This document shows positions 1 through 64,000 of a stretch of 64,000 nucleotides of DNA, piece by piece. The notes beneath the pieces are model-generated. The model ran no database searches and was not told the DNA's origin. It saw only the letters and a list, made by a program, of their open reading frames with translations. How positions within the stretch are numbered: the stretch's first letter is position 1; each line of letters starts with the position of its first letter. The stretch covers positions 2,296,001-2,360,000 of the forward strand of contig NZ_CP040671.1 of the NCBI RefSeq assembly GCF_008386235.1. The letters run 5' to 3'. The DNA is from Thermosynechococcus sp. CL-1. GTDB lineage: Bacteria > Cyanobacteriota > Cyanobacteriia > Thermosynechococcales > Thermosynechococcaceae. Both the position numbers and the translations under genes were made by a program.

Positions 1-563
1 CGGAACCTCGGCAGATTACCCTCGAATTCGCCAGTCAACCCCTCTATATTGAAGCCTATCCCTGTCCACCTTTGGGGGATCCCGCGTACCTCACCTATGA
101 AATTTTGGCACGTCTCCTCAGTGGCGGTCGCACGTCCCGTCTGTACCGTTCCCTTGTCCTAGAGCAAAAACTCGCCCTCAATGTCCAAACCTATGTGGGC
201 TTCCCCGGCAACAAATACCCCAATCGCTTTCTCATCTACGGGGCACCGGCACCGGGTCAAACGACGGCTGCCCTTGCCGCAGGTATTGCCCAAGAACTGA
301 AGGCACTGCAAACTGCCCCCGTGACCCCAGCCGAATTGGAGCGGGTAAAAACCCAACTGCGGATGGAACTGCTGCAAAATCTGATGTCCAATGAGGGCAT
401 GGCCAAACTCTTGGCGGAGTATGCTGTAAAAGGCGGCGGCTGGCAGCAACTCTTTGCCCGTTTAGAGGCCATTAATGACATTACCTCTGCCGATATTCAG
501 CGGGTGGCTCAATCCCTGCAACCGCAGCAGCGAACCGTGGCACAGATTCAAACTCGCCCATGA
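1..563 (+). CDS. M16-family zinc peptidase-like protein, C-terminal part (partial)
   Basis: The frame is open from base 3 and enters the window already coding, so this is the 3' end of a longer gene. About 187 residues are visible. They resemble the C-terminal lobe of M16 (pitrilysin/processing-peptidase-like) proteins: a segment with LSGGRTSRLYRSLV, then a helical domain ending in an ITSADIQRVAQ-type motif. In M16 enzymes the zinc motif HxxEH lies in the N-terminal lobe, which is outside the window, so activity cannot be judged; many cyanobacterial M16 genes occur as pairs of an active and an inactive subunit. The stop codon overlaps the start of cobS by four bases (ATGA), which suggests translational coupling. 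Confidence 0.85.
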   Translation, partial: EPRQITLEFASQPLYIEAYPCPPLGDPAYLTYEILARLLSGGRTSRLYRSLVLEQKLALNVQTYVGFPGNKYPNRFLIYGAPAPGQTTAALAAGIAQELKALQTAPVTPAELERVKTQLRMELLQNLMSNEGMAKLLAEYAVKGGGWQQLFARLEAINDITSADIQRVAQSLQPQQRTVAQIQTRP

Positions 564-1291
564 AGTCCATTTGGATGGAATGGCTGGGGGCGATCGCCTT
601 CTATACCTGTTTGCCCATTCCCCCTAACTGCCCCATGCAATTGGCGGGAGCTGCCAAGTGGTGTCCTTGGGTGGGGCTACTGTTGGCAATGCTTCTCTGG
701 GGGGCGCAGTGGCTGCTGGCACTTTTGCACGTTCCCCCCCTCGTGGCCAGTGTCTTGGTTGTGGCACTTTGGCTAGGATTAACTGGGGGATTGCACTTGG
801 ATGGTGCCATGGACACGGCCGATGGTTTAGCCGTCAGGGATCAACAGCGGCGCCTTGAGGTGATGGCGGACAGTCGAGCGGGGGCTTTTGGCGTCATGGC
901 CGCAATTGTGATCCTGCTCTTAAAAGTCACGAGCTTAAGTAGCTTAGAGAAGGGCGGCGTTTTGGTGTGGGTATTGGTGCTGGGGCGCCTTGCTCAGGTG
1001 TGGGCGATCGCCCGCTATCCCTATTTGAAACCCCAAGGCACGGGTCAGATCCATAAAGCCAGTGGTGTCTTTCCCCGCGATTTTTGGCCGAGTGGTTTAC
1101 TAGTGCTCTTCCTCAGCTTCCTGCTGCCGCTTCCCCTCGGGCAATTACTTTTTGGTTTGCTCTTGATTCTCTTGATCCCGGCATGGTTGCAGTGGCAGTT
1201 GGGCGGTCACACGGGGGATACCTATGGTGCGGTTGTTGAGTGGACGGAAGCCTTGATGTTGGTTGCCTTGACGGTGGGATCGGTCAATTGA
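560..1291 (+). CDS. cobS: Adenosylcobinamide-GDP ribazoletransferase (cobalamin-5-phosphate synthase)
   Basis: CobS joins adenosylcobinamide-GDP to alpha-ribazole (or its phosphate) in the last part of cobalamin synthesis, at the inner membrane. The 243-residue protein has the usual family length. It carries the family motif GGLHLDGAMDTADGL near residue 75, a GQIHKASG segment near residue 160, and several hydrophobic membrane segments. The start overlaps the M16 gene stop (ATGA). The 3' end overlaps the convergent ComF-like gene by 70 bases. Related B12 genes cobK and cobH lie elsewhere in the window, as does the B12-dependent enzyme NrdJ. In cyanobacteria the product is usually pseudocobalamin; that is family knowledge and is not shown here. 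Confidence 0.95.
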   Translation: MKSIWMEWLGAIAFYTCLPIPPNCPMQLAGAAKWCPWVGLLLAMLLWGAQWLLALLHVPPLVASVLVVALWLGLTGGLHLDGAMDTADGLAVRDQQRRLEVMADSRAGAFGVMAAIVILLLKVTSLSSLEKGGVLVWVLVLGRLAQVWAIARYPYLKPQGTGQIHKASGVFPRDFWPSGLLVLFLSFLLPLPLGQLLFGLLLILLIPAWLQWQLGGHTGDTYGAVVEWTEALMLVALTVGSVN

Positions 1292-1941
1292 TCCGGCAGC
1301 GCCACGGCCACGGTGATGATCCCCAAGACCTTGTAGCCAGCCCCCCGTAATACTGCGGCTGCAGTTCGTGCCGTTGTCCCCGTGGTATAAATGTCATCGC
1401 ACAAAAGGAGCCAGCGCTGGCGTTGCAGACCCCGCCCAAGGCGAAAGGCATTGTCAAGATTGGCTTGGCGTTCTGTGAGTGAAAGCTGAAACATGGACTG
1501 GGTTGCTCTTTGGCGGATTAATCCCACTGGGGCAAGGGGTAGCTCAAGGGCACGGCAAAACCCCTCAGCAATGAGCGCTGCTTGATTAAAGCCCCGGCTC
1601 TGCAATTTATCGCGATGGAGGGGAATGGGCACAATCTGCAACGGGAGGCGTTGGGCGATCTTCGCTTCCAACCAACTCAGGGCTAACCATTGGCCAAACA
1701 GGGCAGCCAGTTCGGGGTGATTGTTGTATTTCATGGTGGCGATCGCCCGCTTGAGGTCTTGCTGATAATACCCCCAAGGAAAAAGGGGGAGACTGCCCCG
1801 CCAGTAGCGTTGGCGTTGGCGCACTTCCCATGACCTTAGCCGCCGTTCACAATCCCTACAGATCGTTTGGGGACTGGCTCGACCGCAACAGGAACAGGGC
1901 TGTTGCCCCAAAAAGGAGGTGAGCGATCGCCACACCAGCAC
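1222..1941 (-). CDS. ComF family phosphoribosyltransferase-like protein
   Basis: The 239-residue protein has the two parts typical of ComF/GntX proteins. The N-terminus has a four-cysteine zinc-ribbon-like segment (CSCC...CRDC, residues about 16-31). The C-terminus is a type I phosphoribosyltransferase domain with a PRPP-binding loop, LLCDDIYTTGTTARTA, near residue 178. ComF homologues act in DNA uptake in naturally competent bacteria, but the substrate is unknown and the cyanobacterial role is inferred. The start is GTG. The last 23 residues or so are read antisense through the end of cobS, giving a 70-base tail-to-tail overlap, and this tail looks unlike the family core. It may be a recent extension after loss of the original stop. 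Confidence 0.85.
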   Translation of the reverse strand: MLVWRSLTSFLGQQPCSCCGRASPQTICRDCERRLRSWEVRQRQRYWRGSLPLFPWGYYQQDLKRAIATMKYNNHPELAALFGQWLALSWLEAKIAQRLPLQIVPIPLHRDKLQSRGFNQAALIAEGFCRALELPLAPVGLIRQRATQSMFQLSLTERQANLDNAFRLGRGLQRQRWLLLCDDIYTTGTTARTAAAVLRGAGYKVLGIITVAVALPDQLTDPTVKATNIKASVHSTTAP

Positions 1942-1953
1942 ACCCCCTAGGTA

Positions 1954-2244
1954 CTAACAGTAGGCACTAATATCCTCATGGCACTCATCCGCCAAATAGC
2001 AGAGGGCACGGTAGCGCAACAGCATGAGCTCCTCGTAAAGGGGATTGAGGTGGCACAGGGGCGGAATGTGAATATGCCATTTTGCAACCACGATATCGCG
2101 TTCAAAGGGACACTGGGCGGGGATCAAGCGGCATAGACGATGCGCTAGCTGGCGATCGTGCACTTCTAGATGCTCTAGCCACTGCCGGACAGGCCACAAA
2201 ATTGTGCGGAGCATGCGTTGCCCCAACGTCAAAATTGTCATCAA
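1954..2244 (-). CDS. Mo-dependent nitrogenase C-terminal domain-like small protein
   Basis: This 96-residue protein matches the small cyanobacterial family named after the Mo-dependent nitrogenase C-terminal domain. The recognisable core is CRLIPAQCPFERDI, HIPPLCHLNPLYEEL and a C-terminal RALCYLADECHED segment. Despite the family name, members are widespread in cyanobacteria that do not fix nitrogen, and their function is not established. Cysteines and histidines are unusually frequent, so metal binding is possible; that is inference. It lies 12 bases upstream of the ComF-like gene on the same strand and may be cotranscribed with it. Confidence 0.8.
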   Translation of the reverse strand: MMTILTLGQRMLRTILWPVRQWLEHLEVHDRQLAHRLCRLIPAQCPFERDIVVAKWHIHIPPLCHLNPLYEELMLLRYRALCYLADECHEDISAYC

Positions 2245-2348
2245 CTCAACACCTCAACTCAATCATTGAAGTTGGCAGCGAAAGCTCCCCTTCCTCAACT
2301 GTTTAAGAAGGCAATTTCAGTTACTTAAAACCCTCTTTTGAGAAGGGC

Positions 2349-2706
2349 AAATGTGTCGCTACATTCGATGGGAAAAAAGTCGTTGTGATTCTGATTTGAC
2401 AGCTCTTAGCGAGGGGCGAAATCCCAGAAAAGTCTCAATGAAAATCGCATCACGATAGACAATCTCCTTGCTTCACAGGGATTTAGTAGTAATGGATACA
2501 TTATTGAATTTAATGATGACTCTGTACCCATCCCTATTTTAGTGACTCCTGTTGAAGTTGACGATGTGGTTTTCCGAAAAGTTGCCCCTAAGCAACCGTT
2601 TTCTTCTCTATCAGTTGTCCGTATAGGGTCGCGCAACTGCCCCCAAGATTTTGGCAGTGCCCTTGTCATTTGCCAGCAGAGACCCCTGCAGCTTGCGAGA
2701 GGGTAA
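2349..2706 (+). pseudogene. Decayed coding remnant, unknown family
   Basis: Between the nitrogenase-domain-like gene and the universal stress gene lie about 550 bases without an intact gene. Two pieces of forward frame look protein-like: 2349-2399 reads CVATFDGKKVVVILI and then stops, and a second frame reads openly from 2410 to the TAA at 2704 with segments such as ITIDNLLASQGFSSNGYIIEF and DDSVPIPILVTPVEVDDVVF. No credible start codon or ribosome binding site opens the second piece, and the frames differ, which fits a gene broken by a frameshift. I do not recognise the family. Confidence 0.4.
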
Positions 2707-2800
2707 TATTTTATTACTTAAAAAGAGAAAAGAACCAAGTAGCGCGACTCCCCCTTCTAAGGTAATCTGCAATTAGAGTCTGGCATCGGGGAGCAACAGC

Positions 2801-3682
2801 ATGTTCAAGAACATATTGATTCCAACAGATCTCCATGATGGTCTCCCCAAACTGACCCACTACCTTGAGGCACTGAAAACAGCGGGTGCTCGCAGGTTGA
2901 TCTTCTTCCATGCCCGCCCCATTGACGAGGATGGCGATAAGCCTCGGCTGCGGGAAAAAAAGCTGCAACAGGCACGCGAATTACTCAAAATCGATGCCGC
3001 AAAAGTTCCAGCGGATCTTAAAGCAGAAGTGATCATCGAAAACCGCCGCCCCGCCGATGCCATTCTGGACACCGTTGAAAAGCATCAAATTGACTTGGTG
3101 CTGGCCAGCCGTCCCATTCGCAATCTCTTGGACGAGAAGCTCTTCGGCAGTACAACCATTGAGGTGCTGCAACGGATTAAAGTGCCAGTGATGATTATGC
3201 GCCCGCAAGTGTTGTGGGTGATGACAACCGCAGAACTGAATCTCCGCTGTCAAAATCTCTTTCGCCACCTACTGGTGCCCTACGACCACAGCCCCTCTGC
3301 CCAACACCTTGTTCAAAAACTGCGGGAAGGCGTGCAAAAGCGCGATCAAACCAGCATTGCTGCACTGACCTTCTGCTGGATTATCAGCGATGCCGGCAAA
3401 GGGGAACTGGGAGTTGGCGAGCAACGTCCGAAGGCTGAAAAAATTCTTGCCGAGCTAAAGCAAGAATTCACAGGCTATGGCCTCAACGTCGAAACTGAGA
3501 TTCGCTTTGGTAGCCCTGTCGTTGAAGCCCAACTCGCTGCCCACGATCGCGACATCTATGGGATTGCCGTTTCCTCTGGTTCCGTCGGTAAAATTTGGGA
3601 GTTATCAATCCCTAGCTTTGCCGGGGAGATCATTCGCCGTTGCGTCTTTCCCGTGATCTATTTCCCGCCCGCTGGTCGCTAA
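2801..3682 (+). CDS. Universal stress protein, two tandem UspA-like domains
   Basis: The 293-residue protein consists of two UspA-like halves. The first (residues 1-135) starts with MFKNILIPTDLHD and ends with the beta strand VPVMIMRP. The second (about 150-290) starts with FRHLLVPYDHSPSAQHLV and ends with CVFPVIYFPP. Tandem Usp proteins bind ATP or act in stress survival in other bacteria. The typical GxxGx9GS ATP motif is not clear in either half here, so nucleotide binding is uncertain. The gene stands alone, with about 550 bases of mostly decayed sequence upstream and a terminator that serves the opposite-strand neighbour downstream. Confidence 0.8.
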   Translation: MFKNILIPTDLHDGLPKLTHYLEALKTAGARRLIFFHARPIDEDGDKPRLREKKLQQARELLKIDAAKVPADLKAEVIIENRRPADAILDTVEKHQIDLVLASRPIRNLLDEKLFGSTTIEVLQRIKVPVMIMRPQVLWVMTTAELNLRCQNLFRHLLVPYDHSPSAQHLVQKLREGVQKRDQTSIAALTFCWIISDAGKGELGVGEQRPKAEKILAELKQEFTGYGLNVETEIRFGSPVVEAQLAAHDRDIYGIAVSSGSVGKIWELSIPSFAGEIIRRCVFPVIYFPPAGR

Positions 3683-3683
3683 T

Positions 3684-3718
3684 TAAAAAAAATAAAGAGG
3701 GGGCAGCAGAACTACCCC
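3684..3718 (-). terminator. Rho-independent terminator for the DUF5132-like gene
   Basis: On the minus strand a 7-bp stem, GGGGTAG paired with CTGCCCC around a 5-base loop, is followed by a T-rich run (CTCTTTATTTTTTTT). It sits 28 bases beyond the stop of the minus-strand gene ending at 3746 and is placed to end that transcript. Confidence 0.7.
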
Positions 3719-3745
3719 AAAGGCATTTCAATTAGGCACTAAAAC

Positions 3746-4060
3746 TTAGCTAATCGTCACTTGGCGGGGTTCCTCAGGCGCGGCGGCCTTTGCTGCTTTT
3801 TGCTCCATCATTTCTGAGCGGGCTTCGGCAACCAAGTCTTGGAAAGACTCACTGGCTTCAGCGACAGCCGTCTGTGCCTTTTCATAGGCTTCAAACGCCC
3901 ACATCAAGCCTGATTTTGCCGCATTGCGAGCTTGCTCTGCCAAGTTGTGACCGGTCATTGAGTCAACGGCACCCACAACGGGGGCAACAGCAACAGCACC
4001 CACCCCAAGGGCAAGCACGGTAAGTGGTTCTAAACCAAGTAACAGGGCTTCAAACTCCAT
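3746..4060 (-). CDS. Small DUF5132-like membrane-associated protein
   Basis: About 104 residues. I chose the ATG at 4060 because it follows a GGAGG ribosome binding site by eight bases and gives a clean N-terminus, MEFEALLLGLEPL; a longer frame adds 15 unlikely residues. Residues about 12-32 form a hydrophobic Ala/Val/Gly-rich helix, followed by an amphipathic Ala/Glu-rich helix likely to form a coiled coil (residues 45-90). This layout resembles cyanobacterial DUF5132 proteins, whose function is unknown. It is a single-gene unit with its own terminator. Confidence 0.7.
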   Translation of the reverse strand: MEFEALLLGLEPLTVLALGVGAVAVAPVVGAVDSMTGHNLAEQARNAAKSGLMWAFEAYEKAQTAVAEASESFQDLVAEARSEMMEQKAAKAAAPEEPRQVTIS

Positions 4061-4161
4061 TCTGCGGCATCCTCCAAAGGAAAAGAAATGATCAGCACAT
4101 CGCACCCATCATAGCAAAGGTGCAGGGAGGGCAACGTCCCCACTGGCTTAATCGCTCCACT

Positions 4162-4209
4162 AAGATTCTTATGCAGGGCTGAGCCAAGATTCTTATGCAG
4201 GGCTGAGCC
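4162..4209. repeat. Perfect 24-bp tandem duplication
   Basis: The unit AAGATTCTTATGCAGGGCTG plus AGCC occurs twice in direct tandem (4162-4185 and 4186-4209) and is followed by a partial third AAAGATT. It lies between two minus-strand genes, just past the stop of the small gene at 4216. It looks like a recent slippage duplication. Confidence 0.9.
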
Positions 4210-4215
4210 AAAAGA

Positions 4216-4428
4216 TTAGCAGAGCTTGAGGGCAGTACTGGGAACCTCATCCCAAGAGGCCACCGTACGCAGGCGCACTTGCCAACCGGCGGCTTTTTGT
4301 TCTGTCGTCAAGTTTTTCTCAAAAGACTGCACACACTCCCTCGCCTGTGCTTCATCACGACAGGCAATACAGGCATAAAGCAGGCCAGAGGGATCAATTT
4401 GCTCGCTCACCCAAATCGTCCTCATCAC
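4216..4428 (-). CDS. Small conserved-looking hypothetical protein
   Basis: A 70-residue protein without a family I can name. It has a mixed alpha/beta character: an N-terminal strand ending in SGLLYACIACRDEAQA, an acidic helix, and a C-terminal strand GWQVRLRTVAS. The coding pattern resembles its neighbours and the reading frame is closed by a normal stop. It is short and soluble-looking, with no signal peptide or membrane segment. Being coding is likely but not certain. Confidence 0.55.
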   Translation of the reverse strand: MMRTIWVSEQIDPSGLLYACIACRDEAQARECVQSFEKNLTTEQKAAGWQVRLRTVASWDEVPSTALKLC

Positions 4429-4506
4429 TCACTCCTTGGCACAGTTTGCCGATGGCACGGAACTATCTACAGCCTAGGCGAAATAGAGAGTGATCGTCAG
4501 CGATTC

Positions 4507-5682
4507 TTAACAGCCCTTTAATAAGGCTCCCAACGCTGCCAACAATTGCGCAATGTGCTCAGAAGTGTGATCGGCTCTTAGGGTGATGCGCAGACGACTA
4601 AAGGGCACGGTCGGTGGCCGTACCGCCGCCACCCAACATCCAGCCTCTTGTAATTTCTGACCCCATTGGAGAACAGTGGCTGGATCCGGAGCAGGCAGGC
4701 AAAAGATGGGGGTCGGTAGCGGACGGGGCAAAACGGGGCAACCCAATTCTTGCAGTCCTTCTTCGAGTTGTTGAATGCGCTCCTCAAGGGCTTGGCGCAG
4801 GGCAGGCTCTGCTTGTAGTTGCTCAAGGGCGGCAAGGGCAGCAGCGGTATCGGCAGGTGAAAGTCCCGTGCTATAGATCCATGTGCTGGCACGGTGTTGC
4901 AAATAGGTGATCAAGGCTTGAGAGCCGGCAATGTATCCCCCTAAACTGCCAAGGGCTTTGCTGAGGGTACCCATTTGAATGACGGTCGAACTCGATTGCT
5001 TCAAGGCGGCTAAGGTACCGGCACCATTAGTTCCCAACACCCCTGTGCCGTGGGCATCGTCCACCAGTACCATGGCTGTGTAGGCTTCGGCTAGCGCCAA
5101 TATCTCCTCTAGGGGGGCAACATCCCCATCCATACTAAAGACACCATCGGTGAGGATAAGACAGCGGCGATATTGGCAGCGATGGGTTTCTAGAAGTTGG
5201 GCAAGGATGGCGACGTTGTTGTGGGGATATTCGTAGAAGACGGCCCGACTGAGGCGAGCACCTTTTTTGAGGCAGGCATGGTTGTAGGCATCCCCTAGTA
5301 CCAAGTCCCGTTGATCCACAAGGGCAGCAATGGTACCGAGATTGGCGGCAGTACCAGAACTAAAGACTAAGGCAGCCTCTGTACCTTTCCACTGGGCGAT
5401 CGCCCGCTCTAGTTGTTCATGAAGACAACGTTGACCACTGAGAAGGCGAGACCCGGTCGCCCCAGTACCCCATTCGTCAATCGCCTTAATGGCGGCTGCT
5501 TTCACCTGCGGATGGTTGGCCAGACCCAAGTAGTCATTGCTGCAAAAGTTAATCAATGGGCGGGGTGGCTCGCCAACACTCACCACTGCCCCCGGTGCGC
5601 TACTGAGAAGGGGTTGGCGATACCAATGGGCACGGTGCAGGGCATCTAGGGCAGGTTCTAGCCACGCAAAGGGATCGCTCAT
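4507..5682 (-). CDS. bioF: 8-amino-7-oxononanoate synthase
   Basis: BioF condenses pimeloyl-ACP (or -CoA) with L-alanine to make 8-amino-7-oxononanoate, the first committed step of the biotin ring pathway. It is a PLP-dependent fold-type I enzyme. The sequence shows INFCSNDYLGLANHP, the aspartate motif VLVDDAHGTGVLG, and the PLP lysine in MGTLSKALGSLGGYIAG. I start at the ATG at 5682 (MSDPFAW, 391 residues), the usual family length. The frame is open further upstream, but that would overlap the response regulator gene. No other bio genes are adjacent, which is common in cyanobacteria. Confidence 0.93.
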   Translation of the reverse strand: MSDPFAWLEPALDALHRAHWYRQPLLSSAPGAVVSVGEPPRPLINFCSNDYLGLANHPQVKAAAIKAIDEWGTGATGSRLLSGQRCLHEQLERAIAQWKGTEAALVFSSGTAANLGTIAALVDQRDLVLGDAYNHACLKKGARLSRAVFYEYPHNNVAILAQLLETHRCQYRRCLILTDGVFSMDGDVAPLEEILALAEAYTAMVLVDDAHGTGVLGTNGAGTLAALKQSSSTVIQMGTLSKALGSLGGYIAGSQALITYLQHRASTWIYSTGLSPADTAAALAALEQLQAEPALRQALEERIQQLEEGLQELGCPVLPRPLPTPIFCLPAPDPATVLQWGQKLQEAGCWVAAVRPPTVPFSRLRITLRADHTSEHIAQLLAALGALLKGC

Positions 5683-5722
5683 TTGAGAAACTTGAGCATA
5701 TTTTAGGAAGACTGGACAAAGT

Positions 5723-6475
5723 CTAAACCAATACGTGGCGGGGCGATCGCGGGGGACGGGAATGGGGTTTATTGCCATTCTGCTGGTAGCGCCCATTCAA
5801 TGCCTCAAGGTGCAGCCGATAGCCCACATTGCGCACGGTTTGAATGAGGCGCGGCTGCTGCGGATCCACTTCGATTTTCTTACGCAAAGATAAGATATGC
5901 GTATCCACGGTGCGGGGGTTGTCAATGCTCTCTGGCCAAGCTCGCCGCAGCAACTCCTGACGACTCAAAGGCGTGCCCCCCATTTGCGTCAGAACATAGA
6001 GTAGGCTAAATTCCTGCGGTGTCAAATCCACTGGCACATTGCGTACCACCACTCGCCGCTGCACTAAATCGACTTGTAACTCACCCAAGTTCAGGACACT
6101 GGGTAAACAGGGGCGTGCTCGCCGTGCCAAGGCCTCGACTCGGGCAAGAAATTCCTGCATCCCAAAGGGTTTGGCCAAGTAATCATCGGCACCCACCCGC
6201 AGCGCCGTCACCACATCCGCTTCATCCTCATGGGCGGAAAGAACTAAAATCAAAACAGTGTTTTGGTAGTGAAGCCAGCGGCATAATTCCAAACCATTGC
6301 CCTCATTCAAGTCCAGATCGAGAACAACCAAATCGGGATGTCGCAGTTGAAATACTTCCTGCCCCTGTTGACAACCACTGGCAAGATGAACGATGTGCCC
6401 CACTTGCTGTAGGTGCCAGCCAAGGAGGGAACGCAGGTGGGGGTTACTTTCAATAATTTCAACGTGCATCAACAT
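5723..6475 (-). CDS. OmpR/PhoB-type response regulator with atypical receiver (NblR-like)
   Basis: The 250-residue protein has a receiver domain (residues about 1-118) and a winged-helix DNA-binding domain (about 125-225, ending RLIQTVRNVGYRLHLE). The phospho-acceptor aspartate is present in LVVLDLDLNEGNGLELC, and the conserved lysine is in DYLAKPFG. The N-terminal acidic pair that binds magnesium in most receivers is replaced by Glu-Ser (EIIESNPH), so control by phosphorylation may be altered. This resembles NblR, the cyanobacterial regulator of phycobilisome breakdown, but I cannot confirm orthology. The C-terminal tail of about 25 residues is basic and proline-rich. The gene is divergent from the FHA/ABC transporter gene across a 230-bp gap. 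Confidence 0.85.
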   Translation of the reverse strand: MLMHVEIIESNPHLRSLLGWHLQQVGHIVHLASGCQQGQEVFQLRHPDLVVLDLDLNEGNGLELCRWLHYQNTVLILVLSAHEDEADVVTALRVGADDYLAKPFGMQEFLARVEALARRARPCLPSVLNLGELQVDLVQRRVVVRNVPVDLTPQEFSLLYVLTQMGGTPLSRQELLRRAWPESIDNPRTVDTHILSLRKKIEVDPQQPRLIQTVRNVGYRLHLEALNGRYQQNGNKPHSRPPRSPRHVLV

Positions 6476-6707
6476 GAATACATCCCCACAACAACGACGG
6501 AGTACAGGAAAAAGAGATTTCTTCTACATGTCTGGGAGAGGGTGCAACAGAGTGGCAATGTCTGGATGAATTGGATGCTAATTTAGCAAATTTAATCCCA
6601 ATGATTTCGTAACGACTAATACTTTAGGGTTTTTTCTTGTTCCTGTAATAGAAAATTCTTACTCTGGCTCTAGTGACAAAATGAAGTGGGGTTTCTAAAC
6701 AAGCGGT

Positions 6708-9689
6708 ATGGCAGTGCCCATTCTCAACCTTTTAGCGGCTGATGGTTCACGACAGCAAATTCAACTGGGGCGCGATCGCCTGCTTATCGGTACCGACCCC
6801 CAAAGCCAAGTGATTCTCGTCGGTGAGGGGATTTCCCGCCACCATGCCTTGATTATTCCCACGGAGACGGGTTATCAAGTGGCGGATCTCGGGAGCGCCA
6901 GCGGCACTTTTTTGAATGGTACGAAGCTGCGGCCACGCACCCCTGTGGCTCTAAAGGCGGGCGATCGCCTACAAATCGGTGACTTTGAAGCCATTTTTGA
7001 TCCAGATGGCATGGCAACAACGGAACTGCCGGGCACAGTGGTGATGGGGGCTGCCAGTACGCCGATCTTGCAGGTGGCAACGCCCCAGTGGTTGCAGGAG
7101 TTTCCGCTGCTGAAGGAGGAACTGGTTCTCGGTCGGGATCCGAAGGCGGACATCACCATTGACCATCCCTTTGTGTCCTTTCACCATGCCAAGCTGGTGC
7201 GATCGGGAGAGCATTACAAAATTATTGACTTGGGCAGCAAGAATGGCCTTCACTGGCGAGGCACAACGATTAGCGAACATGCCTTGGCACCGGGGGATGT
7301 GATCCATGTGGGGGAATTCCTGCGGCTGACCTACTTGTTGATGCCCGCCACGGAGGTTGTGGAGCAAACGCGCCCCCTCCAACTGCGCGATCGCCAGCAG
7401 GTGCGGATTGGCCGAGATCCCAGCAATGATATGGTGCTGGATCATCCGGTCGTCTCGCGGTTTCATGCCCGCCTTTACCTTCAGGAAGGACAGTGGTACA
7501 TTGTCGATCTCGACTCTGCCAACGGCACCTTCATCAATAACCAGCGCCTTGAACCCCGCAAACCCGTGCCTTTACCCACGGGGGCTTTGGTGCGCATTGG
7601 CCCCTATAGCTCGCTGTTTACCCCCGACGAAACCATTGTTCCCCACAACGACAGTGGCAATCTGCGCCTCGATGCCATCCACCTCAGCAAAACCACCGCC
7701 AAGGGGGCAAAGCTGCTGCAAGACATTTCCCTTTCAATTTTGCCCCGCGAGTTTGTCGCGATTGTTGGCGGCAGTGGTGCCGGTAAATCAACACTCCTCG
7801 ATGCCCTCAATGGCTTTCGCCCGGCGACGGCGGGCACGGTACTGGTCAATGGCTACGACCTATACCGCTACTTTGGCACCTATCGCACCCAGATTGGCTA
7901 TGTGCCTCAGGATGACATTATCCACAGCGAGCTAACGGTGGCTCAGGCCTTGGACTATGCGGCACGACTGCGCTTACCTGCTGATTTTAGCGATCAAGAG
8001 CGACAGGAACAGGTGAACCGCGTCCTTGCGGAATTGGAGTTAACATCTCGTCGCAATGTACTGGTGAAACAACTGAGTGGCGGTCAGCGCAAACGGGTGT
8101 CGATTGGTGTGGAATTGCTCACCCGCCCCAGTTTATTTTTCTTGGATGAAGCCACTTCTGGCTTGGATCCGGGCACAGAAACCCAGATGATGCGGCTGTT
8201 GCGGCAGTTGGCAGATCAGGGGCGAACGATTTTACTGATTACCCATGCGACTAAGAATGTCATGCTCTGCGATTTGGTGGTGTTTTTGGCACGGGGCGGC
8301 CACCTTGCCTATTTTGGGCCCCCGGATCAGGCCCTTAGCTATTTTGATGTCCAAGATTTTGATGAAATTTACCTCAAGATTGAGAGCGAACCAAATCCAG
8401 CGGTGTGGCAGCAGCGCTATCGCCGGTCTCATCTGTATCAAACCTATGTGGTGGAGCGACAGCGTCCCCTCAATGTGGATACGGGGGCAACCCGACAAGT
8501 CCAACCGCAACGCCCCAAAACAACCTTGCCCCCAGTGGCACCGTGGCGGCAGTGGTGGATTCTCACCCAGCGAAACTTGGCCATTTTGCGACAGGATCGG
8601 GCGGCACTCATTCTCATGCTCTCCCTCGCGCCGATTTTGGGAGCCTTGGATTTTGTCCTCTGGAAGCCAACGATTCTCGATCCGGATCAGGGGGATGCGG
8701 GGCAGGCATTTACGATGGCCTTTGTTACTGTGCTGATTGCGGTGATGGTGGGCAGCCTAGCGACGATGCGGGAAATTGTTAAGGAACTGGAGATCTATCG
8801 CCGCGAACGGATGGTGGGGTTGGGGCTGTGGCCCTATATTTTCTCCAAGCTTGGCCCAGCAGTGGTGCTGGCACTGTACCAAGCAGCGGTTTTTTTGGCG
8901 GTGAAGTTTTTGGCGATCGATCTGAGCCTCGGTATTGGGGCGATCGCTGGCTTGTATCTAACGCTGTTTCTGGCCACCTTTGGTGGCATGGTGATGGGGT
9001 TACTGGTCTCTGCCCTCTCGCCGACGCAAACCGTGGCTCCCTTGTTAACGATTCTCTTTTTGGTACCGCAGATTACCTTTGCTGGAGCAATTATTCCTCT
9101 GAAGGATCTAGGGGGCGTGGGCAATCTAATCAGTGATGTGACGTTGACCCGCTGGAGTTATGCCAATGTGGTGTCCCTCTTCGGTTTTGGTCAGGATGTG
9201 GCGCGGGATGCCTGCTGGCAGCAATCCAAATCTGAACGGGAGAAACTCAGTCCTGAAGCCCTAGAGCAATGTCCGTGTTTTGATGATAACCTCTTTCAAC
9301 GTTGCCGCTTTCCCGGCGTGCGCAAGGAGTACCACCCCGCTGTAGATGAACCCGAACCCCCACAACCTCCGGAACCGGGTGATCCACCGCCACTGCCCAA
9401 TTCGGTCTTAGAGTTTGATCAGGCCTATCGCGATCGCGTCGAGGAGTACAATCAACGGGTCAAAGACTATCAGGCGGCCATGGAGCGCTGGCAAGACCAA
9501 TTTGCCCTCTGGAAAGAGCAGCGGGGGCGGGCGATCGCCAGCGGTGAAGCTCTTATTGATCGCTTTTGGAGTCTTCAGAGGCACACGTTCAACGCCAATG
9601 TCACCGTCAATAACCTGCGCTTAGGGGGCATTATTGCCCTCATGCTGGGACTAGTGGGGGTCTTTCAAAAACGCAAGGATGTGCTTTAG
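6708..9689 (+). CDS. ABC transporter half-unit with three N-terminal FHA domains
   Basis: The 993-residue protein fuses regulation, ATPase and membrane parts. Three FHA (phosphothreonine-binding) domains lie at about residues 20-95, 135-210 and 225-300, each with a GRDP/GTDP and an SRHH/SFHH/SRFH motif. An ABCG-like ATPase follows at about 325-555, with Walker A GGSGAGKST near 353, signature LSGGQRKRVSIG near 457 and Walker B LFFLDEATSGLD near 477. An ABC-2 membrane domain starts near 635. A proline-rich and coiled-coil insert (about 830-950) comes before the last membrane helix. FHA-ABC fusions occur in cyanobacteria and are thought to be controlled by Ser/Thr kinases; the substrate is unknown. 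The stop overlaps the convergent argD stop. Confidence 0.93.
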   Translation: MAVPILNLLAADGSRQQIQLGRDRLLIGTDPQSQVILVGEGISRHHALIIPTETGYQVADLGSASGTFLNGTKLRPRTPVALKAGDRLQIGDFEAIFDPDGMATTELPGTVVMGAASTPILQVATPQWLQEFPLLKEELVLGRDPKADITIDHPFVSFHHAKLVRSGEHYKIIDLGSKNGLHWRGTTISEHALAPGDVIHVGEFLRLTYLLMPATEVVEQTRPLQLRDRQQVRIGRDPSNDMVLDHPVVSRFHARLYLQEGQWYIVDLDSANGTFINNQRLEPRKPVPLPTGALVRIGPYSSLFTPDETIVPHNDSGNLRLDAIHLSKTTAKGAKLLQDISLSILPREFVAIVGGSGAGKSTLLDALNGFRPATAGTVLVNGYDLYRYFGTYRTQIGYVPQDDIIHSELTVAQALDYAARLRLPADFSDQERQEQVNRVLAELELTSRRNVLVKQLSGGQRKRVSIGVELLTRPSLFFLDEATSGLDPGTETQMMRLLRQLADQGRTILLITHATKNVMLCDLVVFLARGGHLAYFGPPDQALSYFDVQDFDEIYLKIESEPNPAVWQQRYRRSHLYQTYVVERQRPLNVDTGATRQVQPQRPKTTLPPVAPWRQWWILTQRNLAILRQDRAALILMLSLAPILGALDFVLWKPTILDPDQGDAGQAFTMAFVTVLIAVMVGSLATMREIVKELEIYRRERMVGLGLWPYIFSKLGPAVVLALYQAAVFLAVKFLAIDLSLGIGAIAGLYLTLFLATFGGMVMGLLVSALSPTQTVAPLLTILFLVPQITFAGAIIPLKDLGGVGNLISDVTLTRWSYANVVSLFGFGQDVARDACWQQSKSEREKLSPEALEQCPCFDDNLFQRCRFPGVRKEYHPAVDEPEPPQPPEPGDPPPLPNSVLEFDQAYRDRVEEYNQRVKDYQAAMERWQDQFALWKEQRGRAIASGEALIDRFWSLQRHTFNANVTVNNLRLGGIIALMLGLVGVFQKRKDVL

Positions 9690-10939
9690 GCTGCTAAGTG
9701 GGCAAAGGCTCGGCTCACTGCCCCTAAGGCCATATCAATCTCGGCAGCACTGACAATGAGAGGAGGGACAAAGCGCACCACCTGCGGCCCCGCCGGCACC
9801 AGCAATAGCCCCTCAGCAAGGGCAGCTTTGACGACTTCAGCAGCGGTGAGGGGGGTGTCGGGTTGCAGTTCCAGACCGTTGATCAGTCCCCAGCCGCGCA
9901 CCTCAGCAATGAGCTGGGGATAGGTTGCTGCTAGTTCGCGTAGTCCTGTCCGCAGTTGCTGCCCGCGATCGCGCACATTTTCGAAGAGATTCTCTTTTTC
10001 AAGGGTTTCACAAACCGTGAGCGCTGCTGCCGTGGCCAAGGGGTTACCGCCAAAGGTACTGGCATGATCCCCCGGCTGAAAGACAGCACAAAACTCCTTG
10101 GCAATCATGGCACCAATGGGAACGCCGCCAGCAAGGCCTTTGGCGGAGGTGAAAATATCGGGTTCGACACCGAGGGTTTCATAGCCCCACAGGAATCCGG
10201 TGCGACCAATGCCCACTTGCACTTCATCAAAAATCAGGAGAATGCCTTTTTCGGTACAGAGTTGGCGTACCTGCTCAAAGTAGGGGCGATCGCCAGGACG
10301 GACTCCCCCTTCTCCCTGTAACGGTTCCAACAGAATAGCGGCCACTTGGGGCTGGGATCGATCTAGCTGCTCAACAAGAGTCTGCAATGCCGCAAAATCG
10401 TTGTAGGGAACATAGGCGAAGCCGGGCACCAGGGGGTCAAAGTGTTGTTGGTATTTGGGTTGACCCGTAGCGGTAATCGTGGCGAGGGTACGCCCGTGGA
10501 AGCTAGCCTGTGCCGTAATGATGATCGGGTTGGCAATGTGGCGAACGGTATGGGCGTATTTACGGGCCAGTTTAATGGCGGCTTCGTTGGCTTCAGCCCC
10601 GGAATTGCAGAAAAAGACGCGATCGCCGCAGGAGTGAGCCACCAACCACTGCGCCAGTGCCCCCTGTTGGGGAATGTAATACAGATTTGAGACGTGGTGT
10701 AGCGTTTGCATTTGGCGGCTGACTGTCTCCACCAAAGCCGGATGGGCATGACCGAGGGTACAGGTGGCAATTCCCGCCACAAAGTCCAGATAGCTGCGGC
10801 CTTGATCATCCCAAACACGGCAGCCTTCACCGCGCACGAGCGTAATGGGAAAGCGGCTATAGGTGGTCATCACCACTTGGTCAAAGGCATCGGTACTGAA
10901 GGACGTTGGGAGAGCAGCAACCATTGACTCTGGACTCAA
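9686..10939 (-). CDS. argD: Acetylornithine aminotransferase
   Basis: ArgD transfers an amino group from glutamate to N-acetylglutamate semialdehyde in arginine synthesis, using PLP. The 417-residue protein is a class III aminotransferase. It has GCRVWDDQGRSYLDFVAGI at the N-terminus, the aspartate motif ILLIFDEVQVGIGRTG, and the PLP-lysine region FTSAKGLAGGVPIGAM. An alternative start a few codons in (MVAALPTS) is possible. It overlaps the FHA/ABC gene by a few bases tail to tail. Ornithine-type relatives exist, but the sequence and length fit the bacterial acetylornithine enzyme best. Confidence 0.93.
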   Translation of the reverse strand: MSPESMVAALPTSFSTDAFDQVVMTTYSRFPITLVRGEGCRVWDDQGRSYLDFVAGIATCTLGHAHPALVETVSRQMQTLHHVSNLYYIPQQGALAQWLVAHSCGDRVFFCNSGAEANEAAIKLARKYAHTVRHIANPIIITAQASFHGRTLATITATGQPKYQQHFDPLVPGFAYVPYNDFAALQTLVEQLDRSQPQVAAILLEPLQGEGGVRPGDRPYFEQVRQLCTEKGILLIFDEVQVGIGRTGFLWGYETLGVEPDIFTSAKGLAGGVPIGAMIAKEFCAVFQPGDHASTFGGNPLATAAALTVCETLEKENLFENVRDRGQQLRTGLRELAATYPQLIAEVRGWGLINGLELQPDTPLTAAEVVKAALAEGLLLVPAGPQVVRFVPPLIVSAAEIDMALGAVSRAFAHLAA

Positions 10940-11080
10940 AGCAAAAACTTCCTGCTATCTTAGCATCTCCCTCTCGCTGTGGCAGGGGAGTTACAGGTCT
11001 CTCTAGAATTAGTGCTTATTGACCCCCAAGGATTGCTTCGGTACACTACACCTAGTATTCCGCCATTGAGTCCTGCCCCT

Positions 11081-14000
11081 ATGGTGCAAAATCCTCCCCG
11101 TCCTCAAACCAGCTTCCCCGCTACGGCTCCCACAGCCTATCCCGTGTTTTACCGCACCTACAGCCGCCAAAATGAAGCGGGCGAGCGGGAGAGTTGGCAA
11201 CAGGTGTGCGATCGCACCCTGCAAGGACTACAGGAAGTGGGGCACCTCACCGCAGCAGAAGTTGCCCTTCTCCGGGAAATGCAGCAGGAGCTAAAGGCGT
11301 TGCCCTCTGGCCGTTGGTTGTGGGTGGGAGGAACGGATTGGGTGCGCCAGCCCGAGAACTTTTCCGGTGCCTACAACTGCACCAGCACCAATGTCGTGGA
11401 TTGGGATTCCTTTGGCCTGATGATGGACTTGGCCATGCAGGGCTGTGGCACAGGGGCGATTCTAGAGCAGAAATACATCTCCCAGTTGCCGCCGATTTGC
11501 AATCGCCTTGAGGTGACTGTCATTGGTCAAATTGGTCAAACCCCCAAGGAAGCGCGTCAAGAGCAAACAACTGTAATACTCACGGGGCAGACCTGTCAAA
11601 TCAAAGTGGGGGATAGCCGCCAAGGGTGGGTGAAGTCCTACCAAACGCTGCTTGAACTCGCCAGCAATCCTCAACTCGCTGGTTCAGTTCAGGTGACGAT
11701 TGACATTAGTGATGTGCGTCCTACGGGTGAGCGACTCAAGGGGTTTGGGGGAGTTGCCAATCCAGTAAAGCTGCCAGACCTCTACCATCGCTGCGCGGCA
11801 CTGTTGAATGCGGCGGTGGGTCGCCAGTTGACCTCTGTGGAGTGTTGTCTGCTGATTGATGAGGCAGCCGTTGTGGTTGTTGCTGGCAATGTGAGGCGTT
11901 GTTTGCCTGAGGATGCTTTGGTACACACAAGCAAGGGACTGATCCCGATCAAAGACATCCAAGTGGGGGACTGGGTGCAAACGCCCTTAGGGTTTCGGCA
12001 AGTAACCCAGAAATTTGACCAAGGCTACCAAGAGGCTTATGAAGTAATAACCAATGGTCCTTTGCTGCGAGCTACCCTAAACCATCGGATTGCAACTCTT
12101 GCGGATGTTTCAGGGGGAATTCACTGGAAATTTGTCAATGCCTTAAACCCGGGCGATCGCCTGCTTCACAATACTCAAGTTTTACCCGGTACAGTTACTC
12201 ATTTGCCATCAGACTTTACTGATTCTCGACCACGCGGTAGTCATACTTCTCAAGCAATCACTATTCCAGAACTGACGGCTGATGTTGCTTGGTTAATTGG
12301 CTTTACCCACGGGGATGGTTATGTTAGCTTGGGACGCAACAAGTACAACAAACCCTTTGGTAGCATTTGTTGGGTTTACAACAGTTTAGATTCCAAGCTT
12401 GCTCAGCAGATTCATACTAAAATCAACTGTGCTCTTACTCTCTTCGGTGTACAAGCCAGACAAGAGTGTATTGAAGGTGAGAATACCTTGCGATCGCGAG
12501 TAACCTCTATTCATCTTGCAGAATACTTTCACCGCTATATTAAGCAACCTAAACAACCGTTAGAAGTCCCTAGCTTTATCTTGCAGGGAACGGTTGAGGT
12601 GCGTTGCGCTTACTTAGCAGGTCTAGTGGATAGTGACGGTTCTGCCTGTGGGCGGCCACCTTACCTATTAACGACTGTATATCCTAAATTTGCTCGTCAA
12701 GTTAGCACTCTTTTATCTAGTTTGGGAATTGCTGTTCGAATCGGTGTCACACTCCCCCAAAAAGAGCATTGGCAACTCAAATATCATCTCAAACTACCGG
12801 CTTTTAAGGCTCGCTACAACAGTCTCATTGCACCGTATTCCTTGAAAGGTAAAATTCATCAAGGACAGGAAGCCCATGGCTTTACAATTCCTGCAACTAT
12901 GATGCGGGAAACCTATACCTATAGCCAAATGCGGGAAATGGGTTTTGAAGGTTCCCGAAGCGTGGATGCCAATTACGAGAGGTATATTGCTGAAGCTGAA
13001 GTTAGTCTTGATATTCCCGTAACAGTAAAAGAACTAGGCAGCTACGACTATGTTCAGACCTATGATATTGAGGTCGAAGATGCCCACTGTTTTTACTGTG
13101 ATGGTTATCTGATGCACAACAGCGCTGGTATGCGTCAGGGGGCAAGTGAGGATAAGGCTTTTGCCCAAGCCAAGCAAAATCTCTGGCAACAGGATGAGCA
13201 AGGCAATTGGCGAATTGATCCCAAGCGGGATGCCCTGCGGATGGCCAACCACACCCGTGTCTTTCACACCAAGCCTAGTCTTGAAGAATGTATCAATGCC
13301 GTGCGCAGTCAGTTCTATTCAGGAGAAGGTGCCATTCAATGGGCCGGTGAGGCCGTTGCCCGCGCCAATGCCGATCTTTTGACTACAGCGGATCTCAAGC
13401 AGGCCTTCCTCCGTGCCTATGAAAATCAACAGGGGGAGGCGTTTTTGCGGCAACTGTTGCCCACTATCGATCAACGGGAGCTGGCTCACCGCTTGGGTCG
13501 TTATGGCCTCAATCCCTGTGTTACAAGCGATACGTGGGTACTCACAGAAGTAGGGCCGCGCCAAGTCAAAGATTTGATCGGCCAACAGCACGGCACCTAT
13601 GTCAATGGCGAATTGTTTAGTACCACCGCCGCTGGCTTTTTCCTGAGTGGTATCCAGCCAGTTCTCAAACTTACCACCCGTGAAGGCTATACCCTACGGC
13701 TCACCGCGAACCATCGTTTGCTGAAAGTGACCGCCCAAACCCCGAAAAGACAATACACGGAATGGGTAGAAGCAGGTCAATTGCACGCAGGCGATCGCCT
13801 TCTTTTGCACAATCACCGTGATCTAACTCCTTGGGGTGGTAAGGGAACTTGGGAAGAAGGCCGTTACACCGCTCAAGCCCTTTATCAAGTTGCCACAGGA
13901 AGCGCTGCTGTGCAAACCCAAGCAGCAGGCTGTTTCACAGGGATTGAACACCGCCAAAACGACTGGATAGCTGTACTCCCCCATAGCTTAGAAAAGAACT

Positions 14001-15445
14001 TTCGCCTAATCACCATCGAAGAAGGCAGCTATGCATTCTACTGCGGGTTCCTCCGAGAGATTTTCGTGACGACTCAGTTAACATCAATACCACGGCTGCA
14101 TGTCACACTGGGGGATCGACAACTAGCTTCACTTATTCAGCGCATGCTACTGCGTTTGGGAATCGTTTCGGTGGTTGCAGAATCATCCCTAGTTATCCAA
14201 GGGGATAATCTCACAACGCTGGCTCGGGTTCTGGAATTGGGGGCGATCGCCCATAATGACTCCTTACCTCCCGAACGCTTTACAGTTGTCGTTGAGTCAA
14301 TTACTCCCGATGGCATTGAGCCAGTGTATGACTGTACCGTGCCCGGCCCGAATTGCTTTGATGCCAATGGCTTTGTTGCTCACAATTGCGGTGAAATTAT
14401 TGGTGCTGATTTCCACTGCAACCTTGCGGAAATCCACCTGAATCAAATTGATCCAGCGGATACGATCACACAGGAAAAAGCCTTCAAGGCTGGTGCGCTC
14501 TCAGTGGCAGCGCTATTGAACCATCGCTTTGTTGTCGATCGCTATCAATACTCCCGCGCTATTGATCCCATTGTTGGCGTCAGTTTTACGGGGCTATTTG
14601 ACTTCTGTGTTCATGCCTTTGGTGTGCCTTGGCTGGAATGGTGGGCCGCGGGACGACCGGATACCCCCCAAGGGCGCGAATTCAAAGCCCAAGAGGCAGC
14701 CTTCCTGCAACGCTGGCGGCAAATTGTCCATGAGACCGTCTGGGAGTATTGCGATCGCCACGGCCTCAAGCGCCCCAATCGCTGTACCACCGTCCAACCC
14801 TCCGGTACCAAATCCCTGTTGACGGGTGCCTCTCCCGGCTGGCATCCCCCCAAAGCCCAACGCTTTATTCGACGGATTACCTTCCGCAAGGGCGACCCCG
14901 TGGCCATGGCCTGCTATGACTTTGGCTACAATATCATTCCCTCCCAGTCCGATAAGGATGAGACAGGGAAACTTCTTGATGATCCCTTTGATCCACGGTG
15001 TACCGAGTGGCTAGTGGAAATTCCCGTTGCCGTCTCTTGGGCAGATCTGCCGGGGGCAGACACGATTGATATTAGCCAGTTTTCGGCCTTGGCGCAGTTT
15101 GACTTCTATATGCAGGTGCAGCAGCACTACACCACCCACAACACCAGTGCCACCATTGAGCTACGGGAACCTGAAGTCGAACCCCTTGCCACGGCAATTT
15201 ACACGGCGATTCAGCAGGATCAAGGGTATATCTCTGCGGCGCTCTTGGCACGCTTTGATGCCCATGAAACATTCCCGCGTCTGCCCTTTGAACCCATTAG
15301 CAAAGAACGGTACGAGCAGGAAGTCACTGCGGTTGCTCGGCGCAAGCGGATCAATGATTTCCATGAAGCCCTCTCCCGCTATACCCAACCCCTCATGGAA
15401 GCAGGACCTGCGGGCTGCGACTCCGATAAGTGTCTAATGTCCTAG
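11081..15445 (+). CDS. nrdJ: Adenosylcobalamin-dependent (class II) ribonucleotide reductase with two inteins
   Basis: NrdJ reduces ribonucleotides to deoxyribonucleotides with a radical made from coenzyme B12 and needs no second subunit. I start at the ATG at 11081; the frame extends upstream to a GTG at 10979. The precursor is 1454 residues, and after removal of two inteins (407 and 290 residues) about 757 remain, which fits cyanobacterial class II enzymes. Active-site parts seen are SGAYNCTSTN near the N-terminus, GNVRR|SAGM interrupted by intein 1, NP|CGEI interrupted by intein 2, and a C-terminal cysteine pair GCDSDKCLMS. Both inteins must splice out for an active enzyme. The gene is divergent from argD, with a hairpin terminator just past its stop. 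Confidence 0.95.
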   Translation: MVQNPPRPQTSFPATAPTAYPVFYRTYSRQNEAGERESWQQVCDRTLQGLQEVGHLTAAEVALLREMQQELKALPSGRWLWVGGTDWVRQPENFSGAYNCTSTNVVDWDSFGLMMDLAMQGCGTGAILEQKYISQLPPICNRLEVTVIGQIGQTPKEARQEQTTVILTGQTCQIKVGDSRQGWVKSYQTLLELASNPQLAGSVQVTIDISDVRPTGERLKGFGGVANPVKLPDLYHRCAALLNAAVGRQLTSVECCLLIDEAAVVVVAGNVRRCLPEDALVHTSKGLIPIKDIQVGDWVQTPLGFRQVTQKFDQGYQEAYEVITNGPLLRATLNHRIATLADVSGGIHWKFVNALNPGDRLLHNTQVLPGTVTHLPSDFTDSRPRGSHTSQAITIPELTADVAWLIGFTHGDGYVSLGRNKYNKPFGSICWVYNSLDSKLAQQIHTKINCALTLFGVQARQECIEGENTLRSRVTSIHLAEYFHRYIKQPKQPLEVPSFILQGTVEVRCAYLAGLVDSDGSACGRPPYLLTTVYPKFARQVSTLLSSLGIAVRIGVTLPQKEHWQLKYHLKLPAFKARYNSLIAPYSLKGKIHQGQEAHGFTIPATMMRETYTYSQMREMGFEGSRSVDANYERYIAEAEVSLDIPVTVKELGSYDYVQTYDIEVEDAHCFYCDGYLMHNSAGMRQGASEDKAFAQAKQNLWQQDEQGNWRIDPKRDALRMANHTRVFHTKPSLEECINAVRSQFYSGEGAIQWAGEAVARANADLLTTADLKQAFLRAYENQQGEAFLRQLLPTIDQRELAHRLGRYGLNPCVTSDTWVLTEVGPRQVKDLIGQQHGTYVNGELFSTTAAGFFLSGIQPVLKLTTREGYTLRLTANHRLLKVTAQTPKRQYTEWVEAGQLHAGDRLLLHNHRDLTPWGGKGTWEEGRYTAQALYQVATGSAAVQTQAAGCFTGIEHRQNDWIAVLPHSLEKNFRLITIEEGSYAFYCGFLREIFVTTQLTSIPRLHVTLGDRQLASLIQRMLLRLGIVSVVAESSLVIQGDNLTTLARVLELGAIAHNDSLPPERFTVVVESITPDGIEPVYDCTVPGPNCFDANGFVAHNCGEIIGADFHCNLAEIHLNQIDPADTITQEKAFKAGALSVAALLNHRFVVDRYQYSRAIDPIVGVSFTGLFDFCVHAFGVPWLEWWAAGRPDTPQGREFKAQEAAFLQRWRQIVHETVWEYCDRHGLKRPNRCTTVQPSGTKSLLTGASPGWHPPKAQRFIRRITFRKGDPVAMACYDFGYNIIPSQSDKDETGKLLDDPFDPRCTEWLVEIPVAVSWADLPGADTIDISQFSALAQFDFYMQVQQHYTTHNTSATIELREPEVEPLATAIYTAIQQDQGYISAALLARFDAHETFPRLPFEPISKERYEQEVTAVARRKRINDFHEALSRYTQPLMEAGPAGCDSDKCLMS
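11900..13120 (+). other. Intein 1 in NrdJ (large, with LAGLIDADG endonuclease)
   Basis: A 407-residue intein starts at Cys (CLPEDALVHTSKG) after the extein NVRR and ends with YCDGYLMHN before extein Ser (SAGMRQG). The N-terminal splicing block, the block B-like motif ATLNHRIA and the C-terminal His-Asn are all present. Two LAGLIDADG-type motifs, AWLIGFTHGDGYVSL and AYLAGLVDSDGSA, show a homing endonuclease domain with its acidic residues kept, so it may still be mobile. The insertion site is the conserved GNVRRSA region of the reductase barrel. Predicted splicing uses Cys1 and Ser+1. Confidence 0.93.
13517..14386 (+). other. Intein 2 in NrdJ, inserted at the catalytic NPCGE motif
   Basis: A 290-residue intein starts at Cys (CVTSDTWVLTEVG) after extein LGLNP-type sequence (RYGLNP) and ends DANGFVAHN before extein Cys (CGEIIGA). 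The block B motif LTANHRLLKV and the terminal His-Asn are present. No convincing LAGLIDADG pair is visible in the central part, which suggests a degenerate or lost endonuclease. The +1 residue used for splicing is the cysteine of NPCGE, which in ribonucleotide reductases carries the thiyl radical, so the same residue serves first in splicing and then in catalysis. Confidence 0.92.
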
Positions 15446-15450
15446 GAAAA

Positions 15451-15468
15451 GGGGGCAAACTCGCCCCT
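15451..15468. terminator. Short hairpin between nrdJ and the kinase gene
   Basis: GGGGC and GCCCC form a 5-bp stem around AAACTC in the 23-base gap between two convergent stops. On the minus strand it is followed by CTTTTCC. It may end both transcripts; the T-runs are weak. Confidence 0.45.
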
Positions 15469-17037
15469 CTATTTAGGCAACTTTGTAAACCAGTTCTTCT
15501 TGGCGCGATCGAGTTGGCCTTGAACCATTCCAGAGACCATACTGAAGTCTGCCCCAGAAATATCGGCACCGGTAAAGTTGGCTCCTGAGATCGAGGCATC
15601 CTGCAATTTTGCTCCCTTCAAATTTGCCCGCTCAAAGTTGGCTTGCACCAGATAGGCACCGCAGAGATTGGCATCACTCAGGTTAGCTCCTTGAAGATTG
15701 GCTTCCCGCAAGACCACATTGGTGAGGATACAACCCTTCAAATCAGCATTGGTAAAATTGGCATTGGCAAAATTGGCACCGGAGAGATCGGCATTGCGCA
15801 ATACCACATTGGAGAGGTCGACATCCACAAAATCCCGTTCTCCCCGCTTATAGGCCGTTAGCACTTGGGCAGCCGTCATCCGTACGGTGACTTTGGGGCG
15901 CAGATGCTGACCCGAGCCTGCCCCCACAACTGGCGGCCCACCCCATGGAGATCCTGTCATCCGCGATTGCCGCAACCGAGCTGCTGCAGCATTTTGACGC
16001 ACAGAGGAGGCATAACTAGAGGACTGAGCTGATCCACGGGGTCGGCCTTGGCTGGGAGGGGCTGCAAGGGCATTACTGAGGTCATCATCCTCTGCTGTAA
16101 CGGTAGGGGCAGCCAGCGCAGGTGTTTCTTGGCAATCAAGGAGCTGGAGATCGGCTAGGACATCGATCGCGCTTTGGTAACGGTTTTTAACGCTATCCTC
16201 CAGCATTTTGTCGAGGAGAGCGGCAAACCCAGGGGAGATATTTTTGACGTACCGCTTCCAATGCCATTCCCCCGTGTGCGGATCTCGCTCAATCTCTTTG
16301 GGTGATTTACCAGTGAGGAGATAAACACAGGTGACACCCAGAGCGTAAATATCGCTGGCATAGATGGGACGCATGGCCATTTGCTCCGGCGGCGCATACA
16401 TGGGCGTTCCCACGGCAAAGCTGGTAAATGTGGATAGCTCTGGGGCATTTTCCACCATCGCCTGGGTGACTTTGTCTTTGACTGCACCAAAGTCAATGAG
16501 CACTAGCTTGTTGTCAATATCACGGCGGATCAAGTTGGCAGGCTTAATGTCACGGTGGATCACACCATTTTTGTGTAGGTAATCAAGGATGGGCAGCACT
16601 TCCTGCAAAACCTGCTTCACCTCTTCTTCGCTTTTGGGGCCAAAGCGTTTGACCTCCTGTTGCAGGGTGAGGCCACCCACATATTCTTGGATGAGATAGA
16701 ACTCATTTTCATTTTCAAAGTAGCCAAGCAAACGCGGCAGTTGTGGATGGTTGCCAACTTTGCCGAGGGTGGTCGCTTCCCGCAAAAAGAGTTCCCGCGC
16801 CATGGCCAAGATATGGGGAGCAGTGGCGGCTGGCCGTAATTGTTTAATCACACAACTGGGGTTGCCGGGCAGTTTTGTATCCACGGCCAAAAAGGTAGTA
16901 CCAAACCCTCCCCGCCCCAGCACCTTAATGGCTTTGTATTGATCGTTGAGCAACAATTTGCTGCCACAGGATTGGCAAACCTCTACATGATCGGGGTTTT
17001 CTGGCTTGACACAGTTTGGGTTTAGGCAGTAACTCAT
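15469..17037 (-). CDS. Ser/Thr protein kinase with pentapeptide repeats (SpkB-like)
   Basis: The 522-residue protein starts with a four-cysteine zinc-ribbon-like segment (Cys4, 9, 21, 24). A Hanks-type kinase domain follows (about 33-300), with glycine loop VLGRGGFGTTF, catalytic VIHRDIKPANL near residue 160, and LIDFGAVKD. A low-complexity Ser/Ala/Arg linker leads to about 20 pentapeptide repeats of the A(N/D)LxX type (about 405-510). The same layout is known for SpkB of Synechocystis, a kinase linked to oxidative stress and motility; orthology is inferred. A kinase of this kind could supply the phosphothreonine read by the FHA domains encoded at 6.7-9.7 kb, but nothing in the sequence links the two directly. 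Confidence 0.92.
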   Translation of the reverse strand: MSYCLNPNCVKPENPDHVEVCQSCGSKLLLNDQYKAIKVLGRGGFGTTFLAVDTKLPGNPSCVIKQLRPAATAPHILAMARELFLREATTLGKVGNHPQLPRLLGYFENENEFYLIQEYVGGLTLQQEVKRFGPKSEEEVKQVLQEVLPILDYLHKNGVIHRDIKPANLIRRDIDNKLVLIDFGAVKDKVTQAMVENAPELSTFTSFAVGTPMYAPPEQMAMRPIYASDIYALGVTCVYLLTGKSPKEIERDPHTGEWHWKRYVKNISPGFAALLDKMLEDSVKNRYQSAIDVLADLQLLDCQETPALAAPTVTAEDDDLSNALAAPPSQGRPRGSAQSSSYASSVRQNAAAARLRQSRMTGSPWGGPPVVGAGSGQHLRPKVTVRMTAAQVLTAYKRGERDFVDVDLSNVVLRNADLSGANFANANFTNADLKGCILTNVVLREANLQGANLSDANLCGAYLVQANFERANLKGAKLQDASISGANFTGADISGADFSMVSGMVQGQLDRAKKNWFTKLPK

Positions 17038-17237
17038 AGGCAGCCAAGGGGATGAATAGCACGTTCAACAGGGGGAAGGGTGATAGGGTGACCTGTTTTC
17101 AAGTCACAGCTCACAGGAATGTGCCCCCACCGCTAGTATGATTCAATAGCTTCCACAGGACGACTCCGTACTTTTACGATACTCTTTTTTCTTTGCCTCA
17201 CCCTATCCGTGAAATTACGGAAGTTGGACAAAACGCT

Positions 17238-17345
17238 TACAGCCCTTTCCTAAAATATGGGATGCATAGGGACGAAGCTGATCCTGCTCGACAGTAGCTT
17301 TGACTGTTTTAAGGGTTTCCCAACCTTGTGAAAAGAGCCTTCGGT
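17238..17345. repeat. MITE-like element, copy A
   Basis: About 105 bp beginning TACAGCCCTTTCCTAAAATA and ending TTGTGAAAAGAGCC. The ends are inverted copies of each other and match copies at 21713 and 35782 along their length. It fills most of the gap upstream of yqeK. The rest of the 340-bp gap (17038-17237) shows no gene. No coding capacity is visible in the element. Confidence 0.7.
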
Positions 17346-17378
17346 ATGATACAAGGGTAGCACTTCATCATCCCTGCT

Positions 17379-18041
17379 GTGGCTTTGGCTATGACCCCGC
17401 TTGTGACAACTGATGCTAAAGATTCGCTGTGCGATCGCCAGCAGGTTTTGGCGTGGTTGACGGAGAATGTGCCTGCACCTCGACTCCAACATATCCTGCG
17501 GGTAGAAACGATGGCAGCGGAGCTAGCCCTACACCACGGTTTGGATGTGGATCGCGCTGCTTGGGCGGGGTTATTACACGATTTGGCAAAGTACTTTCCG
17601 CCGGAGCGGCTATTGAGCATGGCACGGGAGGCGGGGCTGCCGATTACGGAGGTGGATGAGGCGGATCCCCACCTGCTTCACGCGGATGTGAGTGCCCTTG
17701 TGGCGCGACAGCAATTTGGTATTACCGATGAACAGGTCTTAGCAGCCGTTGCCAACCATACCTTGGGTCAACCGGGAATGGATGCCTTGAGTTGTGTTGT
17801 GTTTCTGGCGGATAGCTTGGAGCCGGGGCGAGGCCAGACGGTGGAGCTAGAGGAATTGCGCAAGGTGGCTCACCAAAATTTACAGGAGGCGGTGTGGCGG
17901 GTGTGCGATCGCACGCTGTTGTGGTTGGTTGACCAGCACCGTTTAATTCACCCCCGCATGATCCTCACCCGCAACTGGGCAATGCAGGTGGCACCAGCAA
18001 AACCGAAAAAGAGCGAAAAGAAAGGCGCCGCCAAGGTTTAG
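17379..18041 (+). CDS. yqeK: HD-domain hydrolase, YqeK family (diadenosine tetraphosphatase)
   Basis: YqeK enzymes split diadenosine tetraphosphate symmetrically into two ADP using a di-iron HD domain. The sequence has the HD-domain signature: HILRVETMAAELA, then WAGLLHDLAKY (the HD pair), then LLHADVSALVARQ and VANHTLGQPGM. Length is 220 residues from the GTG at 17379, or 216 from the ATG at 17391; neither has a strong ribosome binding site. The lysine-rich C-terminal tail is not part of the domain. In many bacteria yqeK sits with nadD and rsfS; here it stands alone ahead of an ABC permease gene 45 bases downstream. Confidence 0.88.
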   Translation: MALAMTPLVTTDAKDSLCDRQQVLAWLTENVPAPRLQHILRVETMAAELALHHGLDVDRAAWAGLLHDLAKYFPPERLLSMAREAGLPITEVDEADPHLLHADVSALVARQQFGITDEQVLAAVANHTLGQPGMDALSCVVFLADSLEPGRGQTVELEELRKVAHQNLQEAVWRVCDRTLLWLVDQHRLIHPRMILTRNWAMQVAPAKPKKSEKKGAAKV

Positions 18042-18086
18042 AGGCCTTGCTACCCTAGAAAACAGGTTTGATCTCGGAGTTGCGTT

Positions 18087-18932
18087 ATGACCACCGCTTC
18101 AGCAAGGGCTGTTCCCGGTATTTTCTCAGGTGAATTCATTCAGGAAACGCTCGCTTTGACCCGTCGCCTGTTTATCCAACTGCAACGGCGCCCTTCAACA
18201 CTGGTGGCGGGGGTGGTACAACCCTTGATTTGGCTGATCCTCTTTGGTGCCCTCTTCCAGAATGTGCCGCAGGGTCTGTTTGGCGAGAGTACCAATTATG
18301 GTCAGTTTCTCTGTGCCGGTATTATTGTCTTTACCGCCTTTAGTGGCGCCCTCAATGCGGGGCTGCCGGTGATGTTTGACCGTGAGTTTGGCTTTTTGAA
18401 TCGGCTGTTGGTGGCGCCATTGGCTTCGCGGTTTTCAATTGTGTTGGCCTCGGCTTTGTTCATCACAACCCTGAGTTTGATTCAGGTGGTGGCGATCGCC
18501 AGCCTAGGGGTGCTGCTAGGGACCGGGCTACCGAATTTAGCGGGCATTGGGGTTGTTTTGGCCACCGTACTAATCTTGGTTTTTGGTGTGACAGCCCTAA
18601 GTCTCGGACTCACCTTTGCCTTGCCCGGTCACATTGAACTGTTGGCGGTGATTTTTGTGATCAACCTGCCGTTACTCTTTGCCAGTACTGCCTTGGTGCC
18701 CCTGTCGTTTATGCCGCGCTGGTTGCAGTGGATTGCCAGCCTCAACCCCCTCAGTTTGGCGATTGAACCGATTCGCTATGTCTATTTACATCCTGACTGG
18801 CAGTTTAGTGATGTGGTCATGGTGGCGCCTTGGGGATCCCTAAGCTTGGGAGCAGCGCTGCTGATTCTTTTGGCGGTTGCCGTAGGGATGAGCCTACTCA
18901 TTCAACCCCTGTTGCGGCGGCGCTTGGCCTAG
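18087..18932 (+). CDS. ABC-2 type transporter permease
   Basis: The 281-residue protein has six predicted membrane helices and the ABC-2 membrane fold: an N-terminal helix ending RPSTLVAGVVQPLIWLILFG, a central FGFLNRLLVAPL motif, and the PLSFMPRWLQWIASLNPLS signature typical of ABC-2 exporters for drugs or polysaccharides. No ATP-binding subunit is adjacent, so its partner must be encoded elsewhere and the substrate is unknown. It starts 45 bases after yqeK and overlaps the convergent caspase-like gene by four bases. Confidence 0.9.
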   Translation: MTTASARAVPGIFSGEFIQETLALTRRLFIQLQRRPSTLVAGVVQPLIWLILFGALFQNVPQGLFGESTNYGQFLCAGIIVFTAFSGALNAGLPVMFDREFGFLNRLLVAPLASRFSIVLASALFITTLSLIQVVAIASLGVLLGTGLPNLAGIGVVLATVLILVFGVTALSLGLTFALPGHIELLAVIFVINLPLLFASTALVPLSFMPRWLQWIASLNPLSLAIEPIRYVYLHPDWQFSDVVMVAPWGSLSLGAALLILLAVAVGMSLLIQPLLRRRLA

Positions 18933-20806
18933 ACCACCCGCAGCGTGAAGCCTTGGGTACACCACTCCCGCACATCCAAGCAAAACTCATTCCCCTCCGG
19001 TTCACTGCTGAGATCCCCTAGCAGACCGAGAACCAAGGCAAGACTATCCTCACCAGAAATTAGCAATGGCTCTGAATGGCTAGGGTGGCTACTCAGTTGG
19101 CTAAAACGAGTCAGGGGGCGGTGGCTGCTGATGATAAAGACCTTCAGCCATTGGCAAGGACGATTCAGCGTCCACGTATAAAGGGGAATATTCAAGCCCG
19201 GCGCAACCACCAACTGCCACGACTGCGTTTGCAGTGGCAGCAGGAGAATCCCCTGACTGCTATCCCAAGCAACGGCAACAATGTTGAGGGGGCGATCGCC
19301 ATAGTTGTAGAGGCTCCAGCGGCAAGTATCCCCCTTGGCCAAGGTGAGGGGGGTGTCTAAGTTCGTGGCTGGCAGCTTGGTGCTCAGAACCTCCGGCAGG
19401 GGATTGGGGCTGCGGGGGGGGGATTGGCGGCTCAGGAGTTTTGCGGTTGGCGATAGTTGCTCAAGGGTTGTACACACGGCCACCTGACTAGAGGTGGGGT
19501 TCAAGGTCAGTGTCAGCCATTTTTGAGCCAGCAGGGCATTCAGCAGGGGGTTCAAGCGACGGATGCTGGCTTTGGCGGCTTCATTGGTCCCTGTGCAACT
19601 GTGTTGGAGCAACGTTCCCACCGGCCATTCCAATCCATAGCTACCCCCTGTGGCACTTCTAGTGAGAACCACATCTGGCAGCGACTCACTGCCGTTGAGC
19701 ACAGCAACGTTCTCTTCGTTGGTCAGCGCATTGATGGCATCTACCCGCTCAATCTTGCTCAGCTTGGGGTCTAGTGCCACTTGTAGCTGCAGATTTTTCC
19801 CTAGGCGCCGTTGTTGCTCATAGAGGCGATCGCCCACTTGCAGGGGCTGACCACTTACCCCCTGAGCCATGATGCCATTAAAACTAACCATGTCAACGAC
19901 CGTGGCACCATCGGCAGTGCTCCAACGACTGTGGGGATGACAATGGGCTAATAGCCAAGGACTGAGGCCGCCACACCAGATTTGAAGGGCGCGATCGTGA
20001 CCGGTACTTTGCACCACACCGTCAAAGCCGTGGGATAGGGGGACATTCTCTGGCAAGCTATCGCTGACGAGATGAATTTCTGCCCCAGTTTGCCAGCGCA
20101 GTTCATCGGCGGTGTACATCAGGCTGGTCGCCAAGGGGCGATCGCCCCCCAAAGCCGCTAGATAATGGCTCAAACTAGCAGTAAAGAGTCCCATAGGAAC
20201 GCCATTCAGGTGCGTTTCTACCCCCAAATCGACCCAGAGCAGATGATCCTTGGGAACTTGGCCTGTGCCACGGCTCTCTACAGGTTGCAACGGCACAAAT
20301 CGCCAGCGCAACATCTCCCCCTCAATGGGTGGCGGGCTAAAGCGGGTGTCGAGCCATACCTGTACCCCTTTGGTACGCAGTAATTCAGCAAGCGGTAAGA
20401 TGCCCTCACCTGCTGCTGTGGCATCGGCGAAAACCAGTGCTGGTTGTTGCTGCCAAAGCGTGCCGTAGCCACTAAAGTAAACTAACAGGGGCTGACCAGC
20501 GTGCTCCAGCACCCCTAGGGTTTCTTGAACCGCATCGAGGGTTGCCGCCTGTTCCGTCAGTAGCGTAATGTCACTGTCCGCTAGCCCCCAGCTATCTAGC
20601 AATAGGTTTTTCACTAGCTCAACATCCGTTAGACAACCGCCTAAAGGGGGCACACCCACCAACTGGGGATAGTGGTTAATGCCAATCAGGAGTGCTCGCC
20701 ACGGACGAAGAGAGTCTGCCAAGGAGCCGCCTGCCGTTTGCCAAACCCACGGCATCAGTGTCAGTGCCGCAGCACCGTACAAAAAAGAACGACGGCTTAA
20801 CCTCAT
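18929..20806 (-). CDS. Caspase-fold protein lacking the catalytic His-Cys pair (pseudo-orthocaspase)
   Basis: The 625-residue protein starts with a twin-arginine signal (SRRSFLYGAAALTLMPW, residues 4-20), so it is probably exported across the membrane. A caspase-like p20 fold follows: WRALLIGINHYPQL, LGGCLTDVELVKNLLL, then LLVYFSGYGTL. In active metacaspases the last block ends in SGHG; here the histidine is tyrosine. The region that should hold the catalytic cysteine (DSCHSG-like) reads VWLDTRFSPPP, with no cysteine. Both catalytic residues are therefore missing, which points to a non-proteolytic role. The rest (about 260-625) has no domain I recognise. The 3' end overlaps the ABC-2 permease gene by four bases. 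Confidence 0.82.
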   Translation of the reverse strand: MRLSRRSFLYGAAALTLMPWVWQTAGGSLADSLRPWRALLIGINHYPQLVGVPPLGGCLTDVELVKNLLLDSWGLADSDITLLTEQAATLDAVQETLGVLEHAGQPLLVYFSGYGTLWQQQPALVFADATAAGEGILPLAELLRTKGVQVWLDTRFSPPPIEGEMLRWRFVPLQPVESRGTGQVPKDHLLWVDLGVETHLNGVPMGLFTASLSHYLAALGGDRPLATSLMYTADELRWQTGAEIHLVSDSLPENVPLSHGFDGVVQSTGHDRALQIWCGGLSPWLLAHCHPHSRWSTADGATVVDMVSFNGIMAQGVSGQPLQVGDRLYEQQRRLGKNLQLQVALDPKLSKIERVDAINALTNEENVAVLNGSESLPDVVLTRSATGGSYGLEWPVGTLLQHSCTGTNEAAKASIRRLNPLLNALLAQKWLTLTLNPTSSQVAVCTTLEQLSPTAKLLSRQSPPRSPNPLPEVLSTKLPATNLDTPLTLAKGDTCRWSLYNYGDRPLNIVAVAWDSSQGILLLPLQTQSWQLVVAPGLNIPLYTWTLNRPCQWLKVFIISSHRPLTRFSQLSSHPSHSEPLLISGEDSLALVLGLLGDLSSEPEGNEFCLDVREWCTQGFTLRVV

Positions 20807-20938
20807 GCCTTACCTCCCAGCAGGCCCATCCTCAGATTCGAGCACAGGCACGACAACACTTATGAATTAGGACTAGTTCTATTCTCAAAGGTTGTGGACG
20901 CAATTCAGCGCACAGCGAGCATAAAACGTCAATTTTTC

Positions 20939-21577
20939 CTAGGGGTCTTCCCCCCGCACAATGAAGCAGACGCGCTGGCCAATGGTTACCGCATGATCAC
21001 CAATGCGCTCTAGGTTGCGAATCAGCAGCAGGAGGATTAAGCGCAATTCCACTGGTTCTTGCGGATCCAAAGGGGTGCAGAGTCGCTCATAAAGACGTTG
21101 ATAGTCGGCATCGACGGCATCATCGCAGTTGGCAAGGGCTAGCCCGACCTCAGGATCCAAATTAGCAATGGCGGATAGGGCTTCCGATAGTAACAGTTGC
21201 GATCGCTGGAACATCACGCGGATGTCCTCAAGGCAGGGTGGGGGTGGATAGCGCAGCAGCGTTTGACCCGCACGGCCAATTTCAAGGGCATAATCGCCGA
21301 TCCGCTCTAGATCGCGGCAGAGGTGCGAGAGCATGACCAAAAATCGGAGATCCTCGGCCACAGGGGCTTGCAATGTCAGCAGGGCGATCGCCTCACGATT
21401 GAGTTCTTGGGCGCTGCGGTCAATGTCCCGCTCCCTTTGGATCAACTGCTCGACACTGAGGAGATGTCGCTCAATCAAGACACCATAGGCCAACTGACAG
21501 GCACTTTCCACCAGTGTCCCCAGTCGCAGCAAGTCACTGCGCAGACGTTGTAATTGCCGTTCAAAATGGGTGGCCAC
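20939..21577 (-). CDS. phoU: PhoU-like phosphate signalling protein
   Basis: The 212-residue protein has two PhoU repeats of three-helix bundles, with family motifs such as RERDIDRSAQELNREAI, LVMLSHLCRDLERIGDYALEI and LLLIRNLERIGDHAVTIGQ, the last with metal-binding acidic and His residues. PhoU links the PstSCAB phosphate transporter to the PhoR/SphS kinase and keeps the Pho regulon off when phosphate is plentiful. The start is GTG. No pst genes are near. The 298-bp gap upstream holds one copy of the MITE-like element. Confidence 0.9.
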   Translation of the reverse strand: MATHFERQLQRLRSDLLRLGTLVESACQLAYGVLIERHLLSVEQLIQRERDIDRSAQELNREAIALLTLQAPVAEDLRFLVMLSHLCRDLERIGDYALEIGRAGQTLLRYPPPPCLEDIRVMFQRSQLLLSEALSAIANLDPEVGLALANCDDAVDADYQRLYERLCTPLDPQEPVELRLILLLLIRNLERIGDHAVTIGQRVCFIVRGEDP

Positions 21578-21712
21578 GGCCTCAGACCAGCTCTTTGTAA
21601 CATTAAGCCTAATAAAATCGCAACGAGTCCACCATTAGCGGTATCTTCAAATTGAATTGGTATTAATAAGTTCTTTATCGAAATAAATTCGGGATACATT
21701 CAGTGACGACAC

Positions 21713-21817
21713 CACAGTGCTTTTCTCAAATACGGGGTACATCGAAGGAAATGGGAGGCTATCCTAGGCCAGCTTCTGCTGTGTTGAGCAGGTGCCATTA
21801 TTGCGAAAAGAGCTGTA
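21713..21817. repeat. MITE-like element, copy B
   Basis: About 105 bp beginning ACAGTGCTTTTCTCAAATAC and ending TTGCGAAAAGAGCTGTA. It aligns with copies at 17238 and 35782 over the whole length, including an internal TGTTGAG...GTGCCA block. It lies between the divergent phoU gene and the broken DUF499 gene. No coding capacity is visible. Confidence 0.7.
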
Positions 21818-21875
21818 AAGTGAGGGCAAAAGACTGTGAGGCTTCTAAGTAAGCTAAATTAGGAGACCCCAATTC

Positions 21876-22781
21876 ATGGAGGCGGGTTTACCGTCCCTGT
21901 TTCAAGTGTGTACGCCCCGTGCGGATGTCCGTCAAGGGCAGATCGTCGACTCAGATTTCGCGGCAGATTTAGCGCAGGTGATTCGCGGTCAAGCACCACC
22001 CGCCTATCAAGACCCACAGCAATTTTTTGCCCATACCCATCCCACGCGGGGATTGCGGCTACTCACCAGTGTTTGCCAGCGACTTCAGGGCAGCCATGAG
22101 CAGGTGGGGGCAATTTTTCGCCTTGATACCAGCTATGGCGGCGGGAAAACCCATGCCCTTATCGCCCTGTGACATATCCTAGGCAATCTTGCAAATGCTA
22201 GTCACCTCAATGAGTTTATTGATCCAGCCTTACTGCCTCGGCAAAAGGTGGGGGTTGCTGCCTTTGATGGTGAAAATGCGGATCCGCTCAACGGTCGCCA
22301 GTTGGCACCGGGCATTTTGGCACGCACTCCTTGGGGAGAAATTGCATGGGCGTTGGCGGGACAGGAGGGAAATGATGCCTTTGTGATTCTGGCCTATGTC
22401 TGTCAACTCCCTAAGACGAAAACAACCGTCTCGTGGCAGGGTAACTGTCAGACAGTGGCGGGCAGTCACCTCGAATTTGAGTACGAGGGCAATCTCAATG
22501 ATCTAGGACCTGTGAAGGACTTTTGGGCAGCACAGATGCGAGCAGCCATTGAGAAGGAACTTCATGCCACCTACGCGATCGAGTTTTTCAAAGGGTTAGA
22601 GTTGGCGGGCAATACCCCAGAGCAGGTCACAGAACGCCTCTGTCGCCAAGGGGTGGGGCAGCCCATGTGCAGGCAAGTGCCTCAATTGCGACCTAGGAGG
22701 AATTCACGTCGCGTTTATGAGCAAACGGCGAGCAGTTGCAATCAATACCGGTACAAACCCATGAGCCGCCTCAAGCGCTGA
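21876..22781 (+). pseudogene. Broken DUF499-type ATPase gene (probable defence-locus remnant)
   Basis: The first 98 codons encode the start of a DUF499-like AAA ATPase, ending in the P-loop region FRLDTSYGGGKTHALIAL. An in-frame TGA at 22170 stops it. The same frame then continues without further stops for 200 codons. WGEIAWALAGQEG still matches the N-terminal ATPase region, but the following stretch TVSWQGNCQTVAGSHLEFEY and LELAGNTPEQVTERL looks like the far C-terminus of such proteins, so several hundred codons in between are missing. DUF499 proteins are normally about 900-1,100 residues and occur with DUF1156 methylases and helicases in predicted phage-defence loci. That assignment is from memory of the family. 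Confidence 0.7.
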
Positions 22782-22847
22782 AGCTAAAATTGCCGCATCT
22801 TCAACGTATTCATGCACCATTTAATTGGGCAGCTTACGCATATCTAT

Positions 22848-23168
22848 CTAGGCTTGGGCATCGAGGATCAGACCCAGTTTTTCAGCCCGATCCAGATTCT
22901 GGGCAAACGTTGCCGTACGCTCGCCGTGCACAGCCAAATAGGTCGGCAATAGCTTATCGCCAACGGTATCTTGGAGACGACTAAAGCGGCAGACAAAAGC
23001 ATCCACTCGCTCGGCTAAATCCTCATCCTCAGTCAATTGACGAGCACGCTCTGGTGTAAAAGGCTGGTCAAACAAACGCCGGTCAGTGGCTTCCAAGCGT
23101 AGAATTTCCCGCTCTACCAACTGGGAGAGATACTGCCAGCGGGCAGCAAGTCGCGAATCGAGCATCAC
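22848..23168 (-). CDS. HEPN-like toxin of an MNT/HEPN toxin-antitoxin pair
   Basis: The 106-residue protein is all-helical, with the segment FSRLQDTVGDKLLPTYL and a C-terminal RAEKLGLI, as seen in small HEPN-type partners of minimal nucleotidyltransferases. The usual RNase motif Rx4-6H is not clearly present; the nearest is VHGERTATF, so RNase activity is uncertain. The start (GTG 23168 or ATG 23165) overlaps the stop of the upstream nucleotidyltransferase gene, giving tight coupling. In characterised pairs the nucleotidyltransferase AMPylates the HEPN toxin to silence it. Confidence 0.7.
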   Translation of the reverse strand: MMLDSRLAARWQYLSQLVEREILRLEATDRRLFDQPFTPERARQLTEDEDLAERVDAFVCRFSRLQDTVGDKLLPTYLAVHGERTATFAQNLDRAEKLGLILDAQA

Positions 23169-23464
23169 AGAAGAATCCCCTCTTGACGGGCAACCTCGTG
23201 GATGGGCAAACGGAGGAGATTGGGTGCCGCTAAAACCACATCAACATTGCGTTCATCCAAAAAGCGGCTGATTCGGCCAGCAAGGCGGGCAGCCAGTAGA
23301 GCAGGCGATACCACTGGATAGGGCAGTTCCACGAGTAGATCGACATCGCCGCCCCGCAGATCATCGTAGATACGAGAACCAAAAAGGCGAACGGTGGCTT
23401 CTTCGCCCGCCAATTCGCTGACAATAGAGCGAATGCCAGTCACTTGTTCAGGTGTTAAGCGCAT
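23165..23464 (-). CDS. MNT-type minimal nucleotidyltransferase antitoxin
   Basis: The 99-residue protein has the nucleotidyltransferase motif VRLFGSRIYDDLRGGDVDLL near residues 25-44: the GS pair and the first two catalytic aspartates. A later NVDVVLA segment near residue 75 can supply the third. It is upstream of, and overlaps, the HEPN-like gene, the standard order for MNT/HEPN toxin-antitoxin modules. The pair is on the strand opposite to the surrounding remnant defence genes, so it may be a separate insertion that interrupted that locus. Confidence 0.82.
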   Translation of the reverse strand: MRLTPEQVTGIRSIVSELAGEEATVRLFGSRIYDDLRGGDVDLLVELPYPVVSPALLAARLAGRISRFLDERNVDVVLAAPNLLRLPIHEVARQEGILL

Positions 23465-23519
23465 GCGATCGCCTGCTCATTCCTCTATTAAATTGATCTT
23501 AAGTCGAGACTGGGCCTAA

Positions 23520-23615
23520 GATTGCCGTTTGGGTAGTGCAGATTTTCATCAGTGGCCACGGGCAGCAGCTAAACTGCAAGAACTGAGCATTGATCCTGAG
23601 ACCTTAGAGATGTAG
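23520..23615 (+). pseudogene. 3' stub of a lost gene upstream of the DUF7680-like gene
   Basis: A forward frame of about 30 codons reads SADFHQWPRAAAKLQELSID and ends at a TAG at 23613, two bases before the ATG of the next gene. It has no start codon of its own. The tight spacing and protein-like sequence suggest it is the surviving end of the gene that once preceded 23617 in an operon, the rest having been removed or replaced by the toxin-antitoxin pair. Confidence 0.45.
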
Positions 23616-23616
23616 C

Positions 23617-24096
23617 ATGACCCCAACAACGACAGCGGCTCCCCTTCCCAGCCTAGAGTCTGCCCTTGGCCAGCCGAATTATCAACTGCGGGTGACCTAT
23701 AGCCGTGCCAGTGATCTGCACATGGAGGTGTGGCAACTACCTGCGGTGGCAACGCCCGATCTGGTGAAGCCCTTGCGTTTGGGGGGCTTAGGAGGACGAC
23801 ATCTTGCCCTCATTGAAGAGCGGGTGCTACAGCAATTGGCGCGATCGCGCGTGAAGCTGGGGAAAGTACTGCCCCATAAACCTCAGGTGTATTCCCTGAC
23901 AGAAGAGGTGGCACTACGGCTAGGGTTAATTTTTCGGGTGTTGGCGCCGATGCGCAGTCGCGACAAAATGATGGCCTGTGTGATGGGGATTGAGGAAATG
24001 GGACAGGAGGAAGCGGCCTATTGGTTGGGCATGGCACTGCATCACCAGAATCCTCGGCGGGTCTTGGCAGCACTACGATTGTTGTTGCAGGAATAA
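23617..24096 (+). CDS. Conserved protein, DUF7680-like, probably from a DUF499 defence locus
   Basis: The 159-residue protein has an N-terminal beta-rich part (YQLRVTYSRASDLHMEVWQL) and a helical C-terminal part with FRVLAPMRSRDKMMACVMGIE and EAAYWLGMALHHQNPRRVLA. I recall this type of protein beside DUF499 ATPases and place it with the DUF7680 group; this is from memory and needs a search. Its function is not known. The gene appears intact although the genes that should precede it are fragments, so it may be non-functional without partners. Confidence 0.6.
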   Translation: MTPTTTAAPLPSLESALGQPNYQLRVTYSRASDLHMEVWQLPAVATPDLVKPLRLGGLGGRHLALIEERVLQQLARSRVKLGKVLPHKPQVYSLTEEVALRLGLIFRVLAPMRSRDKMMACVMGIEEMGQEEAAYWLGMALHHQNPRRVLAALRLLLQE

Positions 24097-24099
24097 AAA

Positions 24100-24496
24100 T
24101 TAATTTGGCTCCAAAATCTTAACAAGAATCCGCATCAAAGTCTCAAGATCGTCGTCGGGAACGCGGTACAGGGTTAGGCTTTGTTGAATTTGCTTTTGCG
24201 CTCGATGCAGGAGGCCAAATTGCCAAATATCCCCGGTGGAAACTGCCCCTTGCAGGATGGGCTGCGGACTCTCTGTCTATTGGTCGAGGGCAATCAGTTC
24301 AACGGCCAGTTGGGTAAAGCCTTTGGCAAGGTCAGCATTTTGGGCTTCAACCACCAGCAGCTTGCCGACAGCGTAAAGGTAGTAGTCGAGGGAGCCTTTA
24401 AGCTGGTCACTGACGGTGAGGGGATACTCGATGCGCAGTTGAGCGTAGTTATCGAAAGGTATAGGACTGTGCGGGCTAGAAAATAGCAGGTCTAGT
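24100..24496 (-). pseudogene. Cyanobacterial hypothetical gene stopped by an in-frame amber codon
   Basis: On the minus strand one frame runs about 130 codons from 24496 to the TAA at 24100 with a single in-frame TAG at 24277-24279. Before the stop it reads QLRIEYPLTVSDQLKGSLDY and LLVVEAQNADLAKGFTQLAV, after it ILQGAVSTGDIWQFGLLHRA and LYRVPDDDLETLMRIL. Both sides look like one protein of a family common in cyanobacteria, where the position of the stop usually holds Trp (DQW); TGG to TAG would explain it. The 5' end also lacks the normal start. The family's function is unknown. Confidence 0.65.
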
Positions 24497-24645
24497 CATC
24501 TTGCAGTCTGTTGCTTGGTTCCTGCGGCATCGCTCTTTTAGTGTAGCTTTTGGCTTTGACTGGACGGAGAAAAAAGGCGTAGCGGTGCATATTGCATCCT
24601 TACTCCAATGGATAAAACTTAGGCAAAGATATTGTGGGATGAGCA

Positions 24646-25332
24646 GTGATGAAAACGAATCTTGAGGCTATCAAGCAAGCGATCCAAGGCGCGATCGCCA
24701 GTGAAGCAGTGACGGTTGAAGTTTCACAAACAGGCTCTCAACTCACAGTGATTTTCAATCGCCCTAGGGACAAAACAGTGGACTTTACGGCTCTAGCGGA
24801 TCAAACTGTGGATATCCTAAATCGGCAACCCTTGGGACGGATCAACTTCGTGAAATTTTATGGGCGCAAAACTGGGGGAACCCCTGAATGGGAATATGCC
24901 GAACCGCTATCCCCCCCACCCCCGCAAGCGGTTATTCAGGAAACACTGCAAACAGGTCTCTCGGAATTTGGGCAGCGGTTTCAGTTCTATAATCAAACCA
25001 TTACGGCGACATCAGCCCTTGCGATCTTCCTCATGCTGTTGCTAGGGGGACTTTTCCCGAATAGCAAGTGGGAGTACAAGACAGTATATGTTACGGCAAA
25101 AACAGTATCTTTAGGTGCGTACCCAAAATTTTCCGCAAAAGAAGTTTCCCTGATGGAGTTGGAGAGTGAGGTAGAAAAGCTGGGTAAGCAGGGTTGGGAG
25201 CTAGTGGATTCTTTTGTGGAGGATGAAACGGTGCATCCCAATTTTGGCAACGAGGAATACGTAACAGGTTTGCAGCCCAATGTGCGCCCCAATAGGGTGG
25301 TGTTGCTTTTTAAGCGGAAGACGTGGTTTTAG
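24646..25332 (+). CDS. Membrane-anchored hypothetical protein with DUF4177-like C-terminus
   Basis: The 228-residue protein has three parts: a soluble N-terminal domain (residues 1-85, pattern ITVxVSQTGSQLTVIF), a proline-rich linker plus one membrane helix near 120-138 (ALAIFLMLLLGGLF), and a C-terminal domain (WEYKTVYVTA... LGKQGWELVDSF... LLFKRK) that resembles DUF4177. Function unknown. It sits at the edge of the eroded region but looks intact. Confidence 0.7.
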   Translation: MMKTNLEAIKQAIQGAIASEAVTVEVSQTGSQLTVIFNRPRDKTVDFTALADQTVDILNRQPLGRINFVKFYGRKTGGTPEWEYAEPLSPPPPQAVIQETLQTGLSEFGQRFQFYNQTITATSALAIFLMLLLGGLFPNSKWEYKTVYVTAKTVSLGAYPKFSAKEVSLMELESEVEKLGKQGWELVDSFVEDETVHPNFGNEEYVTGLQPNVRPNRVVLLFKRKTWF

Positions 25333-25346
25333 ATAGGGTTCAAGCA

Positions 25347-25797
25347 ATGACAGGGTGGCAGGGGCGATCGCGCCGTGCCCGCGTGCTGAGTGTGCCGGCT
25401 GCCCTAGAGGAAAAGTTACTGCCCTTTGCCCCTGCAAGCCCGCCGCCTGCGGGAAACCCCAACGCTCTATACCCCTCAAGTCGCAAAACCTGCCCCCACC
25501 CCTGAACCAGTTCTGACCTGTTCGCCCCGTGCTTTGGTTTGGCATTATCTGTATGATGCACCGCGTCATTCCCCAGCGGGCGATCGCGTGGATGTGGCCT
25601 ACCTTGCCCCCGGCCTACCCCAAGCGGTGCGGGTCACCACTGATCCTGAGTACTACGATCAGCACTGCGATAGCGTTGAACTTTGGTCGCCGGGCAGTCC
25701 CCTCTTTCCGCCACCGGTGATGATTCCCGAACCAACCCCTTCCAAGGGCATTACTCGTGGTGAATTTCTAGCGTTGCTTGGCGATCGCCAAAAATAG
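25347..25797 (+). pseudogene. Hypothetical protein gene with a probable frameshift near 25430
   Basis: An ATG at 25347 opens a frame, TGWQGRSRRARVLSVPAALE, that stops at 25504. From about 25426 another frame carries a protein-like sequence to 25797 (RRLRETPTLYTPQVAKP, ALVWHYLYDAPRH, DVAYLAPGLPQAVRVTTDPE, ITRGEFLALLGDRQK). The second frame has only a TTG as possible start and no ribosome binding site. A single-base shift near 25430 would join the two into a protein of about 150 residues. It is either a real frameshift or a sequencing error. Its 3' end overlaps the convergent pipY gene by 47 bases. Function unknown. Confidence 0.55.
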
Positions 25798-26458
25798 CCG
25801 TGCCAATGCGCACCATGGTTGCCCCAGCTTGCACCGCAAGGGGATAGTCCTGCGTCATACCCATGGAATACTCCTGCCACTGCAGCTGCTGCCACGGTTT
25901 TGTACGCAGTTCCTCGCCCCAAGCCCGCAATTCCTGAAAGACTTGCAATTGCTCTGCGGGGGGCAACCCCAAGGGCAGAATCGTCATCAGGCCACAGCAG
26001 CGCAGATGGGAGAGGGCATCGAGTTGGGGAAGGGCTGCTTCCAGTTCGGATCTTTCCCAGCCGTGTTTTTGGGGGTCGGGGCGGAGCTTCACCTGCAGTA
26101 GACAGTGGGGACTGGGGGCGTCGGTTTCCCTGAGAATGGCATTGATGCGCTCAGCTAATTTCCAGCGGTCAACGGTGTGAATCCAGTCAAAGAGTTGCAG
26201 CGCCTGCCGCACTTTATTGGTTTGCAGATGGCCAATGAGATGCCAGGTAATATCCGTGAGGTCAGCCAATTCAGTGCGTTTACTGGCCGCTTCCTGGACG
26301 CGACTTTCGCCAAAATCCCGAATGCCGGCCTCGTAGGCAGCCCGAATCGCGGCCGCTGGCATAAACTTACTCACGGCAATGAGGCGGACATGGGGGGGAA
26401 GTGTTGATTTGAGGTGGGTGGCGCGATCGCGAATTTCAGCAGCGGATAACACAGGCAA
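25751..26458 (-). CDS. pipY: PLP homeostasis protein, YggS/PipY family
   Basis: The 235-residue protein is a single-domain fold-type III PLP protein. The PLP lysine lies in VRLIAVSKFMPAAAIRAAYE, and later blocks read FGESRVQEAASK, WHLIGHLQTNKVRQAL and GLMTILPLG. It binds PLP without a known catalytic reaction and helps balance vitamin B6 and amino acid pools. In many cyanobacteria it follows pipX, whose product binds PII and NtcA; no pipX-like frame is found in the short upstream gap here. Confidence 0.92.
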   Translation of the reverse strand: MPVLSAAEIRDRATHLKSTLPPHVRLIAVSKFMPAAAIRAAYEAGIRDFGESRVQEAASKRTELADLTDITWHLIGHLQTNKVRQALQLFDWIHTVDRWKLAERINAILRETDAPSPHCLLQVKLRPDPQKHGWERSELEAALPQLDALSHLRCCGLMTILPLGLPPAEQLQVFQELRAWGEELRTKPWQQLQWQEYSMGMTQDYPLAVQAGATMVRIGTAIFGDRQATLEIHHE

Positions 26459-26569
26459 TTTGCGGGCAAGGATGCTTTTTGATCCTAAAACCCTGTTGCA
26501 AAAAGTGAAACCATGGCAGGATTTTGAGTTTCCTTGACTAGGCTAGAGGGTAGGATTCAGAACGCTGCT

Positions 26570-28060
26570 ATGGCTGTGCCCCTCAAACTCTCCCTTGGCC
26601 TCATTGGTTTACTCGCTCTCGGTACCCTTTTAGCGGGGAAGTTGCTCTCCCCAGGAGAAAGCTTTATGTCCTCTGCCCAAGGTCAACCCAATTGGGGAAT
26701 TGAGTCAAACCCCTCGCCACTCCCTAAACCTGAACCGCCACCGCGCGTTTCTGTGGCTGACTACGATCGCTACCGCCAAGTCATTGAGCGCACCCGCAGC
26801 ATGATCCACAACTCAGAAGCGCGGCGGCTTGCCGAGCAATATGGCTTGAACATTCTTGACATCACATGGGAGGACACCGCTCGCTACCACCACTCTGCCG
26901 TCGGCCCTAATATCAGTGACATGACGATTCAAATTCAGCAGTACAACCCACGCACCAAGGGTTATGAACTGAGTCTGATGCCCGTGATTCGCTTTCCCAA
27001 TTTTAGCGATCGCACAGCGGATATTCCCCTCGAACGCTTCTTTATCTTGGTGGGCAATGAAAAGGGCAAGCCGCTTCAACGGGTCAACCTCAAGGAATTT
27101 CTCGGTAACTTCCGCAAGTATCTCCACAATCCCCGCTCCTGGGCAGGGAATCGTCGCTCCCTTTTGGCCGATCGCGATAGCCATGTGCTGGTGAGTGCCC
27201 AAGCCTGTTTCCTACCCATTCCACCCCAAGGGGAAGCCACCTTTAACCCTGTGCTGTTTAACTACCAGAGCTACGAAAAAAATCCAGCGGTTTTAGCAAT
27301 TCTCGTCACTCGCCAAGGTACCAGCGCCACCGTTATTGACAACAAGCGGGATGCCTTTGAAGCGGGGCAGACGTGGGGGCAGCGACTGTTTTTCAATAAG
27401 AATGGCGAACGGGCGAGCCTAGTGGGACAACGCGCCAGTGATTTTGGGGTGAGAACTGGTGGTGGTGAGATTACCTCTGCCCAAGCGGAAGCGGCGGGGA
27501 TGAATATGGTGATGCTGATCCAAGTGCCCCTGAAGCAAGCCCCTCGGCCCCGATCGGTTATGCCCCCTTTCTCGATGCCCGCCCCCGCCCTCATGGAGGC
27601 AGCACCTAGCGCTGGTCGTTCCAATGTGGAGGCGGCAGTCATTAGTTATGGCAAGGTGGAAGGCCCCTTCACTGAAATTGATAACCTGCCGATCGAGCGG
27701 GATCCCCGCTTCCCCATCCGCGTCACGGTGCAATTTTATAAAGCCACCGATAATGGCGTTGTTGCTGCCGAGGATATGCGCCACATCAAGGATCAAATTG
27801 CCAAGGTCTATAGCAATGCCGATTATGTCGGCAGCCTCGTCATTGATGGTGACACTGGGCGCCCCACGGAATACACAGGCAGCAAGCAGCAACCCCCCGG
27901 CTGGTGGGACGACTTCTGGCAACGGCACCAACAAAATACTGGTCAAACCCGTGAGGAAGCCCTAGAAATGTTGCGGCGATTGCGGGGCAAAGACTGGATG
28001 CCGAGGTCGCAAGGGGAATTGGAACAGGCACTGAAGGCGCTGCAAAATTCGTCCCAATAG
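26570..28060 (+). CDS. Secreted or membrane-anchored hypothetical protein, unknown family
   Basis: I start at the ATG at 26570, which gives an N-terminus of 496 residues beginning MAVPLKLSLGLIGLLALGTL, a signal peptide or membrane anchor; the upstream in-frame start is less likely. A proline-rich linker (residues about 50-75) leads to a large domain with no motif I recognise. Blocks such as YDRYRQVIERTRSMIHNSEA and YHHSAVGPNISDMTIQIQQY look well ordered. The C-terminal 110 residues include GWWDDFWQRH and a helix rich in Arg and Leu. Probably a cyanobacterial protein of the envelope; function unknown. Confidence 0.7.
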   Translation: MAVPLKLSLGLIGLLALGTLLAGKLLSPGESFMSSAQGQPNWGIESNPSPLPKPEPPPRVSVADYDRYRQVIERTRSMIHNSEARRLAEQYGLNILDITWEDTARYHHSAVGPNISDMTIQIQQYNPRTKGYELSLMPVIRFPNFSDRTADIPLERFFILVGNEKGKPLQRVNLKEFLGNFRKYLHNPRSWAGNRRSLLADRDSHVLVSAQACFLPIPPQGEATFNPVLFNYQSYEKNPAVLAILVTRQGTSATVIDNKRDAFEAGQTWGQRLFFNKNGERASLVGQRASDFGVRTGGGEITSAQAEAAGMNMVMLIQVPLKQAPRPRSVMPPFSMPAPALMEAAPSAGRSNVEAAVISYGKVEGPFTEIDNLPIERDPRFPIRVTVQFYKATDNGVVAAEDMRHIKDQIAKVYSNADYVGSLVIDGDTGRPTEYTGSKQQPPGWWDDFWQRHQQNTGQTREEALEMLRRLRGKDWMPRSQGELEQALKALQNSSQ

Positions 28061-28062
28061 AG

Positions 28063-29241
28063 CTAACGCCGCTGCTGCTTACTTACCCATTTGCGACTAA
28101 AGCGCAGTTCCATGCCGACGCCCTCTGCCCAGACTTGCAATTGCTTGAGGAAGGCTTGGCGATCGCTCCCTTGGAGAACGGCCAATTGATCCGCCGCTTC
28201 GAGGGCGTAGGGGTACCCTTGACCCGTAATCAGTTCACCGCAGAGCCAGCGAATCACCTGATCCAGTAAGCCCGCTTCGTAGAGCCACAGGGGGAGTTCG
28301 AGGCGCACAGGATAGCCCTGATGGGCCTTGAGGTAGCAAAAGCCAATGCCCTTGGCCCAAGCACCGTAATTTTCAAGGATACCGCCGCGATCGCAGATAA
28401 ACACAGGGGAGCGATCGCCCCATTGGGTCAACACCGTGCTCAACAGTTGGGCATCCGAGAGGTGGGGACTCGGGGCCAGCTGCTCCAGATGTCCTAAAAG
28501 AGTCACCAAATCCCGTGCCTGAGAGCTATCAATATAGGCCACCAAGGGAATCTGGTGTTGCCGGCTCGCGGCAAGGGTTTGGCACAGTGCCGCCACATAT
28601 CGCCTCTGCCACTCGGGGGCATAGGACTCGGCAAACGTGGCCACAAAGGAGCCATCAAACAATAGTAATGCGGGTGCGGTTACCTCGGCCATGCGCTCCC
28701 GTAGGGTTTTTAATTCCAGTTCAAAGCGGCGCAGATGGATATAGCGTTCGTGGAAGCGATAAATTTGCGGCTGTCGCAACTGTTCTTCCGCTTGGCGCAG
28801 TTCCGCTGGTGTAATTAGTTCAAGGACAATTTCCTTGGCGTAGGGGCGATCGCGCCGATGGGGATTGAGAAACCACCCCGCCTGTACCACACCCACGGGC
28901 AAAAATAGCTCTTCACTGGGCACAATCTGGGAACCATCCACCGCCACAGTGGTGACATCCATGAGTTGAGTCATTGCCCACTCCTGCGCCGCCTGACGAT
29001 GGGGCCACTGGATCTCCAAGGGAATGCGCCACCCCTGATGCCACGGTTCAATGGGACGTGCCCCCCAATCTGGGATCTGCGGATCAATGGCAGCGGTGAT
29101 GTCGGCAATGGTTTGTTGCTGCCATGTCTTGAGAGCCTGTTGATAGGCCTGTCGCACCTGAGCTAGGGCGGTGTCATAGCTGAGAAATTCGGCCTTTTTA
29201 TGATTTAGTTGCTGCACCAGTTGGGAAAGGGGTAACACCAT
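28063..29241 (-). CDS. nurA: NurA-domain nuclease
   Basis: The 392-residue protein has the NurA fold: the metal-binding motif TTVAVDGSQIVPSEEL near residue 95, ALLLFDGSFVATFAE near 190, and a late aspartate block SPVFICDRGGILENYG. NurA is a 5'-3' nuclease that works with the helicase HerA in DNA end resection in archaea; bacterial homologues in cyanobacteria are annotated by domain. No herA gene is adjacent. It lies tail to tail with the secreted protein gene, two bases apart, and divergent from dxr. Confidence 0.85.
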   Translation of the reverse strand: MVLPLSQLVQQLNHKKAEFLSYDTALAQVRQAYQQALKTWQQQTIADITAAIDPQIPDWGARPIEPWHQGWRIPLEIQWPHRQAAQEWAMTQLMDVTTVAVDGSQIVPSEELFLPVGVVQAGWFLNPHRRDRPYAKEIVLELITPAELRQAEEQLRQPQIYRFHERYIHLRRFELELKTLRERMAEVTAPALLLFDGSFVATFAESYAPEWQRRYVAALCQTLAASRQHQIPLVAYIDSSQARDLVTLLGHLEQLAPSPHLSDAQLLSTVLTQWGDRSPVFICDRGGILENYGAWAKGIGFCYLKAHQGYPVRLELPLWLYEAGLLDQVIRWLCGELITGQGYPYALEAADQLAVLQGSDRQAFLKQLQVWAEGVGMELRFSRKWVSKQQRR

Positions 29242-29358
29242 GACTGGGAAAGACTAGAGAAACGCCTGTTGCTATTCTCAACGGAATAGGTATGGGTTTG
29301 CCTTGTGTCCCCTCCTGCGGTAGATATTAAGGTGTCCACTGACCCTCCCCCAAAAACT

Positions 29359-30546
29359 GTGAAGGCACTCACTCTCCTTGGCTCCACTGGCTCCATTGGT
29401 ACCCAAACCCTTGACATTGTTGCCCAATATCCCGATCGCTTTCGTGTCGTTGGCCTTGCGGCGGGTCGTAACTTGGAGCGACTGATTCCGCAAATTCGCC
29501 AATTTCAGCCGGAGATTGTCAGTATTGCCGATGCCAAGCAACTGCCAGAGTTAGAGGCGGCACTGGCCGATCTGCCCCAAAAACCGCAACTGGTGGCGGG
29601 GGAATCCGGTATTGCGACGGTAGCGGCCTATGGGGATGCCGATGTTGTGGTCACCGGCATTGTTGGTTGTGCCGGTCTGGTGCCGACGATCGCCGCCATT
29701 AAAGCGGGTAAAGATATTGCCTTGGCCAATAAGGAAACGCTGATTGCCGGTGGACCCGTGGTTTTGCCGCTGCTTCAGGAGTACGGTGTCAAGCTCTTGC
29801 CCGCTGATTCTGAGCACTCGGCGATTTTTCAGTGTTTGCAGGGGGTGCCCGAGGGAGGACTGCGGAAAATTATTCTCACTGCTTCCGGAGGCGCTTTTCG
29901 TGATTGGCCGGTGGAGAAACTCTCGCAAGTGACGGTGGCCGATGCCCTCAAACACCCCAACTGGTCAATGGGACCCAAAATTACTGTGGACTCGGCAACC
30001 CTGATGAATAAAGGCCTAGAGGTGATTGAAGCCCACTACCTCTTTGGCATGGACTACGACAATATCGAGATTGTGATCCATCCCCAAAGCATTATCCACT
30101 CGCTGATTGAGTTGCAGGATACCTCCGTGCTGGCGCAGTTGGGCTGGCCAGATATGCGGTTGCCGCTGTTGTATGCCCTCTCGTGGCCAGAGCGAATTCC
30201 CACCAACTGGTCATCACTGGACTTGGTAAAGGCAGGAGATTTAACCTTTCGATCGCCGGATCACCAAAAGTATCCCTGTATGGGGCTGGCCTATGCTGCG
30301 GGTCGCGCTGGTGGGGCAATGCCAGCGGTGCTGAACGCTGCCAATGAAGAGGCGGTGGCGCTCTTTATTGCCGAGGCGATTTCGTTCCTTGAGATTCCCC
30401 GTCTGATTGAGATGACCTGCGATCGCTACTCTGCCCAAAACATTAACAACCCTACCCTAGAGGACATTTTGGCCGCCGATCGCTGGGCGCGAGAAACGGT
30501 ACAGGAGTTGGCACAACGGGGAGTTAGCCCCATGGTTGCGCTATAG
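29359..30546 (+). CDS. dxr: 1-deoxy-D-xylulose 5-phosphate reductoisomerase
   Basis: Dxr makes 2-C-methyl-D-erythritol 4-phosphate, the first committed step of the MEP isoprenoid pathway, which feeds chlorophyll, carotenoid and quinone synthesis. The sequence has the NADPH motif [21 protein letters not shown]-like [12 protein letters not shown], the metal and substrate blocks [15 protein letters not shown] and [14 protein letters not shown], and the C-terminal HPN-type helix domain. I prefer the GTG at 29359, which gives [11 protein letters not shown] (395 residues); the frame extends 18 codons further upstream. ispH, the last enzyme of the same pathway, follows 43 bases after the stop. Confidence 0.95.
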
Positions 30547-30588
30547 AGTGTGTCAAAATACCATACAGATTGCTTCAGAGGAAAGCCA

Positions 30589-31797
30589 ATGGATACCCGC
30601 GCATTCAAGCGATCGCTACATAGTTCCGAAAACTACCACCGCAAAGGCTTTGGCCACGGCGAGGAGGTGAACCAGCAGCTGCAAGGGGAGTATCAAAGTT
30701 CGCTGATTCAGCAAATCCGCGCCAATGGCTATCGCTGGCAACAGGGGGATGTAACGATTCGCTTGGCGGAGGCCTTTGGCTTTTGTTGGGGGGTAGAACG
30801 TGCCGTTGCCTTGGCCTATGAAACCCGCACCCACTTTCCCACGGAGCGCATCTGGATCACGAATGAAATTATCCATAATCCCTCGGTGAATGAGCGCCTG
30901 CGGCAAATGGCCGTGGAATTTATTCCGGTGGTCAATGGGGCAAAGGACTTTAGTGAGGTGCGCCAAGGGGATGTGGTGATTTTGCCCGCTTTTGGTGCCA
31001 GTGTCCAAGAAATGCAACTGCTGAATGAGCGGGGCTGCACGATTGTCGATACCACTTGCCCGTGGGTCTCGAAAGTGTGGCACAGTGTTGAAAAGCACAA
31101 AAAGGTGAGCTTCACCTCGATCATTCACGGTAAGTACAACCACGAAGAAACGATCGCCACCAGTTCCTTTGCGGGCACCTATTTGATTGTCCTCAACCTC
31201 GAAGAAGCCCGCTATGTCTGCGATTACATCCTCAAGGGAGGCGATCGCGAGGCCTTCATGGCCAAATTTGCCAAGGCCTGTTCTGCGGGCTTTGACCCCG
31301 ATCGCGATCTGGTGCGGGTCGGCATTGCCAATCAAACAACGATGCTCAAGGGGGAAACCGAACAAATTGGCAAACTCTTTGAACGCACGATGATCCAAAA
31401 GTATGGTCCCGATCGCCTCAATGAGCACTTCATGAGCTTCAACACGATTTGCGATGCCACCCAAGAACGCCAAGATGCAATGCTGAACTTGGTCAAGGAA
31501 CCCTTAGATCTGATGGTGGTGATCGGTGGCTACAACTCATCAAATACCACCCATCTCCAAGAAATTGCCATTGAACATGGGATTCCTTCCTACCACATTG
31601 ATTCTGCCGATCGCATTGGGCCGGGGAATCGCATTGAACACAAACCGCTGCATCACGCTCTCACTGTTACCGAGAACTGGCTGCCCGATCGCCCAATCAC
31701 CATTGGCATTACGTCCGGTGCCTCCACTCCCGATAAGGTGGTCGAGGCGGTTCTCAATAAAATTTTTGCCCTGCGGTCTGTGGTAGCGGTTTCCTAG
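30589..31797 (+). CDS. ispH: 4-hydroxy-3-methylbut-2-enyl diphosphate reductase
   Basis: IspH is the iron-sulfur enzyme that makes IPP and DMAPP at the end of the MEP pathway. The start at 30589 ([20 protein letters not shown]) matches the long cyanobacterial/plant N-terminus. Conserved cysteines sit in [25 protein letters not shown] and [11 protein letters not shown]; the substrate block [11 protein letters not shown] and the C-terminal ITSGASTPD are present. Length is 402 residues. It is likely cotranscribed with dxr. The stop overlaps the convergent rlmB stop. Confidence 0.95.
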
Positions 31798-32675
31798 GCC
31801 TCTAATGCTTGGGTCAAATCCCAAGCGGGCGATCGCTGACAACTGATCTCGTAGAGGGCAATGCCCACCGCCACTGAGGCATTTAGGCTATTGGTGCGCC
31901 CCGCCAAGGGAATGGCGACAATTTCATCGCAGTGCTTTTGCGTTTGCAGGCTAATTCCTTCCCCTTCACTACCAACCACAAAGACCGTAGGGCGATCGAA
32001 GGTAATTTTCGGTAGGGGCACCGCGCCACGTTCCGAGAGGCCATAGATCCAGTAGCCGGCTTCTTTAAGGGTTTCAAGGGCTTGGTTGAGGTTAATCACC
32101 CGTGCCACCGGCAAATACTCTAGGGCGCCGGCGGCGGCTTTGGCCACTGTTGCAGTAATGCCCACGGCTCGCCGTTGAGGAATAATCACCCCTTGCATGC
32201 CCAGGGCTTCCGCAGTGCGGATCATGGCACCAAGATTTTGCGGATCCGTAATACCATCGGCAGCCAAGAGTACTGGTTGATTCACGGTTGCGGCCTTGGC
32301 CAAGAGATCCTCAAGGGACCAGTAGTGATAGGCAGCCACCTGAAGGGCGATCCCCTGATGGCGCCCCCCCTGGCACAGTTGATCGAGGCGTTCGGGGGTC
32401 ACGGTATCAATAATCGCCCCCTGCTGTTTAGCTTCATTCAAGCGTTGATGAAAACGTGGATCGTAGCGCAGCGAGGGAATCACCCAAATACGGTTGCAGG
32501 GGCGGCCACTTTCAAGGGCTGAGAGCACGGCATGGCGGCCATAGAGGAGTTCGGGGGCATCCTCGGCAGTTGGGGGTGCTTTCCGAATTAGTTGAGCTGG
32601 GGTGCGGCGCTGGGGGCGAGGAGGGCGGGTCGCGATCGGTCGGTTTTTTTTGCGGGGACGAGGTTTCTCGGTCAT
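31794..32675 (-). CDS. rlmB: TrmH/RlmB-family 23S rRNA 2'-O-methyltransferase
   Basis: The 293-residue protein has a basic, proline-rich N-terminal tail (about 40 residues), a substrate-binding domain starting [16 protein letters not shown], and a SPOUT knot domain with [31 protein letters not shown] and the knot motif [20 protein letters not shown]. RlmB methylates G2251 of 23S rRNA, near the peptidyl transferase centre. The exact target nucleotide is inferred from the family. It overlaps ispH by four bases tail to tail. Confidence 0.9.
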
Positions 32676-32703
32676 GAAAAGTCACTAAGATTGCAGATCT
32701 TCC

Positions 32704-34014
32704 CTAGGGTGTTCGCTGGAACATCGCAAGGGGGCGATCGCCATCATAGAACGTCAATGTATTTCCCTCAATGCGGTAGCGGTTCGTTTGCTCAAGGGTC
32801 TGTAAAAACGACATCTCCATCCTTTGTGCCCGTTGGCCAATACAGGCGCGCCGCGTTGTCGCCACTGCCGAAAACCGCAATTGCTGGCCATTGACGCTGT
32901 AACCACCGTTAAAGTTATTGCAGCCACTAAAGCCCGTTGCTCGCTGGGCATTGCTATCAAACTCAATAAACGCCGTATTCATGGGATTGCGCGGTGGCAT
33001 CGGCATATTGGCTAGGCGCTGCAGTTGCCAGCGGCCACTGAGGGGACTTTCCGTCGCACCCGCTTCAAAGGTCAATAGCAGGCGATTGCCCTCAAAGAGT
33101 TGCAGCGTATTTCCTTGAACGCGGTAGCGATTGGTGCGACTTAGCCCCTGTAGCATCTGGGTTTCCACACTCTGCAGGGGTTCTTGGCCGCAGAGGCGTT
33201 GGGTGGTGGCTAAGGGGGCAAAAAGCAGACGCGGGCCGTTGGCGGTGTAGCCACCATTAAAGCTATTACAGCCCGTAAAACCATTGGCACGGCGGTTAGC
33301 ACTATCAAACTCAATAAAGGCGGTATCCACTGGCACGGCTTGATTGCCAATGCGTCTGAGACGCCAGCGTTGACCGCTGAGGCTCAGTTCTGGGGGTTGG
33401 GAGGGAGGGTTATTTGCTGTTGCTTGTGTGGAAACCGCCACAGGCACCAAGCGCGGCAGGGGTAGGAGTCCCCCTGCGAGGCGATAGGTGACAGTACTGA
33501 TGCGACTGGGGCAACAGAGGGGATCATTGGGCGTGTAGCGGGCAAAGTCTGCGGTGAAGGTGCCATCGTTTTGGAACTTGACCTCGCCTAGGAATGAGCC
33601 ATCAGCGCGGGAATCCATGAGATTCGGCGATAGCGTTCCCAAGTAACGTCCTCCGGAAAAAACAAAGGCCTGATACCCCATCGGGCGACACATGCCATCA
33701 AAGCGACTATTGCCAAGAATAATTTCCACATTCTGATGGCGAATCGGGGTGCCCACGAGATACCAGCCTCGCTGTTGGATCAGGCGATCGGCCATGGATT
33801 GGGGAGAACGTAGGGTGCTGCGACAGCGGTTCAACTCACTGGGATCAGGATTGCCCCGTGGGGGAATATCTAGGATAGGAAGGTTGGGATTCCAGTTGCG
33901 CGGCGGTTGATCGAGCCAAGACTGGGGGGCGGCGAAACTCAGGGGGGCGATCGCCAGCGTTGTGGTGACTGTGTAGAGCGTTGCCAAGCCAACCGCAGTG
34001 GGAAACTGAATCAT
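32704..34014 (-). CDS. Secreted protein with two tandem META domains
   Basis: The 436-residue protein starts with a signal peptide (hydrophobic residues about 8-28, ending near SFAAPQS). An N-terminal domain of about 180 residues is followed by two META domains of the HslJ type (about 215-320 and 328-436). They share blocks: FIEFDS-NRRANGFTGCNSFNGGY in the first and FIEFDSNAQRATGFSGCNNF in the second, each followed by a Cys (RLCGQE, RACIGQ). HslJ is linked to heat and novobiocin resistance in E. coli; the role here is unknown. The two domains probably arose by duplication. Confidence 0.85.
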   Translation of the reverse strand: MIQFPTAVGLATLYTVTTTLAIAPLSFAAPQSWLDQPPRNWNPNLPILDIPPRGNPDPSELNRCRSTLRSPQSMADRLIQQRGWYLVGTPIRHQNVEIILGNSRFDGMCRPMGYQAFVFSGGRYLGTLSPNLMDSRADGSFLGEVKFQNDGTFTADFARYTPNDPLCCPSRISTVTYRLAGGLLPLPRLVPVAVSTQATANNPPSQPPELSLSGQRWRLRRIGNQAVPVDTAFIEFDSANRRANGFTGCNSFNGGYTANGPRLLFAPLATTQRLCGQEPLQSVETQMLQGLSRTNRYRVQGNTLQLFEGNRLLLTFEAGATESPLSGRWQLQRLANMPMPPRNPMNTAFIEFDSNAQRATGFSGCNNFNGGYSVNGQQLRFSAVATTRRACIGQRAQRMEMSFLQTLEQTNRYRIEGNTLTFYDGDRPLAMFQRTP

Positions 34015-34099
34015 GGTGATGAAAGACCAAGCTCTATGGGGGTATCTCTAGGGACGTACAGAGAGTATAGGGGTTCCCTATCGATTCCCTCGCAAAAGA

Positions 34100-35659
34100 T
34101 CAAGAAACCTTTAGCAAGGACGCTAGAGCCAGACCTTGGGCGATGCTGTAGTGCCCATAGCTAAAAACGCGGGGCACGTCGGAGTGCAGATGCTGGGCAA
34201 TTTCGCGGTAGGCGTAGGGACTGCCATAGACCACCAGACCCGCCAGTTGATTTTGGGCTTGCAGTCGTTCGAGGGTGGCGATCGCTGGCGCACTTAAACC
34301 CGCTTTGCCTCGGAAGGGATTGCCACGACTAAACACCTGCACTAAGGTCGGTGCCTTGGGGAAGCCCTCAATCATGGTGAGGGGCGTTTGCTGATCAATC
34401 ACCACCCGTTGGTCAAAGCCCCAAGTGGGGGGCAGTGTCAATGCGGGACAAGTACGGTTCAAAAAGCTAGCGTGTAGAGCATCATCCACGATCAGACAAT
34501 TCACCCCTAAGGGCACAGGTTGCAAGGCTTGGCCAGCCCGCTCGAGACTGTCTTGGGCAATGGTGGTGGCCACCTCAACGGCTGGTGTCGTTTGGAAATA
34601 GTCCAACTGTAATGCTAGAGGCTGAAGGCGAGCCTTCGCGGCTTGAATGCGGGCTACAGCGGCCTGAATGCGCTCAGGAGGAATCCGCCCTGACTCAACG
34701 GCGGCAACCACCGCTTCAATGGCTGCCGGCGGATCCAAGGGCATGAGCAGAATATCGGCACCTGCTTCTACGGCTTTGACGGCAGCTTCGGCGGTACCGT
34801 AGGTGTTGGCGATCGCCCCCATGACCAAAGCATCGGTCACAATTAGACCCTTAAACCCCATCTCTTGGCGCAGGATTCCCGTGAGAATCGGGGGAGACAG
34901 GGTGGCGGGTCGCTCGGCATCCAAGGTGGGTAGGTGGACATGGGCGCTCATGACGGTATCCACCCCGGCGGCAATGGCAGCAACAAAGGGCGGCCATTCA
35001 ATGGCTTGCAGGCGATCGCGATCGTGGGGAATCACGGGCAGTTCCAAATGCGAATCCGTGGCTGTATCCCCATGGCCGGGAAAGTGCTTTGCCGTTGTGA
35101 GCACTGGATAGGCACGTGCCCCTTGAATAAACGCGGTTGCAAGGGTACTCACAATGTCTGGCTCCTCGCCAAAGGCACGCACGTTAATCACTGGGTTTGC
35201 GGGATTATTATTCACGTCCACCACCGGGGCGAGAACCCAATTCAAGCCAATGGCTAAAGCTTCGGCTGCGGTGTATGCCCCCATTTCCTTTGCAAGGTCA
35301 ACCGCCCGTTTTTGGTTCTTTTGGGCAATGGCACCTAAAGCTGCTGGCGGGGGAAATTGTGTGGCACCACTGAAGCGTTGACCAACCCCCTCCTCAATAT
35401 CCGCCGCTAGTAACAGTGGAATCGTGGCCCAAGATTGGAGTTGCCGACAGCGTTCTGCCACTTCGACGGCACTGCCCCCCAAGAGAATCACCCCACCAAC
35501 TCCCCAGTCTTTAATCCAGTGTTTTAAGGTGTTTTGGGGCGGCTCCCAAGCGGGATACTGAATCTGGCTGTCGTAGAGGTAGCCACTGGCTCGTACAACC
35601 ACCATCTGCGCCACCTGTGCCCGCAGTGAAAGATCAGAAAGAGGGGGAATAAATGTCAT
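34100..35659 (-). CDS. nagZ: Glycoside hydrolase family 3, beta-N-acetylhexosaminidase type
   Basis: The 519-residue protein has a GH3 barrel (residues about 10-350) and a C-terminal alpha/beta domain. The NagZ-specific motif KHFPGHGDTATDSHLELPVI holds the His and Asp that replace the usual general acid, and the nucleophile Asp lies in KGLIVTDALVMGA near residue 275. NagZ enzymes remove N-acetylglucosamine from muropeptides in cell-wall recycling. Proteobacterial NagZ is about 340 residues and lacks the second domain; the two-domain form is like that of Bacillus subtilis. No signal peptide is visible, so it is probably cytoplasmic. Confidence 0.88.
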   Translation of the reverse strand: MTFIPPLSDLSLRAQVAQMVVVRASGYLYDSQIQYPAWEPPQNTLKHWIKDWGVGGVILLGGSAVEVAERCRQLQSWATIPLLLAADIEEGVGQRFSGATQFPPPAALGAIAQKNQKRAVDLAKEMGAYTAAEALAIGLNWVLAPVVDVNNNPANPVINVRAFGEEPDIVSTLATAFIQGARAYPVLTTAKHFPGHGDTATDSHLELPVIPHDRDRLQAIEWPPFVAAIAAGVDTVMSAHVHLPTLDAERPATLSPPILTGILRQEMGFKGLIVTDALVMGAIANTYGTAEAAVKAVEAGADILLMPLDPPAAIEAVVAAVESGRIPPERIQAAVARIQAAKARLQPLALQLDYFQTTPAVEVATTIAQDSLERAGQALQPVPLGVNCLIVDDALHASFLNRTCPALTLPPTWGFDQRVVIDQQTPLTMIEGFPKAPTLVQVFSRGNPFRGKAGLSAPAIATLERLQAQNQLAGLVVYGSPYAYREIAQHLHSDVPRVFSYGHYSIAQGLALASLLKVS

Positions 35660-35781
35660 GGGTGTGATCTCATTCAGAGCAAAATTTCACAAATGAATAA
35701 CTTTCTTATTCAGCATATAAAAAATTGTCTCAAACCCTCTCAGGTAACTGGTCTGATTTTTTATACTAAAAGTACAGCCTT

Positions 35782-35883
35782 TACAGCCCTTTTCTAAGTA
35801 CGGGCTGCATAAGGGGAAATGAACCTCCTCTATAGGAGCCTTACTTGTTTTGAGTGTGTTCCATTCATGTGAAAAGGGCTGTA
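35782..35883. repeat. MITE-like element, copy C (perfect 13-bp inverted ends)
   Basis: The best-preserved copy: it begins TACAGCCCTTTTC and ends GAAAAGGGCTGTA, perfect inverted repeats of 13 bp around about 76 bp. Internal blocks TAAGTACGGGCTGCATAAGG and TTGTTTTGAGTGTGTTCCA match copies at 17238 and 21713. It lies upstream of the small gene at 36009. The rest of 35660-36008 shows no gene. Confidence 0.75.
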
Positions 35884-36008
35884 CCTAATGATCTTGAGGC
35901 GAAGTCCGATTCCGTTGCTTCGGGAGAGCAAGTTTCAAGTTTTTCCTGCGGTGTTCAATCATTAAGCCAAAGGCTGAAGCCTAAATCGCTTTCTTTAGGA
36001 GTTGACCT

Positions 36009-36152
36009 ATGTTAAAAGCACTACGTGAGAAACTGCAAAGTATGATGGTCTTTTTGATGGAGGCATTTGGGCGCATCTTCACCCCTCGCAATGATCACTA
36101 TCCTTCTACAGGAGCACAGCCCTTCACGGGAACGCCCTCCCGTAAGAGTTAG
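36009..36152 (+). CDS. Small 47-residue conserved-looking protein
   Basis: An ATG at 36009 follows an AGGAG ribosome binding site at a good distance and opens a 47-codon frame ending at TAG 36150. The N-terminal half is an amphipathic helix (LREKLQSMMVFLMEAFGRIF). The C-terminal half carries the pattern DHYPSTGAQPFTG. I recall tiny cyanobacterial proteins of unknown function ending in a similar D-x-YP-x-TGxQPF pattern, but cannot verify this. Because it is below common length cut-offs it is easily missed. A terminator-like hairpin lies 70 bases downstream. Confidence 0.65.
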   Translation: MLKALREKLQSMMVFLMEAFGRIFTPRNDHYPSTGAQPFTGTPSRKS

Positions 36153-36222
36153 TTACTGTCTTCCGCAAGCAGAATCCCTGTAGAGACTTTACAGGTAAAA
36201 ATAACTAGTATTCCTTCCGCAT

Positions 36223-36275
36223 CAGCTCCGCCATAGCGGCAATTAGGGGGCTGGTGCAGTTTTTTTAGTTTTTTT
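36223..36275 (+). terminator. Terminator-like double hairpin with long T-runs
   Basis: CAGCTCC pairs with GGGGCTG (7 bp, one wobble) around an inner CCGC-CATA-GCGG hairpin, followed within a few bases by two runs of seven to eight Ts. It suits termination of the 36009 small gene. Confidence 0.5.
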
Positions 36276-36491
36276 ATGAGCTTGGGGCGATCGCCCAAAC
36301 TGTTAAAACCTAGAGATAACGCTCAGCGCTAAGGATACCACCAAAAGGTTGCAACCACTGAATCTAACGACATATTTCAGAATCAGTTAAGGAATATTTC
36401 AGATATTGAATTTCCTGTTAACATTTGAGCATTCCCAAAGGCCTATGCTAACTTAAAAGTAGGCACAGAAAGAAAGGTTAACGATAAGAGT

Positions 36492-36526
36492 GAACTTAAG
36501 GCTTGTGCCTCCCAGTCCTTGAGTTC
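36492..36526. repeat. 10-bp inverted repeat next to a decayed gene end
   Basis: GAACTTAAGG and CCTTGAGTTC form a 10-bp stem (one G-T pair) around a 15-base loop. It lies 14 bases beyond the stop of the minus-strand remnant at 36541. A hairpin at this place is typical of the right end of IS200/IS605-type elements, but no transposase is recognisable. The 36281-36491 stretch holds nothing I can name. Confidence 0.5.
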
Positions 36527-36540
36527 GGGATAAAGCAAAG

Positions 36541-36896
36541 TTACTCCAAGATAAATCTCACTCCTGTCTTGCGAGTAATATCAAAACCAATCCTTTGAGC
36601 TTCACCGTTGTATAGTTGTCTTCTCGCTTTATCCAGCCTTATCGTTTGTGTGGTTACTGCCGAAGTCCCCATCCTGTCGTCCATGGGAGTTAAGGCAAAG
36701 CTAGGTAACCTCCCAGTATCCAAGGTCGTCAACGTTGACAGCAATTCATTACCTAGTGTCCATGCTCCAAGCTTGATCGGTTGAGATCGCCTAGTGGGGG
36801 TTTGGATCGCCAGCTAAAACCACGTTTTGTCCACGTTAGTTGTTGAGTTACTTCGTCATTGCTAACTTCGTTAGGGGTCTTGCTGCCGTCAGCTTG
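36541..36896 (-). pseudogene. Decayed minus-strand gene remnant, possibly an IS end
   Basis: Two minus-strand frames look protein-like and overlap: 36896-36753 reads ADGSKTPNEVSNDEVTQQLT and ends at TAG; another from about 36814 to the TAA at 36541 reads PIKLGAWTLGNELLSTLTTL, then FALTPMDDRMGTSAVTTQTI and RIGFDITRKTGVRFILE. Neither has a good start with a ribosome binding site. A frameshifted C-terminal fragment is the likeliest reading. The family is not recognised; a TnpB-type transposase tail is a guess based on the hairpin that follows. Confidence 0.4.
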
Positions 36897-36918
36897 ACCC
36901 CCTCGTTTTATGTTTAGG

Positions 36919-38115
36919 CTATGGCGTGAGTTGCGGTTGTCGCATGGCGCGTGCCAGTTCTGCTGCTACTTCTGGACGCGAAAACTCTGGAGGTGGCAAT
37001 TCGCCCCGGCGCAGCATTTCCCGTACCTTTGTCCCTGAGAGGTGAATGCGCTCTTCGGGTTTGCTGGGACTGGTTTTACTGGTGGCCATAGACTGGGTGC
37101 GGGTGCAGTAGAAGGCATGCTCAAATTTCAAGGGAATAATCCCCAAGGCCGCTGGATCAAATTCATCGAAGATATGTTGGGCGTCGTAGGTGCCGTAGTA
37201 GTCCCCCACACCAGCGTGATCGCGACCAACAATGAAATGGGTACAGCCGTAGTTCTTGCGGACGAGGGCATGGAAAATGGCTTCCCGTGGCCCTGCATAG
37301 CGCATCGCTGCCGGATTAATGGCCAGAATCACCCGATCTTTGGGGAAGTAGTGCTCGAGCATGATTTCATAGCAGCGCATCCGCACATCGGCGGGAATGT
37401 CATCCTCCTTGGTGGCACCTACGAGGGGATGCAAAAAGAGACCATCGACGATTTCAAGGGCACATTTTTGGATATATTCGTGGGCGCGGTGGATCGGATT
37501 GCGGGTCTGGAACCCCACAATGGTGCGCCAACCTTTTTCACGGAAGAGGGTACGGGAATCCACCGGATCAATACAATAGTTGGGAAATTGGGGATGGGGA
37601 TGCCGCTCTAGGAGCCAAATCGGGCCTGCAAGGTTGACTTCTCCCTGTTCATAGACCACCTTGACACCGGGGTGTTTGTCATCTTCGGTGCGATAGACAC
37701 AGCGCGCCTCACGGCGTTTGTCGTAGGTGTATTTTTCGGTGAGTTCAAGAATTCCCAAAAACTGACCGGCTGCGTTATCGAGGCGAATAGTTTGACCAAT
37801 TTCTAGGGGAGCCGCCACCTCCGCACTGACGGAGAGGGTAATGGGAACTGACCAAGGCAACCCATTGGCAAGGTACATTTCTTCAACGACCCGCTCGTAG
37901 TCGGCCTGTCCCATAAAGCCGGTCAGGGGACTAAAGCCACCAATGGCGATGAGTTCTAAATCGGAGACAGCGCGTTCATCGAGGGTAATGCGGGGCAATT
38001 GATCGGCACGGGCGAGCCACGCCTGTTTTTGTTCGGGGGAGAGAATCCGATTGACGAGGATACCGCCGTGGGGGGCGATCGCATCCTTTGTCTGTACTGT
38101 TGCTGATGGACTCAA
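36919..38115 (-). CDS. sat: Sulfate adenylyltransferase (ATP sulfurylase)
   Basis: Sat activates sulfate with ATP to form APS, the first step of assimilation. The sequence has the family blocks [18 protein letters not shown], the ATP motif [17 protein letters not shown], and [14 protein letters not shown] start at the TTG at 38115 because AAAGGAG lies eight bases upstream, giving 398 residues; the frame is open to another TTG at 38154 without a ribosome binding site. An in-frame ATG is not available near the N-terminus. The gene is divergent from the alpha/beta hydrolase gene. No cysH or cysC is adjacent. Confidence 0.93.
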
Positions 38116-38198
38116 GGTCGAACTCCTTTTTGGGGCTGGATGAACCTGTTGCAAAACTTCATAACTAAGATAGAAGTCATTATTGGACGAATAGGTGC

Positions 38199-39104
38199 AT
38201 GAGACAACTGGTAGACCCCTATCGTTATGGCGTCGAGCGGGAGTGGTGCTGGCGGGGATGGCAGAGTCGCTATAGTTTTTGGCGACCCGCTCATGGGGGG
38301 TCTCCAGTGATCTTGCTCCACGGCTTTGGGGCTTCTCTAGGGCACTGGCGATACAATTTGCGGCTCTTGGGAGAGCATCAGCCGACCTATGCCCTTGATT
38401 TGATGGGGTTGGGGGCAGCAGAAAAGCCCATTGCGGCCTATGGGGCTGAGTTTTGGGCGGCTCAGGTTCATGCCTTTTGGCAGAAGATTGTCGGGCAGCC
38501 AGCGGTGATTGTTGGCAACTCCATTGGGGCGTTGATTGCCCTGACCTGTGCTTATCGCTATCCGCAGATGGCGGCAGGGGTGGTGATGCTGAGTCTGCCC
38601 GATCCAGCGGTGCGCGAGGAGTTGATTCCGAGGGCGATCGCCCCCCTGGTGAGCGGAATTGAACAGATTTTTACGGCTCCTTGGCTGCTGCGCACCCTTT
38701 TTTACGCGATTCGCCGTCCCTTCATTGTCAAGCGTTGGGCACAATTGGCCTACGCCAACCCTGATTGTGTGGATGATGAATTATTGGAAATCCTGCTCAC
38801 GCCTGCCTATGACGATGGTAGCGATCGCGCCTTTGTGCAAATAACCCGCGCCATGAGTCGTACAGACTTTGGCCCCAGTGCTAAAACGATGCTCAAAACG
38901 GTGTCCCAACCCCTATTGCTGATCTGGGGCAAACAGGATCGCTTCATCCCGCCTGCGCTAAGTCAACGGTTTCAACAGGCACAGCCAAGAATGCAAGTGG
39001 TGGAGCTAGATCAAACCGGTCACTGCCCCCACGATGAGCAGCCCGATCGCGTCAATGGCCTGATTTTGGATTGGTTGCGCAGCCACAGACTGGCAAGGGG
39101 TTGA
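38199..39104 (+). CDS. Alpha/beta hydrolase
   Basis: The 301-residue protein is an alpha/beta-fold hydrolase. The oxyanion block [18 protein letters not shown] is near residue 40, the nucleophile elbow VGNSIGAL near 104-111, the acid in [13 protein letters not shown] near 244, and the histidine in [10 protein letters not shown] near 273. The catalytic triad is complete. The closest relatives I can recall are cyanobacterial and plastid hydrolases of unknown substrate, some linked to pheophytin or lipid breakdown. The substrate is not shown by the sequence. Confidence 0.88.
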
Positions 39105-39158
39105 GTCCTACGGTTGCAGGCTCTATGATCACGACAATCTTCAGAGTTGGCATGGCGG

Positions 39159-40589
39159 ATGTTTAGGCTGATTACGGTTTTCTGGGCGTTTATTTTTATT
39201 GGTGTTTTGCTACTCTTGGGGCGAATCGTGCGGCAGCGTTGGGTACTGATGCGATCGCTCTATATGCCCAGTTCAGTCATTGCGGGCGTTTTGGGACTCA
39301 TTCTTGGCCCTAGTGTGCTGGGGGCGATCGCCAGTCAAATTGCTCCCAACTCCGGTTTAGGGAACGGTCTTTTTGCCGAAGACATCCTCGAAGTTTGGCA
39401 GCAGTCCTCCAGCATTTTCATCAACATAGTTTTTGCCTGTCTATTTCTAGGGGAGATCATCCCTAGCCCTCGGGAAATTTGGCAGAAAGCTTCGCCGCAG
39501 GTGGCCTTTGGTCAGATTTTGGCTTGGGGGCAATACGTGGTGGGGCTGCTGCTGACGTTGCTCGTTCTCACTCCTGTCTTTGGCATGGATCCAATTGCTG
39601 GTGCCCTGATTGAGATCAGCTTTGAGGGGGGGCATGGCACTGCCGCCGGCATGGCCGATACCTTTAGGGAGTTAAACTTTACCGCTGGGGCTGATATGGC
39701 CTTGGGCTTGGCCACTGTGGGCTTAGTCTCTGGGGTGGTTTTTGGAGTAGCACTGATCAACTGGGCACGGCGCACAGGGCGCTTGCAGATCAAACCCTTG
39801 GTGGACTCTGAAACCGAGGAGAATCTCGACCTTCATCCCCACGATGACCTAGAAACACGGCAACGGCGGCGACAACTGCTGCGGGAGTTACTCATTGATC
39901 CTTTGTCATTAAATTTCTGTTTTGTGGGTTTGGCGATTATTGTGGGCTGGGTGATTCTTGAAGCGCTGCGACTCCTAGAGCGTCTCACTTGGGGACAAAC
40001 GGGTTTAAAGCTCATGGCCTATGTGCCCCTATTTCCCTTGGCGCTGATCGGTGGCATTATTGTGCAGCTCATCCTGACCCGTTGGCGCAAACAGTACCTG
40101 ATTAGCCGGCCACTGATTAACCATATTGGCGGTGTCGCCTTGGATGTGACGATTATTACCGCCTTGGCCACCCTCTCTTTAGCCGCCATTGGTGAAAATC
40201 TCATTCCCTTTCTCCTCTTGAGTGTGGGGGGAATTGCTTGGAATCTCTTTGTCATGCTCTATTTAGCGCCGCGAATTTTGCCCATGTTCTGGTTTGAGCG
40301 GGGAATTGGCGACATGGGGCAATCAATGGGGGTGACATCTACTGGACTATTGCTGATTCGTATGGTGGATCCCCACAACCAATCGGGGGCACTGGAAAGT
40401 TTTGCCTACAAGCAAATTCTCTTTGAGCCAATTGTCGGCGGTGGCTTATTTACGGCGGCAGCACCGATTTTGATCCGTAATTTTGGCCTTGTGCCGCTGC
40501 TGGGATTGACAGGTGCGCTATTGTTGCTGTGGTTGTGGTTTGGTTTTTGGAACTATGGCCAAATCCGGCCATCGCTGGCGCAAAATTGA
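39159..40589 (+). CDS. gltS: Sodium/glutamate symporter, GltS family
   Basis: The protein has about ten to twelve hydrophobic segments in two halves separated by a charged loop rich in Glu and Arg (about residues 215-250). Glycine-rich motifs characteristic of GltS transporters occur at IEISFEGGHGTAAGMADTF and GGGLFTAAAPILI. GltS takes up glutamate with sodium. The ATG at 39159 is preferred over an upstream TTG at 39147. With 476 residues it is longer than E. coli GltS (about 400); the extra length is mostly the middle loop. Substrate is inferred from the family. Confidence 0.85.
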   Translation: MFRLITVFWAFIFIGVLLLLGRIVRQRWVLMRSLYMPSSVIAGVLGLILGPSVLGAIASQIAPNSGLGNGLFAEDILEVWQQSSSIFINIVFACLFLGEIIPSPREIWQKASPQVAFGQILAWGQYVVGLLLTLLVLTPVFGMDPIAGALIEISFEGGHGTAAGMADTFRELNFTAGADMALGLATVGLVSGVVFGVALINWARRTGRLQIKPLVDSETEENLDLHPHDDLETRQRRRQLLRELLIDPLSLNFCFVGLAIIVGWVILEALRLLERLTWGQTGLKLMAYVPLFPLALIGGIIVQLILTRWRKQYLISRPLINHIGGVALDVTIITALATLSLAAIGENLIPFLLLSVGGIAWNLFVMLYLAPRILPMFWFERGIGDMGQSMGVTSTGLLLIRMVDPHNQSGALESFAYKQILFEPIVGGGLFTAAAPILIRNFGLVPLLGLTGALLLLWLWFGFWNYGQIRPSLAQN

Positions 40590-40671
40590 CCGTATTCAGG
40601 GAGAAACCTAGAATAGAAACGACTTGAGCCGCTGTGCCGTCTCAGGTAAAAGCCGTGTTGTGAGTTTGCCG

Positions 40672-43098
40672 ATGACCTCTGTCCTCCTCGAATCCGTTGT
40701 TGAAAGTGATGAACGTGCCGATCTGCGTCAGTTTTCACGCATCCTACAACTAGGGGAAAAACGCTATCTGCTGCGCAATGATATTCTGGGCGCCTTTGCA
40801 GATTACTGTCGCGCCCTCGATCGCCCTGTCCCCACGCCCCTCGAATCCCGCCTCAGCAAGCTGGTGTTCTATACCCAAGAGATCATTGTTGACAACGAAA
40901 GTCTGTGTTGGATTATTCGGCCACGGATTGCGCAGCAGGAGGTATGTCGGCTGCTGGTGGAGGATTTGACGATCGTGCCAATGACGATTCCAGAGCTACT
41001 GGATCTGCGCGATCGCCTAGTGAATCGGTACCATCCCAACGAGGGGGATGTTTTTGAAATTGATGTCCAGCCCTTCTATGACTACTCGCCGATCATCCGT
41101 GATGCCAAGAATATCGGTAAGGGGGTGGAATTTCTCAACCGTTACTTATCTAGTAAACTTTTCCAAGATCCGCGCCAGTGGCAGCAGAACCTCTTTAACT
41201 TTTTGCAAATTCACCGCTACAACGGCTATCAACTCCTGATTAATGAGCGGATTCGCTCTCCTCAGCACCTCTCAGAACAGGTGAAGCAAGCTCTTGTGGC
41301 CTTGAGCGATCGCGCCTCCGACGAGGCCTACAGTGAGTTTCGCTTTGAACTCCAAAATCTGGGCTTTGAACCGGGTTGGGGCAATACGGCGGCACGGGTA
41401 CGCGACACCCTAGAAATTTTAGATCAACTCTTGGATTCGCCCGATCACCAAGTGCTAGAGGCCTTTGTCTCGCGGATTCCGATGCTCTTTCGCATTGCCC
41501 TCATTTCTCCCCACGGCTGGTTTGGCCAAGAGGGGGTGCTGGGGCGACCCGACACCGGCGGGCAGGTGGTCTATATCCTCGATCAAGTGAAAAGCCTTGA
41601 AAAACAAATGCGGGAGGATTTAGAACTGGCAGGGCTGGGGGTACTGGAGGCACGGCCTAAAATTATTGTCCTGACTCGCCTGATTCCCAATGCCGAAGGA
41701 ACGCTGTGCAACCAACGCCTAGAGAAAATCTACGGCACCAACAACGCTTGGATCCTGCGGGTGCCGTTTCGGGAATTTAATCCCAAGGTGACCCAAAACT
41801 GGATTTCTCGCTTTGAAATCTGGCCCTATTTGGAAACCTTTGCCATTGACGCGGAGCGGGAGTTGCGGGCGGAATTTGGCCATGTGCCCGATTTAATTAT
41901 TGGTAACTATTCCGATGGCAACTTGGTGGCTTTTTTGCTGGCGCGGCGAATGAAGGTGACCCAATGCAACATTGCCCATGCCCTCGAGAAATCTAAATAC
42001 CTCTTTAGTAACCTCTACTGGCAGGACTTAGAGGATAAATATCACTTCTCGATGCAATTTACGGCGGATCTGATTGCCATGAATGCTGCCAACTTTATCA
42101 TCAGCAGCACCTACCAAGAGATTGTGGGCACACCCGACAGTATTGGCCAGTACGAGTCCTATCAATCCTTTACGATGCCTGACCTGTACCATGTGGTGAA
42201 TGGCATTGAACTCTTTAGCCCGAAATTTAATGTGGTGCCACCGGGGGTGAATGAACAGGTTTACTTTCCCTACTACCACTACACGGAGCGGCTAGAGGGC
42301 GATCGCCAGCGATTGGAGGAATTGCTCTTTACCCTTGAGGATCCGCAGCAGATCTACGGTCACTTAGAGTATCCCGAAAAACGCCCTCTCTTTTCGATGG
42401 CACGGCTGGATCGCATTAAAAACCTCACAGGACTGGCAGAGGCCTTTGGCCGCAGCAAAGCACTGCAAGAGCGCTGTAATTTAATTTTGGTGGCAGGGAA
42501 ATTGCGTACCGAAGACTCCAGCGATCGCGAGGAAATCGCCGAAATTGAGAAGCTCTATCAAATCATCCACGAGTACAATCTCCATGGCAAAATTCGCTGG
42601 CTAGGGATTCGTTTACCGAAAGCAGATTCGGGGGAAATTTACCGCATCATTGCCGATCGCCAAGGGATTTTTGTCCAGCCGGCGTTGTTTGAAGCTTTTG
42701 GCCTGACGATTTTGGAAGCCATGATCAGTGGTCTGCCCACCTTTGGTACCCGCTTTGGTGGCCCTCTGGAAATTATCCAAGATGGGGTGAATGGTTTTTA
42801 TATCAACCCAACCCACCTAGAAGAAATGGCGGAGACTATCCTCCGCTTTATAGAGGCTTGCGATCGCGATCCGCAGCAGTGGCAACGAATTTCCAAAGCG
42901 GGTATCCAGCGGGTCTACAGCACCTACACTTGGAAAATTCACTGCACACGCCTGCTCTCCCTCGCCAAGATTTACGGCTTCTGGAACTTCTCTTCCCAAG
43001 AAAACCGCGAAGACATGATGCGCTATATGGAGGCACTCTTCTATCTGCTCTATAAACCCCGCGCCCAAGCCCTATTGGCAGAACACATGCAGCGGTGA
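40672..43098 (+). CDS. susA: Sucrose synthase
   Basis: Sucrose synthase reversibly converts sucrose and a nucleoside diphosphate to fructose and an NDP-sugar. The 808-residue protein has the N-terminal regulatory domains (about 1-270), then the GT-B catalytic part: HGWFGQEGVLGRPDTGGQVV, PDLIIGNYSDGNLVAFLLA, the nucleotide-sugar block VFPALFEAFGLTILEAM-like VQPALFEAFGLTILEAM with both conserved glutamates. The start at 40672 (MTSVLLESVV) is preferred over an upstream start that adds 16 residues. In cyanobacteria the enzyme supplies ADP-glucose and responds to salt and light. No sucrose-phosphate synthase is nearby. Confidence 0.94.
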   Translation: MTSVLLESVVESDERADLRQFSRILQLGEKRYLLRNDILGAFADYCRALDRPVPTPLESRLSKLVFYTQEIIVDNESLCWIIRPRIAQQEVCRLLVEDLTIVPMTIPELLDLRDRLVNRYHPNEGDVFEIDVQPFYDYSPIIRDAKNIGKGVEFLNRYLSSKLFQDPRQWQQNLFNFLQIHRYNGYQLLINERIRSPQHLSEQVKQALVALSDRASDEAYSEFRFELQNLGFEPGWGNTAARVRDTLEILDQLLDSPDHQVLEAFVSRIPMLFRIALISPHGWFGQEGVLGRPDTGGQVVYILDQVKSLEKQMREDLELAGLGVLEARPKIIVLTRLIPNAEGTLCNQRLEKIYGTNNAWILRVPFREFNPKVTQNWISRFEIWPYLETFAIDAERELRAEFGHVPDLIIGNYSDGNLVAFLLARRMKVTQCNIAHALEKSKYLFSNLYWQDLEDKYHFSMQFTADLIAMNAANFIISSTYQEIVGTPDSIGQYESYQSFTMPDLYHVVNGIELFSPKFNVVPPGVNEQVYFPYYHYTERLEGDRQRLEELLFTLEDPQQIYGHLEYPEKRPLFSMARLDRIKNLTGLAEAFGRSKALQERCNLILVAGKLRTEDSSDREEIAEIEKLYQIIHEYNLHGKIRWLGIRLPKADSGEIYRIIADRQGIFVQPALFEAFGLTILEAMISGLPTFGTRFGGPLEIIQDGVNGFYINPTHLEEMAETILRFIEACDRDPQQWQRISKAGIQRVYSTYTWKIHCTRLLSLAKIYGFWNFSSQENREDMMRYMEALFYLLYKPRAQALLAEHMQR

Positions 43099-43146
43099 TA
43101 TGGGTTTAGCGACTAGGCGGGAAGCCCCGCGATCGTCGAGAGTATG

Positions 43147-43791
43147 TTACACGTAATGGTAATCGATCGCCCAGCGAGCCAATTCAGTACGATTGTGGCA
43201 GCCTGTTTTCCCCAGCATATTGCTGACGTGGCTTTCCACCGTGCGCTGACTCACGTGTAGCTCAGCAGCAATTTCACGATTCGACATGCCCCGAGCGACG
43301 TATTGGAGAATTCGCGTTTCTGTGGGGGTGAGTTCGACACCGGGGGGTGGGGTGGGCACAGGCGGCGATTGCAGTCCTTGGGCTTCCCGTAGGCGAGCGG
43401 TTTGTTTGAGGAGGGCTTGGATTTGGGCTAAGAGTTCATCCGGTTCAAAGGGCTTGACCAAGTAAACATCCCCCCCCGTTTGCAGCCCCTTAATGCGATC
43501 GTGGGTTTGCCCCTTGGCCGAGAGAAAGAGCACCGGTAACCAACTGAGGTGTGTTTGTTGTCGCACTGCACTGACAAAGCTATAGCCATCCATCTGGGGC
43601 ATCATCACATCACAAATAATTAAGTCGGGCGTCTGCTGCTGCAGAATTGCCAGACCTTCGTTGCCATGGGCTGCCGTCAGTACACGATACCCCTGCATCT
43701 CAAGGTAATCCTTGACCAAGAGGACAAGATTAGGGTCGTCATCCACCAGTAAAATCGTGGCATTTTGCGCAGGGGACGCCTCAAGGTTCAT
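43147..43791 (-). CDS. NarL/LuxR-type response regulator (Ycf29-like)
   Basis: The 214-residue protein has a complete receiver (residues about 12-125: ILLVDDDPNLVLLV, LIICDVMMPQMDG with the acceptor Asp, and YLVKPFEPDE) and a LuxR-type helix-turn-helix (about 150-212: LTPTETRILQYVARGMSNRE, HVSQRTVESHVSNM). The proline-rich linker joins them. Plastid-encoded Ycf29 and its cyanobacterial homologues have this build. The cognate kinase is unknown. The neighbouring gene on the same strand also encodes a receiver protein, so they may function together. Confidence 0.9.
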   Translation of the reverse strand: MNLEASPAQNATILLVDDDPNLVLLVKDYLEMQGYRVLTAAHGNEGLAILQQQTPDLIICDVMMPQMDGYSFVSAVRQQTHLSWLPVLFLSAKGQTHDRIKGLQTGGDVYLVKPFEPDELLAQIQALLKQTARLREAQGLQSPPVPTPPPGVELTPTETRILQYVARGMSNREIAAELHVSQRTVESHVSNMLGKTGCHNRTELARWAIDYHYV

Positions 43792-43859
43792 ACATTCAGA
43801 GCAGTTAACGGTGCTGACGCCAAGTCTTACTAAGAATGAGTGTGCTCCTTTAGGATAGC

Positions 43860-45536
43860 TTATTCCTCTGGGGAGGAAGCGTTGGCAAATTCTGGGGCAG
43901 CCTCTTTTGGTGCGATGACAATCTGAGAACGTCCTGCTGCCTTAGCGGCATAGAGGGCGTCATCCGCTATCTTCACTAGTTGCAGTAAACTCTGTCCATG
44001 GGTGGGAAACTGACTGATGCCGGCACTAAAACTCACCTTGAAGCTGTCATGGTTGGGGGCGTGGAAGGTGTGATTCCGCAATCGCTGTAAACAGATGGCA
44101 AGGCGGTGTTTGGCCACATCAAGGGAAATATCATAGAGGGCAATTAAAAATTCTTCGCCACCCCAGCGAGCAACCACATCTTCCATCCGTAGGGACTGTC
44201 GCAGCATGCGGGCAGTGGTTACCAATACCTGATCCCCAACGTCATGGCCATAGGTGTCATTAATACGTTTGAAATGGTCTAAATCTAAAACAGCAATGCA
44301 AAGGGTTTGTTGTTGGCGGTTGGCAAGGGTCAAAAAGCGTTCAATCTCTTCTGTGGCTTTACGACGATTGCTCAATCCCGTGAGGGGATCTACCTCTGCC
44401 AAGCGTTTCAGGAGGCGGGTACGCTCTAGGCGATTGATGATCCGCGTCATTAGCTCAGGGCCGACAATTGGCTTGCTAACAAAATCATCGGCGCCAGCGG
44501 CAAAGAGTTGGGTGACGAGGGCTGGATCGGTGGTTGCGGTGAGAAAGAGAATTGGCAGCTGGTTCCAGCGCGGATCATTGCGCACCACTTGGCAGAGTTC
44601 TAGGCCGTTAATACCGGGCATCTGGACATCGAGAATGACCAATTCGGGGTTGGTGGCCTCTAGGACATCCCAAAATTGATCGGGATCCTGAAGGGAGGTG
44701 ACACTCATTCCCCAGGGTTCCAAGAGCCGTTTCAAGATGGCTAGGGTGACGGCGTCATCATCCACGGTCAGGATACTAGCGGAGGTCATTTCTTGAGGTT
44801 GCAGTAACTGTTCGAGAGTCTGCAAGAGTCGCTCAAGATCAACAGGCTTACTCAAGGTGATCCGCGAGCCAAGGCGAATGGCGGCGAGGCGATCGCGCCA
44901 GGTGTCACGGGCAGTAAATACTAGGGCGGGGATGGAGGGACGATGTTGCCGCAACTGCTGCAAGAACTCGCGGGTGGTTACCTCATCAGGCATCACTTCA
45001 GGATTGAGAATGACAGCATTGGGCCAGCATTCCTCAAGTAAGGTGTTGACCAGCGGCCAGCTATCCATAGCGACGTAGCGGAACCCACCATCAACGGAGT
45101 GCTCCTCAAGGGAGCGAATTAACTCGGCGTCGTTGTCAATGTGCAGGACAAGGGGCAGGCCTGAGTCGTTATGATTGTCAGGTTTGGAGGTGGCGATCGC
45201 GCTGAGGAGTTGCTGGACAATTTCAAGAAGGGCAGCGGGCGAGCAGGGGTAGTGGTAATAAATCACTTGGGTTTCTGGCTGGGTTGGCCAATCCTTGCGC
45301 GTCAGGATCAAAATCGGTTCCTGAAACCCGCGATCGCGCACCTGCTGGCAAAAGGCCTCAACTGCCGTGCCTAAATGGGACTCATCCACAATCAATAGGT
45401 GATAGCGACTACTGGCCAATAGTCCCCAGAGGTCTTCAGAGCGAGCAACGACATCCACCCGATGATCCGCAGTGGTCAAAATGGAGACCAACGTTGCTGC
45501 CGTTGCCACGTCGTCGTGATAAAGCAAAATGGCCAT
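43860..45536 (-). CDS. Diguanylate cyclase with three receiver domains (PleD-like)
   Basis: The 558-residue protein has three receiver-like domains and a GGDEF domain. Receivers 1 (about 1-118, MAILLYHDDVATAATLVSIL) and 2 (about 130-250) have altered acidic pockets, while receiver 3 (about 258-375) is typical, with ILTVDDDAVTLAIL, LVILDVQMPGINGLELC and DFVSKPI. The GGDEF domain (about 385-540) has the active motif ARWGGEEFLIALYD and an intact FSAGISQFP block, so it should make cyclic di-GMP. No clear RxxD inhibitory site was checked. It lies 68 bases upstream of the NarL-type regulator gene. Confidence 0.92.
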   Translation of the reverse strand: MAILLYHDDVATAATLVSILTTADHRVDVVARSEDLWGLLASSRYHLLIVDESHLGTAVEAFCQQVRDRGFQEPILILTRKDWPTQPETQVIYYHYPCSPAALLEIVQQLLSAIATSKPDNHNDSGLPLVLHIDNDAELIRSLEEHSVDGGFRYVAMDSWPLVNTLLEECWPNAVILNPEVMPDEVTTREFLQQLRQHRPSIPALVFTARDTWRDRLAAIRLGSRITLSKPVDLERLLQTLEQLLQPQEMTSASILTVDDDAVTLAILKRLLEPWGMSVTSLQDPDQFWDVLEATNPELVILDVQMPGINGLELCQVVRNDPRWNQLPILFLTATTDPALVTQLFAAGADDFVSKPIVGPELMTRIINRLERTRLLKRLAEVDPLTGLSNRRKATEEIERFLTLANRQQQTLCIAVLDLDHFKRINDTYGHDVGDQVLVTTARMLRQSLRMEDVVARWGGEEFLIALYDISLDVAKHRLAICLQRLRNHTFHAPNHDSFKVSFSAGISQFPTHGQSLLQLVKIADDALYAAKAAGRSQIVIAPKEAAPEFANASSPEE

Positions 45537-45701
45537 ACTTGCCCGCCAACAGCCTATTGCTATTACCCTACTGCCTTGGCTTGATCTTGCTCAAGTTCTC
45601 GGAGATACAGATTGCCGCTGGAGGGTAGTTACATATCTTTACATTTTATCCTTGCCAGATGCTAATAATTCTCAACAGTGATGCTATAGTAGGCCTAGGC
45701 T

Positions 45702-45724
45702 TTATTGAGATTTATCCTCAATAA
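45702..45724 (+). promoter_or_regulatory. Inverted repeat and promoter-like sequence ahead of the CP43-like gene
   Basis: TTATTGAG and CTCAATAA form a perfect 8-bp inverted repeat with a 7-base spacer in the leader. A -10-like TATAGT lies at 45685-45690 just upstream. Further up, 45661-45676 (GCTAATAATTCTCAAC) is reminiscent of a Fur box but imperfect. Either could give iron- or light-dependent control; this is inference. Confidence 0.4.
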
Positions 45725-45764
45725 GTTCAGCGTCGATATTATGCGTTTATCGAAGGAGGAATGT

Positions 45765-46856
45765 ATGGCGATCGCCAGTGAATCCCCAACCTCTGTGACT
45801 ACACCACCACCAACAGGTGCAGGTTTACAAACCTATGGCCAAGCCAATGTCAAGTACGACTGGTGGGCAGGCAATGCCCGATTTGTGAACCTCTCAGGCC
45901 TATTCATTGCCGCCCATGTGGCGCAAGCAGCGCTAACTGTATTTTGGGCGGGTGCCTTTACGCTCTACGAAATTTCCCAATACAAACCCGATCTACCCAT
46001 GGGGGAACAGGGCTTGATTTTGCTGCCCCATCTGGCGACCTTAGGGTTTGGCATTGGCGAGGGCGGTAAAGTTGTGGATTTGTACCCCTACTTTGTCATT
46101 GGCACAGTGCATCTCATTTCCTCAGCCGTGCTGGGTGCCGGTGCACTCTTTCATACCTTTCGTGCCCCTCAGGATCTGAGTACTGCCAGTGGCCGGGCGC
46201 GCCGTTTCCACTTCCGCTGGGATGATCCAAAGCAACTGGGAATCATTTTGGGACACCATTTGCTCTTCTTGGGGTTCGGTGCCCTGCTACTGGTGCTCAA
46301 AGCAACAATCTGGGGCGGGTTGTACGATGCCAATTTGCAAACGGTACGCCTTGTCACCCAGCCCACCTTGGATCCCTTTGTCATCTATGGCTATCAAACC
46401 CACTTCGCCAGTATTAACAATTTGGAAGACCTTGTGGGCGGGCATATCTACGTCGCCCTTTTGCTCATTGGAGGGGGCATTTGGCATATTTTGGTACCAC
46501 CGCTGACTTGGGCGCGAAAAGTGCTGATGTTTAATGCTGAAGCTATCCTTTCCTACTCCCTTGGCGGCATTGCCCTCGCCGGATTTGTAGCGGCCTATTT
46601 TTGTGCGGTGAATACCCTCGCCTATCCCGTAGAGTTTTATGGGCCACCCCTAGAAGTGAAACTGGGAGTTGCTCCCTATTTTGCCGACACGATTGACTTG
46701 CCCCTTGGGCAGCATACCCCACGGGCTTGGTTGGCCAATGCCCACTTCTTCCTTGCCTTTTTCTTCCTACAGGGTCACCTTTGGCATGCCCTGCGCGCCA
46801 TGGGATTTAATTTCAGGCAATTAGAAACTTTTCTCAATCCAGCTCTTGAAAATTAA
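45765..46856 (+). CDS. CP43-like chlorophyll-binding antenna protein (IsiA/Pcb family)
   Basis: The 363-residue protein has six transmembrane helices and the hallmarks of the CP43-like antenna family: [65 protein letters not shown] and the C-terminal [17 protein letters not shown], with many chlorophyll-ligand histidines. The large lumenal loop of true CP43 is absent, as in IsiA and Pcb proteins. The segment [20 protein letters not shown] is closer to PcbC-type members than to classical IsiA, as far as I can recall. The start at 45765 has an AAGGAGGA ribosome binding site; an extra 20 codons upstream are unlikely. It has no flavodoxin neighbour, unlike the isiAB operon. Confidence 0.9.
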
Positions 46857-46890
46857 TTGCAATAGTTTTCCTCTTGAGCCATAGGGGCTG

Positions 46891-46919
46891 CCCTCGGTCA
46901 GAGCGATCGAGGGTTTTTT
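46891..46919 (+). terminator. Rho-independent terminator after the CP43-like gene
   Basis: CCCTCG and CGAGGG form a 6-bp stem around an 11-base loop, followed by TTTTTT. It starts 34 bases after the stop codon of the antenna gene. Confidence 0.85.
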
Positions 46920-46925
46920 ATGAAT

Positions 46926-47144
46926 TTAAGGCAGGCTTTCATTTTTTGGGGAACGTTTGGTACCCCTAAGCTGTCGCGCGATCGCTGGCGCAAAGAAAAT
47001 CAAAAAAGCAACTTGCGCCGTGAAGACCCAGCCATAATACCGCAGGACAGGATGTAAATCCCACTGCGCCATAAACCCTAGACTGGCCACTGTCCATAGG
47101 AGAATGAGGGTTGGTAGCAGCAGTTGGCGTTTTAGGCGAGCCAT
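46926..47144 (-). CDS. Small two-helix membrane protein
   Basis: The 72-residue protein has two hydrophobic segments, about 8-26 (LLLPTLILLWTVASLGFMA) and 38-56 (YYGWVFTAQVAFLIFFAPAI), with a basic C-terminal tail. I do not recognise a family. It follows the DUF3318 gene on the same strand with a two-base gap, so the two are probably cotranscribed and may act in the same membrane. Confidence 0.6.
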   Translation of the reverse strand: MARLKRQLLLPTLILLWTVASLGFMAQWDLHPVLRYYGWVFTAQVAFLIFFAPAIARQLRGTKRSPKNESLP

Positions 47145-47146
47145 GA

Positions 47147-47800
47147 TTAAGATTCTGCTGGGGTGTCGTTTTGCATGGCCTGCATGCGCGCTTTTGCTTT
47201 AGCTGCGCTCTTTTTCAGTGCTTGCAGACGCATTTCGTAGCGTTTGCGTTGACGGCGATTGGGGGCTTGCTCAATCAAGAGCTTGAGGGCACTGCCAAGG
47301 CTTTTGTAGGCGTTGGGGAGTTCATAGCCAAAACGAGTCGCAAGGGCGATCGCCCGCTCATCAGCAGCAATGGCTTCCTTGAGAACCTTTTCACCATTAT
47401 TGCGCTGGTAGAGCCGCCAGCCCGAAAAGCCACACAGCCCAAGGGCAAGCAGCAGCAACAGGCCATCCTGCACCCAGAGTTCTCCCACAGCACCCCCTAA
47501 ACCAATCGCCAGTGCTGCCATCTCCCAGCCATCGCGGGGAATCGTGTCATTTTGAATGCGGGCGACCTCATGCCAAAAGAGGAGATTGCGCTGATCCTTG
47601 GCCAATTGATCCCAACGGGCTAAATCAATTTGAATCTCCACCTCATCCTTGCCAATCTCTTCACAGGTAATGAGGGGAGGATTCACCCCACTAGCTGGTT
47701 CAATCATCACCCAGCTTTGCAGCTCTGGTGGCAAGAGAGACTTGAGACGACGCAATTCTGCTAAGTCAGAACGGGCAACTGAGGATGCAGCCGAGGTCAT
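47147..47800 (-). CDS. DUF3318 domain protein, membrane-associated
   Basis: About 217 residues from the ATG at 47800. The family core is present: [40 protein letters not shown] and the hydrophobic [20 protein letters not shown], with a second membrane segment right after. The C-terminal 80 residues are helical, basic and Ala-rich (likely coiled coil). DUF3318 is a cyanobacterial and chloroplast-lineage family of unknown function. Forms a short unit with the downstream two-helix protein gene. Confidence 0.85.
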
Positions 47801-47857
47801 AGCACAACACAATCCTAGGGTATGTATTACCTATCTTAACAGTTGAAGGCTGACCAA

Positions 47858-47931
<74 letters not shown>

Positions 47932-47939
47932 ATAACTTA

Positions 47940-48780
47940 TCTAAGATAGCATCTGCTGGCTTTTTCCTCAATGGAAATGTGGGGGTTACAGGGCAAGGAA
48001 ATTTAGGCCAATTTTAGTCCAACATCCAAACTAGGGCACTGAAAACTCCCACTAAGAGACAGTTTTAGGAATCTGCTTTATTGCGGCACCCACAATCGGT
48101 CAAACCGAACCCGTCCAGTAGAGCGGTTTTCCAAGGGTTCGATACCAACGCTTGTCTCTGGGGATGGCAACTGTAAACCTTAAGGAGAAGAACATCCCCC
48201 CTCTCAAGTACGGTCAGACTTCGAGATCGCCTTAAGTCGCGTGTTTGCCCTGATTCGTCTTGTTCATCTGCTCACAGCAGAACATTGACCGCCGAGACAG
48301 CTCTACCGCACCAGAAAAACGATCCTAGTCGCTCTTCTTTACCTGATTGGCAACGCTCGGCTTTTTCCCGACATGGACGATCCGCAGGTGTGGTACACCG
48401 ATTACTACGATTTAATCGTTGCTGCCAAAGCGCTGGGAACGGGGGATGACACCTTACCCCACTGACCTGAAAAAACCAATGAGTTCAAACGCTACTTGAA
48501 AATCAGAAGCTCTGACCTCGCTGGCCTGTTCATTTGTTTTTCATCCCCGTGCCATAACGCTGAGGTGACATTGCAGCAGTTTTGCCCGTCCATTCAAGCT
48601 AGTCTTTTATGATATCTCTTATGAGATTAAGTATCTCATGAAAAGAATTGCTGCAAGTCTCAATATCTCACTTAAGACAAAATTCACACCAAAACTTTCA
48701 AATAGACCCAGCTCTTAGGATGATTGGAGATAGGTTAAGACTTGCTAAAGTCACGGTGCCACTGCAAAGCTGTGCTATAA
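47940..48780. other. Gene-poor stretch with a possible eroded gene and TATCTC repeats
   Basis: About 850 bases without an intact gene. At 48314-48467 the forward frame reads RKTILVALLYLIGNARLFPD then DMDDPQVWYTDYYDLIVAAK-like sequence, ending in TGA; upstream the same frame reads VFALIRLVHLLTAEH before a stop. This looks like an eroded gene of unknown family. Near 48613-48668 the motif TATCTC occurs three times, and ATGAGAT-TAAGT-ATCTCAT at 48621-48639 is a perfect 7-bp inverted repeat that could be a regulator site. The rest shows nothing I can name. Confidence 0.35.
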
Positions 48781-48799
48781 ATTGAGAATCATATGCAAT
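48781..48799 (+). promoter_or_regulatory. Fur-box-like palindrome upstream of the feo operon
   Basis: ATTGAGAATCATATGCAAT is a 19-bp imperfect palindrome with the GAGAATCAT half common to Fur boxes. It directly follows a -10-like TGTGCTATAA (48771-48780) and lies 106 bases before the feoA start. That layout suits iron-dependent repression. No experiment or search supports it here. Confidence 0.5.
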
Positions 48800-48904
48800 A
48801 ACTAGCTTTCAAAAAATCATTAATGCAATATGTCATCACCTTTGTGGCCACCCTTTACCTATATCGCCGACCCCCATTCTCGAAGACAGCGATGGAGACG
48901 AGGC

Positions 48905-49369
48905 ATGTCTAAGCTGATTTCCCTTGCCGAAGCTAAGGTGGGCGATCGCTACTGCATTATGAAATTAATGTGCAACAATACCCAGCAACTGTTGGGGATG
49001 GGCTTGGCACCGGGGGCAATAATTAGCATCCTCCATCGGGGCGATCGCGGGGCAGTCATGGTGGCTCTTGACTCAAAGCGGTTTTGTGTGAACCACGAGC
49101 TAGCCCAAAACATCTTGCTCAAAGAGCTGGAATTGGCAGCTGTAAACCTACGCAGTGCCCCCATTGGTGCTCGCCTGCGCATTATCGGCTATGCCCCTAC
49201 GACCCCCAGTTACAAACGCAAATTATTAGCCATGGGTTTAACCCCCGGCACCGAAGTTGAGGTTGTCCGCCATGCCCCCTTGGGTGATCCCACAGATATT
49301 AAGGTGCGAGGCTTTCATTTGAGCTTGCGTAAGGATGAAGCTGATGCTCTCAAAGTCCATCTGCTCTAG
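48905..49369 (+). CDS. feoA: Ferrous iron transport protein FeoA, two-domain form
   Basis: About 154 residues from the ATG at 48905 (MSKLISLAEAKVGDRYC); a longer frame upstream adds 25 unlikely residues. It contains two FeoA SH3-like domains in tandem, each with the L-x-MGL-x-PG motif: LLGMGLAPGAIISILHRGDR in the first and LLAMGLTPGTEVEVVRHAPL in the second. Most FeoA proteins have one domain (about 75-85 residues). FeoA supports FeoB, the ferrous iron transporter encoded 14 bases downstream, probably by binding it at the membrane. First gene of the feoA-feoB-feoC-ferritin operon. Confidence 0.93.
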   Translation: MSKLISLAEAKVGDRYCIMKLMCNNTQQLLGMGLAPGAIISILHRGDRGAVMVALDSKRFCVNHELAQNILLKELELAAVNLRSAPIGARLRIIGYAPTTPSYKRKLLAMGLTPGTEVEVVRHAPLGDPTDIKVRGFHLSLRKDEADALKVHLL

Positions 49370-49383
49370 CAAAGGAGTGTGAC

Positions 49384-51681
49384 ATGGCAGCAACAATTGC
49401 GTTAATTGGTAACCCAAATTGTGGCAAAACAACCATTTTCAATGGTCTTACGGGGGCAAATCAGCGGGTGGGAAACTGGCCAGGAGTTACTGTTGAGCGC
49501 AAGGAAGGCCGCTATCGCGATCGCGACATCACTGTCCAAGTTGTGGATCTACCGGGGGTCTATGCCCTCGATGCCGAGGATAGCACTGGCTTAGACGAGC
49601 AGATTGCCCGCAAGTTTCTATTGGCGGGGGAATATGACTTGGTAGTGAATATTCTGGATGCCGCTAACTTAGAGCGCAATTTTTACCTCACATCGCAATT
49701 GCTTGATCTAGGAGTCCCCTTCATCCTTGTCCTCAACATGATGGATGTGGCTCGTGCCGCCAAAATCAAGATGGATATCCCAGCCTTGAGCCAGCGCTTA
49801 GGTCTGCCGGTGCTGCCTTTTTGTGCCAAACAACAACAGCATTTTGCTCAACTGCGGCAAACTATTCGCACCGCCTTGGCAGCACCACCTGTTTCCAGCG
49901 TTAGTGTGCCCCAACCCTCTGTGATTGAAGAGGCTATTGCTGATTTGCTGACTCAAGGCCTCAAAAATCGGGCACAGGCCTTGGCTTGGCTGCAATATAT
50001 TGAATCAGTTCCCAATGATGTTGTAGCACCACTACGCCAATGGCGAGAGCGGATTCACCAGACCCTAGGAGAAGACATAGACCTTGTGATTGCCGATAGT
50101 CGCTATGGCTGGATTCAGCACCTAATGGCTGAGGTTCTGGAACAGGGCGATCGCCTGACAACAACAGTCTCCGATCGCATTGACCGCATTGTACTCAACC
50201 GCTGGTTGGGAATTCCCATTTTCTTGGCCGTCATGTACTTGATGTTTCTCATCTCAATTAATGTGGGGGGTGCCTTTATTGACTTTTTTGATATTGGTGT
50301 CGGAACGCTGGTTGTGGGTTGGCCAACCCAAGTGCTGCAAACATTCAATGCCCCCGGTTGGCTCATTGGTCTTCTGGCAGAGGGGGTGGGGGGCGGTATC
50401 CAAACAACGGCAACATTTATTCCTCAAATTGGCTTGCTCTTTATTTTTCTCACACTTCTTGAAGATTCTGGTTATTTAGCACGGGCGGCCTTTGTCATGG
50501 ATCGGTTGATGCGCTGGCTCGGCTTACCCGGTAAGTCCTTTGTACCAATGATGGTTTCCTTTGGCTGCAATATCCCCGGCATTATGGCCACCCGCACACT
50601 CGAGAATCGGCGCGATCGCCTGATGACGATTTTGATGAATCCCTTTATGTCCTGTGGTGCCCGCCTACCGGTCTATGCCCTGTTTGTTGCTGCTTTCTTC
50701 CCCCGCAACGGCCAAAATATCGTGTTTTTGCTTTATGTGGTGGGAATTGCCGCAGCCATCTTCACGGGATTCTTGATGAAGCGCACCCTCTTTCAAGGAG
50801 AGATTGCTCCGTTTGTAATGGAGTTGCCCCCCTACCGTTTACCCACCTTCAGAGGGGTACTGCTGCGGGCTTGGGAGCGGCTAAAAACCTTTCTTAGTCG
50901 AGCAGGCAAGATGATTGTCATCCTTGTCGTCATTCTCGGACTGCTCAACTCTGTCGGCACCGATGGTCGCTTTGGCCAAAAGGATAGTACTCAATCGATT
51001 TTGAGCGCCTTTAGTCGCCAAATTACGCCGATTTTCTCGCCAATGGGGATTCAGTCCGACAACTGGCCAGCAACCGTGGGACTCTTTACGGGGATCTTTG
51101 CCAAGGAAGTGATGGTGGGAACGATGGATGCCCTCTATACAGAGTTAGCTCGCCAAGAAGCTCAAAGCACTGAAGCTGGGGATACACCAGAAGAACCCTT
51201 TTCAGTTTGGGGGGGATTGCAGGAAGCGGTGCTCAGCATTCCCAAAAATCTCAGTGAGCTGGGGCAACGGGTGCTTGATCCTTTAGGGTTTCATGTGTTG
51301 CAAGAGGCAGATAACTCCGAAGCAGCAGCTGAACTTCAGAGCGTGCACTACACAACATTTGGCCAGATGGCACAACGGTTTGGCACGACAACGGCAGCGA
51401 TCGCCTTCCTGCTCTTTGTTTTGCTCTACTTTCCCTGTGTATCGGCCACTGCCGCCGTCTATCGAGAAACCAATTTGGGCTGGACCATCTTTGTAGCGGC
51501 TTGGACAACGGGATTGGCCTACTGGGTCGCCACTGCTTACTACCAACTTATGACCTTTGCGGCGCATCCGATGTTCTCGTTGATTTGGTTACTGGCTCTA
51601 GGGGTAGTGATGGGGATGGTAATCATGGCCTTGAAATATTGGGGCGATCGCCAGCGGTTTTCCTCGCCACAGGGGACATGA
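49384..51681 (+). CDS. feoB: Ferrous iron transporter FeoB
   Basis: FeoB brings ferrous iron across the inner membrane. The 765-residue protein has an N-terminal G domain: G1 GNPNCGKTTIFNGLTG near residue 8, G3 VVDLPGVYAL near 57 and G4 LNMMDVA near 120. A helical spacer and a membrane domain follow, with two Gate motifs (about 280-480 and 630-750); the FeoB-typical GCNIPGIMATRTLENRRDR block is near 395. A start at 49384 follows AAAGGAG. The stop overlaps the feoC start (ATGA). Length and motifs are normal for the family. Confidence 0.96.
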   Translation: MAATIALIGNPNCGKTTIFNGLTGANQRVGNWPGVTVERKEGRYRDRDITVQVVDLPGVYALDAEDSTGLDEQIARKFLLAGEYDLVVNILDAANLERNFYLTSQLLDLGVPFILVLNMMDVARAAKIKMDIPALSQRLGLPVLPFCAKQQQHFAQLRQTIRTALAAPPVSSVSVPQPSVIEEAIADLLTQGLKNRAQALAWLQYIESVPNDVVAPLRQWRERIHQTLGEDIDLVIADSRYGWIQHLMAEVLEQGDRLTTTVSDRIDRIVLNRWLGIPIFLAVMYLMFLISINVGGAFIDFFDIGVGTLVVGWPTQVLQTFNAPGWLIGLLAEGVGGGIQTTATFIPQIGLLFIFLTLLEDSGYLARAAFVMDRLMRWLGLPGKSFVPMMVSFGCNIPGIMATRTLENRRDRLMTILMNPFMSCGARLPVYALFVAAFFPRNGQNIVFLLYVVGIAAAIFTGFLMKRTLFQGEIAPFVMELPPYRLPTFRGVLLRAWERLKTFLSRAGKMIVILVVILGLLNSVGTDGRFGQKDSTQSILSAFSRQITPIFSPMGIQSDNWPATVGLFTGIFAKEVMVGTMDALYTELARQEAQSTEAGDTPEEPFSVWGGLQEAVLSIPKNLSELGQRVLDPLGFHVLQEADNSEAAAELQSVHYTTFGQMAQRFGTTTAAIAFLLFVLLYFPCVSATAAVYRETNLGWTIFVAAWTTGLAYWVATAYYQLMTFAAHPMFSLIWLLALGVVMGMVIMALKYWGDRQRFSSPQGT

Positions 51682-51932
51682 TTATGCTCTTACAACTACA
51701 GGACTATATTCAGAAGCACCACGTGGTTTCCTTGGAAGAATTGGTTGCCCATTTTCAGGTACCGCCAGCGATGATTGAACTGATCCTTAGCCAACTCATC
51801 CGCAAAGGACGGGTGAAAAAAATCATCCCTAGCCACTGTGGCGGCTGTTATCAGTGTGGCTCTTACCCTCTTGAACTTTACGAATGGAGAATCAACAATG
51901 CTATCCCAAGCAATGACCAACCGGCTCAATGA
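51678..51932 (+). CDS. feoC: FeoC-like winged-helix protein
   Basis: From the ATG at 51678, about 84 residues (a second ATG at 51684 is possible). A winged-helix domain occupies residues 1-50 (LQDYIQKHHVVSLEELVAHF), and the C-terminal part has the cysteine cluster CGGCYQCG, as in FeoC proteins that may bind an iron-sulfur cluster. FeoC regulates or stabilises FeoB in enterobacteria. It overlaps feoB by four bases and its own last 35 bases overlap the ferritin gene start, so the three are tightly coupled. Confidence 0.85.
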   Translation: MIMLLQLQDYIQKHHVVSLEELVAHFQVPPAMIELILSQLIRKGRVKKIIPSHCGGCYQCGSYPLELYEWRINNAIPSNDQPAQ

Positions 51933-52428
51933 GCAAATCAACCTTGAGATTTATTCAGCACATCTCTACTTGCAGATGAGTTCTTGGTGTGCCCACAAAG
52001 CCCTTGAGGGTTGTGCGGCCTTCCTTAGTCAACATGCTGATGAAGAAATGGCACACATGCGGCGGCTTTTGAACTACATGCATGAAACCGGCGCCTTGGC
52101 AATCCTAGGCGGTATGGAAGCTCCCCCACACACATTTCAGTCCCTGAAGGAGATGTTCAGTAAAGTTTATGAGCATGAACAGTTTGTGACTCACAAAATT
52201 AATGAGTTAGTGCAGTTAGCGGATACGGAGCCTGACTATGCGACGTTGCAATTTTTGCAGTGGTATGTGGCCGAGCAGCACCAAGAAGAGTTTTTGTTCA
52301 AGAGTATCCTTGACAAAATTGAACTGATTGGCACGGAGGGGCAAGGACTCTTCTTTATTGATCAGGAAATTGGCAGGCTTGCCCAAACCAAAGGAACCAC
52401 GACAATGCAGTCAACACCCGCAGCCTAA
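51898..52428 (+). CDS. Ferritin (non-haem iron storage)
   Basis: From the ATG at 51898 (MLSQAMTNRLNEQINLEIYS), 176 residues. A four-helix ferritin fold: the ferroxidase residues Glu in EIYSAHLYLQMSSWC, Glu-Glu and His in ADEEMAHMRRLL, and Glu in YVAEQHQEE are present. It resembles bacterial FtnA, not bacterioferritin, as no haem-binding Met is obvious. A ribosome binding site (GGAGA) lies in the end of feoC. Placing iron storage directly behind iron uptake in one transcript couples import and safe storage. A strong terminator follows at 52529. Confidence 0.93.
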   Translation: MLSQAMTNRLNEQINLEIYSAHLYLQMSSWCAHKALEGCAAFLSQHADEEMAHMRRLLNYMHETGALAILGGMEAPPHTFQSLKEMFSKVYEHEQFVTHKINELVQLADTEPDYATLQFLQWYVAEQHQEEFLFKSILDKIELIGTEGQGLFFIDQEIGRLAQTKGTTTMQSTPAA

Positions 52429-52528
52429 AGAGAAAAGGGTGCCGCTTGAGAAAGTGTCATGTGCCGCTATAGGAGTGCCCAAGGACTCAGAGTATCTTTT
52501 AGGTAGTGAGGAGTGATTCGCAAACAAA

Positions 52529-52574
52529 AGTCTCGGGGTCGAAACACGGCAAGACTCCCGGGGCTTTTTATTTT
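52529..52574 (+). terminator. Rho-independent terminator ending the feo-ferritin operon
   Basis: AGTCTCGGG pairs with CCCGGGGCT (9 bp with two G-U pairs) around a loop of about 19 bases, followed by TTTTTATTTT. It lies 100 bases after the ferritin stop and 27 bases before the rsmD start. Confidence 0.8.
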
Positions 52575-52600
52575 GGGCGAAAACCGTTACGTTAAAGAAT

Positions 52601-53158
52601 ATGCCTTTGCGAATTTCTGGCCAGCGATCGCTCAAAACGCTGCCGGGTCACAGTACGCGACCCACCAGTGCCAAAGTTCGCCAAGCCATTTTCAATATCT
52701 GGCAGGGTCGCCTCCAAGGATGTTGCTGGCTGGATTTGTGTGCTGGTACCGGTGCCATGGGAGCGGAAGCCCTGCTGCGGGGTGCCCAGTGGGTAGTGGG
52801 TATTGAGCAGTCTCCCCAAGCCTGCCAAGTCATTCGTGACAACTGGTCAGCCGTTGCCCAACCCCATCAGCACACGCTGGTTTTGCGGGGAGATGTACGC
52901 CAGAAATTGCCGCAAGTCCCTATTCCGCAGTTTGACTTTATTTACTTTGATCCCCCCTACAATGGTGATTTATATCTACCCGTTCTCCAGTTGCTTTGGC
53001 AGGAGGAGCGTCTCAGCCCTAAGGGGGAAATTGCTGTTGAGTGTCGCACCAAAAATCCACCAGATTTAGAGGCGATCCTAGCGATCGGCTGGCAGCAGCA
53101 ACGCATTAAAACCTATGGCAGCACAACAGTACTCTTCTTGGTTTGTTACAAAAATTGA
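52601..53158 (+). CDS. rsmD: 16S rRNA (guanine-966-N2)-methyltransferase
   Basis: RsmD methylates G966 of 16S rRNA in the 30S subunit. The 185-residue protein is a Rossmann-fold methyltransferase: SAM motif CWLDLCAGTGAMGAEAL near residue 42, the acidic loop WVVGIEQSPQA, and the catalytic FIYFDPPYNG near 115. N-terminal RPTSAKVRQAIFNIW is typical of the family. Its start follows the terminator of the feo operon. The last 16 bases overlap the open frame of the GGDEF stub. Confidence 0.92.
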   Translation: MPLRISGQRSLKTLPGHSTRPTSAKVRQAIFNIWQGRLQGCCWLDLCAGTGAMGAEALLRGAQWVVGIEQSPQACQVIRDNWSAVAQPHQHTLVLRGDVRQKLPQVPIPQFDFIYFDPPYNGDLYLPVLQLLWQEERLSPKGEIAVECRTKNPPDLEAILAIGWQQQRIKTYGSTTVLFLVCYKN

Positions 53159-53421
53159 CATTTACAGACATTGGTGGTGCTGAATTGGTAGCACGGCAGT
53201 TGCAGGAGGCTATGCAGGCACGGTACATTGTCCATGAATATTCTTCAGCGAGTCATTGTGTGAGTCTCAGCTTTGGGGTGGCAGCCCTGATTCCGGGGGG
53301 CAGTGATTCTCCCTTAGAGCTTTTTAACGCAGCGGATCAGGCGCTTTACGATGCTAAACGCCAAGAACGCAACCGCATTGTTGTCCGCCCCATTGTCAAG
53401 TCGCCCACAGTGCCTCGTTAG
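53143..53421 (+). pseudogene. Truncated GGDEF-domain stub
   Basis: The frame encodes about 90 residues that match the last third of a GGDEF (diguanylate cyclase) domain: TDIGGAELVARQLQEAMQAR, VSLSFGVAALIPGG and LFNAADQALYDAKRQERNRI. The active GG(D/E)EF motif and all sensory domains are absent. It begins inside the end of rsmD with no ribosome binding site. Most of the gene has been deleted, and the deletion appears to have joined the stub to rsmD. Confidence 0.8.
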
Positions 53422-53444
53422 TGGTTCCTTTATGGGGATTTCTT

Positions 53445-54407
53445 ATGCAAACTCGCCCCCTCGGCCGCACAGAGATTCAAATTACACCGCTGATTCTTGG
53501 CACTTGGCAAGCAGGCAAACGCTGGTGGGTCGGTATTGAAGATGAGGAGTCCATTCGCACGATTCGTACCGCTGTCGAAGCAGGGATGACCACCATTGAT
53601 ACGGCTGAGGTCTATGGGGATGGTCATTCAGAGCGGATTGTGGCCGCCGCCGTGGGAGACTTGCGCGATCGCTGTGTCTATGCGACGAAGGTCTTTGCCA
53701 ATCACTTGCGCTACAAAGAGGTGATTGCCGCCTGCGAGCGATCGCTGCGCAACCTCAACACCGACTACATTGATCTCTACCAAATTCACTGGCCCGCCGG
53801 TTCCTTTGGCTCGGAAATCGTGCCCATCGAGGAAACCATGCAGGCAATGGTGGAGTTGCAAGTGGCGGGCAAAATCCGTGCCATTGGGGTTTCCAACTTC
53901 TCCCGTGCCCAACTGGCCGAAGCAATGCAGTACGGACGCATTGACAGTGTCCAGCCCCCCTATTCCCTGTTTTGGCGTTGGGCAGAAACAGAACTCATCC
54001 CCTTCTGTATTGAGCATGAGATTACGGTTTTGGCCTACTCCTCTCTGGCTCAAGGGTTACTCACGGGTCGCTTTGGCCCCGGCCACCAGTTCGATCCCGA
54101 AGATAACCGCGCCAAAAACCAACTTTTTCAGGGGGAAACTTACGCCCGTGCCCTTGAAGCCATTGAACTGATGAAGCCCATTGCCACCAGCTTGGGCACA
54201 ACGATAGGGAATTTAGCCTTGGCGTGGCTACTCCATCAACCGCAAACCTGTGCCATTGTTGGTGCCCGCCATCCAGAGCAGGTGCTAGAAAATATCAAAG
54301 CGGCTGACCTCCGCTTGGATGAGTCGATTTTGGCCATGCTCGATGAAATTAGCCAGCCAGTCATCGCCACCCTTGATTCGGAGAATCCAGTAATGTGGAA
54401 GTGGTAG
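53445..54407 (+). CDS. Aldo/keto reductase
   Basis: From the ATG at 53445 (MQTRPLGRTEIQITPLILGT), 320 residues with an (alpha/beta)8 barrel. The catalytic tetrad is visible: Asp and Tyr in TIDTAEVYGDGHSE, Lys in CVYATKVF and His in LYQIHWPAG. The NADPH-binding end reads AIVGARHPEQVLEN. Substrates of this group vary widely (general stress protein 69-like family), so the natural substrate is not predicted. A short hypothetical gene follows 15 bases downstream. Confidence 0.92.
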   Translation: MQTRPLGRTEIQITPLILGTWQAGKRWWVGIEDEESIRTIRTAVEAGMTTIDTAEVYGDGHSERIVAAAVGDLRDRCVYATKVFANHLRYKEVIAACERSLRNLNTDYIDLYQIHWPAGSFGSEIVPIEETMQAMVELQVAGKIRAIGVSNFSRAQLAEAMQYGRIDSVQPPYSLFWRWAETELIPFCIEHEITVLAYSSLAQGLLTGRFGPGHQFDPEDNRAKNQLFQGETYARALEAIELMKPIATSLGTTIGNLALAWLLHQPQTCAIVGARHPEQVLENIKAADLRLDESILAMLDEISQPVIATLDSENPVMWKW

Positions 54408-54422
54408 TTCAGATTCACCAAT

Positions 54423-54605
54423 GTGTTTATGGAACTCCTTGGTCTTGGTGCAATTGTTCTCTACTTCTTAATTGCCCTGCGCTTTTGGCAAGGGTTTCAC
54501 CGCACGTACTACACACAATCGCGCTTTGTCCTCAGCGTGCTGTGGCTACCGCTGCTCATGAATAAGTCCTATCGGGAAAACTTTCGCCGCGCACTGCTGG
54601 GCTAG
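54423..54605 (+). CDS. Small one-helix membrane protein
   Basis: Sixty residues with an N-terminal membrane helix (ELLGLGAIVLYFLIALRFW), a basic Tyr-rich middle and the C-terminus SYRENFRRALLG. An internal ATG (MELLG) is an alternative start. It ends one codon-length before cobK with no gap, so the two are likely cotranscribed. Family not recognised. Confidence 0.6.
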   Translation: MFMELLGLGAIVLYFLIALRFWQGFHRTYYTQSRFVLSVLWLPLLMNKSYRENFRRALLG

Positions 54606-55397
54606 GTGACTGGGGCGATTTGGCTGATTGGCGGCACCCAAGAGAGTCGCTGGATTGCCCAATTAATTGTCTGCCAAGGGTTTCCCTGCTGGGTGAGCGT
54701 GACCACAGCGGCGGCCTGCCATCTTTATGACGCGCATCCGTTGTTGAGTTGCCATATCGAGCGCTTGACCCCTGAGCGTGCCCGTGAGTTTATCGAGCAA
54801 CATTCGATTCGAGCCGTAGTGGATGCATCCCATCCCTTTGCGGTGGCAATCTCTGCCCTTGCCATTGCCATCAGCCAAGAATTTGGCTTGCCCTACCTGC
54901 GCTTTGAACGCCCAGCATTTCCGCCAGTTCTTGGCATCTATACTGATTTGCCAACACTGCTGCAAGGGAATCTCCTCATGGGTGAGCGGGTGTTGCTGAC
55001 CCTAGGAGTCAAACATTTGGCAGCTTTTGTGCCCCTCCAGCGTCAGGCTACCCTCTTTGCACGGATTTTGCCCACAACAAGCGCACTGGAGGCTGCCTTG
55101 GCGGCGGGGTTCGATCGCCAGCGCTTAATTGCCATTTTCCCCCCCGTATCGCGAGAGTTAGAGCGCGCCCTCTGGCAACAGTGGCAGATTACAACGGTGG
55201 TGACCAAGGCCTCGGGTACCGAGAGTGAGCAGATCAAACAGGCGATTGCCCGTGAGCTGGGGGTGAAGCTGATTACACTGCAACGCCCGCCTATGGTTTA
55301 TCCGCGCCAAACAAGCGATCGCGCTGGTATCGAGGCCTTTTTGCAGGAATTAGCCACCTCTAAACAAAGCGATCAGTCACCGCCCCCAAACTACTAG
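54606..55397 (+). CDS. cobK: Precorrin-6A reductase
   Basis: CobK/CbiJ reduces precorrin-6A (or its cobalt form) with NADPH in corrin ring synthesis. The 263-residue protein has the family blocks [33 protein letters not shown] and [12 protein letters not shown], and the end [18 protein letters not shown]. It starts at a GTG directly after the stop of the small membrane protein gene. The 3' end overlaps convergent ilvD by 38 bases. Whether the cobalt-early (CbiJ) or cobalt-late (CobK) substrate is used is not visible; cyanobacteria generally use the anaerobic-type route. Confidence 0.9.
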
Positions 55398-57042
55398 AAG
55401 ACACTAGCTTAGCATACTTGGCCAATACCCCACGGGTATAGCGAGGTGCCGGGGGCTGCCATTTAGCCCGCCGCGCTGCCAGTTCTTCCTCACTGACATT
55501 CAGTTGCAGCAGCCGCTGATGGGCATCAATGGTGATCGAGTCTCCCTCCTCCACAAGGGCGATCGTCCCACCCACTGCCGCCTCCGGAGCCACGTGACCC
55601 ACAACCATGCCATAGGTTCCACCAGAGAAGCGACCATCGGTAATGAGGCCGACACTATCCCCTAAACCGGCACCAATAATGGCAGAGGTGGGAGCCAGCA
55701 TTTCTCGCATCCCCGGACCACCCACAGGGCCTTCATAGCGAATGACAATGACATCGCCGGGGTTGATCTTGCCGGCAAGAATGGCATCAAGACAGGCTTC
55801 CTCGGAGTCAAAGACGCGGGCCGGCCCAGTAATTTGGGGATTTTTCACGCCGGAGATTTTGGCCACAGCCCCCTCACTGGCTAAATTACCCTTGAGAATG
55901 GTCAGGTGGCCAGTGGCGTAGAGAGGCTTGTCAAACGGACGAATCACCTCTTGGTTGGGGTCGGGGGTATTGGGCACATCCCGCAGCCGCTCGGCAATGG
56001 TTTCCCCCGTAATCGTGAGGCAATCCCCGTGGAGCAAGCCAGCATTGAGGAGCATTTTCATTACTTGGGGAATGCCCCCTGCCCGATGTAGATCCGCAGT
56101 CACGTATTTACCCGAGGGCTTGAGATCGCAGAGAACGGGCACCCGCTGGCGAATGGTTTCAAAGTCATCAATGGTGAGGGGAACCTCGGCACTGTGGGCG
56201 ATCGCCAGAAAGTGCAGCACGGCATTTGTCGAGCCACCGATCGCCATAATCACACTGAGGGCATTTTCAATGGATTTGCGGGTGATAATATCGCGGGGTC
56301 GAATATTCTTACGAATCGCCTCCACCAGCACCTTGCCCGCTAACTCTGTATTGTCGGCTTTTTCAGCATCCTCCGCTGTCATTGTTGAGGAGTACATCAG
56401 GCTCATGCCCATGGCTTCAAAGGCTGAGGACATTGTGTTGGCCGTGAACATCCCGCCGCAGGAACCCGCCCCCGGACAGGCATGGTGTTCAATCGCATGG
56501 AGCGTCGCCTCATCCATTTTGCCGGCACTAAACTGACCCACGGCTTCAAAGGCGCTAACAACCGTCAGGTCTTGACCCTGCCAATGACCGGGCTTAATCG
56601 TGCCCCCATAGACAAAAATGGCGGGAATGTTCATCCGTGCCATGGCAATCATCGCGCCGGGCATATTTTTGTCGCAGCCACCGATCGCCAGCACCCCATC
56701 CATACTTTGGGCATTACAGGCGGTTTCAATTGAATCAGCAATCACATCCCGCGAGACCAAGGAGTATTTCATCCCCTCCGTGCCCATGGAAATACCATCG
56801 CTGACCGTAATTGTGCCAAACAACTGCGGCATCCCCCCCGCTGCGCGAATGCCTGCTTCGGCGCGACTGGCAAGGGCGGCAATCCCCATATTGCAAGGGG
56901 TAATCGTACTGTGGGCACTGGCCACCCCAACAATCGGCTTGTTGAAATCGTCATCGCCAAAGCCCACGGCTCGCAGCATGGCTCGGTTGGGGGTGCGTTG
57001 AACGCCTTCTGTAATGATGCGACTGCGCCAGTTTTCTGCCAT
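55360..57042 (-). CDS. ilvD: Dihydroxy-acid dehydratase
   Basis: IlvD dehydrates dihydroxy-acids in valine, isoleucine and leucine synthesis and holds an iron-sulfur cluster. The 560-residue protein has the cluster cysteines in [32 protein letters not shown] and [15 protein letters not shown], and the C-terminal blocks [20 protein letters not shown] and [19 protein letters not shown]. Length and motifs are normal. It overlaps cobK tail to tail by 38 bases. Confidence 0.96.
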
Positions 57043-57083
57043 AGTGTTCTCGCGATCGGCCTAAACGTCAATAAAGCATCCTT

Positions 57084-58061
57084 CTATTTTCCCTCACCCG
57101 TGGGCGATCGCTCTAGCGGCCAAGCCAAATAAAAGCCTAAAGCCGCAAACAACCCTAGGCCAGACAAATATTTCACACTGTTGGGAATCAGGGGATTGGG
57201 CGACCAGAAGCCCTCGATAATGCCCGCAATCACCAAGAGGGGAACAATGCCAAACATCAGTTGTGCTGCCAAAGCGCCATTGCGTTTGAGTGCGCTCAGG
57301 CGACGGTAACGCCCCGGCAAGAGAATCGCTTGCCCCAACAACAGACCCGCAGCGCCGGCCAGAAAAATTGCAGGCAGCTCCAAAGCACCATGGGAACTGA
57401 CAAACGCCCAAAAGGGATACCCTAGGTTGTTTTGCGCCACCAAGGCAGCGATCGCCCCGATATGCAGACCGTTATTCCAGAGGATATAGAGGGTTCCTAG
57501 TCCCCCTAGGATGCCGCCCGCTAGCATTGTAAAAGCCACACTCAGGTTATTGGTCATAATGGCACTGGAGGCTAGGGGTTCAACCCCGACGATCGATCCC
57601 ATCCAGAGCTTGCCCTCCTCTTCCACGAGGGACAGAATGTCTGAGGGCACCACCAGCTCCAAAAATTGGCGATCGCTCCACGCATACCACCAAGCGATCG
57701 CCGCCGCCACCAGAAATACCCCCAAGGCAAAGGCCGTATAGACCCATGTTTGCTGGACAACCGCTGGGAAGCCCCGCTGGAAAAACCACCAAACTTGGCG
57801 CCAATCTTGGGAGCGCTCACCCTGATAGACTTGGCTATAACTCCGCAAGGTGAGACCCTGCAAATAGTTGACGATGCTACTGCCCAAGCGGCGAGTTTTT
57901 GCCCGCGCTAAATCTGCACTAACCAAGCGGTACAACTGACTGAGGCGGCGAATCTCCGTTGCCGATAGCGCTTGAATCCCCTCTGTCTCAGCACGGTTGA
58001 GGAGGTGTTCTAGCTCTAGCCACTGCGGCTCTTGGCGGATCAGCCAGCGTTCAACATTCAT
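57084..58061 (-). CDS. SpoIIM-like (stage II sporulation protein M) membrane protein
   Basis: The 325-residue protein has a helical, charged N-terminus (WLELEHLLNRAETEGIQALS) and about six membrane segments, including AALVAQNNLGYPFWAFVSSH followed by GALELPAIFLAGAAG, the recognisable SpoIIM/DUF95 signature. In cyanobacteria and other non-sporulators these proteins have no known function. Its start overlaps the end of the upstream hypothetical gene by 11 bases, indicating coupling. Confidence 0.88.
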   Translation of the reverse strand: MNVERWLIRQEPQWLELEHLLNRAETEGIQALSATEIRRLSQLYRLVSADLARAKTRRLGSSIVNYLQGLTLRSYSQVYQGERSQDWRQVWWFFQRGFPAVVQQTWVYTAFALGVFLVAAAIAWWYAWSDRQFLELVVPSDILSLVEEEGKLWMGSIVGVEPLASSAIMTNNLSVAFTMLAGGILGGLGTLYILWNNGLHIGAIAALVAQNNLGYPFWAFVSSHGALELPAIFLAGAAGLLLGQAILLPGRYRRLSALKRNGALAAQLMFGIVPLLVIAGIIEGFWSPNPLIPNSVKYLSGLGLFAALGFYLAWPLERSPTGEGK

Positions 58062-58356
58062 GACTATCCGATTCCTCTTGAATTGCCCCCAAAAAAGACT
58101 CTAGGCGTTTGCGGGGAATGTAGGGCCAGCCGCCATTGGTTTCAATATCCCGCAGTAGTTGATAGAGCGCTTGGCGGTTGGTGGGCAAGGCCGCTTGAAA
58201 CTGATTGTTACAAATTTCACGATGCAATTGCTCTAAAAGCCGCAGCAATGCCAACAGGTCATGGACATTTCCATTGGCTCGCTCAGCCGCGATACGGATC
58301 CGTTCAGCAAGGGCGTTGAGGTCGGTTGTACTTAAAGAGGATGGTGAGGAAATCAT
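58051..58356 (-). CDS. Small helical hypothetical protein
   Basis: The 101-residue protein is mostly helical with a Leu-rich stretch (NVHDLLALLRLLEQLHREIC) and the segment GGWPYIPRKRLESFLGAIQ. No membrane segment. It overlaps the SpoIIM-like gene start by 11 bases and is probably cotranscribed and functionally linked. Family not recognised. Confidence 0.6.
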   Translation of the reverse strand: MISSPSSLSTTDLNALAERIRIAAERANGNVHDLLALLRLLEQLHREICNNQFQAALPTNRQALYQLLRDIETNGGWPYIPRKRLESFLGAIQEESDSHEC

Positions 58357-58452
58357 TTTTTCTATTTTTTCTATAAAGCTTTTTGAACTAAGAATAACGA
58401 TGTTCTAGCACAATTGCTACGATCGTATTACCAAAGAAAGAGGTTTCTGACC

Positions 58453-58800
58453 ATGTTTCGGACACCTGTTGCCCTTGTGGGGGCAGCAACGTTGAGCCTC
58501 AGTCTGGCGATCGCCCCGCCTGCTTTCGCAGAAATGGAAGTGGAAGTGGCTCGCGACAGTAGAGGCCGTGTTTACACCGTGGATATGGATTCCCGTCGCT
58601 TTTATAGAAATAGGAATGGCATTATCCAAGTGGATTTTAGCCTCTCGACCCTTGGCGACGATTACTGGCATCGGGCAACCGCCTCCTGTAATCCCTATGA
58701 CATTAAAAGTGAGTATTACGGTTGGGAGTGGACGGGAACCAAAAGCTATCCCCCCGGCACGATAGCGGGTGATATTGCCCGTGCGGTCTGTCGTCGTTAA
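58453..58800 (+). CDS. Small secreted protein
   Basis: From the ATG at 58453, 115 residues with a clear signal peptide ([20 protein letters not shown] then APPAFA|EM, AxA cleavage near residue 26). The mature part is about 89 residues with two cysteines (SCNPYDIKS and AVCRR) and a pattern of strands, [13 protein letters not shown] and [10 protein letters not shown]. Periplasmic or extracellular; function unknown. Its stop overlaps the convergent mtnA stop. Confidence 0.75.
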
Positions 58801-59909
58801 CCTGCTGCTGCACCAATACCCCGTGCAAGGTCAGCGGGAGCAAAAACCCCTAGCTCTGTGATAATGCCGCTAATTAAATGGGCAGGGGTGACATCAAAGG
58901 CAGGGTTGTAAAAATCTACCCCAGCGGGTGTAATGCGGCTAAACCCCACCTGATAAATTTCTTGAGGGTGTCGCTCCTCAATGGGAATTTCCGCCCCAGT
59001 GGCAATTTTGGTGTCAATTGTAGAAAGGGGGGCGGCGACAAAGAAGGGAATGTTGTGGGCTTTGGCGGCAAGAGCCACACTATAGGTACCAATTTTGTTG
59101 GCGGTATCTCCATTCAGGGCAATGCGATCGGCACCCACCACCACCGCATCAATCATCCCCCGCTGCATACAGTGCGCCGCCATCGTATCCGCCAGCAGGG
59201 TGACAGGAATGCCCTCTTGCACACATTCCCAAGCGGTTAATTTCGCTCCCTGAAGACGAGGACGAGTTTCATCGGCATAGACTCGCTCCAAGCGACCCGC
59301 CGCCCAAGCCGCACGCACCACCCCTAACGCTGTTCCATAGCCTGCTGTCGCTAGGGCACCGGCATTGCAGTGGGTAAGCAAGCGCAACTTCTCGGGTGTT
59401 TTCGGCAGGACACTAAGGCCGTTTTCACCAATGGCTTGACAGGTTTGCACATCTTCACGGGCAATGGTTTGGGCGGTTTCAAGAAGGTGCTGCTGGAGTT
59501 CCTCAAGGCTAGCTGTGGCTTGCTGGGCTGCCCCAAGCATGCGATCGATGGCCCAAAATAAATTCACTGCCGTGGGGCGGGTTTGCCGCAATTCGGAAGC
59601 GACATTCTCTAGGTGAGCCAAGAAGCCCTCGCGATCGCTCCCTGTGTATTCCCGTGCCCCTAAGACCATACCAAAAGCTGCTGCCACACCAATCGCTGGC
59701 GCACCCCGTACAATCATCGTCCGAATGGCGGTGGCCATCTCCGCTGCGGTGGTGATGTCCTTGAGTTCATACTGTTCTGGCAAGCGGGTTTGGTCAATTA
59801 ACTGCACGCGATCGCCCGCCCACACCACAGGAAAGATGGTTCCGACATTTGCTGTGACAGCCACAACAGCCTCCGTGCTCACTAAAATTGAATACAAATC
59901 ATAACCCAA
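58797..59909 (-). CDS. mtnA: S-methyl-5-thioribose-1-phosphate isomerase
   Basis: MtnA isomerises methylthioribose-1-phosphate in methionine salvage. The 370-residue protein has [53 protein letters not shown] with the catalytic Cys, and [20 protein letters not shown] with the catalytic Asp. The N-terminus before [11 protein letters not shown] is unusually long (about 26 residues); a downstream start may be the real one. No other mtn genes are adjacent. Ends in a four-base overlap with the secreted protein gene. Confidence 0.93.
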
Positions 59910-59941
59910 GGGAGAGCCTATTCAGGCTAGAATTTAGCCCC

Positions 59942-60910
59942 CTAGGCAAAGGTCAGTTCACCATTCACCTCGAGACGGGTAAATTGGTTGGGAATCAGAA
60001 ACTGCTCCCCCAAGGCTTCCGCCACACTGGGAGTAATCCAGCCCAGTTGCTTCAACAGTTGAATGGCAACGGCATACTTAGCACGCTTCGCACCATCACT
60101 CACCTTAATCGCCAATCCCATCCCTTCGCCCACACGACCCACACACTGAATCCCCTCAGCTCCGGACTTACTGAGGATTTCCCCCTCCGTGAGGCGCATC
60201 AGCTCGCTATCAAAGGCACCGGGACCGGCAACAAAATCAGGGTGGTGGGTCATGGCACGAACGACGCGCTCCATTGCCCAGTCATTGCCCGAGGCCAGTT
60301 GGCCGTAAAGGGTAGCCATCTGCACCAGTTGCATCAAATACGTGGGCGCCCCACAGTCGTCGTGGGCACAGATAAATTCTGCGGCGGGCATCTTCAGTAG
60401 TTCCGCCACCTTGGAGAGGATCAGAGCCTGAACGGGGTGATTTTTGTGCAGATAACTTGCCAATGGCCAATTACGCTGTTGACAAACCGCTAGCATCCCC
60501 GCATGTTTACCCGAACAGTTGTGCTGCAGTGCCCCTTGGCGGCCGGGGGGAACGGGACATTGCAAGGCGGTGGGATCCACATCGGCACGCCAGAGGATGT
60601 TAAAGACTTGGCGCACTTGCTCAATACGACCTTGGTGAGAGCTACAGATAATCGCGAGGTCGCGATCGCTCAAGTCAAACCGCTCCATCGTTCCCGTGGT
60701 GGTCACTGCCAAGGCTTGAAAGGGCTTGAGGGCAGAGCGGATAAAAGCAGCGGTTTCAGCGTTTCCTGCAAGGGCAAGAATTCGCCCCCGGGCGTCACAG
60801 ACCACGGCATGGGCATGGTGGCGCGACTCAACAATCCCTTCCCGCAGTAAGCAAACATCGAGGAGAGGGGCTTGGGTGCGTTTGGACATAGGTTCGGTCA
60901 TGCAGGTCAA
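59942..60910 (-). CDS. Asparaginase II-family protein
   Basis: The 322-residue protein belongs to the asparaginase_II family: VVCDARGRILALAGN near the N-terminus, ICSSHQGRIEQVRQ, the hallmark HNCSGKHAGMLAVCQQ, and DFVAGPGAFDSELMRL. Members hydrolyse L-asparagine in some bacteria, and many are uncharacterised. It is unrelated to E. coli AnsA/AnsB type enzymes. Two or three Met start choices lie within the first eight residues. The cyanobacterial substrate is inferred from the family. Confidence 0.85.
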   Translation of the reverse strand: MTCMTEPMSKRTQAPLLDVCLLREGIVESRHHAHAVVCDARGRILALAGNAETAAFIRSALKPFQALAVTTTGTMERFDLSDRDLAIICSSHQGRIEQVRQVFNILWRADVDPTALQCPVPPGRQGALQHNCSGKHAGMLAVCQQRNWPLASYLHKNHPVQALILSKVAELLKMPAAEFICAHDDCGAPTYLMQLVQMATLYGQLASGNDWAMERVVRAMTHHPDFVAGPGAFDSELMRLTEGEILSKSGAEGIQCVGRVGEGMGLAIKVSDGAKRAKYAVAIQLLKQLGWITPSVAEALGEQFLIPNQFTRLEVNGELTFA

Positions 60911-60932
60911 TGAGCAACAATATCAGCAGCAG

Positions 60933-61424
60933 CTACAGGAGTGCCCAAGCAAGGGTCAGTCCCAAAGAAAAGATCACGAGCGCCAAAAGGGTTACCTGTA
61001 ACCGTTGTAAAATCGGGCGCAACTCGTAGGTATAGATCAGGCGATCTTGAGCCAATTCAGCTTCGGGTTTTTGCCACTCCTGACCGTCGTACCAGCCTGT
61101 TTCCTCATAAATGACGGTGGGACGGTGCAGGCGATCGCCCACGTAGGCCCAACCGAGTACAAGGCGCAAAAGAATCAGCAACAGCAGGAAGTTTGCTCCT
61201 AGCGCCCCAGCGAAGAAAACATGTAGGGGTGCCTCTTTCAGAGAAAAGCTGGCGATCGCCACCGGTCCACTGACTAGCCAAGCCATCCCCCACAGCAGTA
61301 GCAAACGCCGTTGAAAGCGTGGCCGCGGCCAACTCGACCATTCAAAAAACCAAGAGGCTTTGAGGTCACGATATTCGTTGATCGGTCGTTGATCTGCCGG
61401 GACAGGACAGAGAATCTGAGACAC
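60933..61424 (-). CDS. CGLD27 (DUF1230, Ycf36-like) membrane protein
   Basis: The 163-residue protein matches the CGLD27/Ycf36 family: CPVPADQRPINEYRDLKASW, then WFFEW, two membrane helices (about 42-62 and 70-92), the segment YEETGWYDGQEWQKPEAELA, and a third helix at the C-terminus. Conserved in cyanobacteria, red-alga plastids and green-lineage nuclei; reported in green-lineage greencut sets and linked to iron or photosynthesis phenotypes, function unsettled. It lies 22 bases upstream of the asparaginase II gene. Confidence 0.88.
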   Translation of the reverse strand: MSQILCPVPADQRPINEYRDLKASWFFEWSSWPRPRFQRRLLLLWGMAWLVSGPVAIASFSLKEAPLHVFFAGALGANFLLLLILLRLVLGWAYVGDRLHRPTVIYEETGWYDGQEWQKPEAELAQDRLIYTYELRPILQRLQVTLLALVIFSLGLTLAWALL

Positions 61425-61610
61425 AGTGGCACAAGTTCAAGGACGCTGTTTCCAGCATACCAGTCTCGCTGAAATCGTGGATCGCCACACCATGCATGAA
61501 ATCGGGCGATCGCCCCGTACACTAGAGGGTGTCACGCCTACCCCGCGTCTAGTGGGGGGAAAACTTTGTTGCTATATTGATTATTCCCTAGCTCCCTTGC
61601 GGCACCTTTG

Positions 61611-62225
61611 ATGGAATGGCACCAGTCTGACGTTGCACAACTACGGGTTATTGACCAGTTGCTGGCCGGGCACAACCTGAGTCCAGCACAGTACGATATT
61701 ACGCGCCGTGTGATTTATGCGACGGGGGATTTAGAATATCTGAATTTGATTGTCTATTCAGAGCAGGCCCTGCAATCCGGTGTGGCTGCCCTTGCCGCTC
61801 ATACCCCGATTGTGGTGGATGTGACGATGGTGCAGGTGGGGGTGCTCTCCTACACCCAAAACACCTTTGGCAATCCCATTTACTGTGGGGCAGAAACCTT
61901 CACCCGTCCGCAGCAGGAAAAGTCCCGCATTGCTTTTGGCATAGAAACCTTGGCACGACGCCATCCCACGGCTATTTTTGTCCTCAGTAGTGATCATTCA
62001 GCCCTAGAACCTCTCCTGACTTTAGTGGAGGCTCAGGAAATTCGCCCTGCCTTAATTATTGACGCTGCCCCCAATTTTCTCCCCCCCATTTTGGATCGCC
62101 TGCAAAAGTCTTGGGTGCCCCACATCTCCATTAAGGGTTGCAAGGGGGGCGTGAGCGTTGCCACAGCAATTATGAACGGTTTACTCAAGTTGGCTTGGAC
62201 GGCCTATGGTGACCCCCTTCCCTGA
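61611..62225 (+). CDS. cobH: Precorrin-8X methylmutase
   Basis: CobH/CbiC moves a methyl group from C-11 to C-12 to give hydrogenobyrinic (or cobyrinic) acid in corrin synthesis. The protein is 204 residues from ATG 61611 (a TTG lies one codon upstream). Family blocks are YDITRRVIYATGDLEYLNLI, IVVDVTMVQVGVLS, LIIDAAPNFLPPILD and the C-terminal ISIKGCKGGVSVATAIMNG. Third cobalamin gene in the window, unlinked to the other two. Its last 20 bases overlap the start of rimM. Confidence 0.93.
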   Translation: MEWHQSDVAQLRVIDQLLAGHNLSPAQYDITRRVIYATGDLEYLNLIVYSEQALQSGVAALAAHTPIVVDVTMVQVGVLSYTQNTFGNPIYCGAETFTRPQQEKSRIAFGIETLARRHPTAIFVLSSDHSALEPLLTLVEAQEIRPALIIDAAPNFLPPILDRLQKSWVPHISIKGCKGGVSVATAIMNGLLKLAWTAYGDPLP

Positions 62226-62757
62226 GACAAGTGAATGGCTCTGTATCGGCCAAATTGTCGGTGCCCACGGCCTGCGGGGGGAGGTGAAGGTCAAGCCCTT
62301 TAGTGATTTTCCCGAACGCTTTACCGTAGCGGGTTCTCGTTGGTTGCGATCGCCCCGGCAGCTCCAACCCTATGCGGTTACCCTTGTGCGCGGGCGATTT
62401 TTACCCCGTGTCGAACAGTTTGTGGTTACCTTTGCCGAAGTCAGCGATCGCACCGCAGCGGAGGCACTCAAGGGGGCAGAAATTTTAGTCCCCGCTAGCG
62501 ATCGCCCACCCCTTGCTGCAAATGAATACCACCTCATGGACTTGATTGGACTCGCCGTGTATCACCACGGTGAGCGAGTTGGCGAAGTGGTGGGCTTGGT
62601 CAATGCCGGCAATGACCTACTAGAAGTGCAGTTACTCGACCCAGCGCAAGAAGCCCGCCGATCAGTGTATATTCCTTTTGTGCCAGCCATCGTGCCGCTG
62701 GTTGATCTAGCAGCCCGCAGAATTGAAATTGATCCCCCCTTGGGGCTGTTGCCCTGA
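62206..62757 (+). CDS. rimM: Ribosome maturation factor RimM
   Basis: RimM assists 30S assembly around the 3' domain and ribosomal protein S19. The 183-residue protein has the N-terminal beta-barrel block CIGQIVGAHGLRGEVKVKPF and the C-terminal PRC-barrel with YHLMDLIGLAVYHHGERVGE and YIPFVPAIVPLVDL. The ATG at 62206 lies inside the end of cobH, so translation is coupled. A 199-bp gap separates it from infB. Confidence 0.94.
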   Translation: MVTPFPETSEWLCIGQIVGAHGLRGEVKVKPFSDFPERFTVAGSRWLRSPRQLQPYAVTLVRGRFLPRVEQFVVTFAEVSDRTAAEALKGAEILVPASDRPPLAANEYHLMDLIGLAVYHHGERVGEVVGLVNAGNDLLEVQLLDPAQEARRSVYIPFVPAIVPLVDLAARRIEIDPPLGLLP

Positions 62758-62956
62758 TCAATCCCTACCAAAATCGTTAATAATAGGGATACTTCTATTT
62801 TTTAGCCCCGACTCTTGAGATTGTTGTTGAGTGAGTTGCCCCAACCCATCCCTTAAAACCCATTAATTCCACCTTGACGGTAGCCTTTACTTGAGCGATC
62901 GCGATCGCCCTACCGTTTGCCCCTTTGTAGAGATTTCAGAGCCTTTGAGAGACAGC

Positions 62957-64000
62957 ATGAGCATTGGTAAAGTTCGCATTTATGACCTATCAAAAGAACT
63001 CAACCTAGATAATCGAGATTTATTGGCGATCTGTGAACAGTTGGGAATTGCCTATAAAAGTCACAGCAGCACAATTTCCGATGCCGATGCCGATCGCATT
63101 CGCGAAGCTGCCAAAACCTATCAACCCCATAGTGCCTCTCCCCGTAAAGTTTCAAAAACACCTCCTCCTGTGAAGAAAGCCGCAGCCCCTCCAAAAACGC
63201 AGCAAATTGTTGCTGTCCACACTCAACCCCGCTCTGAGACACCAGAAGCGCCCAAGCCTCAATTACAACAACCTCCCGCTCGTCCCCAAGCACCGCAGCC
63301 CCCTGCGCGACCCACACCCCCTGCGCCGGTTGCCACCAAGCCAGTGGAACCTGTGGCGCCCAAACCCCCTACACCTCCCGCAAAACCCGAACCGACACCA
63401 CCGCGTCCAGCGCCTACTTTAGTCCCCCCGCCCGCCCGCCCCACCAAGAAAGCGGAAAAAGTCGCTGCGGCTCCCCCGCCCCGCAAAGAGCTAAAGGAAC
63501 CCCCCAAAAAAGAAAAGGTGGCGATCGCTCCTGCGAAACCCAGCAGTCAAGATCGCATTGAAATTGTCCAGCGGGCAGTTCCCCCGGCACCCGTCAAGCC
63601 CCCGGAAATGGCGCCCAAGCCAGCTTTACCAGAGCTACAACCGCCACCCAAACCCGTTGCGCCAGTCCTGCGGGCACCAAATCCACCCAAGCCCGTCACC
63701 GAAACCGTTGAGGTACTCGATGACAAGTCCGTTAGCAAAGTCATCAAAGACCGCCACCGTCACAAAGACTTTGATGATGAGGAGAACAAACGGAAATCCT
63801 CCCGCGTCGTCAAGTTGCGTGAAGAAGTCATCGACGAAGAGGAAGAACTAGAACTCACCAGCCGTTTGGTCGGGGTACACCAAGTAACCGTTGATGTCAG
63901 CCAATCGCTGCAACGGCCACCCAAGCCCAAGGCGCCTCGTCCTGCCCGCCCCGTTACACCAGCGGCGAAAACCGAAAAAAGCAGCGAGAAAAAACAACCC
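62957..64000 (+). CDS. infB: Translation initiation factor IF-2, N-terminal part (runs off the window)
   Basis: An ATG at 62957 opens a frame that stays open to the end of the window (348 codons). The first 55 residues match the IF-2 N-terminal domain ([20 protein letters not shown], then [20 protein letters not shown]). A long low-complexity linker rich in Pro, Ala and Lys follows (about 60-350), as is common in cyanobacterial IF-2. The conserved G domain and the fMet-tRNA binding part lie beyond the window. IF-2 is the GTPase that brings initiator tRNA to the 30S subunit. Confidence 0.93.

Follow-up and report, generated by a model that had tools for sequence, protein, structure and literature searches.

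Two predicted self-splicing inteins in the class II ribonucleotide reductase gene of Thermosynechococcus sp. CL-1, one of them at the presumed radical cysteine

Results and Discussion

The nrdJ locus

The window analysed here is a stretch of 64,000 nucleotides of the Thermosynechococcus sp. CL-1 genome (NZ_CP040671.1, forward strand positions 2,296,001 to 2,360,000), and coordinates refer to it unless stated otherwise. The open reading frame at 10979..15445 on the plus strand encodes the precursor of NrdJ, a monomeric AdoCbl-dependent ribonucleotide reductase of the RTPR type; it passes the NrdJm/RTPR model TIGR02505 with 746 bits (cut-off 340), and its solved relative is the Lactobacillus leichmannii RTPR (PDB 1l1l). 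The frame has 1488 aa when counted from GTG 10979, the most upstream of its possible start codons; ATG 11081 is an alternative. The TIGR02505 match is spread over three stretches, the two gaps between them are two inteins, and the reductase sequence is continuous once these are removed. The middle extein segment occupies 13121..13516 and the C-terminal extein, also matched by TIGR02505, 14387..15445, both on the plus strand. A search for known RNAs between 9500 and 16000 gave no match at E<=0.1.

An earlier note on this DNA had proposed two inteins in one ribonucleotide reductase at 11900-14386. These positions are the first base of intein 1 and the last base of intein 2, and the proposal is borne out by the mapped junctions and by the splicing blocks found with Pfam and NCBIfam models.

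Intein 1

Intein 1 is a class 1 intein of 407 aa with a LAGLIDADG endonuclease (11900..13120, plus strand), and its +1 Ser codon is 13121-13123. Its junctions are GNVRR/CLPEDALVHT...CDGYLMHN/SAGMRQ, where a slash marks the point of insertion, here and below. The class 1 features (Cys or Ser at position 1, a His-Asn end, and Cys, Ser or Thr at +1) are all present, as CLPED...LMHN/S. Both LAGLIDADG motifs are retained with their acids, WLIGFTHGDGYV and YLAGLVDSDGSA, as the earlier note had also read them, so that intein 1 has the two acid-bearing motifs by which a LAGLIDADG homing endonuclease is predicted. The Pfam LAGLIDADG_3 model matches its residues 233-287 (12596..12760, plus strand) with E=3.8e-9 and 37.1 bits, above the cut-off of 22.5. 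The splicing models respond less to intein 1 taken alone: Pfam Intein_splicing gives 26.2 bits, below its curated cut-off of 35.8, and NCBIfam intein_Cterm misses it (12.9 against 15.6), so its identity rests on its homologues and on the empty alleles of congeners.

Intein 2 and the radical cysteine

Intein 2, a class 1 intein of 290 aa (13517..14386, plus strand), lies between the Pro and the Cys of NPCGE, with the junctions YGLNP/CVTSDTWVLT...NGFVAHN/CGEII. In a profile of eight intein-free reductases the NPC cysteine, whose codon 14387..14389 (plus strand) supplies the +1 residue, aligns with residue 408 of 1l1l, and the FHC cysteine (14417..14419, plus strand) with residue 419. We take C408 of RTPR to be the thiyl-radical cysteine and C419 to be a member of the reducing pair; on this alignment the +1 nucleophile of intein 2 would be the radical cysteine itself, which agrees with the earlier claim that the two are the same NPCGE residue. 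The C419 codon, called site 3 below, is occupied by inteins in other cyanobacteria and is empty here.

Every residue expected of a class 1 intein is found in intein 2: C1, T63 and H66 in what is presumably block B, D272 in what is presumably block F, the terminal H289 and N290, and the +1 Cys. NCBIfam intein_Nterm (26.5 bits) and intein_Cterm (22.8 bits) both pass. Pfam Intein_splicing reaches 32.9 bits on intein 2 alone, below the curated cut-off of 35.8, and 50.2 bits, above it, on the whole reading frame. An AlphaFold2 model of middling confidence (17 sequences, mean pLDDT 69.3, pTM 0.50, with residues 129-163 and the last 13, 278-290, under pLDDT 50) shows a Hint domain. Its best structural match is the NpuDnaB intein, with a Z of 13.9 and an rmsd of 2.5 across 126 residues; further inteins come next.

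The endonuclease of intein 2 survives as a remnant at residues 116-251 (13862..14269, plus strand), with no motif 1 and a degenerate motif 2, and the LAGLIDADG_3 score of 16.7 bits is below the cut-off of 22.5. Intein 2 therefore does not qualify as a LAGLIDADG homing endonuclease, and the loss suspected in the earlier note is confirmed. The label of mini-intein was rejected, since about 135 aa of the remnant persist within the 290 aa.

A Pro at -1 slows the N-terminal thioester chemistry of inteins, and given its Pro at -1 the splicing of intein 2 might be slow; a literature search on Pro at -1 of inteins returned nothing relevant. Block F reads YDC or nearly so, with an invariant Cys273, in all 66 cyanobacterial alleles at this site, and the position is Val in the archaeal relative described below. 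This cysteine suggested a class 3 mechanism, in which, according to the available part of PMC6195587, the N-terminal nucleophile is absent and a block-F Cys is used instead. We rejected that assignment for intein 2, as Cys1 is invariant in 66 of 66 alleles and D272 is kept beside Cys273.

Conservation of the site-2 family

Inteins at the position of intein 2 (site 2) are common among cyanobacteria and are no oddity of CL-1. At E<=1e-3, 101 of 388 genomes of the class gave matches; 68 loci besides CL-1 were fetched, of which 65 were full length. The junction NP/C...HN/C(G/A)E, including the Pro at -1, is found in all 65 full-length homologues from 65 other genomes, and C1, T63, H66, D272, C273, H289 and N290 are invariant across the 66 aligned alleles. 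The junctions predicted from CL-1 thus hold in the family alignment, as they do in the eight intein-free congeners described below.

The splicing domain of intein 2 is up to 77.3% identical to those of family members. When conserved columns are defined as those kept in at least 60 of the 66 alleles, intein 2 has changed 2 of 73 in the splicing part and 25 of 46 in the endonuclease part (Fisher p 5e-11, a guide only, since the alleles are related). The tested acid is retained in both LAGLIDADG motifs in 56 of the 66 alleles, lost from one in five and lost from both in a further five, namely CL-1 intein 2 and those of loci L133, L085, L134 and L086. In the site-2 tree these acid-less alleles stand apart: CL-1 groups with L094/L095, L134 with L119/L128 and L086 with L146/L147, while L133 and L085 share a loose fork, where the partner of L133 is L110 (81/88). 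None of the partners L094, L095, L119, L128, L146, L147 and L110 is among the alleles with a lost acid. This scatter argues that the site-2 endonuclease died several times while splicing was retained. In the homing-cycle model, inteins of essential genes usually reach this state, a dead endonuclease with splicing kept, late in their history.

Distribution within the genus and the class

Among the 11 Thermosynechococcus genomes, CL-1 included, eight have neither intein, one (G102) has intein 1 only, one (G133) has a site-2 intein only, and CL-1 has both. The eight intein-free alleles (L038-L045) all read through both junctions; that of L045 contains an in-frame TGA away from them.

Intein 1 shares 92.3% nucleotide identity with its counterpart in G005, a genome of another family, against 67.5% identity of the exteins, which argues that it moved after the hosts had diverged. 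At site 2, CL-1 intein 2 clusters with those of L094/L095 (98/92) and the G133 intein with that of G112, of the same family as G133 (100/99); since they fall in different groups, two acquisitions at this site took place within one genus. A phage source for intein 2 found no support, with no tblastn match at E<=1e-5 among 50,697 phage records, a search outside which viral_contigs fell and which is weak evidence.

In the class, 67 of the 388 genomes give site-1 matches. Of the site-1 inteins in the fetched loci, 49 belong to the lineage of CL-1 intein 1 and 13 to a second lineage, 31-36% identical to it. The second lineage (394 aa; L104, L122, L143, L187-L196) ends in SN/S, without the penultimate His. 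Site-1 and full-length site-2 inteins occur together in 17 of 112 fetched loci, which were chosen for the presence of inteins. A co-conversion footprint at site 1 was considered and could not be established: eight empty alleles of the genus read CGA/TCN against CGT/AGC in CL-1 and G102, and the ninth empty allele, that of G133, reads CGC/AGC. Over all loci the AGY codon is present in 51 of 70 empty, 36 of 49 first-lineage and 13 of 13 second-lineage rows, which offers no contrast. In two draft genomes (L127 and L151) the reductase is disrupted where the inteins lie and spreads over two or three frames, through decay or assembly error.

Predicted dependence on splicing

The CL-1 genome is a single contig of 2.65 Mb, listed as 100% complete, and holds one gene matching TIGR02505. 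It gave no match to PF02867, the barrel of class I and dimeric class II reductases (control positive in 11 of 14 genomes), and none to PF13597, for class III (control positive in 6 of 14 genomes). As no second reductase was detected, an active enzyme should require both splicing events, and the suggestion that the supply of DNA precursors depends on them is upheld to that extent.

Origin and maintenance of the two inteins

We consider it very probable that nrdJ carries two separately acquired class 1 inteins, predicted to be self-splicing, and that the active-site position of intein 2 reflects homing and not radical function. Cys1 of each intein would form an N-terminal thioester, the chain would be transferred to the residue at +1 (Ser after intein 1, the future radical Cys after intein 2), and the terminal Asn would cyclise as the exteins join. 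The mature NrdJ would then have roughly 791 aa if the GTG is taken as its start. Intein 1 would be a mobile allele with an apparently intact endonuclease, gained by horizontal transfer, and intein 2 a member of a widespread family at the NPCGE codons whose endonuclease appears to be dead in CL-1. Its persistence would be explained by the rarity of precise loss together with an essential enzyme that keeps splicing intact. Its place at the radical cysteine would follow from two properties of the site: active-site codons that do not vary make good homing targets, and Cys supplies the +1 nucleophile; the function of that residue in radical chemistry would not be the reason. The ten residues around each of sites 1 to 4 (sites 3 and 4 are described below) rank in the top 8 to 15% of sequence segments by conservation in eight sequences, which is only mildly unusual.

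A possible regulatory role of intein 2 can be read from the sequence in two forms, both of which we regard as improbable. It may have been retained as a post-translational switch whose splicing is slowed by cold or when Cys1, Cys273 or the +1 Cys is oxidised; dNTP supply would then pause under stress. The two splicing nucleophiles are indeed both thiols, Cys273 is found in 66 of 66 cyanobacterial alleles, and in the five alleles in which both tested endonuclease acids are lost the splicing blocks are retained; moreover, the available part of PMC6195587 describes a DnaB intein of M. smegmatis that is reversibly blocked by H2O2 through a disulfide. Against this, the class 1 DnaBi2 intein was not redox-responsive in the same source, Cys273 is replaced by Val in the archaeal relative, 8 of the 11 congeners live without an intein, and conservation of splicing is imposed by the essential host gene, so that no switch is needed to explain it. 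The other form, to which we give the same low probability, is a maturation gate, in which the sulfur of the future radical cysteine could take over the acyl chain only while reduced and unblocked. Active reductase would then arise solely from precursor synthesised in a reducing, permissive environment, and dNTP supply would be tied to redox state or temperature.

That intein 2 splices poorly and nrdJ is heading to inactivation is the least likely reading, and we find it very hard to sustain: the intein has a long branch (0.32), replacements of His by Leu at position 9 and of Lys by Gln at position 47, in columns kept in 61 and 60 of the 66 alleles, and Pro at -1, but every class 1 residue is kept, the same Pro occurs in all 65 homologues, and the frame is open in a genome with no other reductase detected.

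Other reductases, other sites and a probable neighbouring intron

The 66 hosts of site-2 inteins were labelled as 56 NrdJm, nine dimeric class II enzymes and one divergent RTPR. Model scans cover three of the ten hosts outside plain NrdJm: L126 and L132 satisfy TIGR02504, and L129 reaches 311 bits with TIGR02505, below the cut-off of 340. The other seven were labelled by similarity to L126 and L132. Among 20 named relative loci, 19 are cyanobacterial and one (L216) is a Bathyarchaeota record, in which a site-2 relative is inserted at ATNP/C...HN/CGE of a PF02867 reductase. One intein family is therefore found at the homologous cysteine of different reductases. The L216 intein (6001-7104, plus strand) carries LAGLIDADG_3 (E 5.5e-27); transfer or old shared descent may account for it, and misbinning is possible.

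Site 3 is occupied in 14 fetched loci, at FH/C...TG(Q or N)/CNL, with the +1 Cys aligned with C419, in addition to one ambiguous row (L161). Twelve of these inteins end in Gln and not Asn, as TLTGQ/CNL (L085, L087, L104, L105, L112, L114, L118, L119, L123, L133, L163 and L167); those of L138 and L141 end in Asn. Site 4, at QPAG/C...HN/TKS, is occupied in four fetched loci.

In nine fetched loci the reductase is interrupted between AAY CCG TGT GGT and GAR AT by a gap of 269 to 1181 bases that ends in G; the ends were set by the reading-frame pattern and may be wrong by a few bases. This break, at NPCG/E and six bases downstream of site 2, is probably a group I intron. The break of L156 matches RF00028 with E=2e-5 and 29.3 bits, under the gathering cut-off of 50; no match at E<=0.01 was found in L181, L188 or L164, and none at the gathering cut-off in 12 loci. 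Full-length intein 2 is absent from all nine loci, which are not a random sample, and such exclusion would be expected if either element destroys the target of the other. Beside the split nrdJ of L189 (7758-8828, minus strand) lie seven tandem copies of the NsiR1 small RNA.

Comparison with known systems

The CL-1 inteins add one more case to a class of mobile elements that is already well known, and published systems are compared here from the available part of each source. In RNRdb, about 80 inteins and more than 100 group I introns had been curated (PMC2795772). Several inteins were described in the Trichodesmium ribonucleotide reductase gene in a 2003 study (cited in PMC1635734 and PMC4649490); CL-1 nrdJ is likewise a cyanobacterial reductase gene with several inteins, but has two of them and no RNA intron. 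In Nostoc punctiforme the reductase gene contains a group I intron (Meng et al. 2007, described in PMC12702839), also a self-splicing element in a cyanobacterial reductase gene but one of RNA, and the nine probable introns at NPCG/E may be of the same kind. The R2 intein of Aquifex aeolicus lies between iron ligands in the active site of a thermophile's reductase, as intein 2 lies in an active site, and was excised when an intein-bearing construct was expressed; it differs in belonging to the small subunit of a class I enzyme (PMC8772380). The haloarchaeal MCM-a and MCM-d inteins resemble the CL-1 pair in occupying two sites of one essential gene with a patchy distribution among relatives, but both of their endonucleases are active (PMC10643990). 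The DnaB inteins of Synechocystis and Nostoc (PDB 1mi8 and 4o1r), of class 1 Hint fold, are the nearest solved sequences and structures, though with another host gene and junction, and their solved forms are mini-inteins. The cyanobacterial site-2 NrdJ family shares the junction NP/C...HN/C and the splicing residues with intein 2, but 56 of its 66 members keep both tested acids that CL-1 and four others have lost. A report of the two CL-1 nrdJ inteins themselves was not found in the literature searched, which carries little weight since most subscription papers fell outside it.

What is notable here is the identity of the +1 Cys, the unfailing Pro before it, the recurrence of one insertion site in different reductase families and domains, and the adjoining probable intron. 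The NPCGE codons are an active-site target shared by unrelated self-splicing elements, an intein family and, six bases off, a probable group I intron, and inteins are also inserted at a second active-site cysteine, ten residues beyond the radical one. For tests of homing and of cost, the genus provides alleles that are naturally empty, single or double, and the site-2 family offers a ready collection of natural inteins with a Pro/Cys junction.

Two other loci of the CL-1 genome contain intein-like sequences. An 817-aa reading frame (L218, 406-2856, plus strand; C1:1665000-1668500) has an intein-like splicing domain of 23.5 bits, under the cut-off, which surrounds a DUF559 nuclease domain (E 1.4e-24) at C/GSGTT; from its motif the host may be a DNA methylase, with no Pfam methylase match. 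A 1499-aa DNA gyrase B reading frame (L217, 1210-5706, minus strand; C1:2067500-2073500) carries two inteins, seen as two Intein_splicing stretches, the first with a weak HNH match (E 0.004) and the second with LAGLIDADG_3 and a helix-turn-helix domain.
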